Under the pieces are notes generated by a model. It saw only the letters and a program-made list of their open reading frames with translations. It made no database searches and had not been told where the DNA came from. Below are positions 1-64,000 of a stretch of DNA of 64,000 nt, in pieces (positions within the stretch are counted from its first letter, which is position 1; each line of letters begins with the position of its first letter). The stretch spans positions 124,001 to 188,000 of the forward strand of contig NZ_BCNX01000007.1 of NCBI RefSeq assembly GCF_001571405.1. Direction: 5' to 3'. The translations under genes were made by a program, and so were the position numbers. The DNA comes from Methanoculleus thermophilus. Its GTDB lineage: Archaea; Halobacteriota; Methanomicrobia; Methanomicrobiales; Methanoculleaceae.

Positions 1-185
1 GCAAGGAACCGCTTCTTGTCAGACGTCGTGGAGACGACAACCTCTCTGTCGTCAACCGTGACATCGATCTGCGGGAAACGCATGTTCCGTGCCAACGTGC
101 CCTTCGGTCCCGATACCTTGAGCATGGTGCCTTCGAGTGCAACATCCACACCAGGAGGGATCTCAACCCGTCGTGTAACTCCCAT
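1..185 (-). CDS. rpl6: Ribosomal protein L6 (uL6), N-terminal part
   Basis: Large-subunit protein near the factor-binding site. About 61 N-terminal residues are visible, beginning MGVTRRVEIPPGV and continuing with a beta-rich segment typical of L6; the rest lies beyond the left edge. I chose the ATG at 185 because a GGAGGAG Shine-Dalgarno sits about 8 bases upstream; the in-frame ATG at 191 is too close to it. It follows rps8 in the usual archaeal order. Confidence 0.9.
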   Translation of the reverse strand, partial: MGVTRRVEIPPGVDVALEGTMLKVSGPKGTLARNMRFPQIDVTVDDREVVVSTTSDKKRFL

Positions 186-200
186 ATGCATCTCCTCCCT

Positions 201-593
201 TCAGTAGACGAATCCCAGCAACTGCCCGCCGATACCCTGGCCGCGAGCCTCCGCATGGGAGATGACTCCTTTTGAGGTTGAGACAATCAGGATACCGAAG
301 TTCTTTGCAGGGAGATACTGCGACTCCCAGTATTCCATATCAGCCATCGCCACCGCGAACCGGGGGGAGATGGCGCCACACTTATTGATCATTCCGGTAA
401 GCTGGACCCGGAACTGGCCGCCGCGGCCGTCGTCAATGAACTCGAAGCCGCCGATAAAGCCGTTTTCCTGCATAACGCGGAGCATTGAGCCGAGGAGTTT
501 GCTGGCGGGTTCGACAATTACCTCACTCTTCCCAGCATCGCTGGCATTCTTGATTGCGCTCATCGCGTCAGCGATTGGATTCAGTCGTGCCAT
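201..593 (-). CDS. rps8: Ribosomal protein S8 (uS8)
   Basis: Small-subunit protein that binds the central domain of 16S rRNA. The 130-residue product has the archaeal N-terminus [16 protein letters not shown] and the family C-terminal signature around [20 protein letters not shown], ending GGQLLGFVY. Length is normal for archaea. It lies 14 bases downstream of rps14 and just upstream of rpl6, consistent with one transcript. Confidence 0.97.
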
Positions 594-607
594 ATTCTCG
601 AAACCCC

Positions 608-787
608 CTAGTTCATCTTCTTAAAGCCCATCTTGCTCGCCCACTCGCGGAAGCACTGGCGGCAGAAGTAGATGCCGTACTTACGTACAAGCCCCTGTTT
701 CCGACCGCAGATGCGGCATTCGTTTGCCCCACGGCCGAACTTCCTCTTATTCTCGCTTACCGAAGGGGCCCCTGATTCTTCTGCCAT
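608..787 (-). CDS. rps14: Ribosomal protein S14, zinc-binding type
   Basis: A 59-codon gene between rpl5 and rps8, found by reading the gap. The product starts [10 protein letters not shown] and has two zinc-ligand pairs, CRIC (residues 24-27) and CRQC (42-45), the C-x2-C...C-x2-C knuckle of archaeal uS14. It ends SKMGFKKMN. The family is usually 50-56 residues; the extra residues are an N-terminal extension. It helps assemble the 30S head. Order and spacing match the archaeal spc operon. Confidence 0.95.
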
Positions 788-790
788 TCC

Positions 791-1294
791 TTACACCTCC
801 ACCTGATAGTGCTCACGCATGAACGCGATGGCTTCCTCTTTATTCACTTTCTGCCTCACCGGCAGTTTCCTGCGCCCGACGCTCCGACGCGCAACTCGCA
901 CGCCCTTATACTCGAGCACAATGTTGATGTCCATGCCGTAGATGCCGACCATCGGATCGTACACCATTCCCGGGAAATCGGTGTGCTCCTCGATACCGAA
1001 GGAGACGTTGCCGGTCTGGTCAAACTGCGAGGGCGCGAGCCGCCGATCGATGATCTCAAGCGCGGTCTGGATGAACTTCTCGGCATTCTCCCGGCGCAGG
1101 GTGACCTTGCACCCGATGGGTGCGCCCTTCCGGATGCCGAACGCCGGCTGAGTCCGCTTTGCGATGGTTCGAACTGGCTTCTGGCCGGTGATCTGCTTCA
1201 TAATATCCTCGGCCTTGACCAGACGCTCACCGCTCTCACCAACGCCCATGTGCACAACGACTTTGTCAATGTAGATATCCTTCATTGCACTCAT
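791..1294 (-). CDS. rpl5: Ribosomal protein L5 (uL5)
   Basis: 5S rRNA-binding protein of the central protuberance, 167 residues. Archaeal L5 features are visible: KDIYIDKVVVHMGVGESGE near the start, the TIAKRTQPAFGIRKG segment, and NVSFGIEEHTDFPGM. The start codon at 1294 overlaps the rps4e stop in an ATGA arrangement, which suggests translational coupling. A second Met three codons later could also serve. Confidence 0.97.
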   Translation of the reverse strand: MSAMKDIYIDKVVVHMGVGESGERLVKAEDIMKQITGQKPVRTIAKRTQPAFGIRKGAPIGCKVTLRRENAEKFIQTALEIIDRRLAPSQFDQTGNVSFGIEEHTDFPGMVYDPMVGIYGMDINIVLEYKGVRVARRSVGRRKLPVRQKVNKEEAIAFMREHYQVEV

Positions 1295-2019
1295 GCCGAG
1301 GCCTCCAGTTCGGGCGCTATTGCGGAGCGACCGACCATGAAGATATAATCCTCAATGGTCTCAAACCGCTCCCCTGACGAGTCGTCCACGAGGACGACAC
1401 GGTTCGGGACGGAACTTGCAGTCTTGATGATCTCAACGATCCTGCCAACCTTTCCGGAGTGCTTCCCACCCACAATCATGGCCACATTGCCCTCCGCGAA
1501 GGGGAAGTGATCGACGATCCGGAACCGCTCTTCGCCGTCAACCCCGAGGGTCACCACGATAGAGTCTTTTGTCTTGTAGGTGTTGTCGGCGAGTATGTTT
1601 GCGCCGTATGCAAGGTTCAACTGGACTTTGCCGCCCTTAATGACGGTCTTATTCCGGATCTTGCAGAGCCGGGTCTTTGCGGACTCTGCCGGGATCTCAA
1701 CTCCAACCAGGTTGCCCTGCTTGTCGAGCTGTATCCGGTAGTGCTTGTTGAGTCTCGGGATCGAGACGATATCAAAGACACCAAGGCCTATCTGCGGGTC
1801 CTTGCAGATTCGCCCATTGACGACGATATCGCGCTGGTGCAGGATCTTCCTGACCTCGCTTGCATTCTGCGCAAGACCAACGTGCTCACGGAGCCAGACC
1901 CCAACCGGCAGGGCACCGGCGTTGTGGGGGCCCGGAGCGGTCTTCATGACGAATTTCTGTACTTTCTTCGGGATGTGCCAGGACTCCGGCGCCACCAGTC
2001 GCTTAAGATAGGGGGACAT
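1291..2019 (-). CDS. rps4e: Ribosomal protein S4e (eS4)
   Basis: Small-subunit protein found only in archaea and eukaryotes, 242 residues. It has an S4-type RNA-binding region (WLREHVGLAQNASEVRKIL, about residues 43-61) and a C-terminal KOW-like stretch (VGGKHSGKVGRIVEI, about 190). Placement between rpl24 and rpl5 is the standard archaeal order. It adjoins rpl24 and overlaps rpl5 by 4 bases. Confidence 0.97.
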   Translation of the reverse strand: MSPYLKRLVAPESWHIPKKVQKFVMKTAPGPHNAGALPVGVWLREHVGLAQNASEVRKILHQRDIVVNGRICKDPQIGLGVFDIVSIPRLNKHYRIQLDKQGNLVGVEIPAESAKTRLCKIRNKTVIKGGKVQLNLAYGANILADNTYKTKDSIVVTLGVDGEERFRIVDHFPFAEGNVAMIVGGKHSGKVGRIVEIIKTASSVPNRVVLVDDSSGERFETIEDYIFMVGRSAIAPELEASA

Positions 2020-2384
2020 TATTCTTCGCCTCCGAGTCTCTCCGCACGGAGTTTGTCTTTCAGATTGAGCTTCGTGATCTGCACGTTCGAGGGATCGATC
2101 GGCCGGGGAACCTCAGTTCCATCCGCCTTCGTCACCGTAACACCGTGCACAACCAGCCGGCACGTCTTCATATCTACCGCGTCGACGACGCCCTCTTCAC
2201 CAGCGAAATCTCCGCGGAGGACTTTCACGGTGTCGCCCTTGACCACACGGACTCTCCGGGTTTTGTGCTTCTCACGGAGTTCGGGGGAGAGCGGTGCGGA
2301 GAGGAATCGCCCCCTGGTGTGGTTAGGTGCGTTGTAACGCGCCTTACGCTGTTTTCTCGGTTGTTTACTTGCTATGCGTACCAT
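2019..2384 (-). CDS. rpl24: Ribosomal protein L24 (uL24)
   Basis: Assembly-initiator protein of the large subunit, 121 residues. It has the basic archaeal N-terminus MVRIASKQPRKQRKARYN and a KOW motif around VVKGDTVKVLRGDFAGEEG (residues 48-66). It ends in KLRAERLGGEE immediately before rps4e. Length and position are normal for archaea. Confidence 0.97.
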   Translation of the reverse strand: MVRIASKQPRKQRKARYNAPNHTRGRFLSAPLSPELREKHKTRRVRVVKGDTVKVLRGDFAGEEGVVDAVDMKTCRLVVHGVTVTKADGTEVPRPIDPSNVQITKLNLKDKLRAERLGGEE

Positions 2385-2398
2385 TTTGTCACCACACC

Positions 2399-2797
2399 TT
2401 ACACGATCATCGTCGCCATTGAGGCGATCTTGGGGTACCGCTCTGCGATCTCACGGGGGACAGCACCCTTGATCTCGGTTCCCTTCGGCTCGCCGCGGTC
2501 GTTGACCAGCACCATGGCGTTGTCCTCGAACGAGAGACGGATGCCGTTCGCGCGGCGGATCTCTTTCTTCTGCCGGATGACCACAGCTTTTTCGAGCTTC
2601 CGCCGCATCTCGGGGGTGCCCTTCTTGACACTCACGGTCGCCATGTCGCCGATGCCCAGGCAGGGCTGCCGCTTCCGGACGCCGTGGTAACCATCGACCG
2701 AGACGACCTCAACAAGTCGTGCGCCTGTGTTGTCAGAGCAGACCACCCGGGTGCCGGTGGCGAGGGCGCGTGGAATGGTCGACTGCAGCGCCTTCAT
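2399..2797 (-). CDS. rpl14: Ribosomal protein L14 (uL14)
   Basis: Large-subunit protein at the subunit interface, 132 residues. The family core is visible: [19 protein letters not shown], then [20 protein letters not shown], and a C-terminal [18 protein letters not shown]. The start overlaps the end of rps17 by 4 bases, so the two are probably coupled. Confidence 0.97.
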
Positions 2798-3120
2798 TCC
2801 TTCATCACCTCAACCACAACGAAGTTCTTGGTCTTTGAAAGCGGTCTGCACTCCGCGATCCGGACCACGTCGCCTACGCTGGGATGCAGACAGGGTGTGC
2901 TGTGGGCATGATACCGGGACCTGCGCTTCTCGTACCGCTTGTATTTCTTGACGTAGTGGAGGTACTCACGCTCCACGACGACTGTACCGCTCATACGGTC
3001 GCTCACGACTTTGCCGGTAATCACCTGGCCGTGTACCGGCAAAGTGCCGTGAAACGGACAATTTGCGTCCTCACATTCTGTTTCCGGAATGGGGACATCC
3101 AACCCAATGTTTCGTGCCAT
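2794..3120 (-). CDS. rps17: Ribosomal protein S17 (uS17)
   Basis: OB-fold small-subunit protein that binds 16S rRNA, 108 residues. It has the archaeal insert [17 protein letters not shown] before the core [17 protein letters not shown] and the closing [20 protein letters not shown]. It follows rnp1 by about 13 bases and overlaps rpl14. Confidence 0.97.
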
Positions 3121-3133
3121 TATTCATCCTCAT

Positions 3134-3406
3134 TTATTTGATCCGCATGCTAATCCGCCGCTCCGGCTGCGCCTCCAGGCTCGATCCGTCTACATCGACG
3201 ATCGTGCCGTCCGGGAGCCGGATGCGAAAGACACTGGATCGTTTTGGTATCCGCTTCTTCTTCCCCTCGGTCTGGATGATCAGGGTATTCTTGGTCTCAT
3301 CGATGATGCGGCCAGATACCCCGACATGACCGGGGTTGCTTGCAGAGACGACCAGAACGTTCAGGCCGAGCAACTCGTGCCGCAGAACGTTCTGGGGAGA
3401 GATCAT
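3134..3406 (-). CDS. rnp1: Ribonuclease P protein component 1 (Rpp29-like)
   Basis: Archaeal homologue of the Rpp29/Pop4 subunit of RNase P, which trims tRNA 5' ends. The 90-residue product has the Sm-like barrel pattern (GLNVLVVSASNPGHVGVSGR, then IIDETKNTLIIQTEGK and KRIPKRSSVFRI). In euryarchaea this gene is normally embedded between rpl29 and rps17, as here, and its start overlaps rpl29 by 4 bases. The RNA subunit was not recognised in this window. Confidence 0.95.
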   Translation of the reverse strand: MISPQNVLRHELLGLNVLVVSASNPGHVGVSGRIIDETKNTLIIQTEGKKKRIPKRSSVFRIRLPDGTIVDVDGSSLEAQPERRISMRIK

Positions 3407-3606
3407 GCGTTCCTCCGTGCGTTCTTCTCAGTCTGGATACGCGCGATCGTTCTCTTAACCTCGCGGATCCTCCCGGGGTTCTCAGTGGCACCGCCGGCGC
3501 TGACTTTCCCCCGCCCCTGGATCAGTTCAAGGGTGAGCTTCTGCTCCTGCTCGATAAGCTCGGTATCGGAGAGCTGCCTCACTTCTTTTGCGCGAAAGAT
3601 TGCCAT
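3403..3606 (-). CDS. rpl29: Ribosomal protein L29 (uL29)
   Basis: A 67-residue two-helix protein near the exit tunnel. It has the family pattern AKEVRQLSDTELIEQEQKLTLEL and a C-terminal helix with REVKRTIARIQTEKN. It lies directly after rps3 and overlaps rnp1. Confidence 0.96.
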   Translation of the reverse strand: MAIFRAKEVRQLSDTELIEQEQKLTLELIQGRGKVSAGGATENPGRIREVKRTIARIQTEKNARRNA

Positions 3607-4323
3607 TTATCTCTCCTCCAGGAACTCCTCTTCAAAGATATCCTCGTCGGGTTCTTCATCGAACTCATCCTCGAAGGGAACTTCGCTGACTTCCTCGGGC
3701 TTAGGGGCCTCAGGAGCCTTCTTCTGCTGGGGCTCGACAACCTCAAAGGTATCTGGCAGTTTTGCACCCGGCGGGACGATCTTAACCTGGACACCGATGG
3801 TCCCGAGTTTCTTGACGGCAATTGCATAGCCCGTCTCGACGATCGTCTCGCTGGGCTCGCCGCTGTGCTTGACGTAACCCTCGGTGAACTTCTGGGTCCG
3901 CGCCCGGGCCCCGGTCAGTTTCCCGGAAATGACGACTTCGCAGCCGAGCGCACCGGAATCCATCACGCGACGGATCGTGCTCTGTCCTGCCTTCCGGAAG
4001 TACCAACCGCGCTCAAGAGCGTTTGCCAGCCTCTCCGCCATGATCTGGGCGTTGAAGTTGGGGTTCTGGATCTGCTGGACCTCCACCTGCGGGGACTCAA
4101 CACCATAGGTGGTGGCAAGATCCTGGGTGAGTTGCCGAACCTGCTTACCGCCCTTTCCGATCACGATACCGGGCTTCTCCGCAAAGATGGTCACCTGGGT
4201 ACCAAGCGGCGTCCGGGTGATGTCCATGCCGCCGTACCCCGCCCGCTTGAGTTCGTTCGCCAAGAACTTCTCGACGCAGACGTTGCGGACACCGTCCATG
4301 ATAAACTTCTTCTCGGTCGCCAT
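3607..4323 (-). CDS. rps3: Ribosomal protein S3 (uS3)
   Basis: Small-subunit head protein at the mRNA entry site, 238 residues. A KH domain with VIGKGGKQVRQLT (about residues 55-67) is followed by the S3 C-terminal domain (GCEVVISGKLTGARARTQKF, about 126-145). The last 40 residues are a strongly acidic tail, common in methanogens. A GAGGTG ribosome binding site lies 5 bases before the ATG. The ATG shares its A with the rpl22 stop (TAATG). Confidence 0.97.
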   Translation of the reverse strand: MATEKKFIMDGVRNVCVEKFLANELKRAGYGGMDITRTPLGTQVTIFAEKPGIVIGKGGKQVRQLTQDLATTYGVESPQVEVQQIQNPNFNAQIMAERLANALERGWYFRKAGQSTIRRVMDSGALGCEVVISGKLTGARARTQKFTEGYVKHSGEPSETIVETGYAIAVKKLGTIGVQVKIVPPGAKLPDTFEVVEPQQKKAPEAPKPEEVSEVPFEDEFDEEPDEDIFEEEFLEER

Positions 4324-4784
4324 TACGCCACCTCGCTCACGATGATCTCGATGTTCACGGTCTCCCTGCGCTTCGGGGTGGCGCGGCCCATTGCACGTGG
4401 GAAGAACGCCCGAAGGCCACGGCCAGCGTTGGCAGCAACGTGGTCGATCCTGAGTTTCCCGGTATCGAGACCGATATACTCGGCGTTCTTCTCAACGGAC
4501 TCAAGCAACTTGATGTATGCCTCCGCAGCCTTGACCGGGTACCGCCCTGCGGGCCACTTTGAGAGGCCGCGCTTGTGGGCGACGTTCCGTTTGAACCGCC
4601 TGAAGGGAATAGCCTTCTTTAATGCCACCACGTCGGTGAGGTATGCCTTTGCCTCGGTGGTGGTCATGTTCCGGATGAACCTGGCAATCTCAATCGAGTG
4701 CTTGGGGGAGACAGGGAGCTCGTTCGCCTTTGCACGAGCGACGTTCTCGCCCACAATCTTTGCAGAGTATTCTGTCCTTGCCAT
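4323..4784 (-). CDS. rpl22: Ribosomal protein L22 (uL22)
   Basis: Lines the peptide exit tunnel. About 153 residues from MARTEYSAKIVGE, with the hairpin region KRNVAHKRGLSKWPAGRYPVKA and HVAANAGRGLRAFFPRAMGRAT. I prefer the ATG at 4784 because AAGTGAT lies about 4 bases before it; an ATG at 4790 and a GTG at 4793 are also in frame and overlap the rps19 stop. Confidence 0.95.
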   Translation of the reverse strand: MARTEYSAKIVGENVARAKANELPVSPKHSIEIARFIRNMTTTEAKAYLTDVVALKKAIPFRRFKRNVAHKRGLSKWPAGRYPVKAAEAYIKLLESVEKNAEYIGLDTGKLRIDHVAANAGRGLRAFFPRAMGRATPKRRETVNIEIIVSEVA

Positions 4785-4789
4785 AGCCA

Positions 4790-5203
4790 TCACTTCAGTG
4801 GTACGTACTTACTCGACCTGGTCGCACCGATACCAGCGCTGCCGTGGGTAACTTTCTTGCGGGTCAGTGCAAACTCTCCAAGGTAGTGGAAGACCGCCTC
4901 AGGCTGGATCTCCACCTTCTGGAACTCCTTACCGTTGTGGACCAGGATAGTCTTGCCGACCATCTCGGGCATGACAACCATGTCACGCAGATGGGTGCGG
5001 ATGTTTTCGTCCCCCGACCGGATGTCGGAGAGGAGTTTCTCGTGCTCCCTTGAGAGACCGCGGTTAAACTTCCTGCGTGCCCGGGACGGCATGATCGACA
5101 GCAGTTCGGTGAGAGCCATCTGCTGCAGATCCTCAATGGAATAGCCGCGATAGGTGAATTCCTCTCGCCGCCGCGGCATTCGCTTCTGTGCTTTCTTTGC
5201 CAT
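4790..5203 (-). CDS. rps19: Ribosomal protein S19 (uS19)
   Basis: Small-subunit head protein, 137 residues. It has the archaeal N-terminal extension ([20 protein letters not shown]) and the family core [20 protein letters not shown], then [12 protein letters not shown] and the closing [20 protein letters not shown]. It lies about 10 bases after rpl2 and touches rpl22. Confidence 0.97.
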
Positions 5204-5213
5204 GCTTCATCCC

Positions 5214-5939
5214 TCACTTCTTCCACTTGCCGGTTCTCCGGGCGGCAATGTGTCCCACTTTTCTGCCAGGCGAGGTCCCATGGGAGACAGTCTTTGGCCG
5301 TCCGCAGTGCTGGTGACCACCGCCACCGAACGGGTGGTCGATGACGTTCATGCAGACACCCTTAACACGGGGCCATCTCTCAGCGGAGGACCTGACGTGG
5401 AAGGCTTTCTTTCCTGCCTTGACGAACGGCTTTTCACCCCGTCCGCCGCCAGCAACGATACCGACGGTTGCCATGCAGGCACCGTTGAACCACTTGTTCT
5501 TGCCGCTCGGCATCCGAACACCGACACGGCCGTCTTCAGACTTGCCGATGACGAGAGCCTGAACACCGCTCGAGCGGACGAATTTACCGCCGTCGTTGGG
5601 CCGAGCTTCGATGTTGCAGACGTACGCACCGACCGGGATCTCCTGGAGCGGAAGGGTGTTTCCGTTCTTCACCTCACCGCCTGGTCCCCAGGAGAGTCCA
5701 TCCCCTACGCCGAGCCCTTCAGTGGCAAGGACATATACCTTCTCGCCGCTCTCAAGCCTGACAAGGGCGATCGGTGCGTGGCGGGACGGGTCATGCTCGA
5801 TATCGAGAACCACTCCGGACGTCAGAGCAGTATTCTTCCCCGCATGTCTCAGGTCGGCTTTATACCGGTGCGACGGTGCACGGTACGAAGGGCCGCCTCT
5901 ACCGCGGCTCTGTGCTATAATTCGATGTGCCATCGTCAC
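5214..5939 (-). CDS. rpl2: Ribosomal protein L2 (uL2)
   Basis: Core large-subunit protein near the peptidyl transferase centre, 241 residues. The family signature VIDHPFGGGGHQHCGRP is near the C-terminus and includes the conserved His associated with the active-site region. The N-terminus MTMAHRIIAQSRGRGG is archaeal. Normal length. It follows rpl23 with a 5-base gap. Confidence 0.97.
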   Translation of the reverse strand: MTMAHRIIAQSRGRGGPSYRAPSHRYKADLRHAGKNTALTSGVVLDIEHDPSRHAPIALVRLESGEKVYVLATEGLGVGDGLSWGPGGEVKNGNTLPLQEIPVGAYVCNIEARPNDGGKFVRSSGVQALVIGKSEDGRVGVRMPSGKNKWFNGACMATVGIVAGGGRGEKPFVKAGKKAFHVRSSAERWPRVKGVCMNVIDHPFGGGGHQHCGRPKTVSHGTSPGRKVGHIAARRTGKWKK

Positions 5940-5944
5940 TCACC

Positions 5945-6193
5945 TTACATTATTCCCAGCCGGCTGAGGAACTCTTCAGCCGCTTTCTCATCCGCAAACT
6001 TTACAATGGCTTTCTTCTCGCCCTTCATGGTCATCATGGTGCGGACTTCGGCCACTTTCTGCTCGAAGGTCGACTCCAGCTCGCGTTTGATATCCTGCTT
6101 GGTGGCGTTCCTCTGCACGATAAACTGGAGTTTGTTCCCGCCTTCGAGCATCATCGTTGCTTTTTCAGTAACGAAGGGATATTTCAGTACCAT
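5945..6193 (-). CDS. rpl23: Ribosomal protein L23 (uL23)
   Basis: An 82-residue protein at the exit-tunnel rim and docking site for SRP. It shows the family pattern VLKYPFVTEKATMMLEGGNK and ATKQDIKRELESTFEQKVAEV. It begins immediately after the rpl4 stop codon with no gap. Confidence 0.96.
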   Translation of the reverse strand: MVLKYPFVTEKATMMLEGGNKLQFIVQRNATKQDIKRELESTFEQKVAEVRTMMTMKGEKKAIVKFADEKAAEEFLSRLGIM

Positions 6194-6940
6194 TTAGAAC
6201 TCCTCCAGTCTCTTGATTGCAGACTCCGTCCAGATCGTCAGGCGCCCTGCCTGCGTGCCGGGTGCTAAGAGTTCGGCATTGAGCTGGTTGACGGCCACGG
6301 CATCGACACCGGCAAGGTTCCGGGCTGCCCGGAGCGGCTCGTTCCCGGTGACGATCAGGATGCTCTTGCGCTGCTTGTAGCGGCGTCCACGCATGGTGCC
6401 TCGTCCAGCACGGACCTTCTTGCTCCTCCTTGCACGCTCGACATCGGCATAGAGCCCGAGAGCAGAGAGTGTCGAGATGACGTCGCTGGTCCGGGTGATC
6501 TCTTCGAACTTGTCCTCAAGGACCAGTGGAAGTTCGCCCTCAAAGATGTGACCGCGCCCCCGGACAAGGTCCAGGTGTGTGCTGGCCGCGATGGCGGACC
6601 TGAGAGCCTTCTGCTTCTCTTTGCGGTTGATATTCTTGATGAGGACCTTTTCGACCTTCGGAGGATGCGCTGCCCGTCCGCCGGTTGCCTGCGGCACCCG
6701 GGCCGCCCTGCTGCCGTTCTTCAGGCGGGGGACCTGAGCGACGCCCCGGCCGCTGCCCCAGGACTCTGCGGAGGTGCGTATGCCAGCATAGGGGTTTGTC
6801 CCATGCGGCTGGAACCGGGTGCTCTGGAGTGCGAGGACAGCCCGCTTAATCAGGTCGGGCCTGTATTCTTCGTTAAAGATCTCGGGGAGATCGATCTCGT
6901 GGCTGATCTCGCCTGTCAGTGTTCGAACCTGTGCCTTCAT
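6194..6940 (-). CDS. rpl4: Ribosomal protein L4 (uL4)
   Basis: Large-subunit protein that reaches into the exit tunnel, 248 residues. It has the archaeal/eukaryotic L4 features: [19 protein letters not shown] near the N-terminus, the basic loop with [20 protein letters not shown], and [17 protein letters not shown] about residue 180. It lies 6 bases downstream of rpl3. Confidence 0.97.
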
Positions 6941-6946
6941 CGCTGC

Positions 6947-7960
6947 TCACCCCTGCTTGCTCTGCGTACTGACGAAGTTGATCGTCGGTGCGCTGATGGT
7001 CTGCTCATCTTTCCGTATTGCAGGCCGTATCCGGACCAGCCGCTTGCTCGGCCCGGGGACGGAACCCTTGATCAGGACATAGGGCCCACGCACAAGGCCG
7101 TAGTGGAGGAATCCACCTGCCGGCGTTATATCGTCGCCGTTGGTGCCGATCTTCAAGATCCGCTTGTTGAACTCGGTGCGCTGCTGGTAGCCCATCTGTC
7201 CCATCTGGGGCACCTGCCACCGGACGTGGTGCGGATTCCAGGGGCCGAGGTTCCCGATGTGGCGCTTCTTGCCGCCGCGGGAGTGTTTGCGCTTCCTGAC
7301 CTGGACACCCCAGCGCTTGACGGGGCCTTCCGTACCCTTACCGGTGGTGACGGCGGTCACATCGACGTACTCGCCGACCTCGAAGTTGCTCGAGATTGTG
7401 ACCTCTTTTCCGAGAATCTCTGCGGCGTAGGCAATCTGGTCGTCGAGGCTTCCGCCGGCGATCCGCATCTCCATCAGGTCGGGGACCTTCTTCGGGACAC
7501 CAGTCAGCTCGATTGGCCGGGTGTATGTCAGGGCATAGAGTTCTACGACCTTACCTTCGCCAATTGCATTCCTGATGGCTTCGAGGGCAGCAGCGGTGTC
7601 GTGGTTCTTCGGGACGTTAATACGGCGGGACAACTCAGGATCGAGGTCGGTAGCCCAGGCCTCGGTCAATGCGTGCTTCCCGTAGGTGTCCTCGCTGTAT
7701 GCGCGCACGCCGGCCACCCGCATGGGTGGGACCTCAACCACGGTCACCGGTACCATTATATCCTTGCCTTCGGTGGGGCTGTTTTTACGGTCATCAACCA
7801 TGATGACGTGCGTCATCCCCACCTTGTACCCTGCAAATCCCTGCACGGTCGGGGCACCCGTGTGCTCAGGCCATGAGCCGTATCGGGGAACCGGACTTTT
7901 CGCCCGCTTTCTCGGGCTGTATGCGAGGGATCCTCTGCGTGGTCTGTGTATATTCGGCAT
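6947..7960 (-). CDS. rpl3: Ribosomal protein L3 (uL3)
   Basis: First gene of the ribosomal operon, 337 residues, the archaeal size. It has [20 protein letters not shown] at the start, [15 protein letters not shown], and the conserved loop [20 protein letters not shown] that approaches the peptidyl transferase centre, then [13 protein letters not shown]. No gene lies within 800 bases upstream on this strand, so transcription probably begins in that gap. Confidence 0.97.
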
Positions 7961-8769
7961 GTTTCAATCAACCCTTCGTGCGTTGTAGTGAGATGCATGC
8001 GCCGAACCCCGTGCCGGGGTACCCGACACGATGGATTCTTCTGGTGAACCCGTAACTCGGGGCAAGACATCGAACACCCCGGTACGTCTACCGGGGCGTG
8101 AAGGGAAACAGTTGATGGAGGCAGTAGATATGAGAGTACAAGAGACATCCGTCTCCGCACAATCCTGTCGCCCACTCCACTGCCGGCCCGGTGTGCACCG
8201 GGCACACTCCAGTCGTCGCCAATAGATCCTGATTCTTCGACGCTCCCAGGCAACGTTCTCCTGGAATCGGGCACGCTGCACAGGCGTTGGCCCAGCGTCT
8301 CGATCAGATCCAGCTCCTGTCATCCCGTTGTGACGAGCACAACTCCGTATCGACATCGGCCCTCCGGGAGGAGGGTTCGACCTTCGCTTAGACTGATACC
8401 CCCTACACCGCCCCGCCGCGCGTATCTGGTCCACAGATATTGCGGAGCCAGAGGGATCCCGGCAATTAGAGGCACATACTGTGCCGGCTGACTTTCAGGA
8501 TCAGGCGAAGATGTGTAGAGCGGTTTCTTAAACATTACTTAAAATAAGATATAAATCTTGTTATAGAATTCTGCACCGCTCTACGCGAAACGGACATCTA
8601 CTGTAATTAAAGCGGCAATTCTCTAAACTGAACGTTCGGGGGGGTGAATGAAAGGCTGCCGTCACTCCACAAAGAGGTGCACGGCCGGACAGACTCCCCA
8701 TAAGGGATCATGGATCCAACACGGCCGCTCCGGCACGAGACCTGCGCGGGTGCAGGGGCGGAAGCTGGA
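7961..8769. other. Long gene-free region upstream of rpl3
   Basis: About 800 bases with no convincing protein: the open frames here are Arg/Ser/Pro-rich and unlike the neighbours. On the minus strand, which would be the rpl3 leader, there are several perfect or near-perfect short stems: CCCCGTGCCGGGG near 8006-8018, CCCCGGTAGACGTACCGGGG near 8078-8097, CCCGGTGCACACCGGG near 8187-8202, and CCTCCCGGAGG near 8361-8371. A TATA element at 8549 would give a leader of roughly 560 bases. I looked for RNase P RNA and SRP RNA signatures and did not find a convincing match. It may be a structured leader or an unknown non-coding RNA. Confidence 0.55.
8515..8584 (-). promoter_or_regulatory. Probable ribosomal-operon promoter inside an inverted repeat
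   Basis: An AT-rich core contains GATATAAAT at 8549-8557, which read on the minus strand is a TATA box pointing toward rpl3; transcription would start near 8525. The core is flanked by a perfect 10-base inverted repeat, GTAGAGCGGT at 8515-8524 and ACCGCTCTAC at 8575-8584. The downstream arm coincides with the predicted start site. This could be an operator or an element of a two-way promoter. Confidence 0.5.
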
Positions 8770-9177
8770 TCATCCAAAGTACAGATCGCCGTCGTTGTTG
8801 ATGTAGATCTCGACGTCTTCGCGGACCTGCCGGCCCCTGAACCGCTCGGGATTCGCGTCCCGGATCCGGTTTATAAGCGAGATCGTGTCATACTTGACCT
8901 TCACACCCACCTTCTCGGCCTCAGCATAGATGATCTCAGGGACTTTGAGGAGATCGAGGCCCTTCTGGAGCGTACAGAGGTGCGTGGCGTCGAGGGTGTA
9001 GAGGAACTCAAGCGTCTCACGTGCACGCGCGATATTCTCAAGCGCGGCTTTCTCGATGGTGCAGACGTTTGCCTTTGAGGTATGAATAATCTCTGCAATC
9101 TGTTGTTGGGTCAACCCTTTCTTCCGGTAGCGCAACACTTCTTTCTGGCGATCGGTAAGCAGACCTTGTTTCATCAC
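8770..9177 (-). CDS. Tfx family DNA-binding transcriptional regulator
   Basis: A 135-residue protein with an N-terminal helix-turn-helix (LTDRQKEVLRYRKKGLTQQQ, about residues 6-25, then IAEIIHTSKANVCTIEKAA) and the C-terminal domain of the archaeal Tfx family. The founding member in Methanothermobacter binds the promoter of the molybdenum formylmethanofuran dehydrogenase operon. It is transcribed away from mtd, so the 130-base gap may be a shared control region. Either of the first two Met codons could be the start. The target here is not known. Confidence 0.88.
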   Translation of the reverse strand: MMKQGLLTDRQKEVLRYRKKGLTQQQIAEIIHTSKANVCTIEKAALENIARARETLEFLYTLDATHLCTLQKGLDLLKVPEIIYAEAEKVGVKVKYDTISLINRIRDANPERFRGRQVREDVEIYINNDGDLYFG

Positions 9178-9212
9178 CTATATATTGATCATCTAAATTT
9201 AAACACTTTCCT

Positions 9213-9225
9213 TTAACTTAGTTAA
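9213..9225. promoter_or_regulatory. Palindrome in the Tfx-mtd intergenic region
   Basis: TTAACT-T-AGTTAA is a perfect 6-base inverted repeat around one central base. It lies between the divergent Tfx and mtd starts and about 35 bases from each putative TATA element, the position expected of an operator. Binding by Tfx is inference only. Confidence 0.4.
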
Positions 9226-9257
9226 GGACGGACCAGACATACGGGCAATTTCAAAAC

Positions 9258-9266
9258 GTTTATATG
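9258..9266 (+). promoter_or_regulatory. TATA box of mtd
   Basis: GTTTATATG lies 49-57 bases before the mtd GTG start and predicts transcription starting near 9290. It is preceded by A-rich sequence (TCAAAAC) like an archaeal BRE. Confidence 0.6.
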
Positions 9267-9314
9267 AGAACTTGGCGATACTATCGTGTTCTCAAATTTT
9301 GAGAGGTGTATAAA

Positions 9315-10157
9315 GTGGTAGTTAAAGTAGGAATCGCAAAACTGGGGAATATCGCCAGTGGTGTAATGGCTGAGCTTCTTCTTGATGAGCGTGCCGACCG
9401 TGAGGATATGATCACTTTCATGGCGACCTCCGGTACGAAACTGCAGCCCGAGGATATCGACCGCGTCGTCAGCAATATGAAGGCATGGGGCCCGGACTTC
9501 TGTATCGTCGTCTCCCCGAACGGCATCCTCCCCGGACCCACCCAGGCCCGTGAGGCCCTTGCAGCAGCCGGAATCCCCTGCATCGTCATCACCGACGACG
9601 TCACCTCCAAGAAGGAGCAGTTCGAGGCACTCAAGGCGAGCAACTTCGGCTACATCATCATGAAGGCCGACTCCATGATCGGCGCCCGCCGTGAGTTCCT
9701 CGACCCCATTGAGATGGCGGACTACAACGGAAACCTCATCAAGGTCCTCTCCGTCACCGGCGCGTTCCGCAAGCTGCAGATGGAGCTCGACAAGGTGATC
9801 GACCAGGTGAAGGCCGGCAAGAAGGGTGCGGACCTCGTGCTCCCGAAGGTCGTCATGACCTCCGACAAGGCGGTCGAGGGCGAGTTCACCAACCCCTACG
9901 CGCTCGCGAAGGCACGTGCCGCCTACGAGATCGCCCAGTCTGTTGCAGGCGTCAACGTCAAGGGCTGCTTCATGACGAAGGAGTGGGAGAAGTACATCCC
10001 GATCGTCTCAAGCGCTCACGAGATGATGCGCCAGGCCATGCTCCTCTGCGAGGAGGCACGCGAGCTCGAAAAGGGCATGGATGGAGTCATCCGCAAGCCG
10101 CACAAGAAGACCGGCGAGATCGTCTCAAAGACCGCGCTCATCAGCAAGCCCGAGTAA
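9315..10157 (+). CDS. mtd: F420-dependent methylenetetrahydromethanopterin dehydrogenase
   Basis: Catalyses reversible reduction of methenyl- to methylene-tetrahydromethanopterin with reduced F420, a central step of CO2 methanogenesis in the cytoplasm. The 280-residue product begins [20 protein letters not shown] and contains family segments [20 protein letters not shown] and [21 protein letters not shown] chose the GTG at 9315: GAGGTG at 9302-9307 is a good ribosome binding site about 7 bases before it, and known Mtd proteins start at this residue. An upstream in-frame GTG at 9306 overlaps that site. mer, the next pathway enzyme, lies 3 kb away on the other strand. Confidence 0.97.
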
Positions 10158-10172
10158 CCTCGACACCACTTC

Positions 10173-10178
10173 TTTTTT
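10173..10178 (+). terminator. Oligo-T terminator of mtd
   Basis: TTTTTT shortly after the mtd stop codon; archaeal RNA polymerase stops at such tracts. There is no strong preceding stem. Confidence 0.5.
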
Positions 10179-10401
10179 CGAGTTTGTAGATTGTCCTACC
10201 CGGTAGTGAGTAGGCCGTTTGTCTTCGTTGGCGATGAAGTGACGTGTGGGTTCCCGAGACCCATCTCTAGGCGAGGAACGATGGTCAGACGGGCGACGGG
10301 TGGTATTTTCCTCAGTAACACTGACACGGTTTTCAAGGGGATATCGCCATCTGGGGGAGGGGCTGACGGGGAGTGCGACTGACCGGAGGTCAGGAGCTTG
10401 A

Positions 10402-10479
10402 GAAACTCGAAGAGTTTCGAGGAACGAAGGGCGAAACGCCCTGAGTTCGAGCACCGTTAGGTGCGAAGGGGCGAGCCCC
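10402..10479. repeat. Four consecutive short hairpins
   Basis: Four stems follow one another within 78 bases: GAAACTC/GAGTTTC (10402-10418, 3-base loop), AGGGCG/CGCCCT (10428-10442, loop AAA), GCACC/GGTGC (10451-10464, loop GTTA) and GGGG/CCCC (10468-10479, loop CGAG). Joining sequences are short. All arms are perfect. Such density is unlikely by chance in non-coding DNA; the element may be a structured RNA or a dispersed intergenic repeat. It cannot be checked for other copies within this window beyond saying that I saw none. Confidence 0.6.
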
Positions 10480-10607
10480 CCTCCCCTGTCCCCACCCCCC
10501 ATGGTGATAGTCCCACGGTCCACTGCATGGGGATATTCCCCGCTCGGGTCACCCGGTTTGCCGCACAGTAAAGGCCTTCGGCCTTCTCAAAATCTGGTTC
10601 TAACCAC

Positions 10608-12029
10608 CTACGGCGAAAAGATCATCATCCGCTCTTCGGTCATCTCCTCGATCGCGTACTTCGGCCCCTCCCGCCCGATGCCCGAGCCCCTGACCCCGCC
10701 ATAGGGGGCGTGATCCATCCGGAACGTCGAGACGTCGTTGACCACCAGGCCGCCGACCCGGAGTTCCGCGAACGCCTGCGCAATCCTTCGGGAATCGTGG
10801 GTGAAGATGCCCGCCTGCAGCCCGTACTCGGAGTCGTTCGCGAGCGCGAGCGCCTCCTCGAAGGTCTCGTAGGGGGTGACCGTCACCACCGGGGCGAAGA
10901 CCTCGGTCCGGTTCACTGCCATATCCGGCGTCGTCTCGACGAGAACTGTCGGCTCAAAGAGCGGACCGTCGCGGGTTCCTCCGGCAAGCACCTTCGCGCC
11001 GCCTGCGATGGCGTCCTCCACCTTTGCAAACGCTGTCTCCGCGGCAGACTCCGAGATCATCGGACCCACATCGGTCTTTAGTTCGCGTGGATCGCCGACG
11101 GTAAGGGCACGAGTCCGTTCGACAAGCAGCCCGAGCGCCTCCTCGTAAATCGGCTGATGGAGGTAGACCCGCTGCACCGAGATGCAGGCCTGGCCGGCGT
11201 TCGAGAACCCGCCGGCAACGATGCGATCGACCGCAAAGGGGATATCGGCATCCTCATGAACGATCACGGCCGCGTTTCCGCCGAGTTCCAGACCGACGCG
11301 TTTTCTGCCAGCAATCGACCGGAGGTGCCATCCGACGGCCGAACTCCCGGTGAAACTCACACAGGCGATCCGGTCGTCCCGTACCATCCGCTCCGCAAGA
11401 TCGGTGCGGCAGGGGACGACGCTGAGCGCTTCCGCCGGAAACCCGGCCTCAAGCGCCATCTCGCCGAGCATCAGCGAAGAGATCGGGGTGGCCGACGCGG
11501 GTTTGAGGATAACGGAGTTTCCGGCGGCGATGGCCGGCCCCAGTTTGTGGCAGGCAAGGTTGAGCGGGAAGTTGAACGGCGTGATCGCGAGCACCGGGCC
11601 GAGCGGGAACCGGCGGAGGCAGCCTATCCGCCCTTCCCCGGCCACATTCCAGTCGAGAGGAAGGATCGTGCCGTCGATCCGGCGCGCCTCCTCGGCGGAG
11701 ACCTCGATCGTCTCCTGCGCACGCACGACCTCGCTCTCGGCAAGGGCACGGGTCTTTCCCGCTTCGAGCACGATCGTGCGGGCAAGGTCTGCGGCCCGTT
11801 CCCGGATGAGATCGGCAAGCGCGTAGAGGATCTCCGAGCGGCGGTGTGCGGGAAGGCGCCGCGTGACGGAGAACCCGCGTTCGGCAGAACAGAGAGCGTC
11901 CTCGATATCCTCGCTCCCGGCAAGGCAGACCCGACCGGCGACCTCCCCGGTGTACGGGAACCGAACATCCAGGATATCGTTGTTCGTTCGCCATTCTCCG
12001 CCGATCAGGAATCCGCGTGGCTCTATCAT
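10608..12029 (-). CDS. Aldehyde dehydrogenase (lactaldehyde/GAPN-like)
   Basis: NAD(P)-dependent aldehyde dehydrogenase of 473 residues. Visible active-site features: PFNFP with Asn near 153, LKPAS with Lys 176, FTGSS near 227, ELGGN with Glu 248, and GQACIS with the catalytic Cys 282. The closest archaeal family I recognise is the lactaldehyde dehydrogenase linked to F420 synthesis in Methanocaldococcus (CofA); non-phosphorylating glyceraldehyde-3-phosphate dehydrogenases are related. Substrate is not decidable from sequence. It ends toward mtd and has its promoter in the short gap before the GalT-like gene. Confidence 0.85.
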   Translation of the reverse strand: MIEPRGFLIGGEWRTNNDILDVRFPYTGEVAGRVCLAGSEDIEDALCSAERGFSVTRRLPAHRRSEILYALADLIRERAADLARTIVLEAGKTRALAESEVVRAQETIEVSAEEARRIDGTILPLDWNVAGEGRIGCLRRFPLGPVLAITPFNFPLNLACHKLGPAIAAGNSVILKPASATPISSLMLGEMALEAGFPAEALSVVPCRTDLAERMVRDDRIACVSFTGSSAVGWHLRSIAGRKRVGLELGGNAAVIVHEDADIPFAVDRIVAGGFSNAGQACISVQRVYLHQPIYEEALGLLVERTRALTVGDPRELKTDVGPMISESAAETAFAKVEDAIAGGAKVLAGGTRDGPLFEPTVLVETTPDMAVNRTEVFAPVVTVTPYETFEEALALANDSEYGLQAGIFTHDSRRIAQAFAELRVGGLVVNDVSTFRMDHAPYGGVRGSGIGREGPKYAIEEMTEERMMIFSP

Positions 12030-12055
12030 AGAAAAAGAGTTGGTAGGCCCCGGAA

Positions 12056-12985
12056 TTAACTTTTCTCACGGAAGAGTGCGCCGAGGTCTTCCGGGAGCGT
12101 CAGGATGACCGGCTCCAGGTGCAGTCGCTCCATGAACGCCGAGTCGCACATGGAGAGACTGTTGGGATTCAACCGTGCTATGAGGGAGCAGAATGCACGG
12201 TGACCACAGCCCGCAGTTCCCGGGGCGTCAAAGAAGATCGAGGCATTGAAGGCGTATGTGCCAAGGTCCCGGTAGAACTCAATGATGCGGATGATCCCGC
12301 GAGCCAACGGCTCTATGTAGGGCTCAAATTCATCAAGCGTCGATATCGGAAGAATTCCGCGTATCTCCCGCTCACCGAGGGGAACCGGGTTTGCAGACCA
12401 GAAGATCTCATCTTCAAAGAGGAACCGCTCGGAGCAGCGCTCGCGATCCACCAGATCGTCCCAGTAGAGGTGACCATGGTCGACAAGGTAGCGGCGCCCG
12501 GCAGAGAGGTAAAGATCCACAAGCCGGGTAGGCTCTGCATCGACGATACCCTGCAGGTGCGGGTGGACGATGCTCGCCCCGGCCGAAGGGAGGTAGTTCC
12601 AGTTTATGCTCGCGTAACCCGGAGACCGGATCATGGCCTGTGTCGTGCCGGATATAGCGTCGGCAAGGTGCCTTGCGCTAAGGCGGCCCGGCTCATGTTC
12701 GGTGGTGATTACGGTGACGACATGATGCTTGGCGAAAGGATAGAGGTTCGGGAACGTCACGCTCTCTCCGCAGTGGAGACGGCTCCCGTCCCCAAACGTC
12801 GGGGTGGAGGCGTTTATGGCGTCGGAGCAGAACGGACAACGTTCGCGCGAATCGGGCAGAGCAGGAGCGGAATCGATCTGCCGCTCTATCCGGACGGGAC
12901 TGATCCTGCACCGGATACCGGTGAGGGACTCCCGGCGGTACTGAAGAATACCTCGTTCCGTCCGGATCTCATGAGTGGTGAACAT
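12056..12985 (-). CDS. Galactose-1-phosphate uridylyltransferase-like protein
   Basis: HIT-superfamily nucleotidyltransferase of 309 residues. It has a zinc-type CPFC pair (residues 50-53) and the HPHLQ active-site triad region (141-145) preceded by SAGAS, as in GalT (HPHxQ). A middle region, FPNLYPFAKHHVVTVITTEH, matches the second strand set of that fold. The start at 12985 (MFTTHEIRTERG) has a GGAG about 10 bases upstream; a longer frame opens further upstream but lacks support. Sugar substrate is uncertain; ADP/ATP phosphorylases are an alternative. It is the likely upstream neighbour of the aldehyde dehydrogenase in one transcript. Confidence 0.8.
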   Translation of the reverse strand: MFTTHEIRTERGILQYRRESLTGIRCRISPVRIERQIDSAPALPDSRERCPFCSDAINASTPTFGDGSRLHCGESVTFPNLYPFAKHHVVTVITTEHEPGRLSARHLADAISGTTQAMIRSPGYASINWNYLPSAGASIVHPHLQGIVDAEPTRLVDLYLSAGRRYLVDHGHLYWDDLVDRERCSERFLFEDEIFWSANPVPLGEREIRGILPISTLDEFEPYIEPLARGIIRIIEFYRDLGTYAFNASIFFDAPGTAGCGHRAFCSLIARLNPNSLSMCDSAFMERLHLEPVILTLPEDLGALFREKS

Positions 12986-13136
12986 GACCCTTTGTACTCC
13001 AGTTAGCGCGCCAATTGTATAAAACCCTGACAGGGGCGTGGTTGAGAGAGAAGAAAGGTCCCTATACCGGCAGGAGCGGCGGAGCAAACTCCTCTGCAGA
13101 GTGGCCGGGGAAAAAAGTGATGAGTGTTTTTCGGTC

Positions 13137-14129
13137 TTAGATGATGTACTTGCCGAGCAGGCGGATGGAGTTGGTCATGTCGGGGCCGAGCGGCGAGCCG
13201 AAGATGATCTGGGTAACTCCAGCCTTGGCAAGGTCCTCACACTTCTGCTTGACCGTGTCGGGGGTGCCGGCGATGGTGAAGGCATCGATCTCAGCGTCTC
13301 CGACGAGTCCGCCGACGGCCTTGAAGTCGAAGCGTGCGAGCGCATCCTTGATCTTCGCGACGTTGTTCATGTCAAGGTTGTGGCGCTCGAGGATCGCGGG
13401 CGGGGAGCCTGCGGCGATGAACGCGGCTACGATCTTTGCGGCGTTCCGGGCCTTCTTCTCGTCTTTGTCGATGGACATGGCGGTGTAGGCGCCGACGTCG
13501 AAGTTCTTCTTGCCGGCCTTCTCCATCGCTGCCTTGATGATCGGGATAGCGGCATCGAAGTCCTTGGGGTTGGACGCATTGATCAGGGCGCCGTCACCGA
13601 TCGTACCGGCGAGTTCGAGGACCTTGGGGCCCTGGGCACCGATGTAGATGGGAATACCCTTCTTGCCGGGCAGGGTGACACCGGTCAGCTTGGCACCGTC
13701 GTAGTCGAAGAACTCCATGTTGCCGGTCTTCTTGACCTCTTCGCCAGAGAGGAGCTTGCGAATCTGGGTGACACCCTCAGTCAGGCGGGCGACGGGCTTG
13801 ACGGGGTCGATGGCGAGCTTGGGAAGGGTCGAGAGGTCGCCGGGCCCGATACCGAGGACGGCACGTCCGTCGGAGATCTCGTTTAAGGTAGCCATGAATG
13901 AGGCAATGGCCGCGGGGGTGTCGGTGAACGTGTTCATGATTCCCGGTCCCATCTTGATCGTGTCAGTGTTTGCCGCGATCATGGCGAGGGTCGGGTATGC
14001 GTGGCGGTTGTTGTAGTGGTTGGTGATCCAAACGTAGTCGATATCCTTCGACTCTGCAAGCTTGGTGTAGTTCACCACCTGCTTAACATTGATTGCTCCG
14101 GGCACAAATTCAATTCCATATGTAGTCAA
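13137..14129 (-). CDS. mer: F420-dependent methylenetetrahydromethanopterin reductase
   Basis: Reduces methylene- to methyl-tetrahydromethanopterin with reduced F420, the step after Mtd. The 330-residue product is a luciferase-like TIM barrel: TTYGIEFVPGAINVK at the start, VWITNHYNNRHAYPTLAMIA, GRAVLGIGPGDLSTLPKLAI, and PIYIGAQGPKVLELAG. I chose the TTG at 14129 because GAGGTG lies 7-8 bases upstream and family members start at this residue; an ATG five codons earlier overlaps the binding site. The gene sits alone with its own promoter. Confidence 0.96.
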   Translation of the reverse strand: MTTYGIEFVPGAINVKQVVNYTKLAESKDIDYVWITNHYNNRHAYPTLAMIAANTDTIKMGPGIMNTFTDTPAAIASFMATLNEISDGRAVLGIGPGDLSTLPKLAIDPVKPVARLTEGVTQIRKLLSGEEVKKTGNMEFFDYDGAKLTGVTLPGKKGIPIYIGAQGPKVLELAGTIGDGALINASNPKDFDAAIPIIKAAMEKAGKKNFDVGAYTAMSIDKDEKKARNAAKIVAAFIAAGSPPAILERHNLDMNNVAKIKDALARFDFKAVGGLVGDAEIDAFTIAGTPDTVKQKCEDLAKAGVTQIIFGSPLGPDMTNSIRLLGKYII

Positions 14130-14152
14130 GGCTATACACCTCATTGAGTAGT

Positions 14153-14205
14153 TACGTGCAGAGAGTTATATACATTACCATTTTGTGCTCACTAAACGGC
14201 ACGTA
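14153..14205 (-). promoter_or_regulatory. mer promoter with flanking inverted repeat
   Basis: TTATATAC at 14166-14173 is a TATA box for the minus strand; transcription would begin close to the mer start codon, giving a very short leader. It is flanked by TACGTGC (14153-14159) and GCACGTA (14199-14205), a perfect 7-base inverted repeat that may bind a regulator. Confidence 0.45.
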
Positions 14206-14313
14206 CCGCACAGATAGTGCAAAAAGGAGTGGTGTAACGTGTTCTCCAGGGCATTCGCGATATCTCCTCCCTTACCCGGCAGAAGGATCCAGCCGGGCAA
14301 AGACAAACCGGAA

Positions 14314-14328
14314 TTTTTAAATATATTC
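14314..14328 (+). promoter_or_regulatory. TATA element upstream of the tubulin-like gene
   Basis: TTTTTAAATATATTC is a strong AT-rich TATA candidate on the plus strand. It would leave a leader of about 145 bases before the ATG at 14490. The remainder of the 360-base gap between mer and this gene shows nothing else I recognise. Confidence 0.45.
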
Positions 14329-14489
14329 TATTTTATGAACAGGTTCCTTCCTGCACATTCGGGGACGTACAGAAATGTATATCTTCGCCCGCCCACATAT
14401 TCATCAGTAGTTTGAGGAGATATGCGCGCTCATCTCCGCATGAAGAGGCATTCCGGGCATGCAATGGTTCAGGATAGGGGGTAGATGAT

Positions 14490-16382
14490 ATGCGAGTGCT
14501 GGCGATTGGGCTCGGTGGAGCCGGGTCACGGGTTGTAGATAGTCTCTACGACCATGACCGACGGAGCAAGGTCTACTGCATGAATGCAGCAGCAATTGAT
14601 ATCGACCCGAATGCTCTTGTTCAACTTCGCCACCTTCCAGAATCCGCGAGGATCTTCTTCCCGCAGATCGATCTCGTGAAACCCGACGATATCACGTATG
14701 CGATCGATATCGAAGAGGTGATGAACCGCATCCAGAGTCTGGATACTATAGAGATCGATGCTATTCTCATCTGTTGCGGGCTTGGGGGCAGTATCATCGA
14801 TATTGCTCCGCTCATCATCGACAGACTCCGCAAGTCGTACGTGGAGCCGATATTTGCACTTGCCATCCTCCCATGCTTAAATGAGGGAAAACGAGTCTCG
14901 GCCAAAGCCGCTGACGACCTGGATCAGCTCAGGGACCTCGTCGATGCCGTCATCCTCTTCGACAACCAGACCTGGTCGGAGAAGATCAAGGCGGCCGCAG
15001 CTGCTGAGAGGGAGAATACGGGCATCATGGATCAACTGCGCCGGAATCCGCTCCCTCTGATCTCCAACCCAAGGGAACACTACAGCATGCTCAACGAGCG
15101 CATTGCCCGCCAGATCGGCCTCCTCCTCCGCGCCGGGGAGTTCAATGAGTCCGGGCTCGACGTTGCCGAAGTTGTCCTGGATGCCGGGGAGGTCCTCAAC
15201 ACCTTAAAAGGGGGCGGCTTCGTCGCGGTCGGCTACGCCACCGAGCGTCTGCCGGCCGCGTGGCTGGACTTCCTTCGCCGAAGGCAGTCTTTGAAGTACT
15301 TTATCCAGGGCTCGCAGGAGAAAGCCGCCCGGATCGTCTCGCTCGCAAAGAAAGCGGTCTACGAGGAGGTATCGATCCCCTGCGACCTAACCAGCGCCAA
15401 CAAGGCTCTGGTCCTGATTGCCGGCCCCTCTGCCGAACTCTCGATGAAAGGGTTTCAGACAGTCAGAAAGTGGATTGACCGAAGCATTGCCGGCCTTGAG
15501 ATGCGATCCGGTGATTATCCAGTAAAAAACACTTCGTTCGTCGGTATCATCATTGTGCTGTCGGGGCTGCTCAACGTACCTCGCGTCGAGGAACTCAAGG
15601 AGATCCGGGAGGAGTATCGTCTTGAACTCGAGGAAGAGCAGCTGAGAGCCGAAGAGGAGAAGCGACTCCGCGAAGAGGAAGCAGCCAGGGCATCGGATGC
15701 CGCCTTGGGAGAGGATGAACTGTATATCGCTTCGCCTCTCGAGTCGGCGTATCTGGAGGAGAGTGGTTACGTGGCGGGATCATCGATACCCGAGAAGGAT
15801 GAGATGATTGCCCTGCCGGGCAGCGGTCAGGGCAATGTGAGGAGGAGCGACGATACCATCGAGATGCTTCCGAGAGCCGAGAAGAAATCAGACGATGGCG
15901 CTATCATTCTCCCTCCTAAGCAGGGCGGAAGAGAGATTGACCTCACCGCGTCCGCCTCGGTCACGTCATCTGTGCCTGCACCAAAGAACTCTATCTTCGA
16001 TCCCAAGGGGATCAGCATCGAGAAGGCCGTGCCGAAAGATGATGCAACACTCTACACCGCATCCATACAACCGGTTCAGCGTCCGAAGGACGAGGCCTTT
16101 TCCGGTACCAGGGCCACGCTGGATCGTGGGGTACAGCGGCCGAGCGATAAGACCTTTGATGAACATAACCTGCGCATGCGAGGTCTGTCTCCCGCGCCGA
16201 AGGATACCCTGCTGGACCAGTCCGGCCTGCGTCTCGGCCGCCCGAATACTCAACCAAAGGAGCTTGACCCATCCCGCGGGCGACTCCAGGTGATCGACCC
16301 GGCCGCCCAATCGAAGAGCCGGAGAGAGAGTGAGAAGAAGCCAGATGATGAGCCCGGTGACGGCGGGATCACCTGGATGTAG
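14490..16382 (+). CDS. Tubulin/FtsZ-like protein with C-terminal repeat tail
   Basis: A 630-residue protein with a tubulin/FtsZ-type N-terminal half: a Rossmann glycine motif IGLGGAGSRVVDSLY (6-20), a signature-loop position ICCGLGGSI (94-102), and a T7-like segment GLDVAEVV followed by LKGGGFVAVGYA, matching the FtsZ NVDFADV...GTGVA layout. The signature loop departs from GGGTG(S/T)G, and the T7 Asn is missing. About 370-405 is a highly charged Glu/Arg helix. Residues 498-607 hold six imperfect 17-19 residue repeats starting PK(D/N), PKDE or PSDK. It is not a cell-division FtsZ; a non-canonical archaeal FtsZ-like family is the best fit. It has a good GGGGG binding site and converges with nrpR, overlapping it by 14 bases. 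Confidence 0.75.
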   Translation: MRVLAIGLGGAGSRVVDSLYDHDRRSKVYCMNAAAIDIDPNALVQLRHLPESARIFFPQIDLVKPDDITYAIDIEEVMNRIQSLDTIEIDAILICCGLGGSIIDIAPLIIDRLRKSYVEPIFALAILPCLNEGKRVSAKAADDLDQLRDLVDAVILFDNQTWSEKIKAAAAAERENTGIMDQLRRNPLPLISNPREHYSMLNERIARQIGLLLRAGEFNESGLDVAEVVLDAGEVLNTLKGGGFVAVGYATERLPAAWLDFLRRRQSLKYFIQGSQEKAARIVSLAKKAVYEEVSIPCDLTSANKALVLIAGPSAELSMKGFQTVRKWIDRSIAGLEMRSGDYPVKNTSFVGIIIVLSGLLNVPRVEELKEIREEYRLELEEEQLRAEEEKRLREEEAARASDAALGEDELYIASPLESAYLEESGYVAGSSIPEKDEMIALPGSGQGNVRRSDDTIEMLPRAEKKSDDGAIILPPKQGGREIDLTASASVTSSVPAPKNSIFDPKGISIEKAVPKDDATLYTASIQPVQRPKDEAFSGTRATLDRGVQRPSDKTFDEHNLRMRGLSPAPKDTLLDQSGLRLGRPNTQPKELDPSRGRLQVIDPAAQSKSRRESEKKPDDEPGDGGITWM

Positions 16383-17334
16383 TATCCATCATCCGTTCGA
16401 ACGGTATGGTCCCGGCGCCGATCTCCGTCCTGACGGTGTAGCCCTTCTCGATTGCGTTGCCTATCATGTTCATGCCGCTGAACGAGACGATGGATAGGCG
16501 ATAGGGGTGTTTGGGAAGGTTGTACTCCCCAACCCCTCCCCCGGCGGGGAAGGTGAACCCATACTCTTCCATCCGACCGATAGCCGCCTCTATGCGGTTT
16601 CGTGCAGCCTCAGGGACTGCACGAATATTGGCGAGCCCTACACCGGATCCGGTCGTCACAAGCCGATTGATCGAGGTGAGGCCTGCGGATATAAAGAGGT
16701 GGAGGGGATCGACCGAGGTCCCCCGATATCCGATGAGATCGAGGAATCCGGCGGAGCCGTCTTTGTCGATGGCGATCCTGCCGGCATACTCAAGCCTCGT
16801 CGGGATGCCCATCTTCTGAAGGATGCCGTCCAGGGTAACGCTGCAGGCGGTCATGATCCCTGTATATCCCTCAGGTACGCGAGGGTCGGAGTCGACGATG
16901 CGGTAAGCGTTCAGGAATCCATAGCCGGCTTTTGCCACCTCGTCGAAGGCGGCCGTGACCCCTTCAAGGTCTTCCTCGCGCACAAAGGAGAGGTTGTAGG
17001 CGATGCTCCCCGCACCGGTCTCGAGATCGAAGGTGCTCTGAAAGGCGAGTTGTTCGAGTCTTGATATGATAAAGCCGATCTGCTCGTCGACGAGCGCGCT
17101 CTCACTCTCGGCCACGCCGGCATCGGTGAGGAGGCGGCCACGATTCCCGACTTTCCTGGTGAATCCCATCTCATCGAGATACTGGAGGTAGTACTGGACG
17201 GCGCGGTCGCTCAAGACGAAACCCCGTTCGGCCATCTTCTCGCTCAATCTCTTGGCGCCCAGTGGTTCGTGCGATTCCGCAAGGATTCGCAGGATTTCAA
17301 GGTATTTCCTTTCTGAACGTATCGACGAACTCAT
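16369..17334 (-). CDS. nrpR: NrpR-like nitrogen regulator (HTH plus one NrpR domain)
   Basis: Archaeal transcription repressor family that senses 2-oxoglutarate and controls nitrogen fixation and ammonium assimilation genes. The 321-residue protein has an N-terminal winged helix (about residues 8-68: LEILRILAESHEPLGAKRLS ... RAVQYYLQYLDEMGF) and a single NrpR (DUF128) domain with ETGAGSIAYNLSFV and ITTGSGVGLANIRAVPEAAR-like segments. This is the single-domain layout found as NrpRI in Methanosarcina, which works with a separate partner not seen here. It overlaps the end of the tubulin-like gene and adjoins the dUTPase-like gene. Confidence 0.85.
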   Translation of the reverse strand: MSSSIRSERKYLEILRILAESHEPLGAKRLSEKMAERGFVLSDRAVQYYLQYLDEMGFTRKVGNRGRLLTDAGVAESESALVDEQIGFIISRLEQLAFQSTFDLETGAGSIAYNLSFVREEDLEGVTAAFDEVAKAGYGFLNAYRIVDSDPRVPEGYTGIMTACSVTLDGILQKMGIPTRLEYAGRIAIDKDGSAGFLDLIGYRGTSVDPLHLFISAGLTSINRLVTTGSGVGLANIRAVPEAARNRIEAAIGRMEEYGFTFPAGGGVGEYNLPKHPYRLSIVSFSGMNMIGNAIEKGYTVRTEIGAGTIPFERMMDTTSR

Positions 17335-17756
17335 CGTGAATGCACCGCGCCCTGGCTGTCCTGATATCGGCCCTCGTATAGCCGATCGCCGTTCAATACT
17401 TCCTGGAGAATCATCTGCACGACCCGGTCACCCTCCGCAAGGCGGATCTCCTCAGCACCGGCATTCGTCAGGCAGAGCGTCAACTGGCCGCGGAATCCCG
17501 GGTCTACAAACCCCCCACCGAGGAGGACGCCCCGGCGGGCAAGCGACGAACGGCACCGGAGGGTTGCTGCGAGGTCTTTTGGGAGTTCCACCCGCTCGAT
17601 CGAGGGGACGAGGGTGCATCTTCCGCGCGGGAGTATGGTCTCCTCGGCTACCCGGAGGTCGTAGGAGGCGGGCTGCAGAGACGCACTATGGTATGGATCG
17701 ATGATAAGGTCACCGGCTTTGAGCCGGCGAAGGATTTCGCTGGACGAGAGGATCAT
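17331..17756 (-). CDS. dUTPase-like protein of the dCTP deaminase family
   Basis: A 141-residue trimeric-dUTPase fold protein starting MILSSSEILRRLKAG. It has the conserved CRSSLARRG (about residues 68-76) and FVDPGFRGQLTL (about 83-94). In dCTP deaminases the next residue is the catalytic Glu (pattern TLE); here it is Cys (TLCLTN), as in dUTPases where a non-acidic residue stands there. The general-base Asp of VDPGF is kept. So dUTP hydrolysis, supplying dUMP for thymidylate synthase, is more likely than deamination. It is shorter than bifunctional archaeal enzymes. The longer frame extending upstream to 18026 runs antisense through the tRNA gene and is not used. It overlaps nrpR by 4 bases. 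Confidence 0.75.
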   Translation of the reverse strand: MILSSSEILRRLKAGDLIIDPYHSASLQPASYDLRVAEETILPRGRCTLVPSIERVELPKDLAATLRCRSSLARRGVLLGGGFVDPGFRGQLTLCLTNAGAEEIRLAEGDRVVQMILQEVLNGDRLYEGRYQDSQGAVHSR

Positions 17757-17811
17757 CGTACAATGTACTGGTATAAAAACGCTTAATAACTTATGATAGA
17801 AATCAAAGAGG

Positions 17812-17883
17812 GGACCCATAGGGTAGAGGATATCCTCTTGGGCTTCGAACCCAAGGACGCGGGTTCGATTCCCGCTGGGTCCG
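17812..17883 (+). tRNA. tRNA-Arg (anticodon TCG)
   Basis: The full cloverleaf can be drawn: acceptor GGACCCA (17812-17818) with TGGGTCC (17876-17882) and discriminator G; anticodon stem TTGGG/CCCAA around loop CTTCGAA; T arm GCGGG-TTCGATT-CCCGC. The anticodon TCG reads CGA. No CCA is encoded. A T5 tract just after the gene probably stops transcription. Confidence 0.93.
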
Positions 17884-18044
17884 TCGTTTTTCTTCGGGCG
17901 CACAAGGTGTGCATCCCGGATGCTGTGCACCATCTCCGGGAGTCTTTGGTCGTGCAGGAGCTCCGGGCGGGATACCCCCAAAACCTGGCCCTGATTGCTG
18001 CAAGTATGGGTAAATCCGCCCCTCAAAAAAGGAGTGGGGAATTT

Positions 18045-21000
18045 TCATTGGATCTGGATGTACGCGCTCCGGTTTGTCCCAACAACCACTTCCTGGTCCA
18101 GCCAGGCCGAGGAATCCCCTGTATCCGGCGCATAGCCGGTAACCCTGATGATGTACTTGCCGGCAGGAAGACCGCGCACGTCCAGCGTGGATGTATCGTG
18201 CGTTGTCGTGTTCGTAGCGTGGCGCGTGTCGAACTTCACCCAGGAGTAGCCGTTATTGTTGGAGTAGAAGAGATCCTCCGTCACGGTATAGAGACCGGTA
18301 TAATTGAGATCCCAGGCGACCGGGAGGAATTCGGTGACCGGCTCCACTCCGGTGAATCGAAGGTTGCTGATCTCAAGGCTCCGGAAGTCCAATCCCGTGT
18401 TGTTCAGCGGATAGGCCGTGATGAAGGTGTCAGGGAGCGCCAATGTATCGGTGCCGTTGTTGAACGTGATCGTCGAGCCCGGGCCAAAGATATTGATGTT
18501 ACCTTCCTTCAACACCTTGAGGCGGAACGTCGTCTCCCAGGTCTGACCGAGCCGCATGGTGCCGATATCGAAATGGAGGTTGTGGTCATCGTTCCAATCG
18601 TCGGTCTGGTCGATGGTGTGCTTTGGTGTTACCACACGGCGCCCAGTCTCATTATCCACCCAGCTCTCGACGGTCGTCGAGACCCCGGTCTCGTGGACGT
18701 AATCGAAGACGTCGGCTCCGGATTCGAATCTCTCGTTCACCTCGACGTTCTCAAAGGCGATGTCAAGTTTGGTGTCGACACCGGCCTCGGTCCGAAGCTC
18801 GCCGGCGATCTCGGTGTAAACCCTCCGGAGGTCGTCCTCGTTGCCGGCCCAGACATATCTCCCACCAGTTGCGCTAGACAGGATGCTGAGATCCCTCTCG
18901 ACGCGCCAATCCAGGTTCGACGCAAAACCAATGCTGTAGATCTTCACTTTGTTCGTTTCACCGCCACTGTTGGCATACACCGACATGTTCTGGTTGGTGT
19001 ATTGGCCGTTATCACAGGTCCAGCTATCGGGGCGGATGCGGACCCACTTTTTCTCCTTGGTGTCATACCAGTCTCCCCGGTCCAACTCTCTCAGAACATT
19101 CGCATCGCCTTTCGGTCCCGGAAGATCATGGTACCACTCGTACTTCTCGCTTGAGAAACTGTAACTGCTCCCGCTCCACCGATATCCAGACAGAGGCGCC
19201 CAGTATGGAGACGAATACCAATCGCTGGTGAGATAGCGATTATTATCCGCGTAACCTATGCCTTTTGCGAGCGGTGAGCCATGGTAATTCCAGTCGCCAT
19301 CACCCATGAGGATGACTGCTTTGACCGCATCGGGTCTTCCATTCTCCTTAAGGTACTTGATCGCAGTATAATACGCCATCCTCATGTTTGTCGCACCGTC
19401 TGGCGACAATTTGTTTATCGCTCTCTTTATCTCATCAGGGTCACTGGTTAACCCCTGGTCCAGCGTGGCACCGAAAGAGAACGAGACCAGAGCCACCCGG
19501 TCGCATACAAAGTTCATCTGGTCGACAAAATCACTCGCCGCACTCTTTGCCGCCGCCATCCTTGTCGGGAGTACGTCCGTCCCCCCCATACTCCCCGATC
19601 TGTCGATCACCAGCACCACATCAATCGGGTCCGGCTGAAGAGCCCAGCCGTCGCCACGGAGGCGGACCGTGACATCGGTTGTGTTATCCACCGCAACCGT
19701 CTCAGGGGAGACGGAGGTCTCCACCGAGAGGTAAGGGTAGTTCTTCCAGGCGAGAACGATATCCCGGGTGACGTTCTCCCATGTTGCCCGGACGACCGCC
19801 GTGCCGGTCGCGGTGTCGCTCCAGCCCTCCTCGCTCCGGTCGGTCGTGAACATACCCGGCCGGAAGTCAACGATCGCGGAGCCGTTCCCGTCGGTATAAG
19901 CCCATGTCGTCACCAGTTCCGGCTCCCGGGTCTGAACGTATGGTGCACAGTTCACCGATATGATCTCAAACGAGACCCGTTCCCCCCCTACCGGGTTCCC
20001 TCTCTCGTCGATCACCTTGGCCCGGAGGTGCGAGACGGAGCCGTCGTTGACGTCTCGGCTCGGCATCGTCTGCGGGCTTGCAGAGAGGAGCATGTTCACC
20101 GGCTCGGTGCTGGTAAACTCCACTTCCTGTGATACACTCACACTCGAGTTCGCGGCGGTCGTGGCGGTGATGGTCGCACGACCGATCGAGTCCTCAGGCC
20201 CGTAGGTGATCTTCACCTGCCCATCGGAGTTGGAGACAAGAAGCCGGCTCTCTCGCTTGTCCTGCTGCCCGGGCCGCTTCATCGTGGCGTTCACCCAGAG
20301 GTCCTGCCCGACTGAGGGGTTCCCATACCTGTCGAACAGAGTGTAGGTGAGCGATATCATCGTCTTTCCGTCAGCCGGGACCGAACCACTGGCAGGGACA
20401 ACAGCCTGTGTGATGGTGGACGGCACCCCTCCAACACCCGTGATTGGGATGCACAGACCCTCAATCGGCTCCGGCGGCTGGATGAAGATAAGGTTCTCTC
20501 CGGCCACGGTATCGACCCGGAACTCCACAATAGCGCATCCGTTCTCATCTACTTCGACGGAGACAGAGTCCTTACCCCCATCAAACACCCCGCCGGTGCC
20601 CCCCTCAATCATGCCTGCCGCAAAACGCACCTTCTCGGCTATGTTGCGGTTATCGACCGGGTTCCCGTACTCGTCCTCCAGCCAGACGATGACTCTCGCC
20701 TTCTCGCCTGCGATAACATCCTGCGAGCACCACCAATTGGCAATAACACGCGGGACCGCGTGATCTATCGGCTGGTCAACGCTCGCGACCAAGGACCCAT
20801 CCGGGATCATCGCTGTGATCGCTGCATTCCCACTCTTTGTCCCAGGGGTAAAGAGCGCCGTTGCTCTGCCAGCACCGTCCGTCACCACCCGGGCGGGAGA
20901 GATGGTGCCATATGTGCTCTCCACCCTCAGGTCAACGGTAACCCCGGGAAGGGGGGTGTTCTCGGTACTGTTCGAGACCCGCACAGTTATAGTCGCGGGA

Positions 21001-21128
21001 TCTTTGCTCCCCGCCGTCAACCACGGGGTATCAGTAGAAAGTTCAATCGTATCCGGTATCGCCGCTCCTGTCGGGATCACAAAGAAAAGGACCCCTATAA
21101 TCAGGCACGCATACGTCCAGGTCTTCAT
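18045..21128 (-). CDS. Secreted protein with Ig-like repeats and a VWA domain
   Basis: About 1027 residues. A signal peptide (MKTWTYACLIIGVLFFVIPT) is followed by several invasin-type Ig-like domains with recurring G-x-A-T-A/V-F patterns (about 25-480), then a von Willebrand A domain with the MIDAS motif DRSGSM near residue 507 and ILMGDGDWN further on, and C-terminal beta domains (to YIQIQ). Many N-x-S/T sites suggest glycosylation. No membrane anchor is visible at the C-terminus, so it may be released or bound non-covalently. I chose the Met at 21128 at the signal peptide, with GGTGG about 5 bases upstream; the frame opens 35 codons earlier. Role probably adhesion or cell-surface binding; ligand unknown. 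The next surface-protein gene lies downstream in the genome order but is upstream in this orientation. Confidence 0.8.
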   Translation of the reverse strand: MKTWTYACLIIGVLFFVIPTGAAIPDTIELSTDTPWLTAGSKDPATITVRVSNSTENTPLPGVTVDLRVESTYGTISPARVVTDGAGRATALFTPGTKSGNAAITAMIPDGSLVASVDQPIDHAVPRVIANWWCSQDVIAGEKARVIVWLEDEYGNPVDNRNIAEKVRFAAGMIEGGTGGVFDGGKDSVSVEVDENGCAIVEFRVDTVAGENLIFIQPPEPIEGLCIPITGVGGVPSTITQAVVPASGSVPADGKTMISLTYTLFDRYGNPSVGQDLWVNATMKRPGQQDKRESRLLVSNSDGQVKITYGPEDSIGRATITATTAANSSVSVSQEVEFTSTEPVNMLLSASPQTMPSRDVNDGSVSHLRAKVIDERGNPVGGERVSFEIISVNCAPYVQTREPELVTTWAYTDGNGSAIVDFRPGMFTTDRSEEGWSDTATGTAVVRATWENVTRDIVLAWKNYPYLSVETSVSPETVAVDNTTDVTVRLRGDGWALQPDPIDVVLVIDRSGSMGGTDVLPTRMAAAKSAASDFVDQMNFVCDRVALVSFSFGATLDQGLTSDPDEIKRAINKLSPDGATNMRMAYYTAIKYLKENGRPDAVKAVILMGDGDWNYHGSPLAKGIGYADNNRYLTSDWYSSPYWAPLSGYRWSGSSYSFSSEKYEWYHDLPGPKGDANVLRELDRGDWYDTKEKKWVRIRPDSWTCDNGQYTNQNMSVYANSGGETNKVKIYSIGFASNLDWRVERDLSILSSATGGRYVWAGNEDDLRRVYTEIAGELRTEAGVDTKLDIAFENVEVNERFESGADVFDYVHETGVSTTVESWVDNETGRRVVTPKHTIDQTDDWNDDHNLHFDIGTMRLGQTWETTFRLKVLKEGNINIFGPGSTITFNNGTDTLALPDTFITAYPLNNTGLDFRSLEISNLRFTGVEPVTEFLPVAWDLNYTGLYTVTEDLFYSNNNGYSWVKFDTRHATNTTTHDTSTLDVRGLPAGKYIIRVTGYAPDTGDSSAWLDQEVVVGTNRSAYIQIQ

Positions 21129-21160
21129 ACGCCACCGTATGTGCTCTTTGGCGAATGATC

Positions 21161-21170
21161 GTATATAAAA
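21161..21170 (-). promoter_or_regulatory. TATA box of the VWA protein gene
   Basis: GTATATAAAA (TTTTATATAC on the minus strand) lies about 35-40 bases before the start codon, implying a leader of only about 10-15 bases. The rest of the 220-base gap to the next gene is AT-rich with no gene seen. Confidence 0.55.
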
Positions 21171-21352
21171 ATTATCAATTGAATAATTGATTAAAATTGG
21201 TCTTTTGCATATATGAGCAATAATATTCGCCAAAATCGGATAACATTTAGTTTAACTAAGATCACTGGAAACAAAAACATCACTCACACCCCTCTGGAAG
21301 CACAACCTTTCCCACAAGGACACAATTTTCCCAAAAAAAAAGATCGGGAGCC

Positions 21353-22756
21353 TTACAGGCTGTCTCGGCCGCGAGACCTGCCCGGGCCCTGCCCGACCCG
21401 CCTGGCCTGTCTCTGCCGCACGATGAAGATCGCTACGAAGACGATCAAGGCGACAATCCCTATCCCGGCGACGAGCATCCAGATATTGAAGTTTGGCTCC
21501 ATGACGAGCGGGATGGTGAACTCGGTCGTGCCGAGGGGGATCTCCTGGTTAATCGAGACGTTCTGGTAACCGTCGCGTGCGGCGGCGATGACATGCACCT
21601 TGTTCGTGACAAGCTCCGTCCTGAGGCATCCCAGACTGTCGGTCACCCCGGCAACCTGACCATCGATGACGATGACTGCATCGGCAATCACTTTCCGGTC
21701 GGGGCCTTCTGCGCGGATGGTCACACTTGCCCGGTCATACGAGAGTTCGGCGATGATATCCTCCGCCTGTCCGGAGATCTGGCGCATCTCGCTCCAGTCC
21801 ACGTAACCGGGCGCCCTCACCTGGATCTCGTAAGCCCCTGCATGGATATCGGAGAGGGCGAACCTGCCATACTGGTTGGTCTTGCCCTTGAACGTTCCGT
21901 TAAGGTAGACCTCCGCGCCCGCGATTGGTTTTGTCGCTTCATCGAAGGCTGTTATCGAGAGCGGGTATGCAGACTTCGAGAGATCTGCCCGGAGCAGCAC
22001 GGTATCGGCATCGAGATAGCGCTCTTCCTGATAGGGCTGGTAGTCCGGGGCCGTGACCTTAAAGGAGTAGCGCATCTCCCGCTGCAGGTTGAGCGGCAGC
22101 CTGCCGGCGCTGTCGGTCGCCCCGGCGCGCTTACCGTCGACGTAGACCTCCGCACCCGCGATGGGGTCCAGGGTCGCGCTGTCCCGGACCTGGATAGCCA
22201 GGAGATCGCTCCTGAAGAGCCAGTACTGGACGATCTGGCCGCCGCTCTCCATCTGCACGGTCTTGGTGAGATCGTAGTAGCCGGATGCCCGGATCTCGAC
22301 GTTGTAGACCGCACCCGCCTTCACCGAGAAGTCGACGCTCCCGTCGCTCCCGGTGGTTCCCGAAGAGGAGGTTCCTTCGCCTTCGATGCGCACCAGGGCA
22401 CCGCGGATCGGCTCCAGGGTCGCTGAGTCGTAGAGCTCGAACGTGAGGGTCTCGTCTTTGCGCTCCATATCGACGAAGATGCTGGTCTTATCGGCATCAA
22501 CGTAACCGACCCAGTCCTTGTAGCCCGTCCGGGCCACCTTCAGGCGCAGGTCCTTTTTTCCGGAGTGATAGTATGAGTAAATGCCGTCGGATGCAGTGCT
22601 TCCAACATAACTGCCATCGATGTATATAGAAGCATCAACGAGCGCGCTCCCAGTCTTCTCATCGGCCACGTTGATCCGGAGGGTGACCGCCTGCGCCGAG
22701 CAGCAGAGAAGGGCGCAGGAGAGGAGAAGTGCTATGATGAGACGACGATCTGCCAT
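21353..22756 (-). CDS. Membrane-anchored surface protein with PEGA-like repeats
   Basis: A 467-residue protein with a signal peptide (MADRRLIIALLLSCALLCCS), about five beta-sandwich repeats of the PEGA/carboxypeptidase-regulatory type, each with a V-D/N-G-x-x-x-G-x-T-D/N-x-x-G core (for example VDGKRAGATDSAGRLPL and LNGTFKGKTNQYGRFAL), a single transmembrane helix near the C-terminus (IWMLVAGIGIVALIVFVAIF) and a short basic cytoplasmic tail rich in Arg/Gly. The topology is outside-facing. Function probably structural or adhesive on the cell envelope; nothing catalytic is visible. It is on the same strand as the VWA gene but separated by a gap with its own promoter. Confidence 0.78.
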   Translation of the reverse strand: MADRRLIIALLLSCALLCCSAQAVTLRINVADEKTGSALVDASIYIDGSYVGSTASDGIYSYYHSGKKDLRLKVARTGYKDWVGYVDADKTSIFVDMERKDETLTFELYDSATLEPIRGALVRIEGEGTSSSGTTGSDGSVDFSVKAGAVYNVEIRASGYYDLTKTVQMESGGQIVQYWLFRSDLLAIQVRDSATLDPIAGAEVYVDGKRAGATDSAGRLPLNLQREMRYSFKVTAPDYQPYQEERYLDADTVLLRADLSKSAYPLSITAFDEATKPIAGAEVYLNGTFKGKTNQYGRFALSDIHAGAYEIQVRAPGYVDWSEMRQISGQAEDIIAELSYDRASVTIRAEGPDRKVIADAVIVIDGQVAGVTDSLGCLRTELVTNKVHVIAAARDGYQNVSINQEIPLGTTEFTIPLVMEPNFNIWMLVAGIGIVALIVFVAIFIVRQRQARRVGQGPGRSRGRDSL

Positions 22757-22795
22757 GCTGGAGTGTACTGTGGCAAAAAATTTGAGTGCATCGGT

Positions 22796-24319
22796 TTAGA
22801 CCCAGCGTTCGGATGGAATCCGCTCAAGGACCATCCCTTCGACGACCACCGGCATCAGGGTTCTACCGACCTCGATTGCACGCTCAAGCCGCCATTCGCG
22901 ATCCGCGTAGATGGTAAAGATGGGGTCGCCCTTCCGGACCCGGGTTCCCTTCTTTGCGTGGATGAAGAGCCCTGCGCCGTGATCGTTGGGAGACCCTGCA
23001 AGGCGGGCGAGCGTGACGAGCGCGCTGTTGTTGAGCTCGATGACGTAGCCGTCCTGCGGTGCCCTCACGTCGAACCGGTACTCGCCGGGGACGATATCCT
23101 CGGCCTTCACATCGGGATTGCCGCCCTGGATCTCGATGATCTGGCGCATCTTCTCAAGCGCCTTGCCGCTCCGGAGGATCTCTGCAGCCATCTGATACCC
23201 CTGCCCCGGTGCGGCTTTCCCGGCCATCTCAAGCGCGATCCCGGCAAGCGAGAGGCTCTTCTGGATCAGGGAGTTGGGCTCTGTCGCCCCTTCGAGGACG
23301 GCGAGCGCCTCATGCACCTCGAGGTTCGGGCCGATGGTGTGGCCGACGAGCGACTCTCCGTAGCTTAATGCGCACTCAACCCGCATACCGAGCCGCTCCC
23401 CGAGTTCGATGAACTCACGGGCGAGTTTCCGGCCGTCCTGGGCCGTTGGGATCTTGGTGTTCCGGCCGATGGGGATATCGATGACCACGAGGTCGGCGCC
23501 GACCGCGAACTTCTTGGCCATGACGCTCGCGATCATCTGACCCCGAGCGTCGATCTTGAACGGGTACTCGTAGGTGATGATCTTGTCATCGGCCGGAGCG
23601 ATGTTCGTGGCCCCGCCCCAGACGATCGCGCCGCCGACCTTCTCGGTCATCTGCTGCACCTCTAGCGCTGTAAACGAGACCGGCGCGAGGACTTCCATGA
23701 GGTCCGCGGTCCCGCCGGCACCGGTGATGGCCCGGGAGCTGGTCTTCGGGATCATAAGGCCGCTCGCGGCGATGATCGGGACGATCAGGAGTGAGATCTT
23801 GTTCCCGGGGACCCCTCCGATGGAGTGCTTGTCGACGACGGGGTGCCGGGTGAACCGGAGGTGTTCCCCGGTCTCGACCATGGCCCTCGTCAGGTGTTCG
23901 ACCTCATCCATATCGAGGCCGTGGATGTAGGACGCGGTGACGTAGGCGGTGATCTCGCCCGGCGAGAGAGTATCGTTGACGATATCCCTCACGATATCCA
24001 TGGTCTCGTCCTTCGTGAACCGACCGCCGTCCATCTTCTTCTTGATGTGCAGGAGGGAGCGGGGCCGCTCGGCACTCCGGACCACAACAGGAGTTCCTTC
24101 GTCTACGGCGAGCGTGGCGTTCAGCGGCCGGTAAACCCCGATGACGCCGGGCTCGATGAGCGAACCGGTGGTGTCGACGTGGGCCTGGGCGGTCTTTCCC
24201 GTCGTTTCGTCGATGATCTGGACGCGGTCGCCGTCGCGGACCCGCATCTCCTGTGCGTCGGTGCAGTGGAGGAGGACCCCCTTGTTTGCGATGTCGAGGA
24301 GTTTCACTGTCAGCTTCAT
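22796..24319 (-). CDS. deoA: AMP phosphorylase
   Basis: Converts AMP (and CMP/UMP) plus phosphate to ribose-1,5-bisphosphate and base, the first step of the archaeal nucleotide salvage route through R15P isomerase and type III Rubisco. The 507-residue product has the archaeal N-terminal extension of about 85 residues before the thymidine phosphorylase-type core; segments [27 protein letters not shown] and [16 protein letters not shown] are characteristic. Length is typical of the archaeal family. Its 5' portion has a partial copy about 830 bases upstream, on the far side of hicAB. Confidence 0.92.
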
Positions 24320-24496
24320 ACGCGTAACCCTATCCTACCTGAAATTGAGGGTTTGTACTACTTAAGGGCGGCAGGTCTGGGGGCCGGGTTGGGGAATCAC
24401 AGGACGATAGAGCCAGTCGTCACTCGCAGCGGCACGACCTACCCGGCAGCGAAACGGATATCCTGCAGTGGAACCATTACTGAATGGGGGCATGGT

Positions 24497-24715
24497 GTGG
24501 GAAGACTTCGGGGAATCAAAGGTCACGAGGCAGTGCGGGCCTTTGTGCGGGCAGGCGGCGTGATGCGGCAGGGAAAAGGCGATCATGTCAACATTAAAAT
24601 GCCATCAGGAGCGATCATAACTCTGCCTTGGTCGAAGGAGTTAAAGATCGGGCTTCTTACGGCGGCAATAAAGAAAGCTGGTTTAACTGAGGAAGAGTTT
24701 CTCGCGTTACTTTAA
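24497..24715 (+). CDS. hicA: HicA-type toxin
   Basis: A 72-residue protein of the HicA mRNA-interferase family. It starts with GTG at 24497 (GGGGG ribosome site 6 bases upstream), giving MGRLRGIKGHEAVRAFVRAG. The catalytic-type His is in GKGDH (residue 30), followed by the dsRNA-binding-like strands and LKIGLLTAAIKKAGLTEEEF, the family C-terminus. It is followed after 14 bases by hicB. The longer frame through this region from 23825 is antisense to deoA and not real. Activity is inferred from family only. Confidence 0.85.
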   Translation: MGRLRGIKGHEAVRAFVRAGGVMRQGKGDHVNIKMPSGAIITLPWSKELKIGLLTAAIKKAGLTEEEFLALL

Positions 24716-24729
24716 ATAGGGTGCTTAAA

Positions 24730-24957
24730 ATGGAGTTTACTGTTGTGATCCAGAAGGCTGAAGAAGGAGGGTTCTGGGCAGAAGTCCCGGCGCTTCCCGG
24801 GTGCTACTCCCAGGGAGAGACAGTCGAGGAGACATTGGAGAACATCCGGGAAGCGATCGAAGGGCACGTGGAAGCGTTGCGGCAGGAGGGGCAGGGAGTT
24901 CCCCCGGAGGAAGACCTGATCATCGGCAGGGTCCGGGTCTCCGAAGGCGTGGCGTGA
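24730..24957 (+). CDS. hicB: HicB-type antitoxin
   Basis: A 75-residue HicB-like protein: [20 protein letters not shown], then [20 protein letters not shown] and a C-terminal strand. This is the short form lacking a DNA-binding domain, so how the pair is autoregulated is unclear. GGGTG lies about 6 bases before the ATG at 24730; a GTG at 24721 is also in frame. The stop codon lies right at the border of the duplicated deoA segment. Confidence 0.87.
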
Positions 24958-25110
24958 GCCGGCCGGTAGACCGCGATGACGCCGGGCCCGATGAGCGAGC
25001 TGGTGGTGTCGACATGGGCCTGGGCAGTCTTTCCCGTCACTTTATCGGTGACCTCGAAACAGTCGCCGTCGCAGATCCGTATTTCTTTCGCGTCGGTGCT
25101 GTATGGCAGA
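24957..25110 (-). pseudogene. Partial duplicate of the AMP phosphorylase 5' region
   Basis: The minus-strand translation includes [17 protein letters not shown] followed by [20 protein letters not shown] and IAVYRP, closely matching residues about 19-66 of the AMP phosphorylase encoded at 22796-24319 ([17 protein letters not shown] ... [20 protein letters not shown]). On the nucleotide level it aligns with 24121-24268 at roughly 80 percent identity by eye. It has no start, no rest of the gene, and is a remnant. It lies just after hicB. Confidence 0.8.
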
Positions 25111-25171
25111 GATCCATTCACTGCCATTAGTGATCTAGCGTATATCGTCTCAACATACGGCCTCCTATCCC

Positions 25172-25609
25172 CTAAAAGGCCGCAGATTGCAGAAACTGTT
25201 CAATTTCGTCCCTGAAGAAAGAGAAGTCTTCGATATGCTCTTTTAAGATCGAGAAGGCAAGTTCATCGTCGATTCTCCCGTAACGGTACGCCACAATGTT
25301 CCGGAATCCCTTCATTGCCTTCAGATTCTGCCGCGTTTCGGGTTTCAGCACCCCATGCTGCACGAGATTCTCAAGAATATCCTCATCAGTACCGGGGACT
25401 CCGAGATAGAGATCGGCGTTTAGGATGGCACAGATATCGAAGATGTTTTCGATGGCATACTCAGTCCGTTTGTAGATGCCGTCCTTTACGATGCCGAGCC
25501 GCCTGAATTCGTCAGCTGAATCAGGGAGGTGATCTTTGACCATATCGATACTCTCCGCCATCTCTTCAAGATTGATGCGGATTATGGTATCCCTGACCTC
25601 ATTCGTCAC
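25172..25609 (-). CDS. hepT: HepT-like toxin (DUF86), active-site His replaced
   Basis: A 145-residue all-helical HEPN-fold protein of the HepT/DUF86 family. These are RNases with the motif R-x4-H-x-Y. Here the segment is RNIVAYRYG (Arg103 ... Tyr108-Arg-Tyr110): Arg and the final Tyr are kept, but the His is Tyr. In the studied Shewanella pair the toxin Tyr is AMPylated by its MntA partner. The stop-start overlap with the mntA gene (25606-25609, ATGA) is the normal arrangement. The substitution could abolish RNase activity. Confidence 0.82.
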
Positions 25610-25992
25610 ACCATCGCCTCCTTGCCGATATAATCGTACAACCGATGTTTGAAGTCGTCGAAGTCACGGATCGTCCGGTACGCGACGTCGTAGACGAACC
25701 GCTCATCGGTGGAGTAGAGAACCCGTCCACGCAAGACCTCCATACGGACGTACAGCGGCAGGTGAGAGAAGATCTGGATGTCGTAGCGGTCGTCGGCGAG
25801 TTCAGAGAGCGCTGCAAGCCGAAACCGGGCGGCCTCCTCGCGGTCTCCGTCGTAATAGATGCAAAGATCGATATCGGAATCATCTCTCGCCCGCCCGGCG
25901 GCGACGGAGCCGTAGAGGATGATGAAGCGGACCTTCGTAAACCCCTCGATAGCCTTGAGCCGCTTGAGGGCATGCCGGACGAACTTTTCCAT
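25606..25992 (-). CDS. mntA: MntA-like minimal nucleotidyltransferase (antitoxin)
   Basis: A 128-residue protein of the minimal nucleotidyltransferase family. The catalytic motif GS-x10-D-x-D is complete: YGSVAAGRARDDSDIDL with Gly28-Ser29 and Asp40/Asp42. A third acidic position is plausible at DIQIF. Such proteins neutralise HepT by AMPylation. I chose the Met at 25992, preceded by GGGGTGAG about 5 bases away; an in-frame start three codons earlier lacks that spacing. It precedes and overlaps hepT. Confidence 0.85.
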   Translation of the reverse strand: MEKFVRHALKRLKAIEGFTKVRFIILYGSVAAGRARDDSDIDLCIYYDGDREEAARFRLAALSELADDRYDIQIFSHLPLYVRMEVLRGRVLYSTDERFVYDVAYRTIRDFDDFKHRLYDYIGKEAMV

Positions 25993-26001
25993 TGCTCTCA
26001 C

Positions 26002-26350
26002 CCCGGGGCGGGCCCGGAAATCCTCCCTGTTCTAGAGAGGGATGCTCGTGCATTAACGTTTCCCAAACCGCTCTCCTCCGCAAGATCGCACTCCGGACAA
26101 CCGCTCTCTCCAAGAGGATAGATACCGGGGTCCCGTGCTGGAGAGCGTCTGGCCGAACTCCTGCGCCGTGGTAGAGGACTTTGCGGCGTTGATGTCGGAG
26201 AAACGTCGGGCCGGGACTTCCTCTCAAACTCACGACCCCCGGCTGAGAAGACAATCATCATGGATTGTTTCATCGGGCTTTCTGCCCGCGTTCCCTCCCG
26301 TATCGTCCAGGTGATCGGATCAGGGACTGCGCTTGATGAGAGTTCCGACA
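26002..26350. other. Gene-free region between mntA and the AbiEi-like gene
   Basis: About 350 bases where no frame looks like a real protein on either strand. The mntA promoter must lie here, but no clear TATA box stands out. A segment near 26240-26285 (GAGAAGACAATCATCATGGA and following) resembles one near 28246-28282 on the other side of the AbiE pair. Confidence 0.4.
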
Positions 26351-26407
26351 ACCTATCAGTGATAGGTAAGTAGCATTATCACAATTCAGGGATATATATC
26401 AGTGATA
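26351..26407. promoter_or_regulatory. Paired palindromic operators of the AbiE-like module
   Basis: ACCTATCA-G-TGATAGGT at 26351-26367 is a perfect 8-base inverted repeat about one base. A second copy of its core, TATCA-G-TGATA, lies at 26397-26407, and half sites TATCAC occur at about 26377 and 26419. The second site directly abuts the TATA element at 26408-26418. This is the layout of an autorepressed antitoxin promoter; AbiEi antitoxins are known to bind inverted repeats upstream of their own gene. Confidence 0.65.
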
Positions 26408-26418
26408 AGTTTAAATAC
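26408..26418 (+). promoter_or_regulatory. TATA box of the AbiE-like module
   Basis: AGTTTAAATAC lies about 23-33 bases before the ATG at 26441, implying a very short leader. It sits right beside the second palindrome, so a bound repressor would block TBP. Confidence 0.55.
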
Positions 26419-26440
26419 ATATCACTTTGAAGAGATACAT

Positions 26441-27460
26441 ATGACTCTGACAGACCGCTCCTCCGACGTCGTCGAGTTCATCCTGAATGCGCTTGACCTG
26501 CCGACCAGTCCGGAAATCCTCGATGTCGGCAACCTGTACGAAGTACTCGGCCAGGATTTCCCATTCCAGCCGGATATGATGCTCAAAGCGGGTGGCCGCC
26601 TCTACTTCATCGAAGTGGTATCGAGAGTAGCGTCGCTGGACACGATCGCAAGAATGCAACTTCTGCGGGAACTCTGGCGCCGAAAGGGCCAGGAGTTGCC
26701 GGAGCCGGTGTTGGTCATCGCCGCCAGGGCTATTCACCCCCGGGAAGAGCAATTAGCCGAAAAACTCGATATTCAGGTGATTCGTCTCCCATGGAAACCG
26801 GATCTACCTCTCAAACATGAGTACAAGCCATCGAAAAGCAGGCTCACCACCGAAAAATCCTGGAAAGTTGTATCCCGCCTGCTCAAAGAGAAGAGCACGT
26901 CCATCCGGCAGCTGGCACTACGGGAGGGTGTCTCTTACGGCTGGGCGCATAAGATCATCGGGGCGCTCATCGAGCAGGAGATCGTAGAGAGAAACGACAG
27001 TTACGTCCGGATCGTCGACGTAAAAAGACTCCTTAACGGTATTGCCTGGGAGCGGCCGATGAAGAACCTGCAGATAGCAGAAGTGCCGATAGACTTCAGC
27101 GAATCGATACCGGCAGCAAGGGATATTTCATACATGCTGGAGAGGCAGAAGATCCCGTTTGCCTTTACCGGTTACACCTCCGGCGGGCTTTACACCGGGT
27201 ATGCTGTGCGCCAGGATGCAGTCAGTCTCTATCTTGAAGAGAAACATCTCGATCTCTTCGAGGAGTTCTTCAGTGGACCGTCTGGAGGCGGGATCCGGGC
27301 CTGGATTTATGCGCCGGACAGGGATGTATTTACCGATACCCGACAGATAGAGGGTATCACCATCGTATCCCCCGCTCAGACCCTGCTTGACCTCGCAGGA
27401 CTTGGTTACAGCGTGATGGATCTGACGAAAGCCATGGTGGATAGGTATGCCGCCCTATAA
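26441..27460 (+). CDS. AbiEi-like antitoxin with an additional N-terminal domain
   Basis: A 339-residue protein immediately upstream of, and overlapping by 14 bases, a nucleotidyltransferase toxin gene. Residues about 138-195 form a winged helix (WKVVSRLLKEKSTSIRQLAL ... YGWAHKIIGALIEQEIVERN) and the C-terminal part with FTGYTSGG and ITIVSPAQTLLDLAGLGYSV resembles AbiEi-type antitoxins. The N-terminal 120 residues are extra: alternating helix and strand with QPDMML (Asp45) and YFIEVVSR (Glu58), which loosely recalls a PD-(D/E)xK nuclease fold without the Lys. ATG at 26441 is chosen over a GTG at 26402 that overlaps the TATA box. Family assignment is by context and layout, so moderate. Confidence 0.65.
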   Translation: MTLTDRSSDVVEFILNALDLPTSPEILDVGNLYEVLGQDFPFQPDMMLKAGGRLYFIEVVSRVASLDTIARMQLLRELWRRKGQELPEPVLVIAARAIHPREEQLAEKLDIQVIRLPWKPDLPLKHEYKPSKSRLTTEKSWKVVSRLLKEKSTSIRQLALREGVSYGWAHKIIGALIEQEIVERNDSYVRIVDVKRLLNGIAWERPMKNLQIAEVPIDFSESIPAARDISYMLERQKIPFAFTGYTSGGLYTGYAVRQDAVSLYLEEKHLDLFEEFFSGPSGGGIRAWIYAPDRDVFTDTRQIEGITIVSPAQTLLDLAGLGYSVMDLTKAMVDRYAAL

Positions 27461-28199
27461 TCCAAACCAGGGTATCATCGAACGGTCGCTTGGTGAACTC
27501 AGGGTAATTGCAGAGTGGATCCATGCACGAGGAGAAGACCCGGACAACCCTGAGGTCATCCTCATCGGTGGTTGGGCGGTGGACGCATACAATCCCTATC
27601 TCGGTTCGGTAGACATCGATCTCGTAACGACAGGTCGTATCAGGCGTACCCTGATGCACTATCTTCGTTCAGATCATGACTTCATGCCGGAACGTCAGAT
27701 GAACGTCACAAAGAGCGTCGCGAAGATGACGCCTGCAGGGAAGATAATTCTGGATTTCGCCACGCGGGAGGCTCAGCAACCATTCGAAGGCAAACCGGAA
27801 GTGCTCTTCACCTTCGAGATCCTTTCCGGGAACACGTCAAGGAGGCTGATACGAGGCGGGGTCGAGATGTCGATCCCGACGCGTGCCATGCTTGTAATCC
27901 TCAAGATGAAGGCCGTGTGGGATCGTTCTTACCGGCTCGAACATGGTCTGTCGCACGATGAAGTCTGGGAGGAGGGGAAATTGGTCAAGGATTATGCGGA
28001 TATCCTTGCACTCATCGATCCGGTGCATGGGGGGCACGAACTTGATATTGAGTGTCTTGGTGAGCACCTTAACCGATATGACTTCCTGAGAGGTTGCATT
28101 GAACACCTTCCCCGGGTGAATGCGGCACACGAGCGATATGCGAGGATGGATAGGGCAGATGTCCGCCGCGTGTGCGAGGATTTACTCTCAATCCTCTGA
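27447..28199 (+). CDS. AbiEii-like nucleotidyltransferase toxin
   Basis: A 250-residue nucleotidyltransferase-fold protein. Motif: VILIGGWAVDAYNPYLGSVD followed by IDLV, giving Gly41-Gly42 and Asp56-x-Asp58. A third acidic strand is KIILDFATRE, and the C-terminal half is helical with KMKAVWDRSYR and VKDYADILAL, as in the AbiEii/AbiGii family. Such toxins transfer nucleotides to tRNA or other targets. It overlaps the antitoxin gene, which supports a type IV-like pair. Whether it acts against phages is inference from the family. Confidence 0.75.
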   Translation: MPPYNPNQGIIERSLGELRVIAEWIHARGEDPDNPEVILIGGWAVDAYNPYLGSVDIDLVTTGRIRRTLMHYLRSDHDFMPERQMNVTKSVAKMTPAGKIILDFATREAQQPFEGKPEVLFTFEILSGNTSRRLIRGGVEMSIPTRAMLVILKMKAVWDRSYRLEHGLSHDEVWEEGKLVKDYADILALIDPVHGGHELDIECLGEHLNRYDFLRGCIEHLPRVNAAHERYARMDRADVRRVCEDLLSIL

Positions 28200-28532
28200 A
28201 ACAGGGGCACATGGGGCGGGCGGAATGAAGGGGTGAGCCTGACCGGGGAGATAACTGTCATGAATTGTTCTATCGGGCATACTCCTCAATCCGTTCCATC
28301 GACTCGAGGATATGAATACATTTCTGGAGGAATGTCGTTCTTCTCAAACTCTGAATATCCTACCCGTCGTTCTCCGCGTGATGCGGTATTCATTACCCAT
28401 ACACCGCGGCATCACGCGTTTACAGAACCGGGAGGCCAAGAACCCTCCGGCATCGTGACACCGTCCCGTACCCAAAAAAATCGCTCAACAAAACAGAGAC
28501 GAAACAAAAAATTAGGGTTGGTTAGTTAGGGT
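28200..28532. other. Convergent gap with stem and oligo-T terminators
   Basis: No gene seen. A perfect 10-base inverted repeat, CGCGTGATGC (28375-28384) and GCATCACGCG (28409-28418), lies between the convergent AbiEii-like and S-layer genes and may end either transcript. Oligo-A tracts at 28474-28480 and 28506-28511 read as T7 and T6 on the minus strand, just past the S-layer stop codon. Confidence 0.55.
28474..28511 (-). terminator. Double oligo-T terminator of the S-layer gene
   Basis: On the minus strand T6 (28511-28506) then T7 (28480-28474) follow the stop codon by about 20 and 55 bases. Multiple T tracts are typical after highly expressed archaeal genes. Confidence 0.6.
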
Positions 28533-30893
28533 TTAGTCCCGACGAAGGACCAGGAAGGCAACCGCACCAAGGCCGGCAAGAGCAACAAGTGCTCCGAATC
28601 CGGGGGACTGGGTGGGGGTTGGCTCAGTGGTCGCAGTTCCGGTCGGGGTGGTGGTCTCAGTGCCCGTCGGGGTGGTGGTCTCAGTGCCCGTCGGCGTCGG
28701 CGCGGTGCCCTCAACGATGTTGAAGGTCGTGCTTGTGGACGTCTGAGTCTCGATGGACTCGACCGTGACGGTGTACTGGTCGGGCCTGAAGGTGGTTCCG
28801 TCGACCTCGAAGGACCAGGTGTTCGCGGTCTCGCCCTGCTGGATGGTCACGGTGCCAGCGTCGCTCGAGAAGCCAGAGGTCTCACCGGCCGCACCGGGCT
28901 GGAACGCAGCGGAGGTCACTTCGACGATCAGCTCACCGCCAGCCGCGAGGTTGGTGGTACCGGTGATCGTGAACGTGCTTCCTGCGGACTGGTCACCGAT
29001 CGGGTCGATCCGGATCCAGGCATCCTCGAGGAAGAAGGTCAGCTTCGTGTACTTGTCGTCGGAATACGGCGAGTTAAGGGCGTTGATAACCGCGTTTGCT
29101 GCAGCGGAAGCCGTCAGCTGCGTGAGGTCAACACTACCTGCAGATCCTGCTGCGGGTAAGCCGGGCCCGGTCAGGTACCGCCCGTTGGTGCCAACTGCGT
29201 AGCCACCGCTCATCGGGTGCTGGACGATGACAAAGTACTGGCCGGAAGAGAGCAACTCGGTGTTGTCGAGTTCGTACTCGAACGTACCGTCATCCTCAAC
29301 ACTGACGGTCTCGACATTTACGACCCTGCTGTTTGCAGCATCGCCGTAGAAGTTCTTGCCGAAGATCCAGATCTGGACATCATTTGTGCTGCCCTGTGCA
29401 GTTCCGGTGATCTTGATGTCATCACCGCTGGCAACAGTAGCGCCGCTCACGGTCGCGGTGACAAATCCGGGCCGGAGCTGGATGGTGGCCGTGGCATACT
29501 TGGCGCCGGAAAGGTTATTCCTGTCCCGGGGCTCCGAAACTGCGTAGATTGTGTAACCACCGGCTTCAAGAGCGCCGAGGTTGCCAGTATCCCAGTCATA
29601 GGACCAGGTGTCGTCCCCCTCAACATCCACTTCGAGAGGCTGCGCATTGTTCAGGCGCGTAAGGTTCTCAGGGTTGACACCCTCACTGCCGAGGTTCGGA
29701 CCGGTCATGAAGAGGTAGACTGTGTCGCTCTCAGTGCAGGTACCGGAGAGTGTGATCTCCTCACCGACGTAGTAGGTGCCGGTTCCGGACGCGGTGATGG
29801 TAACCGAGCCTTCCTCAACCCTCACCTTGACGCTGTCAGTCTTGACGGCGACGCCCGACATTGCAGAGCCAGTCGAGTTAACAGGACCTGCGACTTCGAT
29901 GGTGTAGGTCTTGGCATCAGTCGAGGAGTTGGTGGTGAATGCAACAGTCCGGGTTCCACCAGCAGTGGTCTTAAAGAGCCCGTGAGTCTCGTCGCCATAA
30001 CCGCTCTGCCATCCAACCTGGTTCGGGACAAGCTTCGGCTGGGCCTTGCCGGTGGATGCAGAGGTTGTGATGTTCACCCAGTAGTACTTCTCGGACTCGC
30101 CGGTGATGGTCACGGAGAAGTCATTGCCGCGAACAACCGAATCCTTGTCAGCCTCAATGGCGACTGCCCCGGAGGTGACCTCGAAGGTCACGGAGTTGGA
30201 GTCCGTCAGATCGGCAGAGTCGCTGGACCAGACTGCCCGTGCAGTGTAGGTACCGGTTGGGAGATTGGCCACAGGGATAACAGGCGTCTCATTCCACTGC
30301 GCCTGACCGAGGTGTACCTTAAGGTCCTCGCCACCGAGTGTCGTCACCGTACCGCCGCTGGGTGTGGTGACGCGGACTTCAACGAGGTTGTAGTCCTTAG
30401 GCATGCCAGGGGTGTTAAGGCCTGCAAGGTTGTGGTCAATCCGGAACCGGATGTCGCTTGTCCGGGACACAGACTGGCCATCCACGGACGTGGTACCAGT
30501 GCTGCCCAGCAGGACGCGAAGGTTCATCGAGGGGTTCTCAATGAGAACTCTTCCGTCAGGGGCTATACCTGGGTCAGTGTAATCGGCACCGGCTTGGAAG
30601 GCCTGCCAGGTGGTCCCGGCTCCGGATCCAACTGCCGTTGCAGTCAGGTCGAAGCTGGTGATATCGGATACCTGAATGACCTGTACGACATTCCTGTCAC
30701 TCAGGCTGCCGCTGAAACGAACTAAGTTTCCACTGCCACTGGCAGCACCGAAGACACTCGACAGGTCGAGGTTTTCTTCACCTACATAGATGGTGTCGCC
30801 GGAACTTATAGTCCGCGCTGCCGCAACCGGTGCAACGACCAGCGCAGCCGCGAGGATCATGGCAACGACCATCAGTTTTGTCATACTCTTCAT
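28533..30893 (-). CDS. S-layer protein with PGF-CTERM-type tail
   Basis: A 786-residue secreted envelope protein. Signal peptide MKSMTKLMVVAMILAAALVV; mature N-terminus ARTISSGDTIYVGEENLDLS, a typical Methanomicrobiales S-layer start; several Ig-like beta domains; a Thr/Pro linker of TPTGTET repeats; and a C-terminal signal SPGFGALVALAGLGAVAFLV followed by LRRD. The PGF motif, hydrophobic stretch and basic end match PGF-CTERM signals processed by archaeosortase. GGAGG lies 6 bases before the ATG at 30893. It is probably the main surface-lattice protein. No archaeosortase gene is in the window. Confidence 0.9.
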   Translation of the reverse strand: MKSMTKLMVVAMILAAALVVAPVAAARTISSGDTIYVGEENLDLSSVFGAASGSGNLVRFSGSLSDRNVVQVIQVSDITSFDLTATAVGSGAGTTWQAFQAGADYTDPGIAPDGRVLIENPSMNLRVLLGSTGTTSVDGQSVSRTSDIRFRIDHNLAGLNTPGMPKDYNLVEVRVTTPSGGTVTTLGGEDLKVHLGQAQWNETPVIPVANLPTGTYTARAVWSSDSADLTDSNSVTFEVTSGAVAIEADKDSVVRGNDFSVTITGESEKYYWVNITTSASTGKAQPKLVPNQVGWQSGYGDETHGLFKTTAGGTRTVAFTTNSSTDAKTYTIEVAGPVNSTGSAMSGVAVKTDSVKVRVEEGSVTITASGTGTYYVGEEITLSGTCTESDTVYLFMTGPNLGSEGVNPENLTRLNNAQPLEVDVEGDDTWSYDWDTGNLGALEAGGYTIYAVSEPRDRNNLSGAKYATATIQLRPGFVTATVSGATVASGDDIKITGTAQGSTNDVQIWIFGKNFYGDAANSRVVNVETVSVEDDGTFEYELDNTELLSSGQYFVIVQHPMSGGYAVGTNGRYLTGPGLPAAGSAGSVDLTQLTASAAANAVINALNSPYSDDKYTKLTFFLEDAWIRIDPIGDQSAGSTFTITGTTNLAAGGELIVEVTSAAFQPGAAGETSGFSSDAGTVTIQQGETANTWSFEVDGTTFRPDQYTVTVESIETQTSTSTTFNIVEGTAPTPTGTETTTPTGTETTTPTGTATTEPTPTQSPGFGALVALAGLGAVAFLVLRRD

Positions 30894-31015
30894 ACTATAC
30901 CTCCATTGTGATGACATGAGGGAATGTGAACGCGAGGTACTCGACAGACGTCGAATACGGGTTCACCACGCTCTATACTCCGAATTACGGAATATGTCAC
31001 AATATTTGTGGAACA

Positions 31016-31027
31016 CTTAATATATCC
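31016..31027 (-). promoter_or_regulatory. TATA element of the S-layer gene
   Basis: CTTAATATATCC (GGATATATTAAG on the minus strand) would start transcription near 30995, leaving a leader of about 100 bases before 30893. A long leader suits a strongly expressed surface protein. The remaining sequence to 31300 shows no gene. Confidence 0.45.
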
Positions 31028-31300
31028 TTTGTGGTCGACCGGGTACCTGGCGTCTCCAAAAGGCACCACAACGCTGGAAATCGTCCTGAATATGCCAGGA
31101 TTCCGCTTCATTCCCGGATCATCGAGGTTCATGGTTATACGAGGATAAAAACCTTACTCCATAAAAATCAACGAGCGCCGGGCCCCGCCAGCACCCCAAC
31201 CACCTCCGTTGGCGCCGGCTGGAGTAACCTGCCGCGCCCGGGGCGAGCGGCAGACTGCCTCCCCGGGCACCACCCTCGCCGCAGGCCCGCCGGTGGAGCA

Positions 31301-31308
31301 TCTATATA
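31301..31308 (+). promoter_or_regulatory. TATA element of the thymidylate synthase gene
   Basis: TCTATATA lies about 40 bases before the ATG at 31345, giving a leader of about 10-15 bases. No ribosome binding site stands out. Confidence 0.5.
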
Positions 31309-31344
31309 GGAGACTTTTCTATCCCGGCCGGCCAACCACTCTCT

Positions 31345-32076
31345 ATGCGGATCATTCGGGCCCCCACACTCGCACGGGCACACGAACTGGCAGTCAAGAC
31401 CGTCCTCGAGAAGGGATGGGTGCTGGAGACCGAGAACGACGAAGCGACGGTCGAGTGCGAAGAACTCACGCTCGAGGTGGAGTCGCCGGAGACCGAGCCG
31501 ATGGCAAGCCCCGCCTCCCGGTTCCAGAAGCGGTTCCTGGACGTTTACGTCGATAACCTCCTGCACGGCTCCGATGCAAAGTTCGAGTACGACTATCACC
31601 GGCGGCTCTTCGACTGGGGGGAAAGACTCACGACGGAGGGCGAGGACGTCCACGTCGACCAGATCGACTATATTGCCAGAAAGCTCGCCGCCGCCCCGAA
31701 CTCCCGGCGGGCGGTCGCGGTCACCTGGAACCCGGTCGTCGACGAGAACCTCAATGACTGCCCCTGCCTGCAGCTCGTCCAGTGTCTGCTGCGGGACGGA
31801 AAACTCCAGATGAAGGTCGTCTTCCGGAGCAACGATATCCTCTCCGCCGCCGGGTCGAATATGTATGCGCTCGTGCACCTCCAGAAGGCGATCGCGGATC
31901 GACTCGGTGTCCCCTGCGGGCGCTACACCCACATCGCGCTCGTCCCCCACGTATACTACAGGCGGGATCTCAACGATATCGAGCCGTTCTGCAGATCCGG
32001 GACGGAGATCCGGCCTATCGCCGAGGTCTGCAGGGTGTGCGGGAAGTGCCCGCGGTCGTCCGAAGTACGCCGCTGA
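31345..32076 (+). CDS. thyA: Archaeal-type thymidylate synthase
   Basis: Makes dTMP from dUMP. The 243-residue product belongs to the divergent methanogen family, which may use a tetrahydromethanopterin-type carbon donor. The active-site segment NDCPCLQLVQC places the catalytic Cys at 141 (canonical PCHxxxQ; here His is Leu). The phosphate-binding RS-x-D follows at 161-164 (FRSND) and the GxPFN region appears as AAGSNMYAL. The extreme C-terminus carries CRVCGKC, a possible metal-binding cluster. It stands before tRNA-Gln with its own promoter. Confidence 0.85.
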   Translation: MRIIRAPTLARAHELAVKTVLEKGWVLETENDEATVECEELTLEVESPETEPMASPASRFQKRFLDVYVDNLLHGSDAKFEYDYHRRLFDWGERLTTEGEDVHVDQIDYIARKLAAAPNSRRAVAVTWNPVVDENLNDCPCLQLVQCLLRDGKLQMKVVFRSNDILSAAGSNMYALVHLQKAIADRLGVPCGRYTHIALVPHVYYRRDLNDIEPFCRSGTEIRPIAEVCRVCGKCPRSSEVRR

Positions 32077-32128
32077 GCCGTCAGGTTAATTAGGAACTAA
32101 ATATAACATTTTAGAGCGCAATTGTAGC

Positions 32129-32201
<73 letters not shown>

Positions 32202-32241
32202 TACTCGAGCTTTTTTCTGATTCTCAACCATACAGTAGATT

Positions 32242-33081
32242 ATGCCTGATTACAACCTCGGCGGCACCGTCCGGCTCGATGATCCAAAGACCCTCGCCCG
32301 GCTCACCGCACTCTACGAAGAGGAGGCTATCCACCACGTCCAGGTCCAGGCAGTCCTGCTCCCCCAGCCCCTCTTTCGCGAGCACCTCGACCGGATCGCC
32401 GCCGCCGGCATCCCGGCCGTCATCCACGCTCCCCACCACGGCCACGGCGTCAACCCCTGTGCCCCGGCCGCCTACGACAACCGGCCAATCAAGGAGATCG
32501 AGGCGTACGTTGAGGAGGCGATGAGCCAGACGCTTGAAGCCGCCGACGTCCTTGGTGCGGAGACGATCGTCCTCCACGCCGGACGCTACGAGCCGGGCGC
32601 CGATGCAGCCGCGAGGGAGACCTTCGCCGGATTCCTCGACCGCCACTCCGATCCACGGTTTGCGCTCGAGAACCTCCCCGCGGTCTACGCCGGCTACCCC
32701 CTCCTCGGGAATACCGCCAAAGATCTCACAGCCCTTGCGGGCGAGACGATCACCCACTTCTGCCTCGACTTTCCCCACCTTGCCTGCACAACAAACTATC
32801 GCGGCCTCTCATTTACAGAGGAACTTGAGCGGTTCGATGCCCTTAACGTGACTCACCACCACCTCTCGAACATCCGCCGCGGCTCGATCACCGACGAACA
32901 CCTCGAACTCGACCATCCCGAGGGCGGGCTCGATCTTAACGCCGTCGTCTCCCGGCTCCGACGGCACCCAGCCGTCCCGACGACGCTCGAGTATAAGGAG
33001 GACTCCCCGGAGGTTTATGCCCGGCAGGCGCGGGTCTTTGCCGGGCTCTGGGAGGGGCATGCCCGGGGCGGGAGAGATTAA
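32242..33081 (+). CDS. Xylose isomerase-like TIM barrel protein (endonuclease IV-like)
   Basis: A 279-residue (beta/alpha)8 barrel protein. Metal-ligand-type residues are spread through the fold as in the endonuclease IV/sugar isomerase superfamily: VIHAPHHGHGVN (about 54-65), TIVLHAGRYEP (about 108), FALENLPAVY (about 136, Glu), CLDFPHLACT (about 177, Asp/His), HHHLSNIRRG (about 208) and TTLEYKED (about 250, Glu). The substrate could be abasic DNA or a sugar; I cannot choose. It follows tRNA-Gln and faces the DUF1614 gene. Confidence 0.72.
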   Translation: MPDYNLGGTVRLDDPKTLARLTALYEEEAIHHVQVQAVLLPQPLFREHLDRIAAAGIPAVIHAPHHGHGVNPCAPAAYDNRPIKEIEAYVEEAMSQTLEAADVLGAETIVLHAGRYEPGADAAARETFAGFLDRHSDPRFALENLPAVYAGYPLLGNTAKDLTALAGETITHFCLDFPHLACTTNYRGLSFTEELERFDALNVTHHHLSNIRRGSITDEHLELDHPEGGLDLNAVVSRLRRHPAVPTTLEYKEDSPEVYARQARVFAGLWEGHARGGRD

Positions 33082-33107
33082 TATATAACTCTCTGCCAGC
33101 CCCTCCC

Positions 33108-33842
33108 TCACGCCAGAAGCGCCGCGATGATCCCCGTCAAAAAGATCCCATCAAACGTCCCCGCCCCCCCGATACTCGCCATCGGCGCCCCGAGGTCCGC
33201 AATACGGTGGAGGTTCAGGAGATCCGCCCCGATCAGGGTCCCAAGCGTCCCGCTCACGTAGGCGATGATCACCGACGAGCCCGGGACGCCGCCCGCAAAG
33301 ACCGAGAGGATGAGCGCCGCAATGAGCGCCGCAAGCGGCGGGATGAAGAACGGGGTCGCGATCCCGAGGCCCGGCACCGGGCGGGCGACGAGTTTTGTCA
33401 CGACCGTCACGACCCCGACCCCGACGAGGGCAAGCCCGAAGAGCAGGTAGCCGCCGCTGATTATGACCGAGTCGTAGAGCAGGTAGAGCGATATCAGGAC
33501 AGGAATCACGGCACCGCCGACGTTGACCGCGAGGACCGTCCGCGACACCGGCTGCGGGATGCGGTAGAGCCGTCCGTACATGGCGACGTAGCGGTCGTAG
33601 ACAGGCGAGGCCGGGCGGCTTGTGAGCGTCCGGATGGGGATATTGATGAAACTTCCGATGAGGATCAGGAAGAGTATGACGAGCGCCTGCCACCAGGAGA
33701 ACCCGAGCCTCGTGAACGTCGCCCCGATCGCCGTCAGGAAGAGGATCGGAAAGACAACAATGGCAAGGATGAAGAGAACGAACAAACCGAAGAGAAGGAG
33801 GAGCATCACGGGGGAGAACGGGTTGAAGATGACTCGGTCCAT
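33108..33842 (-). CDS. DUF1614 family membrane protein
   Basis: About 244 residues with six or seven hydrophobic segments. The DUF1614 hallmark is at the C-terminus: GAPMASIGGAGTFDGIFLTG followed by IIAALLA. There is also PGSSVIIAYVSGTLGTLIGA. Function unknown. I prefer the Met at 33842 (MDRVIFNPFSP), with GGAGGAG about 10 bases upstream; a Met at 33863 sits on that site. It ends toward the TIM-barrel gene. Confidence 0.8.
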   Translation of the reverse strand: MDRVIFNPFSPVMLLLLFGLFVLFILAIVVFPILFLTAIGATFTRLGFSWWQALVILFLILIGSFINIPIRTLTSRPASPVYDRYVAMYGRLYRIPQPVSRTVLAVNVGGAVIPVLISLYLLYDSVIISGGYLLFGLALVGVGVVTVVTKLVARPVPGLGIATPFFIPPLAALIAALILSVFAGGVPGSSVIIAYVSGTLGTLIGADLLNLHRIADLGAPMASIGGAGTFDGIFLTGIIAALLA

Positions 33843-33875
33843 GCCGAAAGGTCTCCTCCTCATCTATAATATAAG

Positions 33876-34478
33876 CTACTCCGGAAGCGAGCAGACGATC
33901 GCGGCGTGATCCTGGTGGTAGGGCTCGAGCCACCGGACATCCACGACGACAAGGTGCTTCTCAAGCCCGGCCCGGGCCTCCGCGAGCACCTCGGCCGGGT
34001 CACGCCGGACGTCCACGCTCCGGGTCTTGAGCATCAGGATGAGGTGCCCGCCGGGTTTGAGGAAGACGAGGTTCCGCTCCGCGATCTCGACCTGGTTTGG
34101 CTGCGCCACATCCTGGTAGACCAGGTCCACCCCCTCCATGAACGGCGCATACTCCTCCGGCCTCCCCGCGTCGGCCATGATCGGGACGATATTCTTCCTC
34201 CGGCGGGCCACCTCAAGGAGGTCCTGCATCGGCCGGGGGGCAAACTCCACCGCGTAGACGGTCTCGACGTAGTCGGCGACGTGCGAGACCGTGGTCCCGT
34301 TCGCCGCACCGAGGTAGAGCACCCGCATCTCAGGCATAAGGTCTATCCCGCCACCGAGGGCATAAAGCGCCGCAAACTTGCTCCGGTAGGGGTCCCAGAC
34401 CCGGTAGCCATCGAGCGTTCGCTCCCCGTAGACCCCGCCCTCGCCGGGCGAGACGAGCACGTTCCCAAGCCAGATCAT
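33876..34478 (-). CDS. flpA: Fibrillarin-like rRNA/tRNA 2'-O-methyltransferase
   Basis: Catalytic subunit of archaeal C/D-box RNPs; transfers methyl from AdoMet to ribose 2'-OH at sites chosen by guide RNAs. The 200-residue product has the AdoMet-binding motif VLYLGAANGTTVSHVAD (about 53-69), VYAVEFAPRPMQDL, and DLVYQDVAQPNQVEI, the fibrillarin signature with the catalytic Asp. Usual length is about 230, so the N-terminus is short. Its start overlaps the Nop5 stop by 4 bases, the conserved Nop5-fibrillarin pairing. Confidence 0.95.
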   Translation of the reverse strand: MIWLGNVLVSPGEGGVYGERTLDGYRVWDPYRSKFAALYALGGGIDLMPEMRVLYLGAANGTTVSHVADYVETVYAVEFAPRPMQDLLEVARRRKNIVPIMADAGRPEEYAPFMEGVDLVYQDVAQPNQVEIAERNLVFLKPGGHLILMLKTRSVDVRRDPAEVLAEARAGLEKHLVVVDVRWLEPYHQDHAAIVCSLPE

Positions 34479-35335
34479 CTCACTACCCCCGCCTCGTCGA
34501 TCCGTGCCTGGGCATCCTCGATGAACTCCGGCACCGCCTCTCCCCGGTAATAGTCAAGTCGAGCGGCGATGGCGAGCTTCGCCGCGAGCACCCGGGCCAC
34601 CCGGCCCCGGACCTCTTTTGGCGCGTTGTGGACCCGTCGGTGCTGGAAGATGATCCCGTGCTTCGGCGGCGGCGACCCGCCCCGGAGGTGCGAAAAGAGC
34701 GCCCGCTCCGAGCCGAGGACCTGGATGGTGCTCCCCGGCATCCTTGCTAGCGCGGCAAGTCCCCCTGCACAGGAGAGGAGACGGGCCGCGACCAGCCCGC
34801 CGATGAGGGCGCTCGTGTTCGGCATAACCTCGTCGGCCCGGGCCGAGACCTCCCGCATCAGACGGCTCCGCGTCCCGGCGAGCCGTTCGATCTCGCCTGC
34901 GACGTCCGCTAGACCTCCCCCTGCACCTCTGCGAACGATCGCGAGCATCTTCTTTGCCGGGAGGGAGCGGTACTTCCGGGAGAACGAGGGATTCGTGACC
35001 TGGTACCACTCCGCGGCGCGTTCCTGGAGGAGGTTGATGACATTGTCGAGTTCGTCGAGCATCCGGACCATCTGGAGGAGCTCGACGTCGCGGGCCTGGT
35101 ATGATTGGGCAATCTTTTGCCGGGCAAGGGTCGTAGTGACCGCACGGAGCAGGTTGATGTACTCCTCCCGCGTCCGGATGACCCCGCAGTCCCGGGCAAC
35201 CTCCCACTCTATGGGGGCGTATGACTCCATACCGGTGCGGAGCGTGGCGGCCCGCTCTGCGAGCCTGGCTGGATCGGTGCCGGCGGGCCGGCACCCGCTC
35301 TCATCGACGTCTCCGAACCAGTAGCGCTGTAGCAT
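34475..35335 (-). CDS. Nop5/Nop56-like C/D-box RNP core protein
   Basis: Scaffold that joins L7Ae-bound guide RNA to fibrillarin. The 286-residue protein has the coiled-coil region (LLQMVRMLDELDNVINLLQE) and the Nop domain with VMPNTSALIGGLVAARLLSC, MPGSTIQVLGSERALF and PKHGIIFQHRRVHNAPKEVR. It is shorter than the usual ~350-residue archaeal Nop5: the N-terminal domain is reduced and the Lys-rich C-terminal tail is missing. It overlaps flpA. Confidence 0.93.
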   Translation of the reverse strand: MLQRYWFGDVDESGCRPAGTDPARLAERAATLRTGMESYAPIEWEVARDCGVIRTREEYINLLRAVTTTLARQKIAQSYQARDVELLQMVRMLDELDNVINLLQERAAEWYQVTNPSFSRKYRSLPAKKMLAIVRRGAGGGLADVAGEIERLAGTRSRLMREVSARADEVMPNTSALIGGLVAARLLSCAGGLAALARMPGSTIQVLGSERALFSHLRGGSPPPKHGIIFQHRRVHNAPKEVRGRVARVLAAKLAIAARLDYYRGEAVPEFIEDAQARIDEAGVVR

Positions 35336-35369
35336 AGTACCGTATTGGGGCTTGGTCGATATAAGAGCG

Positions 35370-36581
35370 TCAGGCGAGCCCGAATGAGTAGGCCATCACC
35401 GGGACCATGATCGCCCCCATGCAGTAGACCCGGCGGATGTTGACGAGGGCCGGGACGTAGCCGACGGCCGTAGCAAGTATGAGGACGAGCACCCCGAACG
35501 GGCCGCAGAGGAAGAAGGAAAGGAGGGCGACAAAGGCGATGACGCCGTAATTTAACTTTTTGACGCTCATGCCGGAGAACCACGCGGCCATCGAGGAGAG
35601 GCGGACCGTCAGGAGGTAGGCCCCGACTGCGGCTATCGCACCCGCAAGGAGGATCGCGGTCGCAGGCGGGATCTCTTCGAGCGCCCCGATCGCGGCCATC
35701 ACGCCGCTCCGCGTCCGGGATATGGCGTAGAAGGCGGCAAGCCCGAGGAAAGCGTTCACGGTGTTTGCGGCGCTGGTCGCGAGGATGTACTCCCGGGGGT
35801 TTGTGTCGTAGCCGACGACCGAGGTGAGAAGGGCGTTAGCCGTGGCGTTCGAGAGGCCCGGGAGCCAGCCGACGAGGGCTCCGACAGCCGAGCCGAGGAG
35901 AGAGCCCCGCCGGAGCGCACCCGGCGGGAGATCGATCCCCGAGAAGTGCTGCACCGGCATCGCCCCGTGCGATGCCTGGAGGAGGACCGCGATCCCGAAA
36001 AGCCCCGAGAGGAGGGGCATCAGCACCCCGGACTCCCCGCCCGTCGACCAGGCGAGGAATGAGTAGCCGAGCGAGAAGAGTCCGAGAACCCCGGAGACCG
36101 AAAAGACCGCGAACGCCCAGCCGGGAGATTCGGAGACGACGATGAGGTAGCCCGCAACCGCGAGGATGACAAGACCAATCCCCCAGTCGATCGCCGGCTG
36201 GAGCGCCGGGAGGACGAGGACGAAGGCGAGCGCGAGCGGGAGGGAGAGGACGACACCAAGAGCGCTCCCGAGAGCCGATATCCGGACGGCCTCCTCACCC
36301 CGACCATCGAGGCAGAGGGCGTGCGCCGGGAGGACCGCAAGCGAGGTGTCGGCATCCGGGATGCCAAGGAAGGTGCCCGGGACGTTGTCGAGGAACGTAT
36401 GCGCTACAAGCGTGGCAAACATCGCAGAGGCGATGAACACCGGGTCGAACCAGGCGAGCAGCAGCGCCTGGAGCGATAGGAGAAGACCCGCCACGGTGTT
36501 TGCATGGATCCCGGGTACAAGACCGCTCACGGCGCCGCAACCGATCCCGACCGCGGCCCCGAGCAGAATACTTATGAGCAC
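35370..36581 (-). CDS. TctA-like / COG1784 integral membrane protein
   Basis: A 403-residue protein with about ten to twelve transmembrane segments. GLVPGIHANTVAGLLLSLQA near the N-terminus and the mirrored GWLPGLSNATANALLTSVVG near 240 show two homologous halves, as in the tripartite tricarboxylate transporter TctA family. No periplasmic binding protein or small TctB-like gene is beside it, so the transported compound is unknown. It is divergent from hemD. Confidence 0.75.
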   Translation of the reverse strand: MLISILLGAAVGIGCGAVSGLVPGIHANTVAGLLLSLQALLLAWFDPVFIASAMFATLVAHTFLDNVPGTFLGIPDADTSLAVLPAHALCLDGRGEEAVRISALGSALGVVLSLPLALAFVLVLPALQPAIDWGIGLVILAVAGYLIVVSESPGWAFAVFSVSGVLGLFSLGYSFLAWSTGGESGVLMPLLSGLFGIAVLLQASHGAMPVQHFSGIDLPPGALRRGSLLGSAVGALVGWLPGLSNATANALLTSVVGYDTNPREYILATSAANTVNAFLGLAAFYAISRTRSGVMAAIGALEEIPPATAILLAGAIAAVGAYLLTVRLSSMAAWFSGMSVKKLNYGVIAFVALLSFFLCGPFGVLVLILATAVGYVPALVNIRRVYCMGAIMVPVMAYSFGLA

Positions 36582-36670
36582 ACAAAATATCGGTCAGAGC
36601 GGTTGGGGATAAATCAACCGAATTGCATCGCCCGATACAGTCATATTCCACCGGGGCGAAGGTTGTAACG

Positions 36671-37351
36671 ATGAAGATCGCCATCACCCGGCTCGAAGAC
36701 AAGGCAGCGGGCGACCGCGCCCTCTGCGCTTCCTACGGTCACGACTGCTACACGGTCTCGCCCCTTCGGGCGGAACTGCGGCCCGAACGCGTCGCTTCAT
36801 TCGTCGAGGCCGTCCACCGGGGCGAGTTCGACTGCCTCTTCTTCTCAAGCGCTCTTCCCGCCGCAATCGTCGGACCGAGGCTTGAGCGCTGGCCCCGGGT
36901 GATCGCAATCGGGCCGAAGACCGCCGAAGTCCTCAGGGAGGCCGGGATCGAGGCGGAGGTTCTCCCCTCGTTCTACTCCCGGGACTTCGTCCCCTACCTC
37001 GGCGACTGGCTCCGGGGCCGGACGATCGGGATCCCGCGGGCCGACGTCCCGAACCCGCGCCTCCTCGAGGCGATCACCGCAGCGGGAGGGAAGGTCAGGG
37101 AGGAGCGGGTCTATGCCCTCGTCCCCACAGGGACCGAACTTGCGCTTGATGACGCCGACGCAGTCCTCTTCACGAGCGCGATGTCCTACCGCGAGGCCCG
37201 GTGGCAGCCCCGCGACGACCTCCTCCTCCTCGCCATCGGCGAGATCACCGCCGATGCCATGCGGGCCGGCGGGCACCCCCCGGCGGTCGTCGGAGACGGA
37301 TCGCTTGCAGGAACCCTTGAGACACTGAACCGCTACCTGGAGAGCCGGTGA
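36671..37351 (+). CDS. hemD: Uroporphyrinogen-III synthase
   Basis: Closes and inverts ring D of hydroxymethylbilane to make uroporphyrinogen III, the branch point for cobalamin and F430. The 226-residue protein starts MKIAITRLEDKAAGD and has the two-domain pattern with FDCLFFSSALPAAIVGPRL, VIAIGPKTAEVLREAGIEAE and DAVLFTSAMSYREA. The family is diverse, so this rests on overall layout. The ATG at 36671 is chosen; the frame opens 16 codons earlier. Its stop overlaps the GTG of the next gene. Confidence 0.85.
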   Translation: MKIAITRLEDKAAGDRALCASYGHDCYTVSPLRAELRPERVASFVEAVHRGEFDCLFFSSALPAAIVGPRLERWPRVIAIGPKTAEVLREAGIEAEVLPSFYSRDFVPYLGDWLRGRTIGIPRADVPNPRLLEAITAAGGKVREERVYALVPTGTELALDDADAVLFTSAMSYREARWQPRDDLLLLAIGEITADAMRAGGHPPAVVGDGSLAGTLETLNRYLESR

Positions 37352-38265
37352 GAGCGTTGAACGGAGAGGAAGAGATCATACCCGAATCCGGGATCGTCGT
37401 CATCGACAAACCCCGGGGGCCGAGCAGCCACCAGGTGACCGCCTGGGTCGGGGATATCCTCGGGCGGCGGGTCGGCCACGCCGGGACGCTCGACCCACAG
37501 GTCTCAGGCGTGCTCATCGTCATGTTCGGCAACGCCGTCCGGCTCGCCCCAGTCCTCCTCTCTCACAACAAGGAGTACGTCTGTCTGATGCGGCTCCATG
37601 GCGACGCGGACCGCAAGGACGTCGACCGGGTTGCGGCGGAGTTCGTCGGCCGGATCTACCAGCGGCCGCCCAAGAAGAGCGCAGTCAAGCGGAGCCTCCG
37701 GATCCGAAAGATCCATGAGCTCGAGATCCTCGATATGGAAGGCCGGCTCGTCCTCTTCCGGGTCAGGTGCGACGCCGGGACCTACATCCGGACGCTCTGC
37801 ATCCATATGGGCTACGCCATAGGGACCTGCGGCCACATGGAAGAACTCCGGCGGATACGCTCGGGCCCGTTCGACGAGGCTGCCGCCGTCACGCTCCATG
37901 AACTCGCCGATGCCGCAGGAGAGGCCCGGGACGGCAACCCCGCACCCCTCCGGCGGATGATCCTACCACCGGAGGCCGCCGTCGCGGACCTCCCAAAAGT
38001 CGTCATCCGCGATACCGCGGTCGACGCCGTCTGCCGCGGCGCGATCCTCGCCGGGGTGGGGATCAGGGAGTTGGTGGGCGGGTTTGGGAAGGGCGAGACG
38101 GTCGCGATCATGACGCAGCGCGGCGAGCTCGTCGGGCTCGGGAAAGCCCTCGTCAGTTCTGCGAAGGTAAAACCCGGCTCCCCCGGATTTGTCATCGCCC
38201 CCTCCACCGTTCTGATGCGGCCCGGCACCTATCCGAGGGGCTGGAAGGTGCACGCAAGAGAGTGA
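37348..38265 (+). CDS. truB: tRNA/rRNA pseudouridine synthase (Cbf5/TruB)
   Basis: Catalytic subunit of archaeal H/ACA RNPs, also able to make pseudouridine 55 in tRNA. The 305-residue product has GIVVIDKPRGPSSHQVTAWV, the catalytic GHAGTLDPQVSGVL with Asp near residue 49, YVCLMRLHGD, RCDAGTYIRTLCIHMG, and a C-terminal PUA domain (PKVVIRDTAVDAVCRGAILA to PGFVIAPSTVLMRPGTYPRG). Start is a GTG sharing bases with the hemD stop (GTGA), so it is translationally coupled to hemD. Confidence 0.95.
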   Translation: MRALNGEEEIIPESGIVVIDKPRGPSSHQVTAWVGDILGRRVGHAGTLDPQVSGVLIVMFGNAVRLAPVLLSHNKEYVCLMRLHGDADRKDVDRVAAEFVGRIYQRPPKKSAVKRSLRIRKIHELEILDMEGRLVLFRVRCDAGTYIRTLCIHMGYAIGTCGHMEELRRIRSGPFDEAAAVTLHELADAAGEARDGNPAPLRRMILPPEAAVADLPKVVIRDTAVDAVCRGAILAGVGIRELVGGFGKGETVAIMTQRGELVGLGKALVSSAKVKPGSPGFVIAPSTVLMRPGTYPRGWKVHARE

Positions 38266-38327
38266 GAGGGGCGTTCCAGGAGATATTATTAATAGAGTAT
38301 CCCGCCAACTAATGATGCACATTCTGT

Positions 38328-38414
38328 GCTGAGGTAGTCTAGACCGGTAAGGCGCGGGCCTGGAAAGCCCGTGGGGCGTTGAGCCCCTCGGGAGTTCAAA
38401 TCTCCCCCTCAGCG
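38328..38414 (+). tRNA. tRNA-Ser (anticodon GGA)
   Basis: Acceptor GCTGAGG (38328-38334) pairs with CCTCAGC (38407-38413), discriminator G. Anticodon stem CGGGC/GCCCG encloses CTGGAAA, anticodon GGA. A long variable arm (GGGGCGTTGAGCCCC) marks a class II tRNA. T arm GGGAG-TTCAAAT-CTCCC. TTATTAATA near 38286 is a promoter candidate. A T5 tract follows. Confidence 0.94.
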
Positions 38415-38567
38415 CTATTGTTTTTGTTACTGTTGTTGTAGTTTGCGTCCAGTGAGATCCCAGGCGGTATACCGGCGGGCTCCCGGGCGGCGAAGCTATC
38501 CGGTGGACAGAGGGTCCGGCCGCCTATACATCCTGGCGCAAGGAGAGAAACATCCGGGATCTCCACG

Positions 38568-39716
38568 TCAAAACGATATCCCGAGCATCATCAGAGCAAA
38601 GAGCACCAGGTCGTAGACAGTGTGCGTGATCGCCGATGTCGTGGTGTTCGCGTACTGCCGGATGTACGCGAAAGCGATCCCCGCCATAAAGACCGAGATG
38701 AGGCCGTCCCAGCTGTACTGAAACGCGTGGAGCGACGCAAAGAGGAGCGCCGGGATGAGGATGCCAAACCGGGGCTGGAGCAGGCCGCGGATACTCACTT
38801 CCTCGCCAAACCCCGCTGCTATGGACGCCGCGATGATCCCGGGCAGGGTGAGAGTGCCTGCAAAGAGGAGGTTGACGGCCTCCTCGTCGGTGACCGGAAT
38901 GCCGAGCCAGCCCACCAGAGCGGCGAGCGCCGGGTCGATGAAGTGGAACGCGACCACGAGTAGAATTGCCGCACCGATGGCAAGAAGGATCTCCCTTCCC
39001 GTCGGCCGGACGAGCCCGAGCCGGTCCAGGGTCTCGGGGATGGTCCGGCGGACGCAAGCCCCGGCGATGAAGAACGAACCGATGAGCGTCCAGAAGAGGG
39101 TATATGCATTCAGCGTGACCGACTCCGCGAGGAGGTCCCCGGACTCGAACAGGAGATCGAGGATGGGCTGCGAGAGGAACGGCGGACCCCCGGAGACCAG
39201 GAGCGGGACCGGCGGGATGAGGATCATCGCAAGGATGACCACGAGCGCAACCGTATGAAGCAGCGAGTCCGGGTCGAACGGGAGGTACCCCGCAAGCCAT
39301 ACCCGGAACCGGCGTGAGAGGCCGACGAGGCTTACGCTCCCTGCCGCAAGGACGCCGAGGAGAAGGAGAGCCACCTCTGCAGCCAGGCCGAGATCGACCG
39401 CATCGATATCGGGTTCATCGGCTTCGAGCACATCCGCCGGGACGATCGCGAGGATTCCAAAACCGGCCGCAGCGAGCGCAAACCCCCCGATGATGAGGAG
39501 GAGCCAGAGGACCGCAATCCACCGGAACGCAGGGTGCCGGATCCTCGCGAGATAGACAAGCATCGCGAGGATGACAAAGACTGATACATCGAGCGCTGCG
39601 GCAAGAAACGAGCCCACCTCCCCGCCGACTCCCCCGAAGGCCGCAATCAGGGTGAGGAGGCCGAAGAAGATGATCAGCAGTTCCGGGGCGTGGCGGCGGC
39701 AGGGTTCTAGCGACAT
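38568..39716 (-). CDS. CPBP family intramembrane metalloprotease
   Basis: A 382-residue protein with eight or more membrane helices and the CAAX-protease (ABI) motifs in the C-terminal half: motif 1 GEEVSIRG (EE-x3-R), motif 2 FASLHAFQYS (F-x3-H) and motif 3 AITHTVYD (H-x3-D). All catalytic residues are present. The N-terminal ~150 residues form an extra hydrophobic region. Substrate unknown. It is on the same strand as the MFS transporter gene, separated by a short gap. Confidence 0.85.
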   Translation of the reverse strand: MSLEPCRRHAPELLIIFFGLLTLIAAFGGVGGEVGSFLAAALDVSVFVILAMLVYLARIRHPAFRWIAVLWLLLIIGGFALAAAGFGILAIVPADVLEADEPDIDAVDLGLAAEVALLLLGVLAAGSVSLVGLSRRFRVWLAGYLPFDPDSLLHTVALVVILAMILIPPVPLLVSGGPPFLSQPILDLLFESGDLLAESVTLNAYTLFWTLIGSFFIAGACVRRTIPETLDRLGLVRPTGREILLAIGAAILLVVAFHFIDPALAALVGWLGIPVTDEEAVNLLFAGTLTLPGIIAASIAAGFGEEVSIRGLLQPRFGILIPALLFASLHAFQYSWDGLISVFMAGIAFAYIRQYANTTTSAITHTVYDLVLFALMMLGISF

Positions 39717-39770
39717 GGGATCCTCGGTAAGTCTGGTACCCTTTGGGTCGGGAGCAGAAGAACGTAGCGT

Positions 39771-40952
39771 TCACCGCCAATGCAGCCGCCCTATAAGGAT
39801 CCAGATTAAAACTCCCACGATGGCAAGGAAGACCGCCTGCGAAAGAAAGATCGCCGGCAACGGCAACGAACCAAGGAGAGCAGCGCCCGCGAACGGTCCG
39901 GCCGCAAGACCCACGGAGTAGAAGGTGTTGTAGATACCATAAGCAGCGCCCTGCGAGCCGTGATCGCGATAGATGCCGGAGAGGATCGGCATCACCGGAA
40001 CCAGGGCGCAGCTCAGAAAGACCCCCAGTACGAAGACGGCGGCGACGGTGAGCATGAGGGCAGGAGCCTGTACGGCGGCGAGGATCGCAACCCCGGAGAA
40101 GGAGAGTCCTCCGCCGATGAGGTAGCGGCTCCCCCCATACCGGTCGTAGATTCTTCCTGCGACCGGCTGGGCGAGGATGGTCGCGACCGCGAGCACCGCA
40201 AAGACAAGCCCGATCATCGCCGGGGATGCTGCAAATGTGTCATGCAGGTAGACCGGCAGGTAAGGGTCGATGACGCCGTAGGTCCAGGAGGCGGCAACGA
40301 TCGCGGCGGCACAGGCGGCCAGCGGAAGGAGGGCACCCGACGGCAGCATCGGTGAGCGGTCCTGTCTGCAGGTCGGCACCGGGATAGCCAAGACTACGAG
40401 GCCGACGACGGCGGCGAGGAGCGCCGGGACGAGGAAGGTCGCGGTGTAGCCCAGGTACTCGAAGAGCAGCCCGCCGACGACCGGCCCGACGATCGTCCCG
40501 AACCCGACGGCCGAAAGAGCGATACCCATCCTCTCCCCGAGCCTCGCCGGGTCGCAGGTATCGGCAAGGAGTGCAAGCCCGGCAGACCAGGTGGCTGCGG
40601 CCGATATCCCCTGAACAGTCCGGGCGATGAAGAGATGCGTTATCGTCGTCGAAAACCCGAAGAGTGCCGTCGCGAGGGCGAGGAGGAGCATCCCGACGAC
40701 GATGAGGGGGCGGCGCCCCACCCGATCGGAGAGGAGGCCCATTGGAATGGAGAAGAGGAGGAGCATGGCGGCGTAGGTCCCAAAGACCATCCCGATGACC
40801 GATTCGTCCACCCCGAAACGGGGTGCGTATTGTGGAAAGATCGGGATAAGAAGGCCGTAGATCATCATATCCATGAAGATGACGAGCACGACCAGCACGA
40901 GAATGACGTCCGGCGATGCGGCAATGCGGTGTAGCAGATCCCTGGCAGTCAC
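39771..40952 (-). CDS. Major facilitator superfamily transporter
   Basis: A 393-residue protein with twelve predicted membrane helices. Motif A is clear: GLLSDRVGRRPLIVVGMLLL (about 73-92), with a repeat GRIYDRYGGSRYLIGGG in the second half. Resembles drug or small-molecule efflux carriers (DHA1 type); substrate not predictable. No regulator gene adjoins it. Confidence 0.85.
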   Translation of the reverse strand: MTARDLLHRIAASPDVILVLVVLVIFMDMMIYGLLIPIFPQYAPRFGVDESVIGMVFGTYAAMLLLFSIPMGLLSDRVGRRPLIVVGMLLLALATALFGFSTTITHLFIARTVQGISAAATWSAGLALLADTCDPARLGERMGIALSAVGFGTIVGPVVGGLLFEYLGYTATFLVPALLAAVVGLVVLAIPVPTCRQDRSPMLPSGALLPLAACAAAIVAASWTYGVIDPYLPVYLHDTFAASPAMIGLVFAVLAVATILAQPVAGRIYDRYGGSRYLIGGGLSFSGVAILAAVQAPALMLTVAAVFVLGVFLSCALVPVMPILSGIYRDHGSQGAAYGIYNTFYSVGLAAGPFAGAALLGSLPLPAIFLSQAVFLAIVGVLIWILIGRLHWR

Positions 40953-41067
40953 GGTCTTTCCTCTCCACGCGGCTGCCGCCGTCGGTGTGGCGCCGCTCCC
41001 CTCCCACCGTTAGGTAGGTACCGTCAGCGTATATCGATAGCAGAAAAGGTTTTTCGCCGGAGCCCCT

Positions 41068-41916
41068 TCACATGGGTTCCCGGTAGTACGCGAGCTCGCG
41101 GGCGTAGGGCCGGAACGCCTCAACGAGCGCCGCTGCTTCCTCATCGGGAAGGGGGCCCTTCCGTGCGGCGGCAGCAAGCGCCTGAACCTCGAGAGGCGTC
41201 GAGCACCCGACGATTGCGACGGTGATGTCCTGGGCGAGGGCGTAGCGGACGAGGATCTCCGCCGTCACCCCCGCATCGGAGGAGAGGTAGTGCGATCCTC
41301 CAAGCACCTTCATCCCGATGACCGCGACCCCCTGCTCCCGTGCGGCCGGGAGGGTTGACGAGAGGAACCCGCCGGGTGCGCCCTCGACAGGGTTGACCGG
41401 CATCATCACGGCGTCAATCGGCCAGGCCTCCACCGCATGCGAGAGGACGTCGGGGTCGTGGTGCCCCGTCACCCCGATGTACCGGACGATGCCGGAATCC
41501 CTCGCCTCGATGAACGCCTCAAGGGCGCCGTCAGAACCCTCGAGATCCCTGATATCGGTAAATGTTCTGACATCGTGGATCTGCCAGAGGTCGAGGGTCT
41601 CGATCTTCATCCTCTGGAGGGTCATCTGGAGATCCATCTCTGCATCGGCGTGCTGCCGGCTTGCCGACTTGCTGGCTAAAAAGACCCGTTCTCTGAGATC
41701 CGGGCGGCTCCCCCAGACCTCCCCGTAGTAGTCTTCGCTCCCCGCATAGACCCTCGCCGAGTCGAAGTAGGTGATCCCCTGATTGAGAGCCTCGGTGATG
41801 ACGGCCTTTGCCTCCGCATGCCGTCCGTAGGTCCGGAGAACCCCCTCTCCCCCGAGCCCCACCCGGGTGACCTCCTGCCCGGTCCTTCCGAACCGGCGCT
41901 TCATGAGCCCCTCCAT
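41068..41916 (-). CDS. Aldo/keto reductase
   Basis: A 282-residue TIM-barrel oxidoreductase. The tetrad is recognisable: Asp in ITYFDSARVYAGSE (with Tyr), Lys in FLASKSASRQ and His in LWQIHDVRTF. It has NADPH-site features VIGMKVLGGSHYL and IVGCSTPLEVQ. There is no C-terminal iron-sulfur domain. Substrate unknown. It is divergent from the VOC protein gene. Confidence 0.87.
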   Translation of the reverse strand: MEGLMKRRFGRTGQEVTRVGLGGEGVLRTYGRHAEAKAVITEALNQGITYFDSARVYAGSEDYYGEVWGSRPDLRERVFLASKSASRQHADAEMDLQMTLQRMKIETLDLWQIHDVRTFTDIRDLEGSDGALEAFIEARDSGIVRYIGVTGHHDPDVLSHAVEAWPIDAVMMPVNPVEGAPGGFLSSTLPAAREQGVAVIGMKVLGGSHYLSSDAGVTAEILVRYALAQDITVAIVGCSTPLEVQALAAAARKGPLPDEEAAALVEAFRPYARELAYYREPM

Positions 41917-42010
41917 GGGCTATCCTATCCGGTCTTTGCGATATAAAACCTTCACCGAGGAACCAAAGAGTTATCCGTCCGGTATCCTACCAGGAGCCGG
42001 AGGTATCCAT

Positions 42011-42370
42011 ATGCCGAAAATAGTCTGGTTCAACATCCCTGCCGGCGATACCGGCAGGGCGCGGACGTTTTATGAGGACGTCTTCGCCTGGAGGATAAGA
42101 CCGTTTCCCGGAATGGAGCAGGAGGGGTATCTCGAGATCGAGACCGGAGGGGTAGGCGGCGAGATCATTCCCCGGGCCCACGCCGGCGAGCCGCTAACGG
42201 TCTTCATCGGGGTCCCCTCCGTCGAGGAATACGCAGCCCGGGTCCAGAAGGCGGGAGGAAGGGTCGTGATCCCAAAGAGGGCGGTTCCAGGGAGAGGCTA
42301 CTTCGTCATCTGCGAGGATACCGAGCAGAACCGGCTGGGCCTCTGGGAAAGCGACCCAACGGCAGCGTAA
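42011..42370 (+). CDS. VOC (glyoxalase/bleomycin-resistance fold) protein
   Basis: A 119-residue protein: MPKIVWFNIPAGDTGRARTF, then YEDVFAWRIRPFPGM, typical first strand and helix of VOC proteins, ending GRGYFVICEDTEQNRLGLWE with a potential metal-ligand Glu. The frame opens earlier, but the ATG at 42011 has GGAGGT about 8 bases upstream. Function of this subfamily is not defined. Confidence 0.82.
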   Translation: MPKIVWFNIPAGDTGRARTFYEDVFAWRIRPFPGMEQEGYLEIETGGVGGEIIPRAHAGEPLTVFIGVPSVEEYAARVQKAGGRVVIPKRAVPGRGYFVICEDTEQNRLGLWESDPTAA

Positions 42371-42640
42371 GTGGGTATCGGCCGGACTCGGGGCAGTTCA
42401 CACCAGAACATGCTTTCACCAGCCATCGATCCCGGGGAGAGGGGGTGTTCCATCGGAGAGCGGGCAGCATAATGATGGATCGTCAATACGGTCTGACAGC
42501 CCGGGGGTAAAGGAACGGACTCTTCTCGTGCGGCATAATACCTAAAAGGCTCTCTGCATCAACCCAACGTTACTGCGGGAAGACGACGCACACCAACGAG
42601 GTTTTTACGCCCCGAATTTTCGTTTTCAGAGGGAGGATAA
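42371..42640. other. Gene-free stretch between the VOC and cupredoxin genes
   Basis: About 270-300 bases without a recognisable gene on either strand. Only the TATA box of the cupredoxin-like gene, at the right end, stands out. Confidence 0.4.
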
Positions 42641-42650
42641 AGTTTATTTA
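42641..42650 (+). promoter_or_regulatory. TATA box of the cupredoxin-like gene
   Basis: AGTTTATTTA lies 24-33 bases before the ATG at 42674, and no ribosome binding site lies between, so the transcript is probably leaderless. Confidence 0.55.
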
Positions 42651-42673
42651 CGCCAAGCAACATCGTCCACCGC

Positions 42674-43285
42674 ATGAAGAAAGTGTTTGGTATCCTTGCC
42701 CTCATGGTGATCGCGAGCATCATGATCGCAGGATGTGTACAGCCAGCGGGTAACGAGACGGTGACCCCCGGCGCTACGCCGGGACTTACCGAGACACCGA
42801 TCGAAACAGTAACGACACCGATAGAGACCGAGACACCCGCAGGAACAGTAACGACACCGATAGAGACCGAGACTCCTGCCGGAACAGTGACGACACCGAT
42901 GGGGACTGAGACACCCGCAGGAACAGTGACGACACCTGTCGGGGGTGAGACCCCGACGACGACTTCCGCCGCGAATGTAACAGAGACACCGCCGGCACCG
43001 CCGGCGGCTGCCGTCGCTGATGAGATCGTCTCCATCACCGACAGCGGGTTTAGCCCGAGCTCGATCACCGTACCCACGGGGACCACGGTAGGCTGGATCA
43101 ATGAAGGTACGGTAAACCAGACCGTCACAGCAACGACCGATTCAACTGGCTTCTTTGACTCCGGGCTGCTTCAGCCGGGTAACTCGTTCGCCCACAACTT
43201 CAGGGCCACAGGGAACTACACCTACACTTCACAGACATCAGGAGCGACAGGAGAGGTCATAGTCGTCCCCAGTACCGCCTCCTAA
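42674..43285 (+). CDS. Lipoprotein with Thr/Pro repeats and a cupredoxin-like domain lacking copper ligands
   Basis: A 203-residue secreted protein. The lipobox IAGC places the lipidated Cys at 21. Residues about 40-90 are tandem repeats of ETPAGTVTTPIET, probably a glycosylated stalk. Residues 115-200 are cupredoxin-like (ITVPTGTTVGWINEGTVNQT, SGLLQPGNSFAHNF, NYTYTSQTSGATGEV). The copper ligands are missing: the first His is Gln149, the Cys is Ser186, the second His Ser189 and the Met Ala/Thr. So it cannot bind copper the normal way. Location: outer face of the cell membrane. Confidence 0.8.
   Translation: MKKVFGILALMVIASIMIAGCVQPAGNETVTPGATPGLTETPIETVTTPIETETPAGTVTTPIETETPAGTVTTPMGTETPAGTVTTPVGGETPTTTSAANVTETPPAPPAAAVADEIVSITDSGFSPSSITVPTGTTVGWINEGTVNQTVTATTDSTGFFDSGLLQPGNSFAHNFRATGNYTYTSQTSGATGEVIVVPSTAS
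42824..42950 (+). repeat. Tandem 48-base repeats inside the lipoprotein gene
   Basis: About 2.6 copies of a 48-base unit encoding the ETPAGTVTTPxx pattern, with units differing at a few third-codon positions. Such arrays change copy number by slippage, so stalk length may vary between strains. Confidence 0.65.
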
Positions 43286-43309
43286 ACCCTCTTTTTTGTG
43301 CAGAGCACT

Positions 43310-44641
43310 CTACGCCCGCCGGTATGCCACGGCCGCTCGGACCAACCGTTCAGCAAAGCCTTCCGGGAAGTAGGCGTGGGTGTACTGTCCGACCGCGTTC
43401 TGCACGGAAAGGCCGTCACGGCCGTTGTCGATTCCCCGGCCGCGGAGGAGTTCGACGGCGAACCGTGCATCGGGAGCGCAATCGAGACGCGAGTAGTGAA
43501 ATTCGTGGCCCCGGAACGAGGAGCCCGGTGCAAGCACCGGTGCCCCGCCGACCACCCGGGCCTCCACGTAGCCAAGCCCCTGGATGCGTTTCGTCATCGC
43601 GGCCGACGCCGGGAGGACGCCCGCCATCGGGAAATCACCCTCATCGGTCGTAAGCCGCTCGGTGAGGTAGATGAGCCCCCCGCACTCCGCGTAGACCGGC
43701 ATGCCGTCGCCGACCGCCCGCCGCACGTCCTCACGGCACCGGGAGGCCGCAAGCGCCCCGGCGTGGAGTTCCGGGTAGCCTCCCCCGAGGTAGAGAGCGT
43801 CCACGTCCGGGAGCCGATCCGTCAGAGGTGAGAAGAAGACCAGGTCCGCCCCGGCCCTCACGAGCCGGTCGAGGTTGTCGCGGTAGTAGAAACAGAACGC
43901 CGCGTCATTGGCGACGCCGATACGGACACCTGCATCCGGTCGGGTGGGGACATCCGGAGGCACCGGAAGGGGCGGGGCCGACCGGGCGAGGTCCAGGATC
44001 CCGGAGAGATCGCACGTCTCCTCCACCACCGCACCGAACCGTGCCATCGCCTCGGTCTCGGCCGCCATCGCAAGCCCGAGGTGCCGGCTTTCGACCGCAA
44101 GATCCCTTCTCCGCGGGATCCCGCCGTAGATCGGGAGGCTCTTCGTCTCTTCGATCATGGCAAGATGGCGGGGGCTCCCGATCCGATTAAGGATGATTCC
44201 GGCGACCCGGACAGCCGGATCGAACCCCGCGTAGCCCTGGGCCATGGCGTGGACGCTCCGCGACGCACCCCCTGCATCGACCACGAGAATGACCGGGGCG
44301 TCGAGGATCTTTGCGACGTGCGCCGTGCTCGCGGTATCGGTCCCCTCAAGCCCGTCGAAGAGCCCCATCGCACCCTCGACGACGGCGATATCCGCCCCGG
44401 CGGAGGCACGGACGAACGTCTCCCGTACTCCCGCCTCTCCCATCATATAGGGATCGAGGTTGCGGGACGTCCGGCCGCAGATGGCCGAGTGATGCGTGGG
44501 ATCGATGAAATCCGGGCCCACTTTGAAGGGCTGGACGGCGAGCCCACGGGCGGTGAGCGCCGCCATCAGGCCGCTTGCAAGCGTGGTCTTGCCGCAGCCG
44601 CTGTGGGTTCCCGCGATGACGATTCGTGGAATCGGGCGCAT
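43310..44641 (-). CDS. cbiA: Cobyrinate a,c-diamide synthase (CbiA/CfbB family)
   Basis: ATP-dependent amidation of corrin side chains a and c. In methanogens the homologue CfbB does the same to Ni-sirohydrochlorin for F430, so either is possible; proximity to cobalt genes favours CbiA. The 443-residue product has the P-loop AGTHSGCGKTT (about 10-20), KVGPDFIDPTHHSAICGRTS, VVEGAMGLFDG, and a class I glutaminase domain with nucleophile Cys in VYAECGGLIYLTE (about residue 318) and GHEFHYS. TATA-like ATATTTATCT at 44680-44671 gives a short leader. Divergent from cbiM. Confidence 0.88.
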   Translation of the reverse strand: MRPIPRIVIAGTHSGCGKTTLASGLMAALTARGLAVQPFKVGPDFIDPTHHSAICGRTSRNLDPYMMGEAGVRETFVRASAGADIAVVEGAMGLFDGLEGTDTASTAHVAKILDAPVILVVDAGGASRSVHAMAQGYAGFDPAVRVAGIILNRIGSPRHLAMIEETKSLPIYGGIPRRRDLAVESRHLGLAMAAETEAMARFGAVVEETCDLSGILDLARSAPPLPVPPDVPTRPDAGVRIGVANDAAFCFYYRDNLDRLVRAGADLVFFSPLTDRLPDVDALYLGGGYPELHAGALAASRCREDVRRAVGDGMPVYAECGGLIYLTERLTTDEGDFPMAGVLPASAAMTKRIQGLGYVEARVVGGAPVLAPGSSFRGHEFHYSRLDCAPDARFAVELLRGRGIDNGRDGLSVQNAVGQYTHAYFPEGFAERLVRAAVAYRRA

Positions 44642-44670
44642 AGCGTTCCAGTACTCATCAATACCGCAGA

Positions 44671-44735
44671 AGATAAATATGAGGGAGAATAACCAGCATA
44701 TATCAAAATATTTTTAGTTATAACAAATTAATTTG
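44671..44735. promoter_or_regulatory. cbiA-cbiM divergent control region
   Basis: The gap holds a minus-strand TATA candidate (AGATAAATAT, 44671-44680) for cbiA, an AT-rich tract toward cbiM, and CAAATTAATTTG at 44724-44735, a perfect 12-base palindrome about 35 bases before the cbiM ATG. The palindrome could bind a metal or cobalamin regulator. I see no cobalamin riboswitch. Confidence 0.4.
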
Positions 44736-44769
44736 ATTGCACCGCCAGGAGGGCGGTCGGGTGATCATC

Positions 44770-45462
44770 ATGCACATCATGGAAGGATTCTTACCAAGCC
44801 CCTGGTGGGAGATCTGGTTCCTCGTCTCCCTGCCCTTCATCGTCATCGGACTGTACCAACTCGACAGGCTCGTCAAAGAGAAACGAGAAGCCCTGCCGCT
44901 TCTTGCGGTCGCAGGCGCATTCGTCTTCGTCCTCTCCTCGCTCAAACTCCCCTCGTTCAACGGGAGTTGCTCCCATCCCACGGGGACGGGGCTTGGCGGC
45001 ATCCTCTTTGGCCCCTGCATCGCCGCCGTCCTCGGCCTGATCGTCCTCATCTTCCAGGCGGTCTTCCTCGCCCACGGCGGGATCACCACCCTCGGGGCGA
45101 ACGTCTTCTCGATGGGGATCGCGGGGCCCGCCGTCGCCTACCTCATCTATAAAGCCGGGACCCGGGCGGGTGCAAACACCTACGCGACGGTCTTCCTTGC
45201 CGCTGCCCTTGCCGACCTCGTTACGTACGTCGTCACCTCCATCCAGCTTGCGCTCGCATTTCCCGCAGCCACCGGGTTTTTTGAGGCGTTCTCGGCCTTC
45301 GCCGCGATCTTTGCCGTCACCCAGGTCCCGCTCGCCATCGTGGAAGGAGCGGTGATTGCACTCGTCTTCAAGTATATCGTCCAGCTCAAACCCGAGATCC
45401 TCACCCGCCTAAACCTCCTATCCGAAAGCACCGTCAAGAAACTCCAGGAGGCCGCCGCATGA
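44770..45462 (+). CDS. cbiM: Cobalt transporter membrane component CbiM
   Basis: Substrate-specificity subunit of the ECF-type cobalt importer. The 230-residue protein begins MHIMEGFLPSPWWE; the N-terminal Met-His with a second conserved His is the metal-binding site, which fixes the start at 44770 even though the frame opens earlier. FNGSCSHPTGTGLGGILFGP and HGGITTLGANVFSMGIAGPA are family signatures. Six membrane helices. It heads cbiMNQO and overlaps cbiN by 4 bases. Confidence 0.95.
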   Translation: MHIMEGFLPSPWWEIWFLVSLPFIVIGLYQLDRLVKEKREALPLLAVAGAFVFVLSSLKLPSFNGSCSHPTGTGLGGILFGPCIAAVLGLIVLIFQAVFLAHGGITTLGANVFSMGIAGPAVAYLIYKAGTRAGANTYATVFLAAALADLVTYVVTSIQLALAFPAATGFFEAFSAFAAIFAVTQVPLAIVEGAVIALVFKYIVQLKPEILTRLNLLSESTVKKLQEAAA

Positions 45463-45749
45463 AGTATCGTATGGAGATCGCGGTCGCCGCAATCATCATC
45501 ATCTTTGCCGCGGTCTTTCTCGTTCAGGACGCCGCGATCCGGGCCTCCGGAGAGGAGGCCTGGGGCGGGGCAGACGGCGAGGCCGCCGCCCTCATCGAGG
45601 CTTCAGGCTACGAGCCCTGGACGGAGTCCTCCTGGGTGCCCCCGAGCGGTGAGATAGAGTCGCTCCTCTTTGCCCTCCAGGCCGCCATCGGTGCCGTGAT
45701 CATCGGCTACATATTCGGCTACTGGCATGGCAGCAGGAAAACCGCCTGA
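45459..45749 (+). CDS. cbiN: Cobalt transporter component CbiN
   Basis: A 96-residue protein with two membrane helices (VAAIIIIFAAVFLV and FALQAAIGAVIIGYIFGYW) and an extracellular loop with GADGEAAALIEASGYEPWTE, the CbiN pattern. It helps CbiM load cobalt. Its ATG overlaps the cbiM stop. Confidence 0.92.
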   Translation: MKYRMEIAVAAIIIIFAAVFLVQDAAIRASGEEAWGGADGEAAALIEASGYEPWTESSWVPPSGEIESLLFALQAAIGAVIIGYIFGYWHGSRKTA

Positions 45750-45792
45750 TTTTTTGACGGACCGGTCAACTCGGTAAGGGGACGGGACTACC

Positions 45793-46569
45793 GTGCACAA
45801 TATCCTCGATGACTATGCTCAGACAAACGGTCTGCGGCAGATAAACCCGGGGCTTAAACTCTTCATCGGAATTGCGAGCATCCTCCTCTGCGTCTCGTCC
45901 CCAGGACCCGTCGCCCCTCTCTTCGTCTCAGCCTCGATGAGCGCTGCGATCCTAGTCCTGGCAAAGATTCCGGTCCGGTTCTACACCCGGCTCCTCCTCA
46001 TCCCGGTCTCGTTTGCGGCAATGAGCATCGCCGTGATCCTCTTCATCACCCCAGGAGGAGACGTCCTCCTCGAGGTCCCCGGTCTTCCCCTCACGATCAC
46101 GGCCGGGGGGGCAAACCTCGCCGCCCTCCTCCTCGCCCGGGTCTTCGGGGGGATGTGCTCGCTCTTCTTCATCGCGCTCACGACCCCGATGGCCGAGATT
46201 CTCGAGATCCTCCAGCGACTCCGGGTGCCCGCCGTCTTTGTCGATCTTACCATGCTCACCTACCGGTTCATCTTCATCCTCATCGAAGAGGCGGGCCAGA
46301 TCTATCGTGCGCAGGTGATGCGCCTCGGTTACGGCCGGTTCCGGGAATCGATCCAGTCGTTTGGGATGCTTGCCGGAGCCCTCTTCCTCCGCACCTGGGA
46401 GAGCGGCGAAGCCCTGATCCTCGCGATGGACGCACGCTGCTACGACGGCAGGCTCACCCTCCCCGGTGAACCCCGATCCATCTCCGCCACAGCGGTTGCG
46501 GCCGCCCTCCTCTATCTCCTGGCCGCCCTCGGAATCCTGCTCTCTACCGGAGGTCTGACACTCATATGA
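45793..46569 (+). CDS. cbiQ: Cobalt transporter transmembrane component CbiQ
   Basis: A 258-residue ECF T-component. It starts with GTG (MHNILDDYAQTNGLRQINPG) and has five or six membrane helices plus the coupling motifs that contact the ATPase, with Ala-Arg-Cys in LAMDARCYDGR near residue 217 and MRLGYGRFRESI. It follows cbiN by 43 bases and overlaps cbiO by 4. Confidence 0.92.
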   Translation: MHNILDDYAQTNGLRQINPGLKLFIGIASILLCVSSPGPVAPLFVSASMSAAILVLAKIPVRFYTRLLLIPVSFAAMSIAVILFITPGGDVLLEVPGLPLTITAGGANLAALLLARVFGGMCSLFFIALTTPMAEILEILQRLRVPAVFVDLTMLTYRFIFILIEEAGQIYRAQVMRLGYGRFRESIQSFGMLAGALFLRTWESGEALILAMDARCYDGRLTLPGEPRSISATAVAAALLYLLAALGILLSTGGLTLI

Positions 46570-47771
46570 CGACACCACTGCTTGAGACCAAGAACGTCAC
46601 CTACGCCTACCCAAACGGTCCTGCCGCCCTCGCCGGGGTGAGCATCAAGATCGCCGCCGGCTCGAAGACCGCCCTCGTCGGGCCGAACGGCGCCGGGAAA
46701 TCGACGCTCCTCCTGATGCTCAACGGCATGATCCGACCCGATTCGGGAGAGGTCCGCTTTGGCGGCCGACCGATTGCATACGATAACCAAAGTCTCCGGG
46801 AACTGCGCCGCCGGGTCGGATTCGTCTTCCAGAACCCCGACGTCCAGATAATCGCCCCGACCGTTGAGGCGGACGTGGCCTTCGGGCCGGTGAACCTCGG
46901 TCTTTCCCCCGACGCCGTCCGGCGGGCGGTCCGGGACGCCCTCGGCTATGTCGGGCTCCAGGGTTACGAGAAGCGGCCTCCCCACCACATCTCCGGCGGG
47001 GAGAAGAAGCGCGTCGCCATCGCCGGTATCCTCGCGATGGAGCCGGCGGTCCTCGTCTTCGACGAACCGACGAACACCCTCGACCCCGCGAGCTCTGAGG
47101 AGGTGATGGAGCTCCTCGACGAACTCGCCTCCAGCGGCCGGACGGTGCTCGTATCGACGCACGACGTCGAGCTCGCCTACCGCTGGGCCGACTCGGTCAT
47201 CCTCATGGCGCATGGCAGGGTCCTTGCCCGTGGGCCGCCGGAAGAGGTCTTCTCGGACCACGCCCTCCTTGCCACCGCCCGCCTAAAACCACCAGCCCTG
47301 CTCGACCTCTACAACGAGCTTGGGCTACGGCGCATCATCGACCGCGACGTCCCGCCTAAGAGCGTGCTTGAGTTCACCGACCGGATCGAGCGGGTGCTGC
47401 ACGGCCACGTCCCGGCACGGAACGGGACCGGGACGATCTACCTCTGCAACGCCGACCGGACCGGCGGCGACGAGGTTCGGGCGCTCCTGGAGCGCGGAGA
47501 GGTCGATCACGTCGGGGCAATGGGCACACGCGCAAAGGAGTTCGCGAACCGAGAGCGGATCATCCTCGATTACACCTACGGTGTCATCGACAAGTGCATC
47601 CTAAAGGCGCTCATCGGCGAGAACTCGCTCATCATCACCACCGGGGGTATGGTCGAGCATGTCCACCGCCGGATCGGGGAGTACGGCGCCGAGAGCGGAC
47701 GCAAACTCATCGTGACACCGGTGCAAGAGACGTTGACCCCGGTACCCGACCGCGAGAGGATACCGGAATAA
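46566..47771 (+). CDS. cbiO: Cobalt transporter ATPase CbiO with a C-terminal extension
   Basis: A 401-residue ABC ATPase that powers cobalt uptake. Walker A GPNGAGKST (39-47), Q-loop FVFQNPDVQI, signature HISGGEKKR (about 141-149), Walker B AVLVFDEPTNTLDP (about 160-173) and the switch His in VSTHDVEL. Usual length is about 280. The final ~115 residues form a separate domain with alternating strands and helices (GTGTIYLCNADRTGGDEVRA ... NSLIITTGGMVEHVHRRIGE), of no family I recognise. It may sense metal or couple to another factor. Confidence 0.92.
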   Translation: MTTPLLETKNVTYAYPNGPAALAGVSIKIAAGSKTALVGPNGAGKSTLLLMLNGMIRPDSGEVRFGGRPIAYDNQSLRELRRRVGFVFQNPDVQIIAPTVEADVAFGPVNLGLSPDAVRRAVRDALGYVGLQGYEKRPPHHISGGEKKRVAIAGILAMEPAVLVFDEPTNTLDPASSEEVMELLDELASSGRTVLVSTHDVELAYRWADSVILMAHGRVLARGPPEEVFSDHALLATARLKPPALLDLYNELGLRRIIDRDVPPKSVLEFTDRIERVLHGHVPARNGTGTIYLCNADRTGGDEVRALLERGEVDHVGAMGTRAKEFANRERIILDYTYGVIDKCILKALIGENSLIITTGGMVEHVHRRIGEYGAESGRKLIVTPVQETLTPVPDRERIPE

Positions 47772-47886
47772 TCGGGGCGGTAATTGTCCCGGAGTGAGCT
47801 TATGGTCCGGGCAGACTGGTTTGTCCCCTGACCATCATCAACGTTCGGGCGAAGATTAATCCGATACCGGTACCTGTGGATATCTT

Positions 47887-49386
47887 ATGATGGTCGAGGA
47901 GGTGCTGCACAGGATATCGGAGCAGGCAAAACGGAAACGGATGAGCCTGCCCGACCATAAGACAAAGATCGTCTGTACCATCGGGCCCGCATCCCGTTCC
48001 CGGGAGGTGCTCGTCCGGATGATCCAGGCCGGCATGGACGTCGCCCGGCTCAACCTCTCCCACGGATCGTTCGACGAGCACCGGGAGACCATCCGCAACA
48101 TCCGGGCCGCCGCGGATGATGCCGGGCTCCCGGTCACGATCCTGATCGATCTGCCCGGACCCAAGATCCGGATCGGCGATCTTGCGATCGAGCCGCTGGA
48201 ACTCCACAAAGGCGAGGTCGTCACCCTCACCACCGCCCCGGCGGCCGGCGATCCCACACGGATCCCTGTCGAGTTCGAGCAGTTTCCGCAGCTGGTCTCG
48301 GAAGGGAGCATCATCTACCTCAGCGACGGGTTCCTCCAACTCCGGGTCAATGAGGTCGCGGGATCGGACGTCCGGGCAACGGTGATCGTCGGCGGCCCCC
48401 TCCTCTCGCGCAAGGGGATGAGCATCGTGGGCGGCGGAGGAGTCCTCGCAGTCAGCGCCCTGACCGACCGCGACCGAGAGTGCATCGATTTCGGGCTTGG
48501 AGAAGGGCTCGATACGTTCAGTATATCCTTCATCGAGCGGCCGGAGGACATCCTGAGAGCCAGAGAGCATGCGGCCCGGTCCGGGAAGACCATCAAGGTG
48601 ATCTCAAAGATCGAACGGCAGGAGGCGCTCGCAAACATCGACGGGATCCTCCGGGAGACCGACGGCGTCATGATTGCCCGCGGCGACCTCGGGGTCCAGA
48701 TCCCCATTGAGGAGGTTCCTGCGGTGCAGAAACGGATCATCCAGAAGGCCAATATCCTCGGCCGGCCGGTGATCACCGCCACCCAGATGCTGATGTCGAT
48801 GACCGACAACATCCGGCCGACACGAGCGGAGGTGACCGATGTCGCAAACGCCATTCTCGATGGGACGGATGCCGTCATGCTCTCCGAAGAGACGTCCATC
48901 GGGAAGTACCCGGTCGAGACGGTCGCGATGATGGCAAAGATTGCCCGTTCGACCGAGGAGAAACGCTCGAGTATCGGGCCGGGGTGCAACCTGCTCGGCT
49001 ATTTCCGGCAGGGAAAAGGCCGGGAGAAGATCACCGTCAACGATGTCGTCTCGTTAAACGTCATCGAGGCACTGGACGCTCTCAATATCCGGTTCGTGCT
49101 GACGCCCACCCGCTCGGGGATCACGCCGAGGAATATCTCCCGGTTCAAGCCTGAAGCCTGGGTCCTCGCGTTCACCCGGAACCCGAGCACAGCCAAGTTT
49201 CTGGCGTTCTCCTACGGGGTCAGGCCGTTCCTGATCCGGAGCGAGAAGGAATACTGGCACGGAGCGATCCTGGACGCGATCCGGGACTGGGGCCTGATCG
49301 AACCCGGCGAGCGCGTGGTGCTGACCGAAGGGGTCTCCCCGGGGCGTGAGGGCACGGACTCGCTCATCATCCTGACCGTTGATTAA
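47887..49386 (+). CDS. pyk: Pyruvate kinase
   Basis: Transfers phosphate from PEP to ADP; in a methanogen probably for glycogen breakdown or carbon balance. The 499-residue protein has TKIVCTIGPASRSREVLVRM, MDVARLNLSHGSFDEHRETI, the active-site IKVISKIERQEALANIDGIL and DGVMIARGDLGVQIP, ITATQMLMSM and DAVMLSEETSIGKYPVETV. The C-terminal domain is present but divergent. The usual N-terminus would be near MSLPDHKTKIV, so the first 18 residues may be an extension or the start may be at 47941. It stands alone. Confidence 0.93.
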   Translation: MMVEEVLHRISEQAKRKRMSLPDHKTKIVCTIGPASRSREVLVRMIQAGMDVARLNLSHGSFDEHRETIRNIRAAADDAGLPVTILIDLPGPKIRIGDLAIEPLELHKGEVVTLTTAPAAGDPTRIPVEFEQFPQLVSEGSIIYLSDGFLQLRVNEVAGSDVRATVIVGGPLLSRKGMSIVGGGGVLAVSALTDRDRECIDFGLGEGLDTFSISFIERPEDILRAREHAARSGKTIKVISKIERQEALANIDGILRETDGVMIARGDLGVQIPIEEVPAVQKRIIQKANILGRPVITATQMLMSMTDNIRPTRAEVTDVANAILDGTDAVMLSEETSIGKYPVETVAMMAKIARSTEEKRSSIGPGCNLLGYFRQGKGREKITVNDVVSLNVIEALDALNIRFVLTPTRSGITPRNISRFKPEAWVLAFTRNPSTAKFLAFSYGVRPFLIRSEKEYWHGAILDAIRDWGLIEPGERVVLTEGVSPGREGTDSLIILTVD

Positions 49387-49441
49387 AGAGACCCCCGGCA
49401 CAACAAACCCTATCCCGGTGGGGAGCGAACACCTACAGTAG

Positions 49442-50413
49442 ATGGGAGCGGCCGCATCAGAGAAGCGTGAGGTTCCGGGCCAGGACGGCGTGCTCAAAGA
49501 GAAGACTGCACGCCTCTCGGTCGCTTCGAATGCATTTCTTGTGACGGCGAAACTCGCCGTCGGATTTGCCATCGGCTCGATCAGTATCATATCCGAGGCA
49601 ATTCACTCCGCTATCGACCTGATTGCCGCGATCATCGCCTACTTCTCGGTCCGGCAGTCTGCCCGGCCCCCCGATGAGTGCCACACCTTCGGGCACGGGA
49701 AGTACGAGAGCATATCGGGGCTCCTTGAGGCGGTCCTGATCCTCGCAGCCGCCCTCCTGATCATCAGCGAGGCGGCGGGAAACCTCCTTGGCGAGGGGGA
49801 GACGCTGGACGTCGACGGGCTCGGGCTCGGTATCGCGGTCATGCTGCTCTCGGCCGGGGTGAACCTCTACGTCTCGTCCCGGTTGATGAGAGTGGCAAAG
49901 CAGACCGAGTCGATAGCGCTCGAGAGCGATGCCTGGCACCTGCGGACCGACGTCTACACCTCCGCCGGGGTCGTGGCCGGGCTCGTCCTGATCCGGCTGA
50001 CCGGTCTTGTCGTCCTCGATTCTATCGTTGCGCTCGCGGTCGCCGTCATCATCCTCCGGGCGGCCTTCGATCTTATCCGGCGCTCGTTTGAGGACCTCGT
50101 CGACCGGAGTCTTCCCCCAGATGAGGAGAGCCGGATCCGGGAGATCATCAGCAGCCACTGCACGGACGTCATCGGGTTCCACCGGCTCCGGACCCGCCGG
50201 TCGGGACCGAACCGGTTCGTGGACCTCCACCTTGTCGTCCCGAGGACCGCGACCCTCGAGGAGGCGTACGGTATCGTAAAAGAGGTGGAAGACGACGTCA
50301 AACGGGAGTTCCCCCGGACAAGCGTCACGATCCGGGTCCAGCCCTGCACCGGCGAGGACTGCCCGGCTTGCGCGATCTATACTGTGTGCGATCACGCGGT
50401 GCACCGGGACTGA
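49442..50413 (+). CDS. Cation diffusion facilitator family transporter
   Basis: A 323-residue divalent metal/proton antiporter. Transport-site residues are visible in helix 2 (EAIHSAIDL, His and Asp) and helix 5 (DAWHLRTDVYTS, His and Asp). FGHGKYESISGLLEAVL is the family linker. The cytoplasmic C-terminal domain runs from about residue 215 and ends with CTGEDCPACAIYTVC, a Cys-rich tail that may bind metal. Direction is probably efflux; the metal (Zn, Fe, Mn or Co) is not known. Confidence 0.9.
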   Translation: MGAAASEKREVPGQDGVLKEKTARLSVASNAFLVTAKLAVGFAIGSISIISEAIHSAIDLIAAIIAYFSVRQSARPPDECHTFGHGKYESISGLLEAVLILAAALLIISEAAGNLLGEGETLDVDGLGLGIAVMLLSAGVNLYVSSRLMRVAKQTESIALESDAWHLRTDVYTSAGVVAGLVLIRLTGLVVLDSIVALAVAVIILRAAFDLIRRSFEDLVDRSLPPDEESRIREIISSHCTDVIGFHRLRTRRSGPNRFVDLHLVVPRTATLEEAYGIVKEVEDDVKREFPRTSVTIRVQPCTGEDCPACAIYTVCDHAVHRD

Positions 50414-50422
50414 CCGCCGCTC

Positions 50423-50971
50423 TCAGAGCAGCACTGCAAGAACGAGGCAGGCCACGACCGGGACGACGAGGTTGTCGTCCACGGGGCTTGCGAGTTCCGC
50501 AAGGCCGGCGATCGCGGCGGTCAAAAGAGCGATCGGCGGCGGGACGATGAGAGAGAGCACAACCGCCGTCACCACAATTCCGGCGGATGTGCCCTCAAGG
50601 GACTTGTGGTTGTAGATCCGGGTCCGGCCGAACCGGACGCCGACAAGCGTGGTGACGCTGTCAAGGAGCGAGAGCACAACAAGTCCGGCGAAGGCAATCC
50701 CTTTTGGGAAGAATACAAGGCAGAAGAGGGCACCGATAGCAAAGAAGAGAGCTCCTCTACCCGGGACGGCATCCCGCCGCTCAAGACCCGCAAGGATCCG
50801 CGAGATGACCGGGATGGTGTAGCCACGGGAGACGGCGTCGGAGAGGATGGACCCACCAAAGAGGGCAATCATGAGGACTGCAAGGGCGAGGTCGCGGTCA
50901 AAGAGGAGGACAAAGCCCGCGATCCCGAGCCCGAAGACGAGGTGGACGACCTGCCGGAGCGACTCGTTCAT
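50423..50971 (-). CDS. Polyprenol/dolichol kinase-like membrane protein
   Basis: A hydrophobic protein of about 182 residues (or 204 from an earlier Met at 51037). It starts MNESLRQVVHLVFGLGIAGF, typical of the diacylglycerol/polyprenol kinase family (with CTP:phosphatidate cytidylyltransferase relatives), and has SLLDSVTTLVGVRFGRTRIY followed by NHKSLEGTSAGIVVTAV, the family signature KSLEGT. GGAGAGG stands right before the ATG at 50971, rather close. Likely role in isoprenoid-phosphate recycling for glycosylation. It converges on the CDF gene. Confidence 0.75.
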   Translation of the reverse strand: MNESLRQVVHLVFGLGIAGFVLLFDRDLALAVLMIALFGGSILSDAVSRGYTIPVISRILAGLERRDAVPGRGALFFAIGALFCLVFFPKGIAFAGLVVLSLLDSVTTLVGVRFGRTRIYNHKSLEGTSAGIVVTAVVLSLIVPPPIALLTAAIAGLAELASPVDDNLVVPVVACLVLAVLL

Positions 50972-51286
50972 CCTCTCCGGTATCGGCGTGCAGACGGTTA
51001 AACTCTCGTCTGGTCGCAACATCACCGCGAGCGGCATTCCCGTATGATGGCCCGGGCATCCTCGCGGATATTCTCAAGCGCGGCTTCTACGTTTGCGACC
51101 GTGCGAGAGTGCACTCTCCCCGGTGCCGGCCTCGACGCTTGGTATGGGAACCGGGGCTGTCGGGCGGGGGTCATGCACGTATCCTCGTCCTCCACAGACT
51201 TGAAGAACCTGCCTAGAATCACTTCGATAACGTATTATCCCGATACACTAAATTTGAACTACATCTCCCACCCGGGCGACCGTATC

Positions 51287-51991
51287 ATGACCGCGGAACA
51301 CACACCCAGACCAGAGGGTTGGAAGGCTCTTTTCGCGAACCCCTACATCATCATTCCCATCAAGTTCATCCTCCCGCTTGCCATCATTCCCGCGGTCATT
51401 GCGGCGCTCTACCTGACTGAGCCCTACGAACGATTCCTGATCATCTCCGGGCTGATCGCCGCCTACTTCGTCCCCCCGGCCGGGAAGGAGACGATCATCC
51501 CCCTCGCGATCATCGCGGGTTATCCCTGGTGGCTCATCACGGCCGTGATCTTCCTCCTCGACGTCGCCGTCTCTCTCTTTGTCGTCTGGAACTTCGATCT
51601 GGCTCTGAAGATCCCCTTCATCGGCCGGCTGATTGAGAGCGGGATGACGTTCGGCAGGAACTACACCGAGCGCCAGCCATGGCTCAGGCGGTTCTCTACG
51701 ATCGGGCTCATCCTCTTTGTCTTCTTCCCGCTCCAGGGGACGGGGGCGATGAACGGGGCGATCCTCGGGCGACTGCTCGGGCTGAGCGGACGGCGGGTCT
51801 TTGGTTGCGTCTGCACGGGATCGCTTGCCTCCTGCCTCGTCTTTGCCCTCGGCGCCGACGTGCTCCTGGAGATCTACCGCGAGGATCCTACACTCGGGAT
51901 CGGGATCCTGGTCGGGATCGTTGCTGCGATCGTGGCCGCGGCCGCGGGCTGGCTTATGCATAAGAGGCGGCTCCGTGAACGGCGGCCATGA
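51287..51991 (+). CDS. Small multi-drug export family membrane protein
   Basis: A 234-residue protein with about six membrane helices. PPAGKETIIPLAIIAGYPWW and FPLQGTGAMNGAILGRLLGL with the GATGxGxxxG-like pattern fit the Sm_multidrug_ex family (PF06695). Its role is not established. The start at 51287 (MTAEHTPRPEGWKAL) was preferred to upstream in-frame codons. The C-terminal 40 residues recur in a degenerate form near 52860. Confidence 0.75.
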   Translation: MTAEHTPRPEGWKALFANPYIIIPIKFILPLAIIPAVIAALYLTEPYERFLIISGLIAAYFVPPAGKETIIPLAIIAGYPWWLITAVIFLLDVAVSLFVVWNFDLALKIPFIGRLIESGMTFGRNYTERQPWLRRFSTIGLILFVFFPLQGTGAMNGAILGRLLGLSGRRVFGCVCTGSLASCLVFALGADVLLEIYREDPTLGIGILVGIVAAIVAAAAGWLMHKRRLRERRP

Positions 51992-52030
51992 TGGCTGCTG
52001 TTTTCGGTGGAAACCGAAGTAATTTCGCAG

Positions 52031-52040
52031 TATTTATATC
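52031..52040 (+). promoter_or_regulatory. TATA box before the Cache-like gene
   Basis: TATTTATATC is 37-46 bases before the ATG at 52077. GAGG lies 7 bases before the ATG. Confidence 0.5.
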
Positions 52041-52076
52041 CTTCCAAGTCATTGCTACCATTTACGAGGCTTTTAA

Positions 52077-52619
52077 ATGAATTCAGTGTCGTATCCTAGG
52101 ATTGCCCCGTTTTTGGCGATTCTGGTTGCGATATGCGTGGGGGTTGCGATCGGCGTCGGTTTTGTGGTGCTTGACCAGCCGGTGGCGCCATCCGATCCCG
52201 CGACCGAGCATGATGCTACGGTGCTCCTTACACATCTTCAGTCCGATATCTCCACGGTGCTCGAGGCGCTCGATGGCCGCCTGAGCCACGTTGCCTTCGG
52301 GGATACTGGCCTAAGCGAGAGCACCACCCGCGGTGTCCCTGTGAACCTCAACTGGTCGGATCTTGAGATTGTCTGTGGGACGCTCCCTGATGCGGACGGG
52401 GGGATCGTTGCGGCCGATCCGGCCTTCGACATCGATGGCCAGAGTCCCGAGGATCAGGACCACGCCCTTACGTCGGAGGTGTTCCCGGAGGTGATCGTCA
52501 CGACGCCGGTCTTCTCGGGAGAGGAGCCCTCCTCAGGGGCTACCCCGGTCACTTTCTCTCTGTATGATCTGCTTGACGGGATTGCCGACCCGGCGGCGAA
52601 CGACACCACAACGAGGTGA
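52077..52619 (+). CDS. Truncated membrane-anchored sensor-like protein
   Basis: A 180-residue product with an N-terminal hydrophobic anchor (APFLAILVAICVGVAIGVGF) and an extracytoplasmic domain resembling a Cache-type sensor: LQSDISTVLEALDGRLSHVA, then VFPEVIVTTPVFSGEEPSSG and FSLYDLLDGIADPAAND. It stops early. About 20 bases past the stop, another frame reads TTTGLHG, which in the second copy downstream is near the true C-terminus. So an internal deletion and frameshift removed the middle of the domain. It may no longer work. Confidence 0.6.
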   Translation: MNSVSYPRIAPFLAILVAICVGVAIGVGFVVLDQPVAPSDPATEHDATVLLTHLQSDISTVLEALDGRLSHVAFGDTGLSESTTRGVPVNLNWSDLEIVCGTLPDADGGIVAADPAFDIDGQSPEDQDHALTSEVFPEVIVTTPVFSGEEPSSGATPVTFSLYDLLDGIADPAANDTTTR

Positions 52620-52856
52620 CGGTCCTCAGGACGACGACCGGGCTCCACGGGGTTGAGGGGAAGGGGGCAGTTGTGGGGGAGAATGGTGAATTTTAGATGG
52701 GGTGTTACAGGGTAATATCCCCGAAAACAAGAAACCTGCCGGTCGGCGACGGCACAAACGGCGTGATCTGTTGGGCCTCATACGAGCACAGCAACTGGCC
52801 AGAGAACGAAGAGAGATAACTTCCCAGACCCGGGAACTCCCTTCCCGTTCATGCAA

Positions 52857-52978
52857 CCGCCTCCAGGAGGTTTACCGGCAGAACCCCGCGCCCGGGATCG
52901 GAACCCTAGCCGCTATCGGCGTCGTGACCGCTGCAGTCGGGCGGCGGTTGCATAAGGGGCGGCTTCAGGATCAGACCC
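52857..52978 (+). pseudogene. Remnant of the small multi-drug export C-terminus
   Basis: The translation LQEVYRQNPAPGIGTLAAIG and VVTAAVGRRLHKGRLQ matches LLEIYREDPTLGIGILVGIV and AAAAGWLMHKRRLRERRP at the end of the intact gene (51287-51991). No start or upstream part remains. It is joined directly, in another frame, to the Cache-like remnant. Confidence 0.6.
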
Positions 52979-52981
52979 CAG

Positions 52982-53374
52982 GTGGCGGTCATCGAGGCAC
53001 CCGTCTTCACGGACGAAGGGCTCTTCGTCGGGTTCACCTCCATCGTCTTCCGGCCGGAAGTCCTGATCGGAGAGATCGCCGGCCCGGCGGCGGACGGCAC
53101 CCCCTACCAGGTGATGGTCCTCCAGACGGACGGACGGGTGATCTACGACACCGACCCGGCCCAGATCGGGCGGATGATGTTTGAAGACCCGCTCTACACC
53201 GATCACCCGGACTTGCTCGATACGGCCCAGCGGGTCGTCAGCGAGCGCTACGGCACCGCGACATACAAGTTTGCCGCCGACGGAGGAGAGACGGTGCAGA
53301 AGGAGATCACCTGGACGACCACCGGGCTCCACGGGACGGAGTGGAGGGTGGCGGTGATCCGGGCGGTTGAATAA
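52982..53374 (+). pseudogene. C-terminal part of a second Cache-like sensor copy
   Basis: About 130 codons: VIEAPVFTDEGLFVGFTSIV, then EIAGPAADGTPYQVMVLQTD, VIYDTDPAQIGRMMF and TTTGLHGTEWRVAV, the second half of a Cache-type ligand-binding domain. It has no signal or membrane anchor. The segment APVF-x-x-E ... IAGPAA-x-x-T matches the end of the product at 52077 (TPVFSGE ... IADPAANDT), so it is a second copy whose first half was lost. A GTG or ATG inside could still start it; I treat it as a remnant. Confidence 0.55.
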
Positions 53375-53424
53375 GAAGAAAGGACGGGTGGCCGCGTGAG
53401 AGCAGGTCTCATCTTCCTGTAATC

Positions 53425-55458
53425 TCACGGCCGCACCGGCACTCCTTCCGCCTCCCGGAGCAGGAAGGAGAACGCCGCCCCCTGTTCCGAGCGGCCCGGC
53501 ACCCGGTCCTCGACCCAGATCCTGCCGCCGTAGCGATCGACGAGGATCTGGACAAGGTAGAGCCCGAGCCCCTCGCCCACACCACGCTGCTTCCTCTCAT
53601 AGCGGTGGAAGATCACGTCTTTCTGGCTATCCGGGACCCCCCGCCCGGTGTCCGCGACCGTCACCCGGAAGAACCCCACCTCATCCGCCTCGACCCGGAT
53701 GGATATCGCAACGCCCGGACCGCCGTGCTTGACGGCATTGCCGATCAGGTTCGTGAAGATCTCGGAGAGGAGATCGTCGGCGAGGACCGTAGCCGTGGTC
53801 CCCTCGTAATGAATGGGGACCTCCGGGAAGTGGGCGATCTCGGCCCTGATGACCGCATCGAGATCGGTCGGGCGAAGGAGAGGCGGGCCTGCATGGATCC
53901 GCCGGATCTTCGAGACCATCCCGAGGATCTCGATGCTCTTTGTTATGCTCCGCTTCAGGTTCACCAGATACCCGACCGCCTCCCCCTCCACGGAATCGAG
54001 GAGGAGTTCGGTGTAGAGGTTTGAGACGTTCTCGGTGTTCCTGATGTCGTGAGTCAGGATATCGAGGTAGAGGTTCGCCTCCCGGTGGGCGGACTCAAGA
54101 TCCCGGTGGATCCGTGTAAGTTCAGCCGCGTGACGCTGGAGGGCCTCCTCCGTCTGCTTTCGCTCGGTGATATCACGAAAGATCCCGCTCCGGAAGTGCG
54201 GCCAGCCGTTCACATCGTCGATGACCGTGAAGTGATCCTCAAGCCAGCGATACTGGCCGTCTTTTGCCCGGAACCGGTACACAAGGAACCCTTTCGTCCT
54301 GAGAATGGACTTATAAAACTCCTCTTCAACCACCGGACGATCTTCAGGATGGACGCGGTCCATGAACGCGTCATGGTCCATCGTGGTCATCTCCCCCGGG
54401 GTAACACCGAGGATCTCCCCAACAACCGGGCTCACATAATCGTAGCGATCGGTCTGCAGGTTGAGCCGATAGACTACATCGAGCGAACTCTCGAGCACCG
54501 CACGAAACCGCTCTTCGCTCTCCCGGTGGGCCGCCTCCGCCCGCTTACGCTTCGTGATGTCGGTGAAGAATGCTGTAACCCGCCCCCGTTCGAACGAGAA
54601 CGCGGTGACCTCAAACCACCGCGAGAGGGACGGGAGCGGGTACTCAAACGTCGCAGATTCACCCGTCAGCGCCACCCTCCCGTAGATCGTGATGAGATCG
54701 GTGACCTCTTCGGGAGTAAAGAACTCGGTCACCCGCCGGTGCAGGGCCGCATCACGCCCAATCCCGGTAAAGAATTCGAATGCCCTGTTGACTTCCAGGT
54801 AGACGATATCAACGGGATTGCCGGCGGTATCGGTGACTATCTCACAATGGACGTACCCGACGAATGGGTTATCGAGAATCTGCTGGTACCACCTCATATT
54901 CTCCTGCAGGGCATCTTCCGCTCGTTTCCGCTCCGAATCGTCGTAAGTATAACCCTGGATCTCAACAAGTTCGCCGTCTGCATCAAAACGCCCGACCAGG
55001 TTCTCGACGACGTGAATGTAACTGCCGTCCCGGCGCCTCCGGGCCATGCCCTCGTTCTCCACCTTTCCCTCTCTTTCGAGGCGTTCGAGGAGCCGGTCCC
55101 GGTCCTCAGGGTCGGCGTAGAGATCCCTGATATTCGTCTGCAGCGCATCCTCGATTGAGGCAAACCCGAATATCCGGAGAAACGCCGGGTTGCATGCGAG
55201 GATCCGGCCATCGACGGAGGCAAGAAAGTCGCCGGTGAGATCGTCCTCAAAGAGTCGCCGGTAACGTTCCTCGCTCCCCTGCAGGGCATCCTTCAGGGAG
55301 AGAAGTGCAGCGTTCTCTCGCCGGAGCATCTCGATCTCGGCCTGGAGTTCCGCTATACGTTCATGCTGCGGCCGCTCTCCCATGGGAGGGGTCTTTCGCC
55401 TGCCCCCCCTCACTTCGCTGGAGGATGAAGCCTGTGTTTCATTGAAACCTACCGTCAT
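53425..55458 (-). CDS. PAS-domain sensor histidine kinase
   Basis: A soluble kinase of about 677 residues with no membrane segment: N-terminal coiled coil (ERIAELQAEIEMLRRENAAL), three PAS domains (about 60-175, 180-295, 300-425; PAC ends YTYDDSERKRAEDAL, FFTDITKRKRAEAA and IFRDITERKQTEEAL), a HisKA-type segment with phospho-acceptor His in ILTHDIRNTENV, and a HATPase domain with NLIGNAVKHG (N box), DTGRGVP (G1) and GEGLGLYLV (G2). No response regulator adjoins. Start chosen at 55458, about 50 bases after a minus-strand TATA (55511-55520); Met at 55383 is an alternative. Signal unknown, probably cytoplasmic. Confidence 0.9.
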   Translation of the reverse strand: MTVGFNETQASSSSEVRGGRRKTPPMGERPQHERIAELQAEIEMLRRENAALLSLKDALQGSEERYRRLFEDDLTGDFLASVDGRILACNPAFLRIFGFASIEDALQTNIRDLYADPEDRDRLLERLEREGKVENEGMARRRRDGSYIHVVENLVGRFDADGELVEIQGYTYDDSERKRAEDALQENMRWYQQILDNPFVGYVHCEIVTDTAGNPVDIVYLEVNRAFEFFTGIGRDAALHRRVTEFFTPEEVTDLITIYGRVALTGESATFEYPLPSLSRWFEVTAFSFERGRVTAFFTDITKRKRAEAAHRESEERFRAVLESSLDVVYRLNLQTDRYDYVSPVVGEILGVTPGEMTTMDHDAFMDRVHPEDRPVVEEEFYKSILRTKGFLVYRFRAKDGQYRWLEDHFTVIDDVNGWPHFRSGIFRDITERKQTEEALQRHAAELTRIHRDLESAHREANLYLDILTHDIRNTENVSNLYTELLLDSVEGEAVGYLVNLKRSITKSIEILGMVSKIRRIHAGPPLLRPTDLDAVIRAEIAHFPEVPIHYEGTTATVLADDLLSEIFTNLIGNAVKHGGPGVAISIRVEADEVGFFRVTVADTGRGVPDSQKDVIFHRYERKQRGVGEGLGLYLVQILVDRYGGRIWVEDRVPGRSEQGAAFSFLLREAEGVPVRP

Positions 55459-55510
55459 GTAAAGATCTAAGAGTTGTTTTTCTCCTGCTGTCCGTTGAAA
55501 TTCGGACCGA

Positions 55511-55520
55511 TCGTATATAA
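55511..55520 (-). promoter_or_regulatory. TATA box of the histidine kinase gene
   Basis: TCGTATATAA (TTATATACGA on the minus strand) predicts transcription starting near 55490, about 30 bases before the chosen start codon. Confidence 0.5.
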
Positions 55521-55655
55521 CTGCGCGGGTAAGCGGGTGGATCGCCTGTACCATCCCAAAATTCCGCCGGGAATGATCACAGGCACCTCGGAGCGGTGAA
55601 GAGATATTCTCGTGCAGCCCACGTGATCTACGTGTAAGCCGGGGTGGAGAGTTAC

Positions 55656-56676
55656 ATGAGGTATGAGGAGGTCAACGGCAACATCTTCTACAACGGTGAC
55701 TGCATCGCCGGGGCGAAAGAGCATATCCCCGACGACGCAATCGACCTGATCATCACGGACCCCCCCCTACGGCATCAACGGCGACCGGCTGCACCAGCAC
55801 TACAACCGGGACGAGAGGTTCGTCCTCGACGGGTACATCGAGGTTCCCGCTCACCGCTACGGAGAGTTCAGCCTCGCATGGATCCGGGAGGCCGAGCGGA
55901 TACTGAGGCCAGGCGGGTCGATCTACATCGTCTCGGGCTACACCAACCTCTACCACATCCTCCATGCCCTGCGCAAGACGCACCTTCGCGAGGTCAACCA
56001 CATCATATGGCGCTACAACTTCGGCGTCTATACGAGCAGGAAGTACGTCTCTTCCCACTACCACATCCTCTACTACGAGAAACCCGGCGGCGAGAGGACG
56101 TTCAACCTCGAGTCCCGGTACGGGGCCTGGGAGAGGACGGCGGACGGCCGGTCGCCCAACTACCGGGACCGCGAGGACGTCTGGTGCATCAACCGAGAAT
56201 ACAAACCCGGGCAGACAAAGAACAAGAACGAGCTGCCGGCGGAGTTGCTCATCAAGATGCTCCAGTACAGCAGCAACGAGGGCGACCTCGTCTGCGACAT
56301 GTTTCTTGGCGGGTTCTCGACTGCAAGAGCGGCCATCGGGCTCAACCGCCGGGCGACCGGGTTTGAGATATCCGGACCGATATTCGATCTCCGGGTGAGA
56401 GAGTTGAGGGGTATCAAGCCCGGATGCCTGCTGCAATCGTTAAGGACGCCACTGACAGAGAGACCAAAGAACCAGGGCAGGCCCTGGACCGACAGCGACC
56501 GGAGAGCCCTGGTCTCCAGGTTCGCGATACTGATCGAGTCCGGGAGCACAAAGAAGGCAGCCATCGAGAGACTCGGAAGAGAATTCGGCCGGGGCCGCTG
56601 GTCCATCGAGAAGATGCTAAAGCGGGAGGGGATCCTGCCTCCCCGGCAGAAAGCGCAAGGCTCCAGACCCGGATGA
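55656..56676 (+). pseudogene. DNA methyltransferase gene frameshifted at a C8 tract
   Basis: Reading from ATG 55656 gives MRYEEVNGNIFYNGDCIAGA and IDLIITDPP, then the frame breaks. Skipping one base of the eight-C run at 55760-55767 restores DPPYGINGD and an open frame to 56676. The joined protein, about 340 residues, has DPPY (motif IV) before motif I (CDMFLGGFSTARAAIGLNRR), the beta-class order of N6A/N4C methyltransferases, and a C-terminal helix-turn-helix-like region (RRALVSRFAILIESGSTKKA). Either a slipped, phase-variable gene, a pseudogene or a sequencing error. Its stop overlaps ATGA with the next frame, next to dam. Confidence 0.8.
55760..55767 (+). repeat. C8 homopolymer within the DPPY codons
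   Basis: Eight consecutive C in GAC-CCC-CCC-C-TAC-GGC. Seven would keep the frame. The tract lies exactly in the catalytic motif, an efficient position for on/off switching by slippage. Confidence 0.8.
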
Positions 56677-56744
56677 GAAAAGGCAATACTAAACAGTCTC
56701 AGTGCAAACCTTTCTCGATACCTGAAGAACTCACCCGGATTAAG

Positions 56745-57680
56745 ATGACAAGAAATACACCCCTCGCACGACCGTTTCTCAAGTGGGCAGGCGGAAAGGC
56801 GCAGTTGCTCGATGCGTTCACGAAAAGAGTGCCTAAAGACCTCACAGCCGGAGCCCTCCCGGTCTTTGTCGAGCCGTTCATGGGTGGCGGGGCGGTATAC
56901 TTCAATTTTAACAGCATCTTTGGGTTCAGAGAGTGCCATATATTCGATATCAACGAGGAGCTCGTCCTCGTCTACAACGTCGTAAAACGCGACGTCGAAG
57001 GACTCATCGAGTGCTTAAGCGATCTTAGCGACGCGTTCCTCTCCCGGGACGATGCCAGGCGCAAAGAGTACTACTACGCCATACGGGATACGTTCAATCG
57101 CAGAAAGAGGAGCATCAACTTCGCGCAGTACGGCGAGGGGTGGGTGGAGCGGGCTGCACAGTTTATCTTTCTCAACAAAACATGCTTCAACGGCCTATAC
57201 CGGGTAAACTCGCGGGGCGAGTTCAACGTCCCGTTCGGCAGATACAAAAACCCGACGATCCTGCACGAAGATCTGCTCCGGGCCGACTCCCTCGCGCTTG
57301 AGAATACCACCATCCATCTCGGCGATTTCACGCAGTCTAGACCCTACATATCCGAAGAGACCTTCGTCTACTTCGACCCCCCGTATCGGCCCCTGAACCG
57401 GACATCCTCGTTCACGCAGTACTCGAAAGGGGGGTTTAACGACGCTGAGCAGAAGCGTCTTGCGGCGTTTTATGCAGAATGCGATGCGAAGGGCGCGAAA
57501 CTCATGCTGAGCAACTCGGACCCGAAAAACATCGACCCAAATGACGGATTCTTCGATGATCTCTATAAGGACTATTATATAGACCGGGTCCCGGCGAGAC
57601 GGATGATCAACTGCGACGGGGCGGGGCGGGGCAAGATCCATGAGATCATCGTTATGAACTACGATCCGCGCGATCGCTGA
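56745..57680 (+). CDS. dam: DNA adenine methyltransferase (D12 class, Dam-like)
   Basis: N6-adenine methyltransferase of 311 residues. Motif I FLKWAGGKAQLL (about 10-21) and FVEPFMGGGAVYFNF (about 41), the class insert FIFLNKTCFNGLYRVNSRGE followed by FNVPFGRYK, and catalytic motif VYFDPPYRPL (about 206). This alpha-class order matches Dam/DpnM. No restriction enzyme lies beside it, so it may be an orphan or part of a decayed system. ATG at 56745 gives the usual N-terminus; an ATGA overlap with the preceding gene at 56673 is an alternative start. Confidence 0.9.
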   Translation: MTRNTPLARPFLKWAGGKAQLLDAFTKRVPKDLTAGALPVFVEPFMGGGAVYFNFNSIFGFRECHIFDINEELVLVYNVVKRDVEGLIECLSDLSDAFLSRDDARRKEYYYAIRDTFNRRKRSINFAQYGEGWVERAAQFIFLNKTCFNGLYRVNSRGEFNVPFGRYKNPTILHEDLLRADSLALENTTIHLGDFTQSRPYISEETFVYFDPPYRPLNRTSSFTQYSKGGFNDAEQKRLAAFYAECDAKGAKLMLSNSDPKNIDPNDGFFDDLYKDYYIDRVPARRMINCDGAGRGKIHEIIVMNYDPRDR

Positions 57681-57751
57681 GAACATTTATCGCCGGGCCC
57701 CGAACACTACCCATCCCAAAACTATAAGGCCTCCGAGGACATGCAAGGCCT

Positions 57752-58075
57752 ATGGCGTTTCGGGAGATCGACGACGAACTCTGGGAGATTATCCAGAGAC
57801 ACCTCCTGCCTCAGAAACCTCATATCGGCCGGCCGCGCCGGGACCCTAGATGCCTCTTCAACGGCATCCTGTACGTCCTCACCACCGGGTGCGCCTGGAG
57901 CGATGTGCCGGCGCGGTATGGTACAAAATCGACGGTTCACCGCTACCATCTCGAGCTCTGCGAACGAGGGGCGTACCAGACAATCTTCCTCGACCTCCTC
58001 CGGTCAGGCTACGAGTTCCGGAAGGGGGAGATAGATCGATGCGTGAGGGTGGAGCCCCAATCGTCCGTCTCTTAA
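57752..58075 (+). mobile_element. Truncated IS5-type transposase
   Basis: The 107-codon frame MAFREIDDELWEIIQRHLLP, then GRPRRDPRCLFNGILYVLTTGCAWSDVP and YGTKSTVHRYHLELCERGAY, is the N-terminal (DUF4096) part of IS5-family transposases. It breaks into unrelated sequence after KGEIDRC, before the catalytic region. No terminal repeats were found. The element is dead and marks a past insertion next to dam. Its end overlaps the cbiE stop. Confidence 0.78.
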
Positions 58076-58644
58076 AAATCTCCCGCCACCACCACGAAAA
58101 GGTCGCCCCGGGGTGTTGGGGGCTCCGCGGCCGTCCCGACGGCGATCCGCTCCGCCGGGTAGCCGAGGTCCTCGCAGACGGCAATCCGGATCCGGGGCGG
58201 TAGGGCGGCCGCGAGTGCCCCTACCTTGAAGGCCGGGTCGGCGATGAGAAAGACCACCCGGCCCGCAAGGACCTCTTTTTTAGCGTCGGCAACCGCACGG
58301 ATGTGGTCCTTCCCGTGGGCCGAGACGATCGCCGCCCTTGTGAGCGGAAGTTTGAGCCGGGCGAAGGCAACCTGGAGCGAGGAGATCCCCGGGACGACCT
58401 CGCCGGGGAGGTAGCCGAGCCCCGCAAGCATCGGGTCTCCCGTCGAGAGGACGACCGCGTGGTCTGGGAGGGAGCGAAGGCTTCGGTAATCCGTGATCTC
58501 GTGCACCTCGCACTCCGGCGGGATGGCATCCCGCGCAAGTTCGATCGCCCGGGCCGAGCCGTAGATGAGCGAAGCGCCAGCGATGATCCTCGCCGCCTCC
58601 GCGGTCAGCATCCCCGGCCCGCAGCCCACGCCGACGATCTTCAC
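58072..58644 (-). CDS. cbiE: Cobalt-precorrin-7 C5-methyltransferase CbiE
   Basis: AdoMet-dependent methylation at C5 in anaerobic cobalamin synthesis. The 190-residue protein has MKIVGVGCGPGMLTAEAARI, the tetrapyrrole methylase start; VVLSTGDPMLAGLGYLPGEV and VVPGISSLQVAFARL follow. CbiT (C15) works with it and heads the operon. It is the last gene of the operon and overlaps cbiD by 4 bases. Confidence 0.92.
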   Translation of the reverse strand: MKIVGVGCGPGMLTAEAARIIAGASLIYGSARAIELARDAIPPECEVHEITDYRSLRSLPDHAVVLSTGDPMLAGLGYLPGEVVPGISSLQVAFARLKLPLTRAAIVSAHGKDHIRAVADAKKEVLAGRVVFLIADPAFKVGALAAALPPRIRIAVCEDLGYPAERIAVGTAAEPPTPRGDLFVVVAGDF

Positions 58645-59651
58645 GGCGATTCCCCGATGATCCGGCCGCTGCGGTCGACGATCACGACCCGGACGCGGGG
58701 GTAGCGGTCCCGGAAAGCCGCTAACTCCCGGCGGGCCACCTCATCCCAGAGCGAGGTCGTCGAGAGTTCCTCCACCGTCGCGCACCCGGTGCCCTCGAGA
58801 ACATTCGGGTTCATGAACTTCATGATAAGGCCGGGGAGCCCGCAGATCACCGTATCACCGTCGGCCACCCGGAGCGCCTCCTCGAGTTTGCTCCCGACGA
58901 GAATCGCCTCCCGGTCGGGGAAGAGGAGTCGGGAGTAGCGCAGCCCGAGCCTCCCGGTCGTCAGCACGACCGCATTCGTGCGGGCAATCCGGTCGAGCAC
59001 CCCCTCCGTCATGTGGTCGTCCCACGGCTCGACGAGCCCGGTCGTCCCGAGGATCGATATCCCGCCCTGCACCCCTATCCTCGGGTTTAAGGTCTTTTGC
59101 GCCACCTCGGCCCCCCGGGGGGCCGTGAGGATGACCGTTACCCCAGAAAGACCCGCCTGCTCAACCGCCTCACCGATCGAGCGCTTGATGCAGTCGAGCG
59201 CCGGATCGCTGATTGCCGGTGTCCCCAGCCGGTGACGGTGGGTGTTGCGGGCGAAACTCCCGATCCCCGCGCCCGGAACGAACTGGACGCCATCCGAGAG
59301 AGAGGAGACCGCGGTCGCGGTAAACTCAAGCCCCGCGGTCACGTCCGAGGGGTAGTCCCCGGAGTCCTTCCGGCACGACGCCTCTCCGCGATAGGCGTCC
59401 ACCGGGAGGCTGACCGTGATACCGCAGGGAAGGGTGACCTCGACCTCGTTTACGGTATCGAGGGCAAGCGAGAGGACCGCCGCCTTGCAGGCAGCGGCCG
59501 CGGTCGTCCCGGTCGTAAACCCCCGGCGGAGGACCGATCCGGACGCCGTCAGGACCGCAAGCCCCCTCTCCACGTCAGGGAGGAGGTCGGGCGAGCGGCA
59601 GGCCGCGACCCAGGCCTCGGGGTACTCGAAATCAGTAACCGGGTCCCGCAT
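58641..59651 (-). CDS. cbiD: Cobalt-precorrin-5B C1-methyltransferase CbiD
   Basis: Methylates C1 after ring contraction. The 336-residue protein carries the signature LRRGFTTGTTAAAACKAAVL (about 42), KDSGDYPSDVTAGLEFTATA, GSFARNTHRHRLGTPAI-like segments and GTTGLVEPWDDHMTEG. Start at 59651 is chosen; the frame opens 12 codons earlier. Overlaps cbiC by 20 and cbiE by 4 bases. Confidence 0.93.
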   Translation of the reverse strand: MRDPVTDFEYPEAWVAACRSPDLLPDVERGLAVLTASGSVLRRGFTTGTTAAAACKAAVLSLALDTVNEVEVTLPCGITVSLPVDAYRGEASCRKDSGDYPSDVTAGLEFTATAVSSLSDGVQFVPGAGIGSFARNTHRHRLGTPAISDPALDCIKRSIGEAVEQAGLSGVTVILTAPRGAEVAQKTLNPRIGVQGGISILGTTGLVEPWDDHMTEGVLDRIARTNAVVLTTGRLGLRYSRLLFPDREAILVGSKLEEALRVADGDTVICGLPGLIMKFMNPNVLEGTGCATVEELSTTSLWDEVARRELAAFRDRYPRVRVVIVDRSGRIIGESP

Positions 59652-60312
59652 GGCCAGCACGCTCGGCAAAGATCGTGATGATCTCATTCATCGCCGCTAC
59701 CGCAACCGGCGTCCCTCCGCGGGTCCCGACGTTCGAGATCGACGGCAGATCGAACTCGCGGAGCACTTCCTTAGACTCCGCCGCGTTCACAAATCCCACC
59801 GGGGTCCCGATGATGAGCGCCGGTCGGAGCCCCTCCCGGACCATATCGCAGACGCCGAGGAGCGCAGACGGAGCGTTCCCGATGACCACGACCGAGCCCT
59901 CAAGTCGATCGCGCAGGGCAAAGAATCCCGCGGACGTCCTGGTAATCCCACGTTGTTGGGCGATATCCTCGCCGTAATCGAGGGCGCAGAGGACCTCGCT
60001 TGAATGCCCGCGTTTCAGGATGCCGGTCTGCACCATCCTGATATCGGTGATGATCGGCGCACGCATCTTGAGTGCAGCGACCCCGGCCTCGACCGGGTCG
60101 CCGGAAAAGCGCATAAGATCAGCCATCGCAAAGTCGCCGACCGCAACCGAGCACCGCTGCCGGATCCGGTCCTCGAGGGTGGCGTCACCCACCATCTCCC
60201 GGGCCAGGTTCCGGCTCGTGCTCGCTATTGCGTAGGCCTCCGGGGTGACCGCAGCAAGATCAGTATACGTATTTCCGGTGGTATCCCCGGGGCGTGATGA
60301 TTCCTCTCGCAT
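59632..60312 (-). CDS. cbiC: Cobalt-precorrin-8 methylmutase CbiC
   Basis: Moves a methyl from C11 to C12, giving cobyrinate. The 226-residue protein has AYAIASTSRNLAREMVGDAT, the active-site His-containing segment QTGILKRGHSSEVLCALDYG, and GTPVGFVNAAESKEVLREFD, all typical. The start at 60312 makes a 52-base overlap with cbiH; no better start codon is available downstream before the conserved domain. Confidence 0.92.
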   Translation of the reverse strand: MREESSRPGDTTGNTYTDLAAVTPEAYAIASTSRNLAREMVGDATLEDRIRQRCSVAVGDFAMADLMRFSGDPVEAGVAALKMRAPIITDIRMVQTGILKRGHSSEVLCALDYGEDIAQQRGITRTSAGFFALRDRLEGSVVVIGNAPSALLGVCDMVREGLRPALIIGTPVGFVNAAESKEVLREFDLPSISNVGTRGGTPVAVAAMNEIITIFAERAGHAGPGY

Positions 60313-61054
60313 CAGTCTCACTTCTCCAGATTCTCGTCTCCTCTCCGCCGATAAAGACGATCGAGTGCATGTCCACGAAGGCAAAGTGATCGCCGAACTC
60401 GCCCAGCGTCGTTATCAACCGTTCCTCCCCCATCCGGTAGGCGTTCTTGACCACCCCGACCGGTGTAGTTGCCGGGAGGTAGCGGCGGGCGATCGCGATC
60501 GCCGCATCGAGGTTATGCTGCCTCCCCCGGGAGCGGGGGTTGTAGAGGACGACCGGAACCCGCATCTGAAACGCCAGATCGAGCCTCCGCTCGATCTCCT
60601 CCCAGGGGGTGAGGAGATCCGAGAGACTCATCGTGACGTAGTCGCCCGAGAGCGGCGACCCCAGAAGCGCCCCCGCCGAGAGCGCGGCCGTGATCCCGGG
60701 GATGACCTCGATTGCGACATTCGATCCCGACCGTTCGGCCACCTCGAGCACGATGCTCGCCATCCCGTAGACTCCGGCATCGCCGCCGCTCACCATCGCG
60801 ACGACACGGTCTTTTGCAAGATCGAGGGCACGTCGCGCCCGGTCGACCTCGCGGCCCATGCCGCTCCGGATGACCTCTTTTCCAGCGAGCATCGGCTCGA
60901 CGAGGTCGAGATAGAACCCGTTGCCGATGACGCAGTCGGCCTCGCCGAGGGCTTTGAGCGCCCGGGGCGTCATCTGCAGCAGGTCGCCGGGACCGGTCCC
61001 GACGATATATAGTCTTCCACTCCTATCGCGCGATTGCAACGGTAACACTCCCAT
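60260..61054 (-). CDS. cbiH: Cobalt-precorrin-3 C17-methyltransferase CbiH
   Basis: Methylates C17 with ring contraction. The 264-residue product has LYIVGTGPGDLLQMTPRALK, VVAMVSGGDAGVYGMASIVL and EVIPGITAALSAGALLGSPL, then VVLYNPRSRGRQHNLDAA. Start at 61054 (MGVLPLQSRDRSG); the frame opens earlier inside cbiG. Overlaps cbiG by 32 bases and cbiC by 53. Confidence 0.93.
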   Translation of the reverse strand: MGVLPLQSRDRSGRLYIVGTGPGDLLQMTPRALKALGEADCVIGNGFYLDLVEPMLAGKEVIRSGMGREVDRARRALDLAKDRVVAMVSGGDAGVYGMASIVLEVAERSGSNVAIEVIPGITAALSAGALLGSPLSGDYVTMSLSDLLTPWEEIERRLDLAFQMRVPVVLYNPRSRGRQHNLDAAIAIARRYLPATTPVGVVKNAYRMGEERLITTLGEFGDHFAFVDMHSIVFIGGEETRIWRSETDARGIITPRGYHRKYVY

Positions 61055-61895
61055 AAGTCTGCTTGGCAAGCACCAGTTCCTTCCTCTTCGAGGCTGCAAG
61101 AGCCGCGGGTTCCGCAACCCCGGAAAGCCCGATCAGATCGGCTCGCGAGGGCGACGGGGCCGCCTCTGCATTCAGCGTCTCGTCGTCGAAGAAGACGAGG
61201 TTTCCCCCGAGCTCCGCGACGGCCTCAAGAAGCCCTGTCTCGTGACGCTTCTTTGCCGTCGTCGCGTAGACAAGAACCTCGCTCTCCGTGATCCCGACAG
61301 CCTCGAGAGCCCGCCGGGCGGCCTCCACCACCTCGGGCGCCCCGACGCCCTTGCGGCACCCAAGGCCGACGACGTACTCCCCCTTCCGGACGAGGAGGGC
61401 GACCCCCGGACCCGCGACGACGATCCCGGTCCCGGTCACCGTATAGAGAGGGACGTCGCCGTCCAGGATCGCGGCGTTCACCGCCCGGGTGGAGGAGCGG
61501 TTCACGACGTCGCACCCCGTGCGAGTGGCTATCCCCTCGACAGACTCGCGGCCGCATGCCTCGGTCGCGGTCGTGATCACCGGCGTGACCCCGAGAGCGG
61601 CAAGTTCCCGGGCAAGATCGTTTGCGCCGTGGTGCCCCCCGACGACCGGGACGGCGTAGCGGAGGTCGGGGCCGACCACCACCACCGCGGGGTCCCGCCA
61701 CTTGTCGGAAAGGAGCGGTGCGATCCCCCGGACGGCTATTCCGGCCGACATCAGGGCGACGATCCGATCGTAGGCAGAAAATGCCGTCCGGAAGACTTCC
61801 GGACCGTAGGGCAGAAGATCTGCGCCGAGCGCATCGGCAAGCCGGCGGGCTTTGGGGAGGAACCGCTCGAGGGCGATCACCACAGTCCCGGTCAT
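61023..61895 (-). CDS. cbiG: Cobalt-precorrin-5A hydrolase CbiG
   Basis: Opens the lactone ring and releases acetaldehyde. The 290-residue product has DRIVALMSAGIAVRGIAPLL, VVGGHHGANDLARELAALG, and a C-terminal CbiG domain YVVGLGCRKGVGAPEVVEAA, ETGLLEAVAELGGNLVFF. The order of N-, middle and C-terminal domains is normal. Its start overlaps cbiF by 4 bases. Confidence 0.93.
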   Translation of the reverse strand: MTGTVVIALERFLPKARRLADALGADLLPYGPEVFRTAFSAYDRIVALMSAGIAVRGIAPLLSDKWRDPAVVVVGPDLRYAVPVVGGHHGANDLARELAALGVTPVITTATEACGRESVEGIATRTGCDVVNRSSTRAVNAAILDGDVPLYTVTGTGIVVAGPGVALLVRKGEYVVGLGCRKGVGAPEVVEAARRALEAVGITESEVLVYATTAKKRHETGLLEAVAELGGNLVFFDDETLNAEAAPSPSRADLIGLSGVAEPAALAASKRKELVLAKQTYGSVTVAIAR

Positions 61896-62608
61896 GAGTA
61901 GAGGACCGACCTCCCGTAGCCCGAGGCCGCCCCAACGACCGCCTTCCCGATGATGATCAGCGCCGTCCGCTCGATCCCGGCCTCCCGGGCCTTTGCAGCG
62001 ATATCAGCCACCGTCCCCCGGATGACCTTCTGGTCGGGCCAGGATGCGTGGTAGACAACAGCCGCCGGGGTCTCCGGCGGGCACTCCACCCGGGCGAGGA
62101 CCTCCTCCATCCGCTCGGTCCCGAGGAAGACCACCATCGTCTGCTCAAGCCGGGATAACTCCGGGATCAAGTCCTCTTCAAGCGTCGCCCCCGCCGGGCG
62201 GGTGACGACCAGCCCCTCGGAGACGCCGCGGAGGGTGAGTTGAGTCTTTAGGGCCGCTGCGGCCGCAAAGAGCGACGAGACCCCGGGGACGATCTCGGCC
62301 TCGATCCCGCGCCGTTCAAGCTCCGCCATCTGCTCGACGATCGCACCGTAGAGAGACGGATCGCCGGAGTGGAGCCGGACGACGAGTCTTCCCGCCCGGA
62401 CGTGCTCCTCGATCGCATCCACGATCTCGGGTAGACTCATCCCCCAGCTGTCGAGTTTCACCTTCGCGCCGGACTCTGCAACCAGGGCCGGGTTCACGAG
62501 CGAGCCCGCGTAGATGAGGACGTCCGCCCGCCGGAGGAGGTCCATGCCGCGGACGGTGATGAGATCGGGCGCCCCCGGCCCCGCACCCACGATGTAGAAC
62601 TTATGCAT
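61892..62608 (-). CDS. cbiF: Cobalt-precorrin-4 C11-methyltransferase CbiF
   Basis: Methylates C11. The 238-residue tetrapyrrole methylase has FYIVGAGPGAPDLITVRGMD, VRLHSGDPSLYGAIVEQMAE and VPGVSSLFAAAAALKTQLTL, then MVVFLGTERMEEVLARV. Start at 62608 (MHKFYIVGAGPG), with a GAGGCGG binding site; it overlaps cbiL by 8 bases. Confidence 0.93.
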   Translation of the reverse strand: MHKFYIVGAGPGAPDLITVRGMDLLRRADVLIYAGSLVNPALVAESGAKVKLDSWGMSLPEIVDAIEEHVRAGRLVVRLHSGDPSLYGAIVEQMAELERRGIEAEIVPGVSSLFAAAAALKTQLTLRGVSEGLVVTRPAGATLEEDLIPELSRLEQTMVVFLGTERMEEVLARVECPPETPAAVVYHASWPDQKVIRGTVADIAAKAREAGIERTALIIIGKAVVGAASGYGRSVLYS

Positions 62609-63218
62609 GCGACCGCCTCGCAAAGAGGATTGAGAAGTAGTCGCTCGTCTCGGGGAGTTCGTCCCCCCGGTAGACCCGCTGCTCTGGCAAAAACATCCGC
62701 TCGACGAGGACGAACTCCGAGTATCCCTCCTTTGAGAGGGAGGCCGCGAGCGCCGCGGGCCGTCTGACCTTCATGAAGATCCGGGACTCCGGTTCGCTCC
62801 CGTCCGAGACGAGGAACCCGCTGTTCACCGGGACGTTCGCGACGGAGGCAAACGCGGTGATGGAGCTGATCCCGGGCTCGGTCGCAAACGTGATCTCGGG
62901 GTAGCGGGATGCGATCACCTCACAGAGCCGGGAGAAGGTCGAGTAGAAGTTCGGGTCCCCGATGATCCCAAAGACCGCGAGACCGTCCTTTGCATACGGC
63001 GCGATCCGGGCGGCGTTCGCCTCAAGGCACTCCCGTATGTAGGCCTCATCGCTCGTCATCGGGAAGTCGAGGACAACGGCCTCGGGACGGTAAGGACGAA
63101 CCAGTTCGTAGGCGAGGTTGCCGGGGACAAAGACCGCCGATGCTTCACGTAAAAGTCGGACCGCCCGGAGCGTCAGGAGCTCCGGGTCGCCGGGCCCGAG
63201 CCCCACGCCTACGAGCAT
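62601..63218 (-). CDS. cbiL: Cobalt-precorrin-2 C20-methyltransferase CbiL
   Basis: Methylates C20, the first committed step after cobalt insertion. The 205-residue product has MLVGVGLGPGDPELLTLRAV, FGIIGDPNFYSTFSRLCEVI and EPGISSITAFASVANVPVNS. Somewhat shorter than the usual 225-240. Overlaps cbiT by 10 bases. Confidence 0.92.
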   Translation of the reverse strand: MLVGVGLGPGDPELLTLRAVRLLREASAVFVPGNLAYELVRPYRPEAVVLDFPMTSDEAYIRECLEANAARIAPYAKDGLAVFGIIGDPNFYSTFSRLCEVIASRYPEITFATEPGISSITAFASVANVPVNSGFLVSDGSEPESRIFMKVRRPAALAASLSKEGYSEFVLVERMFLPEQRVYRGDELPETSDYFSILFARRSHA

Positions 63219-63739
63219 CCGACACCTCCGACGATGATATAGACAGGATTTATGGGTTTAAACATCACCCCGCCGGCGATCCCGGCGGACCTGGAGACCT
63301 GGAGGTGAACGGCCTCTGAAAAGATCCCGAGACGCTGCATGCTCTCGATCGCCGATTGAAGCGTCCCGACCATCACCGCGTTCACGACGATCCTCCCCCT
63401 CACCTTCCCGGCAAGGAGGTTGAGGACCTCGGGCAGGCGGCGGGAGCCGCCGACGAAGGCGGCGTCGATCCGGTCGATCTTCGGGATGATCTCCACCGCG
63501 TCACCCTCGAAAAACTCGATATTCTCGGCGCCGGCGGCGGCGGCCTCGGCCCGGGCATACGCGATAGCCTCCGGCCGCCGATCAATTGCATAGACGCGTT
63601 CAGCCACGGCCGATGCGGCGATCGCGACCTTGCCTGTTCCGCACCCGACATCGACCACCCGGTCGCCCGGACGTAACCCGAGTTTTGCAAGCGAGACGGC
63701 CATGACTTCATCCTGCGTGGGTCCACCCTTCAGCCCCAT
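63209..63739 (-). CDS. cbiT: Cobalt-precorrin-6B C15-methyltransferase (decarboxylating) CbiT
   Basis: Rossmann-type methyltransferase that methylates C15 and removes the acetate carboxyl of ring C. The 176-residue protein has GGPTQDEVMAVSLAKLGLRP, VVDVGCGTGKVAIAASAVAE (AdoMet motif I, about 29-40), YAIDRRPEAIAYA and AAFVGGSRRLPEVLNLL. It is the first gene of the operon, with a TATA box about 40 bases upstream. Confidence 0.94.
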   Translation of the reverse strand: MGLKGGPTQDEVMAVSLAKLGLRPGDRVVDVGCGTGKVAIAASAVAERVYAIDRRPEAIAYARAEAAAAGAENIEFFEGDAVEIIPKIDRIDAAFVGGSRRLPEVLNLLAGKVRGRIVVNAVMVGTLQSAIESMQRLGIFSEAVHLQVSRSAGIAGGVMFKPINPVYIIVGGVGCS

Positions 63740-63774
63740 AGCATCCCCGTTTCCCAGATGAATTTGTGTTAACT

Positions 63775-63786
63775 CATATTAAATAG
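63775..63786 (-). promoter_or_regulatory. TATA box of the cbi operon
   Basis: CATATTAAATAG (CTATTTAATATG on the minus strand) predicts a start near 63755, a leader of about 15 bases to the cbiT ATG at 63739. A TTAAC/GTTAA-like repeat (GTGTTAACTC) is close by. Confidence 0.5.
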
Positions 63787-63911
63787 ACCAGTGGAGCACC
63801 CGTGTCCGGAGAGCACTGGAGGACCGACCATCGATCCAGCAACGGAAGCGAGGATTTCAATGCTGCAACTCACGCAAGGTGCATAAAGGTTTTTGCGGGA
63901 CAGACGATAAT

Positions 63912-64000
63912 ATGAGTACAATGCTCAGGATAAACCGAGACAAGTGTGGATACTGCGGCACCTGCGTCGCAGTCTGCCCCGAGGATGCGCTCGAACTGAT
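63912..64000 (+). CDS. 4Fe-4S ferredoxin-type protein, N-terminal part
   Basis: The visible 29 codons encode MSTMLRINRDKCGYCGTCVA followed by VCPEDALELI, a ferredoxin motif C-x2-C-x2-C-x3-C-P. The gene runs off the right edge. In methanogens such an N-terminus occurs on small ferredoxins and on FAD-dependent (geranylgeranyl reductase-like) oxidoreductases, so the full identity is open. No ribosome binding site; GCATAAAGG near 63880 is a possible TATA box for a leaderless message. Confidence 0.75.
   Translation, partial: MSTMLRINRDKCGYCGTCVAVCPEDALEL

Follow-up and report, generated by a model that had tools for sequence, protein, structure and literature searches.

The gene at positions 14490..16382 (+) of the window, a stretch of 64,000 nt of Methanoculleus thermophilus (contig NZ_BCNX01000007.1), encodes a divergent CetZ in which the nucleotide-binding loops T3 and T4 are not intact and the T7 face is retained. 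This loss of the pocket is order-wide in Methanomicrobiales. From sequence comparison we propose, with a probability of slightly under one half, that this pseudo-CetZ may dock by its T7 face on the canonical CetZ of its own genome and act there as a cap, terminator or regulator.

Identification of the gene product as CetZ

The open reading frame comprises 630 aa plus a stop codon. A Pfam search of the product gave a match to CetZ_C, PF21011 (E=1.1e-45; 155.7 bits against a gathering score of 21.6), and a weak one to Tubulin, PF00091 (E=3.9e-11; 44 bits against a gathering score of 33); the canonical CetZ of the window's own genome scores 112 with PF00091. With TIGR00065, the FtsZ equivalog, the protein reached 32.6 bits, far under the cut-off of 295.2, and FtsZ identity was ruled out. 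AlphaFold2 predicted residues 1-410 as a confident body closed by a long charged helix, aa 364-409 (15579..15716, +). The best PDB matches to this predicted fold were CetZ1 (4B46) and CetZ2 (4B45) of Haloferax volcanii, with target TM 0.85 and 0.88, and the same two proteins were the nearest solved relatives by sequence. A 63-protein tree grouped the pseudo forms of Methanomicrobiales with CetZ, and a long branch separated FtsZ. By profile, structure and tree, therefore, the protein is a divergent CetZ. The original prediction of an FtsZ-like protein was right about the tubulin-superfamily body and wrong about FtsZ; the comparison with the FtsZ, CetZ and FtsZl families proposed along with it pointed to CetZ. 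Since T3 and T4 are not intact, we class the protein as a variant and not as a canonical CetZ GTPase. Four tubulin-superfamily genes are present in the window genome: two for FtsZ, one for canonical CetZ (L099, 388 residues) and the one described here, whose nearest orthologues are found in Methanoculleus.

Conservation of the locus

The gene is real, intact and conserved, being matched in 98 of 100 genomes of relatives. Through most of Methanomicrobiales the order mtd-galT-mer-gene-nrpR-dcd is retained, with mer and nrpR in the opposite orientation; mer was found in 74/98 and dcd in 70/98 loci, some of which stop at contig ends. The divergent neighbour mer (13137..14144, -), for F420-dependent methylene-H4MPT reductase, was identified by NF002619/TIGR03555 above cut-off. 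It is separated from the pseudo-CetZ gene by a 345-bp common upstream region, an arrangement conserved in most Methanomicrobiales families, and a common promoter region for the two genes is possible. The convergent nrpR (16369..17334, -; Pfam NRD1_2, 2e-69) lies outside the system, and its end at 16369 confirms the 14-bp overlap with the pseudo-CetZ 3' end noted originally.

Several other features of the locus were recorded. An aldehyde dehydrogenase gene at 10608-12029, between mtd and galT, is present in 12 of 98 loci and represents a lineage-specific insertion or loss, and galT is inverted in L045, L046, L048-L050 and L204. The gene beside dcd (18045-21233) encodes a large surface protein whose domains include Big_1 and VWA; related large surface genes occupy the same position in most Methanoculleus. 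A Methanocorpusculum-type pseudo-CetZ in a MAG titled Lachnospiraceae bacterium (L094, JAKSRN010000271.1) points to archaeal contamination of that bacterial MAG.

Loss of the nucleotide-binding pocket

The nucleotide-binding (N) domain, aa 1-192 (14490..15065, +), is degenerate and belongs to the confident AlphaFold2 core. The T1 loop GLGGAGSR at residues 7-14 (14508..14531, +) keeps its glycines, as expected from the glycine motif originally placed at 6-20, and has Gly for the canonical Gln10. In T2, AIDIDPNAL (14592..14618, +), the canonical Asn37 and Ala39 are both replaced by Asp (D37 in 95/96 and D39 in 91/96 orthologues). Alignments showed that T3, canonically VKGHGVGTDN, is deleted at 14658..14684 (+). 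The T4 signature loop, residues 95-107 (14772..14810, +), reads CCGLGGSIIDIAP in place of the canonical GLGGGTGSGGSP; the canonical CetZ of the window genome has AGLGGGTGSGGSP at this position. T6, FDNQTW (14958..14975, +), is retained in Methanomicrobiales, with N159 in 96/96, and is followed by an order-specific insertion of about 25 aa (14976..15071, +). The M-loop and the region after it (15237..15335, +) are short in the alignment. The degenerate GGGTGSG loop had been noticed in the original prediction; the T3 deletion, the insertion after T6, the shortened M-loop and the CetZ family had been overlooked.

None of the 96 distinct Methanomicrobiales orthologues has GGGTG, so the search for homologues of the pseudo type with an intact GTP loop returned none; T3 is likewise lost in all 96. 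Where the canonical CetZs of these genomes have GLGGGTGSGG at T4, the pseudo form has GLGG[SNRT][VML]x[DE], and an acidic residue (D/E) stands at position 104 in 86 of 96 orthologues. Local decay in one strain was ruled out, given that 96/96 orthologues are alike, the locus is conserved and dN/dS is low in the core (see below). Neither is pocket loss a general trait of extra CetZs: in six Halobacteria genomes, which together gave about 30 CetZs, full loss of T3/T4 was not found, the G-rich T4 being retained and sometimes weakened. With T3 deleted, T4 replaced and new acidic residues in the pocket, the protein has probably lost the ability to grip GTP through the phosphates.

The T1 glycines, T5 Glu132-Gly133, T6 Asn159 and H7 Asn202 are nearly invariant among the Methanomicrobiales orthologues, so guanine or another ligand may be bound in another way by the methanogen form. 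The protein could on this basis be an independent ligand-sensing scaffold or a homopolymer, whose remodelled pocket binds a guanine nucleotide, another dinucleotide or a metal (through D37, D39 and D/E104). The fixation of these new acidic residues and the replacement of T4 by a conserved loop, GLGGx(V/M/L)x(D/E), agree with this explanation, which we nevertheless regard as unlikely: most such positions are not retained in the Archaeoglobi counterpart described below, though T7 is, and the Pfam search matched the protein to no NAD-binding or other such family.

Retention of the T7 face

The T7 segment LDVAEVVLDAGEVLNTLK (15156..15209, +) is intact. The original prediction held that the T7 Asn is gone. 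This is not a loss, because the T7 of canonical CetZs, (V/A)(G/A)E.VVDSSEIINTL, also lacks FtsZ-type N-x-D; the stretch reads VGEMVVDSSEIINTL in the canonical CetZ of the window genome and VAEVVLDAGEVLNTL in the window protein. A phmmer alignment with 4B46 placed Glu234 at the position of CetZ1 Glu218, and both acidic residues, D231 and E234 (equivalent to CetZ1 D215 and E218), are retained in 96/96 orthologues, which speaks against a loss of the catalytic side of T7. Glu218 is reportedly the T7 residue changed in the CetZ1 GTPase mutants of Duggin and colleagues from 2015. After T7 comes GGGFVAVGYA, at about residues 241-250, much as first described.

Conservation was compared in 21 genomes having both proteins. 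In canonical CetZ the N-domain (0.86) is more conserved than the part after it (0.79); in pseudo-CetZ the order is reversed, with 0.48 for the N-domain and 0.585 for the later part. Sliding windows identified the H10-S9 block and T7 as the top two conserved stretches of pseudo-CetZ, the top 12-residue window among orthologues containing GLEMRSGDYPV of H10-S9 (15492..15524, +). H10-S9 is also the most conserved stretch of canonical CetZ, so its conservation does not discriminate between the two and T7 is the informative stretch.

The core of pseudo-CetZ is under purifying selection: in close pairs its dN/dS was mostly 0.1-0.2, and that of the tail 0.2-0.4. The fast evolution of the N-domain and tails that range from 4 to 771 residues across orthologues might suggest a paralogue that is decaying or under relaxed constraint and serves no particular function in filaments, but the core dN/dS, the conserved locus and the invariant T7 make this explanation hardly credible.

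A second pocketless CetZ in Archaeoglobi

Genomes of two further families (codes f9 and f28) encode a second CetZ of 303-339 residues alongside the canonical one. We take f9 to be Archaeoglobaceae, since most of its tested genera carry dsrA and mcrA is absent in most members tested. Two divergent mcrA-like genes were found in f28, a pair presumably resembling that of the archaeoglobal lineage Ca. Polytropus. In 30 sequences of this second CetZ, f28 included, T3 and T4 are gone, GGGTG is absent and T1 is eroded in most; T6 is lost in those of f9. No other window of these proteins is as conserved as T7, GEVVVDTSDVFNAL (0.92 against 0.48 overall), and the equivalent of Glu234 is Asp. The predicted structure (pLDDT 90, pTM 0.90) is nearest to CetZ1 and CetZ2 and has no tail. 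One genome (G244; L207) has the pocketless gene and canonical cetZ on one strand, the former 147 bp upstream of the latter.

Drift would be expected in a face without contacts, and T7 therefore appears to be under selection in both lineages. Its retention could also serve folding or homotypic contacts.

Phylogeny and pairing with canonical CetZ

In the 63-protein tree, whose root is unsafe owing to long branches, the Methanomicrobiales pseudo forms made up one clade (97/99) and the Archaeoglobi forms a separate one (100/98), neither of them inside the clade of canonical CetZ (99/99). The data are compatible with the pseudo type having arisen once (p-AU 0.39). The canonical CetZs of Methanomicrobiales, Archaeoglobaceae and f28, which are exactly the groups bearing the pseudo type, also form a clade (98/85).

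PF21011 was matched twice in nearly all genomes of Methanomicrobiales and Archaeoglobaceae and once in those of several other families. Complete Methanomicrobiales genomes that were sampled, as well as the sampled Archaeoglobaceae, also encode a canonical CetZ; its gene is not adjacent to the pseudo-CetZ gene in the window genome and most relatives. With a canonical copy in the genomes of the relatives checked, pseudo-CetZ seems to be a partner or end-cap specific to that protein. The same co-occurrence, together with retention of the whole fold, would suit a mixed-filament subunit that copolymerizes along canonical CetZ through a nucleotide-free interface, as in alpha/beta-tubulin, with the tail decorating the filament. 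The nucleotide-bearing domain is, however, the least conserved, which makes a second longitudinal contact in that domain less likely, and we consider such a copolymer rather improbable.

Other CetZ combinations were also seen. Five genomes of the g10 group (G044, G049, G054, G069, G089) have 3-4 CetZ_C matches, that is, extra canonical CetZ beyond the pair. A conserved adjacent cetZ pair occurs in Halobacteria (L254, L250, L252, L253 and L256, from G287, G329, G318, G165 and G127), where one member is near-canonical with a modified T7, ENAMDSSDIMRTL, and the other is divergent with weakened T4/T7 (e.g. GLAGGTGGGAGA, ENRIDASDITRTL). Such genes may represent another type of CetZ pair.

The repeat-containing tail

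Residues 421-630 (15750..16379, +) are predicted to form a disordered tail (pLDDT about 40) and gave no Pfam match, MORN repeats included. The tail contains six repeats of 17-19 aa (15981..16310, +; period 19), approximately (R)P-K-D/E-x-x-x-...-G-L/I-x, starting at 15981, 16032, 16083, 16140, 16197 and 16254. The corresponding residues 498, 515, 532, 551, 570 and 589 are exactly those originally proposed. Self-alignment of the tail against shuffles gave a peak at offset 19 (z=5.9) and a weaker one at 17 (z=2.9). The motif was read off the window sequence and then tried on other species: P[KNSR][DE] at 14-21-residue spacing exceeded shuffles in most long-tailed orthologues, Methanocorpusculum petauri (L079) having 9 such spacings against 0.04 expected; L059, L060, L062, L183, L194, L195 and L203 had none. 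Chance repeats were thus ruled out by a period above shuffles and by recurrence of the motif in other species. This recurrence, on which the repeat idea had been made to depend, holds for most long-tailed orthologues and does not extend to copy number or unit sequence, which vary (six units in the window, seven in M. chikugoensis, L041), nor to the tailless forms. Of the suggested binding array for a partner or the membrane, the array is real; membrane binding is not favoured, the units being hydrophilic and predicted disordered. They matched nowhere else in the genome.

The protein ends in an acidic/Trp peptide, GDGGITWM (16356..16379, +). In 68 of 77 complete long-tailed orthologues the C-terminus is W followed by an aliphatic residue, or closely similar to this, and usually comes after an acidic run; the canonical CetZs of Methanomicrobiales terminate in (I/V)(D/E)PLFE. 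Since copy number evolves and the motif and terminal Trp peptide stay in most long-tailed orthologues, function might be seen as residing in the tail, an arm that would act as a scaffold or form condensates, with the CetZ body only a folded anchor on another protein. This is very unlikely, as there is essentially no tail in five f5 sequences (L188, L197, L198, L199, L202), in Methanospirillum (L090) and in the Archaeoglobi form, all of which retain T7.

The f5 lineages and Methanospirillum have lost the terminal Trp peptide as well, and a relation to cell shape is possible. At the other extreme, pseudo-CetZ tails of Methanomicrobium (L072, L073, L086) reach 740-771 residues, and in L072 a long Asn/Gln-rich prion-like stretch precedes the repeats.

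Proposed role

Each nucleotide in a tubulin-type filament belongs to one subunit and contacts T7 of the next, and it is this nucleotide between subunits that governs the filament. The T7/H10 interface face is mapped from known tubulin and FtsZ structures. In the docking scheme that we favour, the T7/H10 face of pseudo-CetZ would bind the GTP-exposing end of a canonical CetZ filament or subunit, and the docked protein would complete or alter the GTPase site of its neighbour. Growth from the top of pseudo-CetZ would be blocked, as it would present no nucleotide there. The disordered tail, with its repeats and terminal Trp peptide, might serve as a multivalent arm that brings a partner to the filament end. 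Extended to both lineages, this would mean a two-component CetZ cytoskeleton in Methanomicrobiales and Archaeoglobi, with the pocketless subunit as a T7-only cap or GTPase-activating partner and the methanogen tail recruiting further partners; we put this broader scheme forward tentatively.

If correct, it would provide a tubulin-superfamily end-binding factor derived from tubulin itself, and a clear example of an archaeal pseudo-GTPase regulator that evolved from a polymer protein. A conserved subunit without nucleotide loops that retains the catalytic face would amount to a natural experiment on that face alone.

Comparison with known systems

Brown and Duggin (2023; PMC9856176), in the part of their paper available to us, distinguish two CetZ groups in Archaeoglobales and Methanomicrobiales and suggest functional pairs, an idea that would become directly testable with two small proteins from one genome. 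One group is described there as deep-branching, its A. fulgidus member having a short M-loop, and very probably includes the window protein. The same deep group also contains Methanosarcinales CetZs, among which 3ZID (Methanosaeta) differs in retaining an SGGTGSS loop. The available part of that paper does not mention pocket loss, selective T7 retention or the repeat tail. A 2023 study of FtsZ/tubulin origins (PMC9871819), again in its available part, describes CetZ-like groups by their C-termini and does not mention pocket loss; titles and abstracts of papers on CetZ with Methanoculleus or Archaeoglobus contained no report of pocket loss or tail. To judge from these sources, the two CetZ groups have been known since 2023, and pocket loss and tail are apparently unreported.

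Pseudo-CetZ resembles H. volcanii CetZ1/CetZ2 in its fold, CetZ_C domain, acidic T7 (the CetZ1 E218 equivalent) and H10-S9 block, and shares a short M-loop with CetZ2. It differs from both in lacking T3 and GGGTGSG and in having the post-T6 insertion and a repeat tail of about 210 residues. The divergent families FtsZl1 and FtsZl2, found by their intact GGGTG(S/T)G loop (Makarova and Koonin 2010; PMC2875224), likewise combine a tubulin-superfamily body with an added C-terminal region; they retain this signature loop, whose absence from pseudo-CetZ rules out membership.

Two other systems offer parallels. Plant ARC3 is a degenerate GTPase with a MORN region behind its FtsZ-like body. It negatively regulates the FtsZ ring of plastids (PMC5877594). 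By analogy, pseudo-CetZ may work like ARC3, with a tubulin-superfamily body and a C-terminal region of its own regulating a canonical polymer; unlike ARC3, which belongs to the FtsZ family, it has a CetZ body and disordered repeats. Alpha- and beta-tubulin are also co-occurring paralogues, and as in that pair one protein is predicted to act through its T7 on the nucleotide of its partner. The CetZ pair differs from them in that one partner is without the T3/T4 phosphate-binding loops and that it had a separate origin within CetZ.
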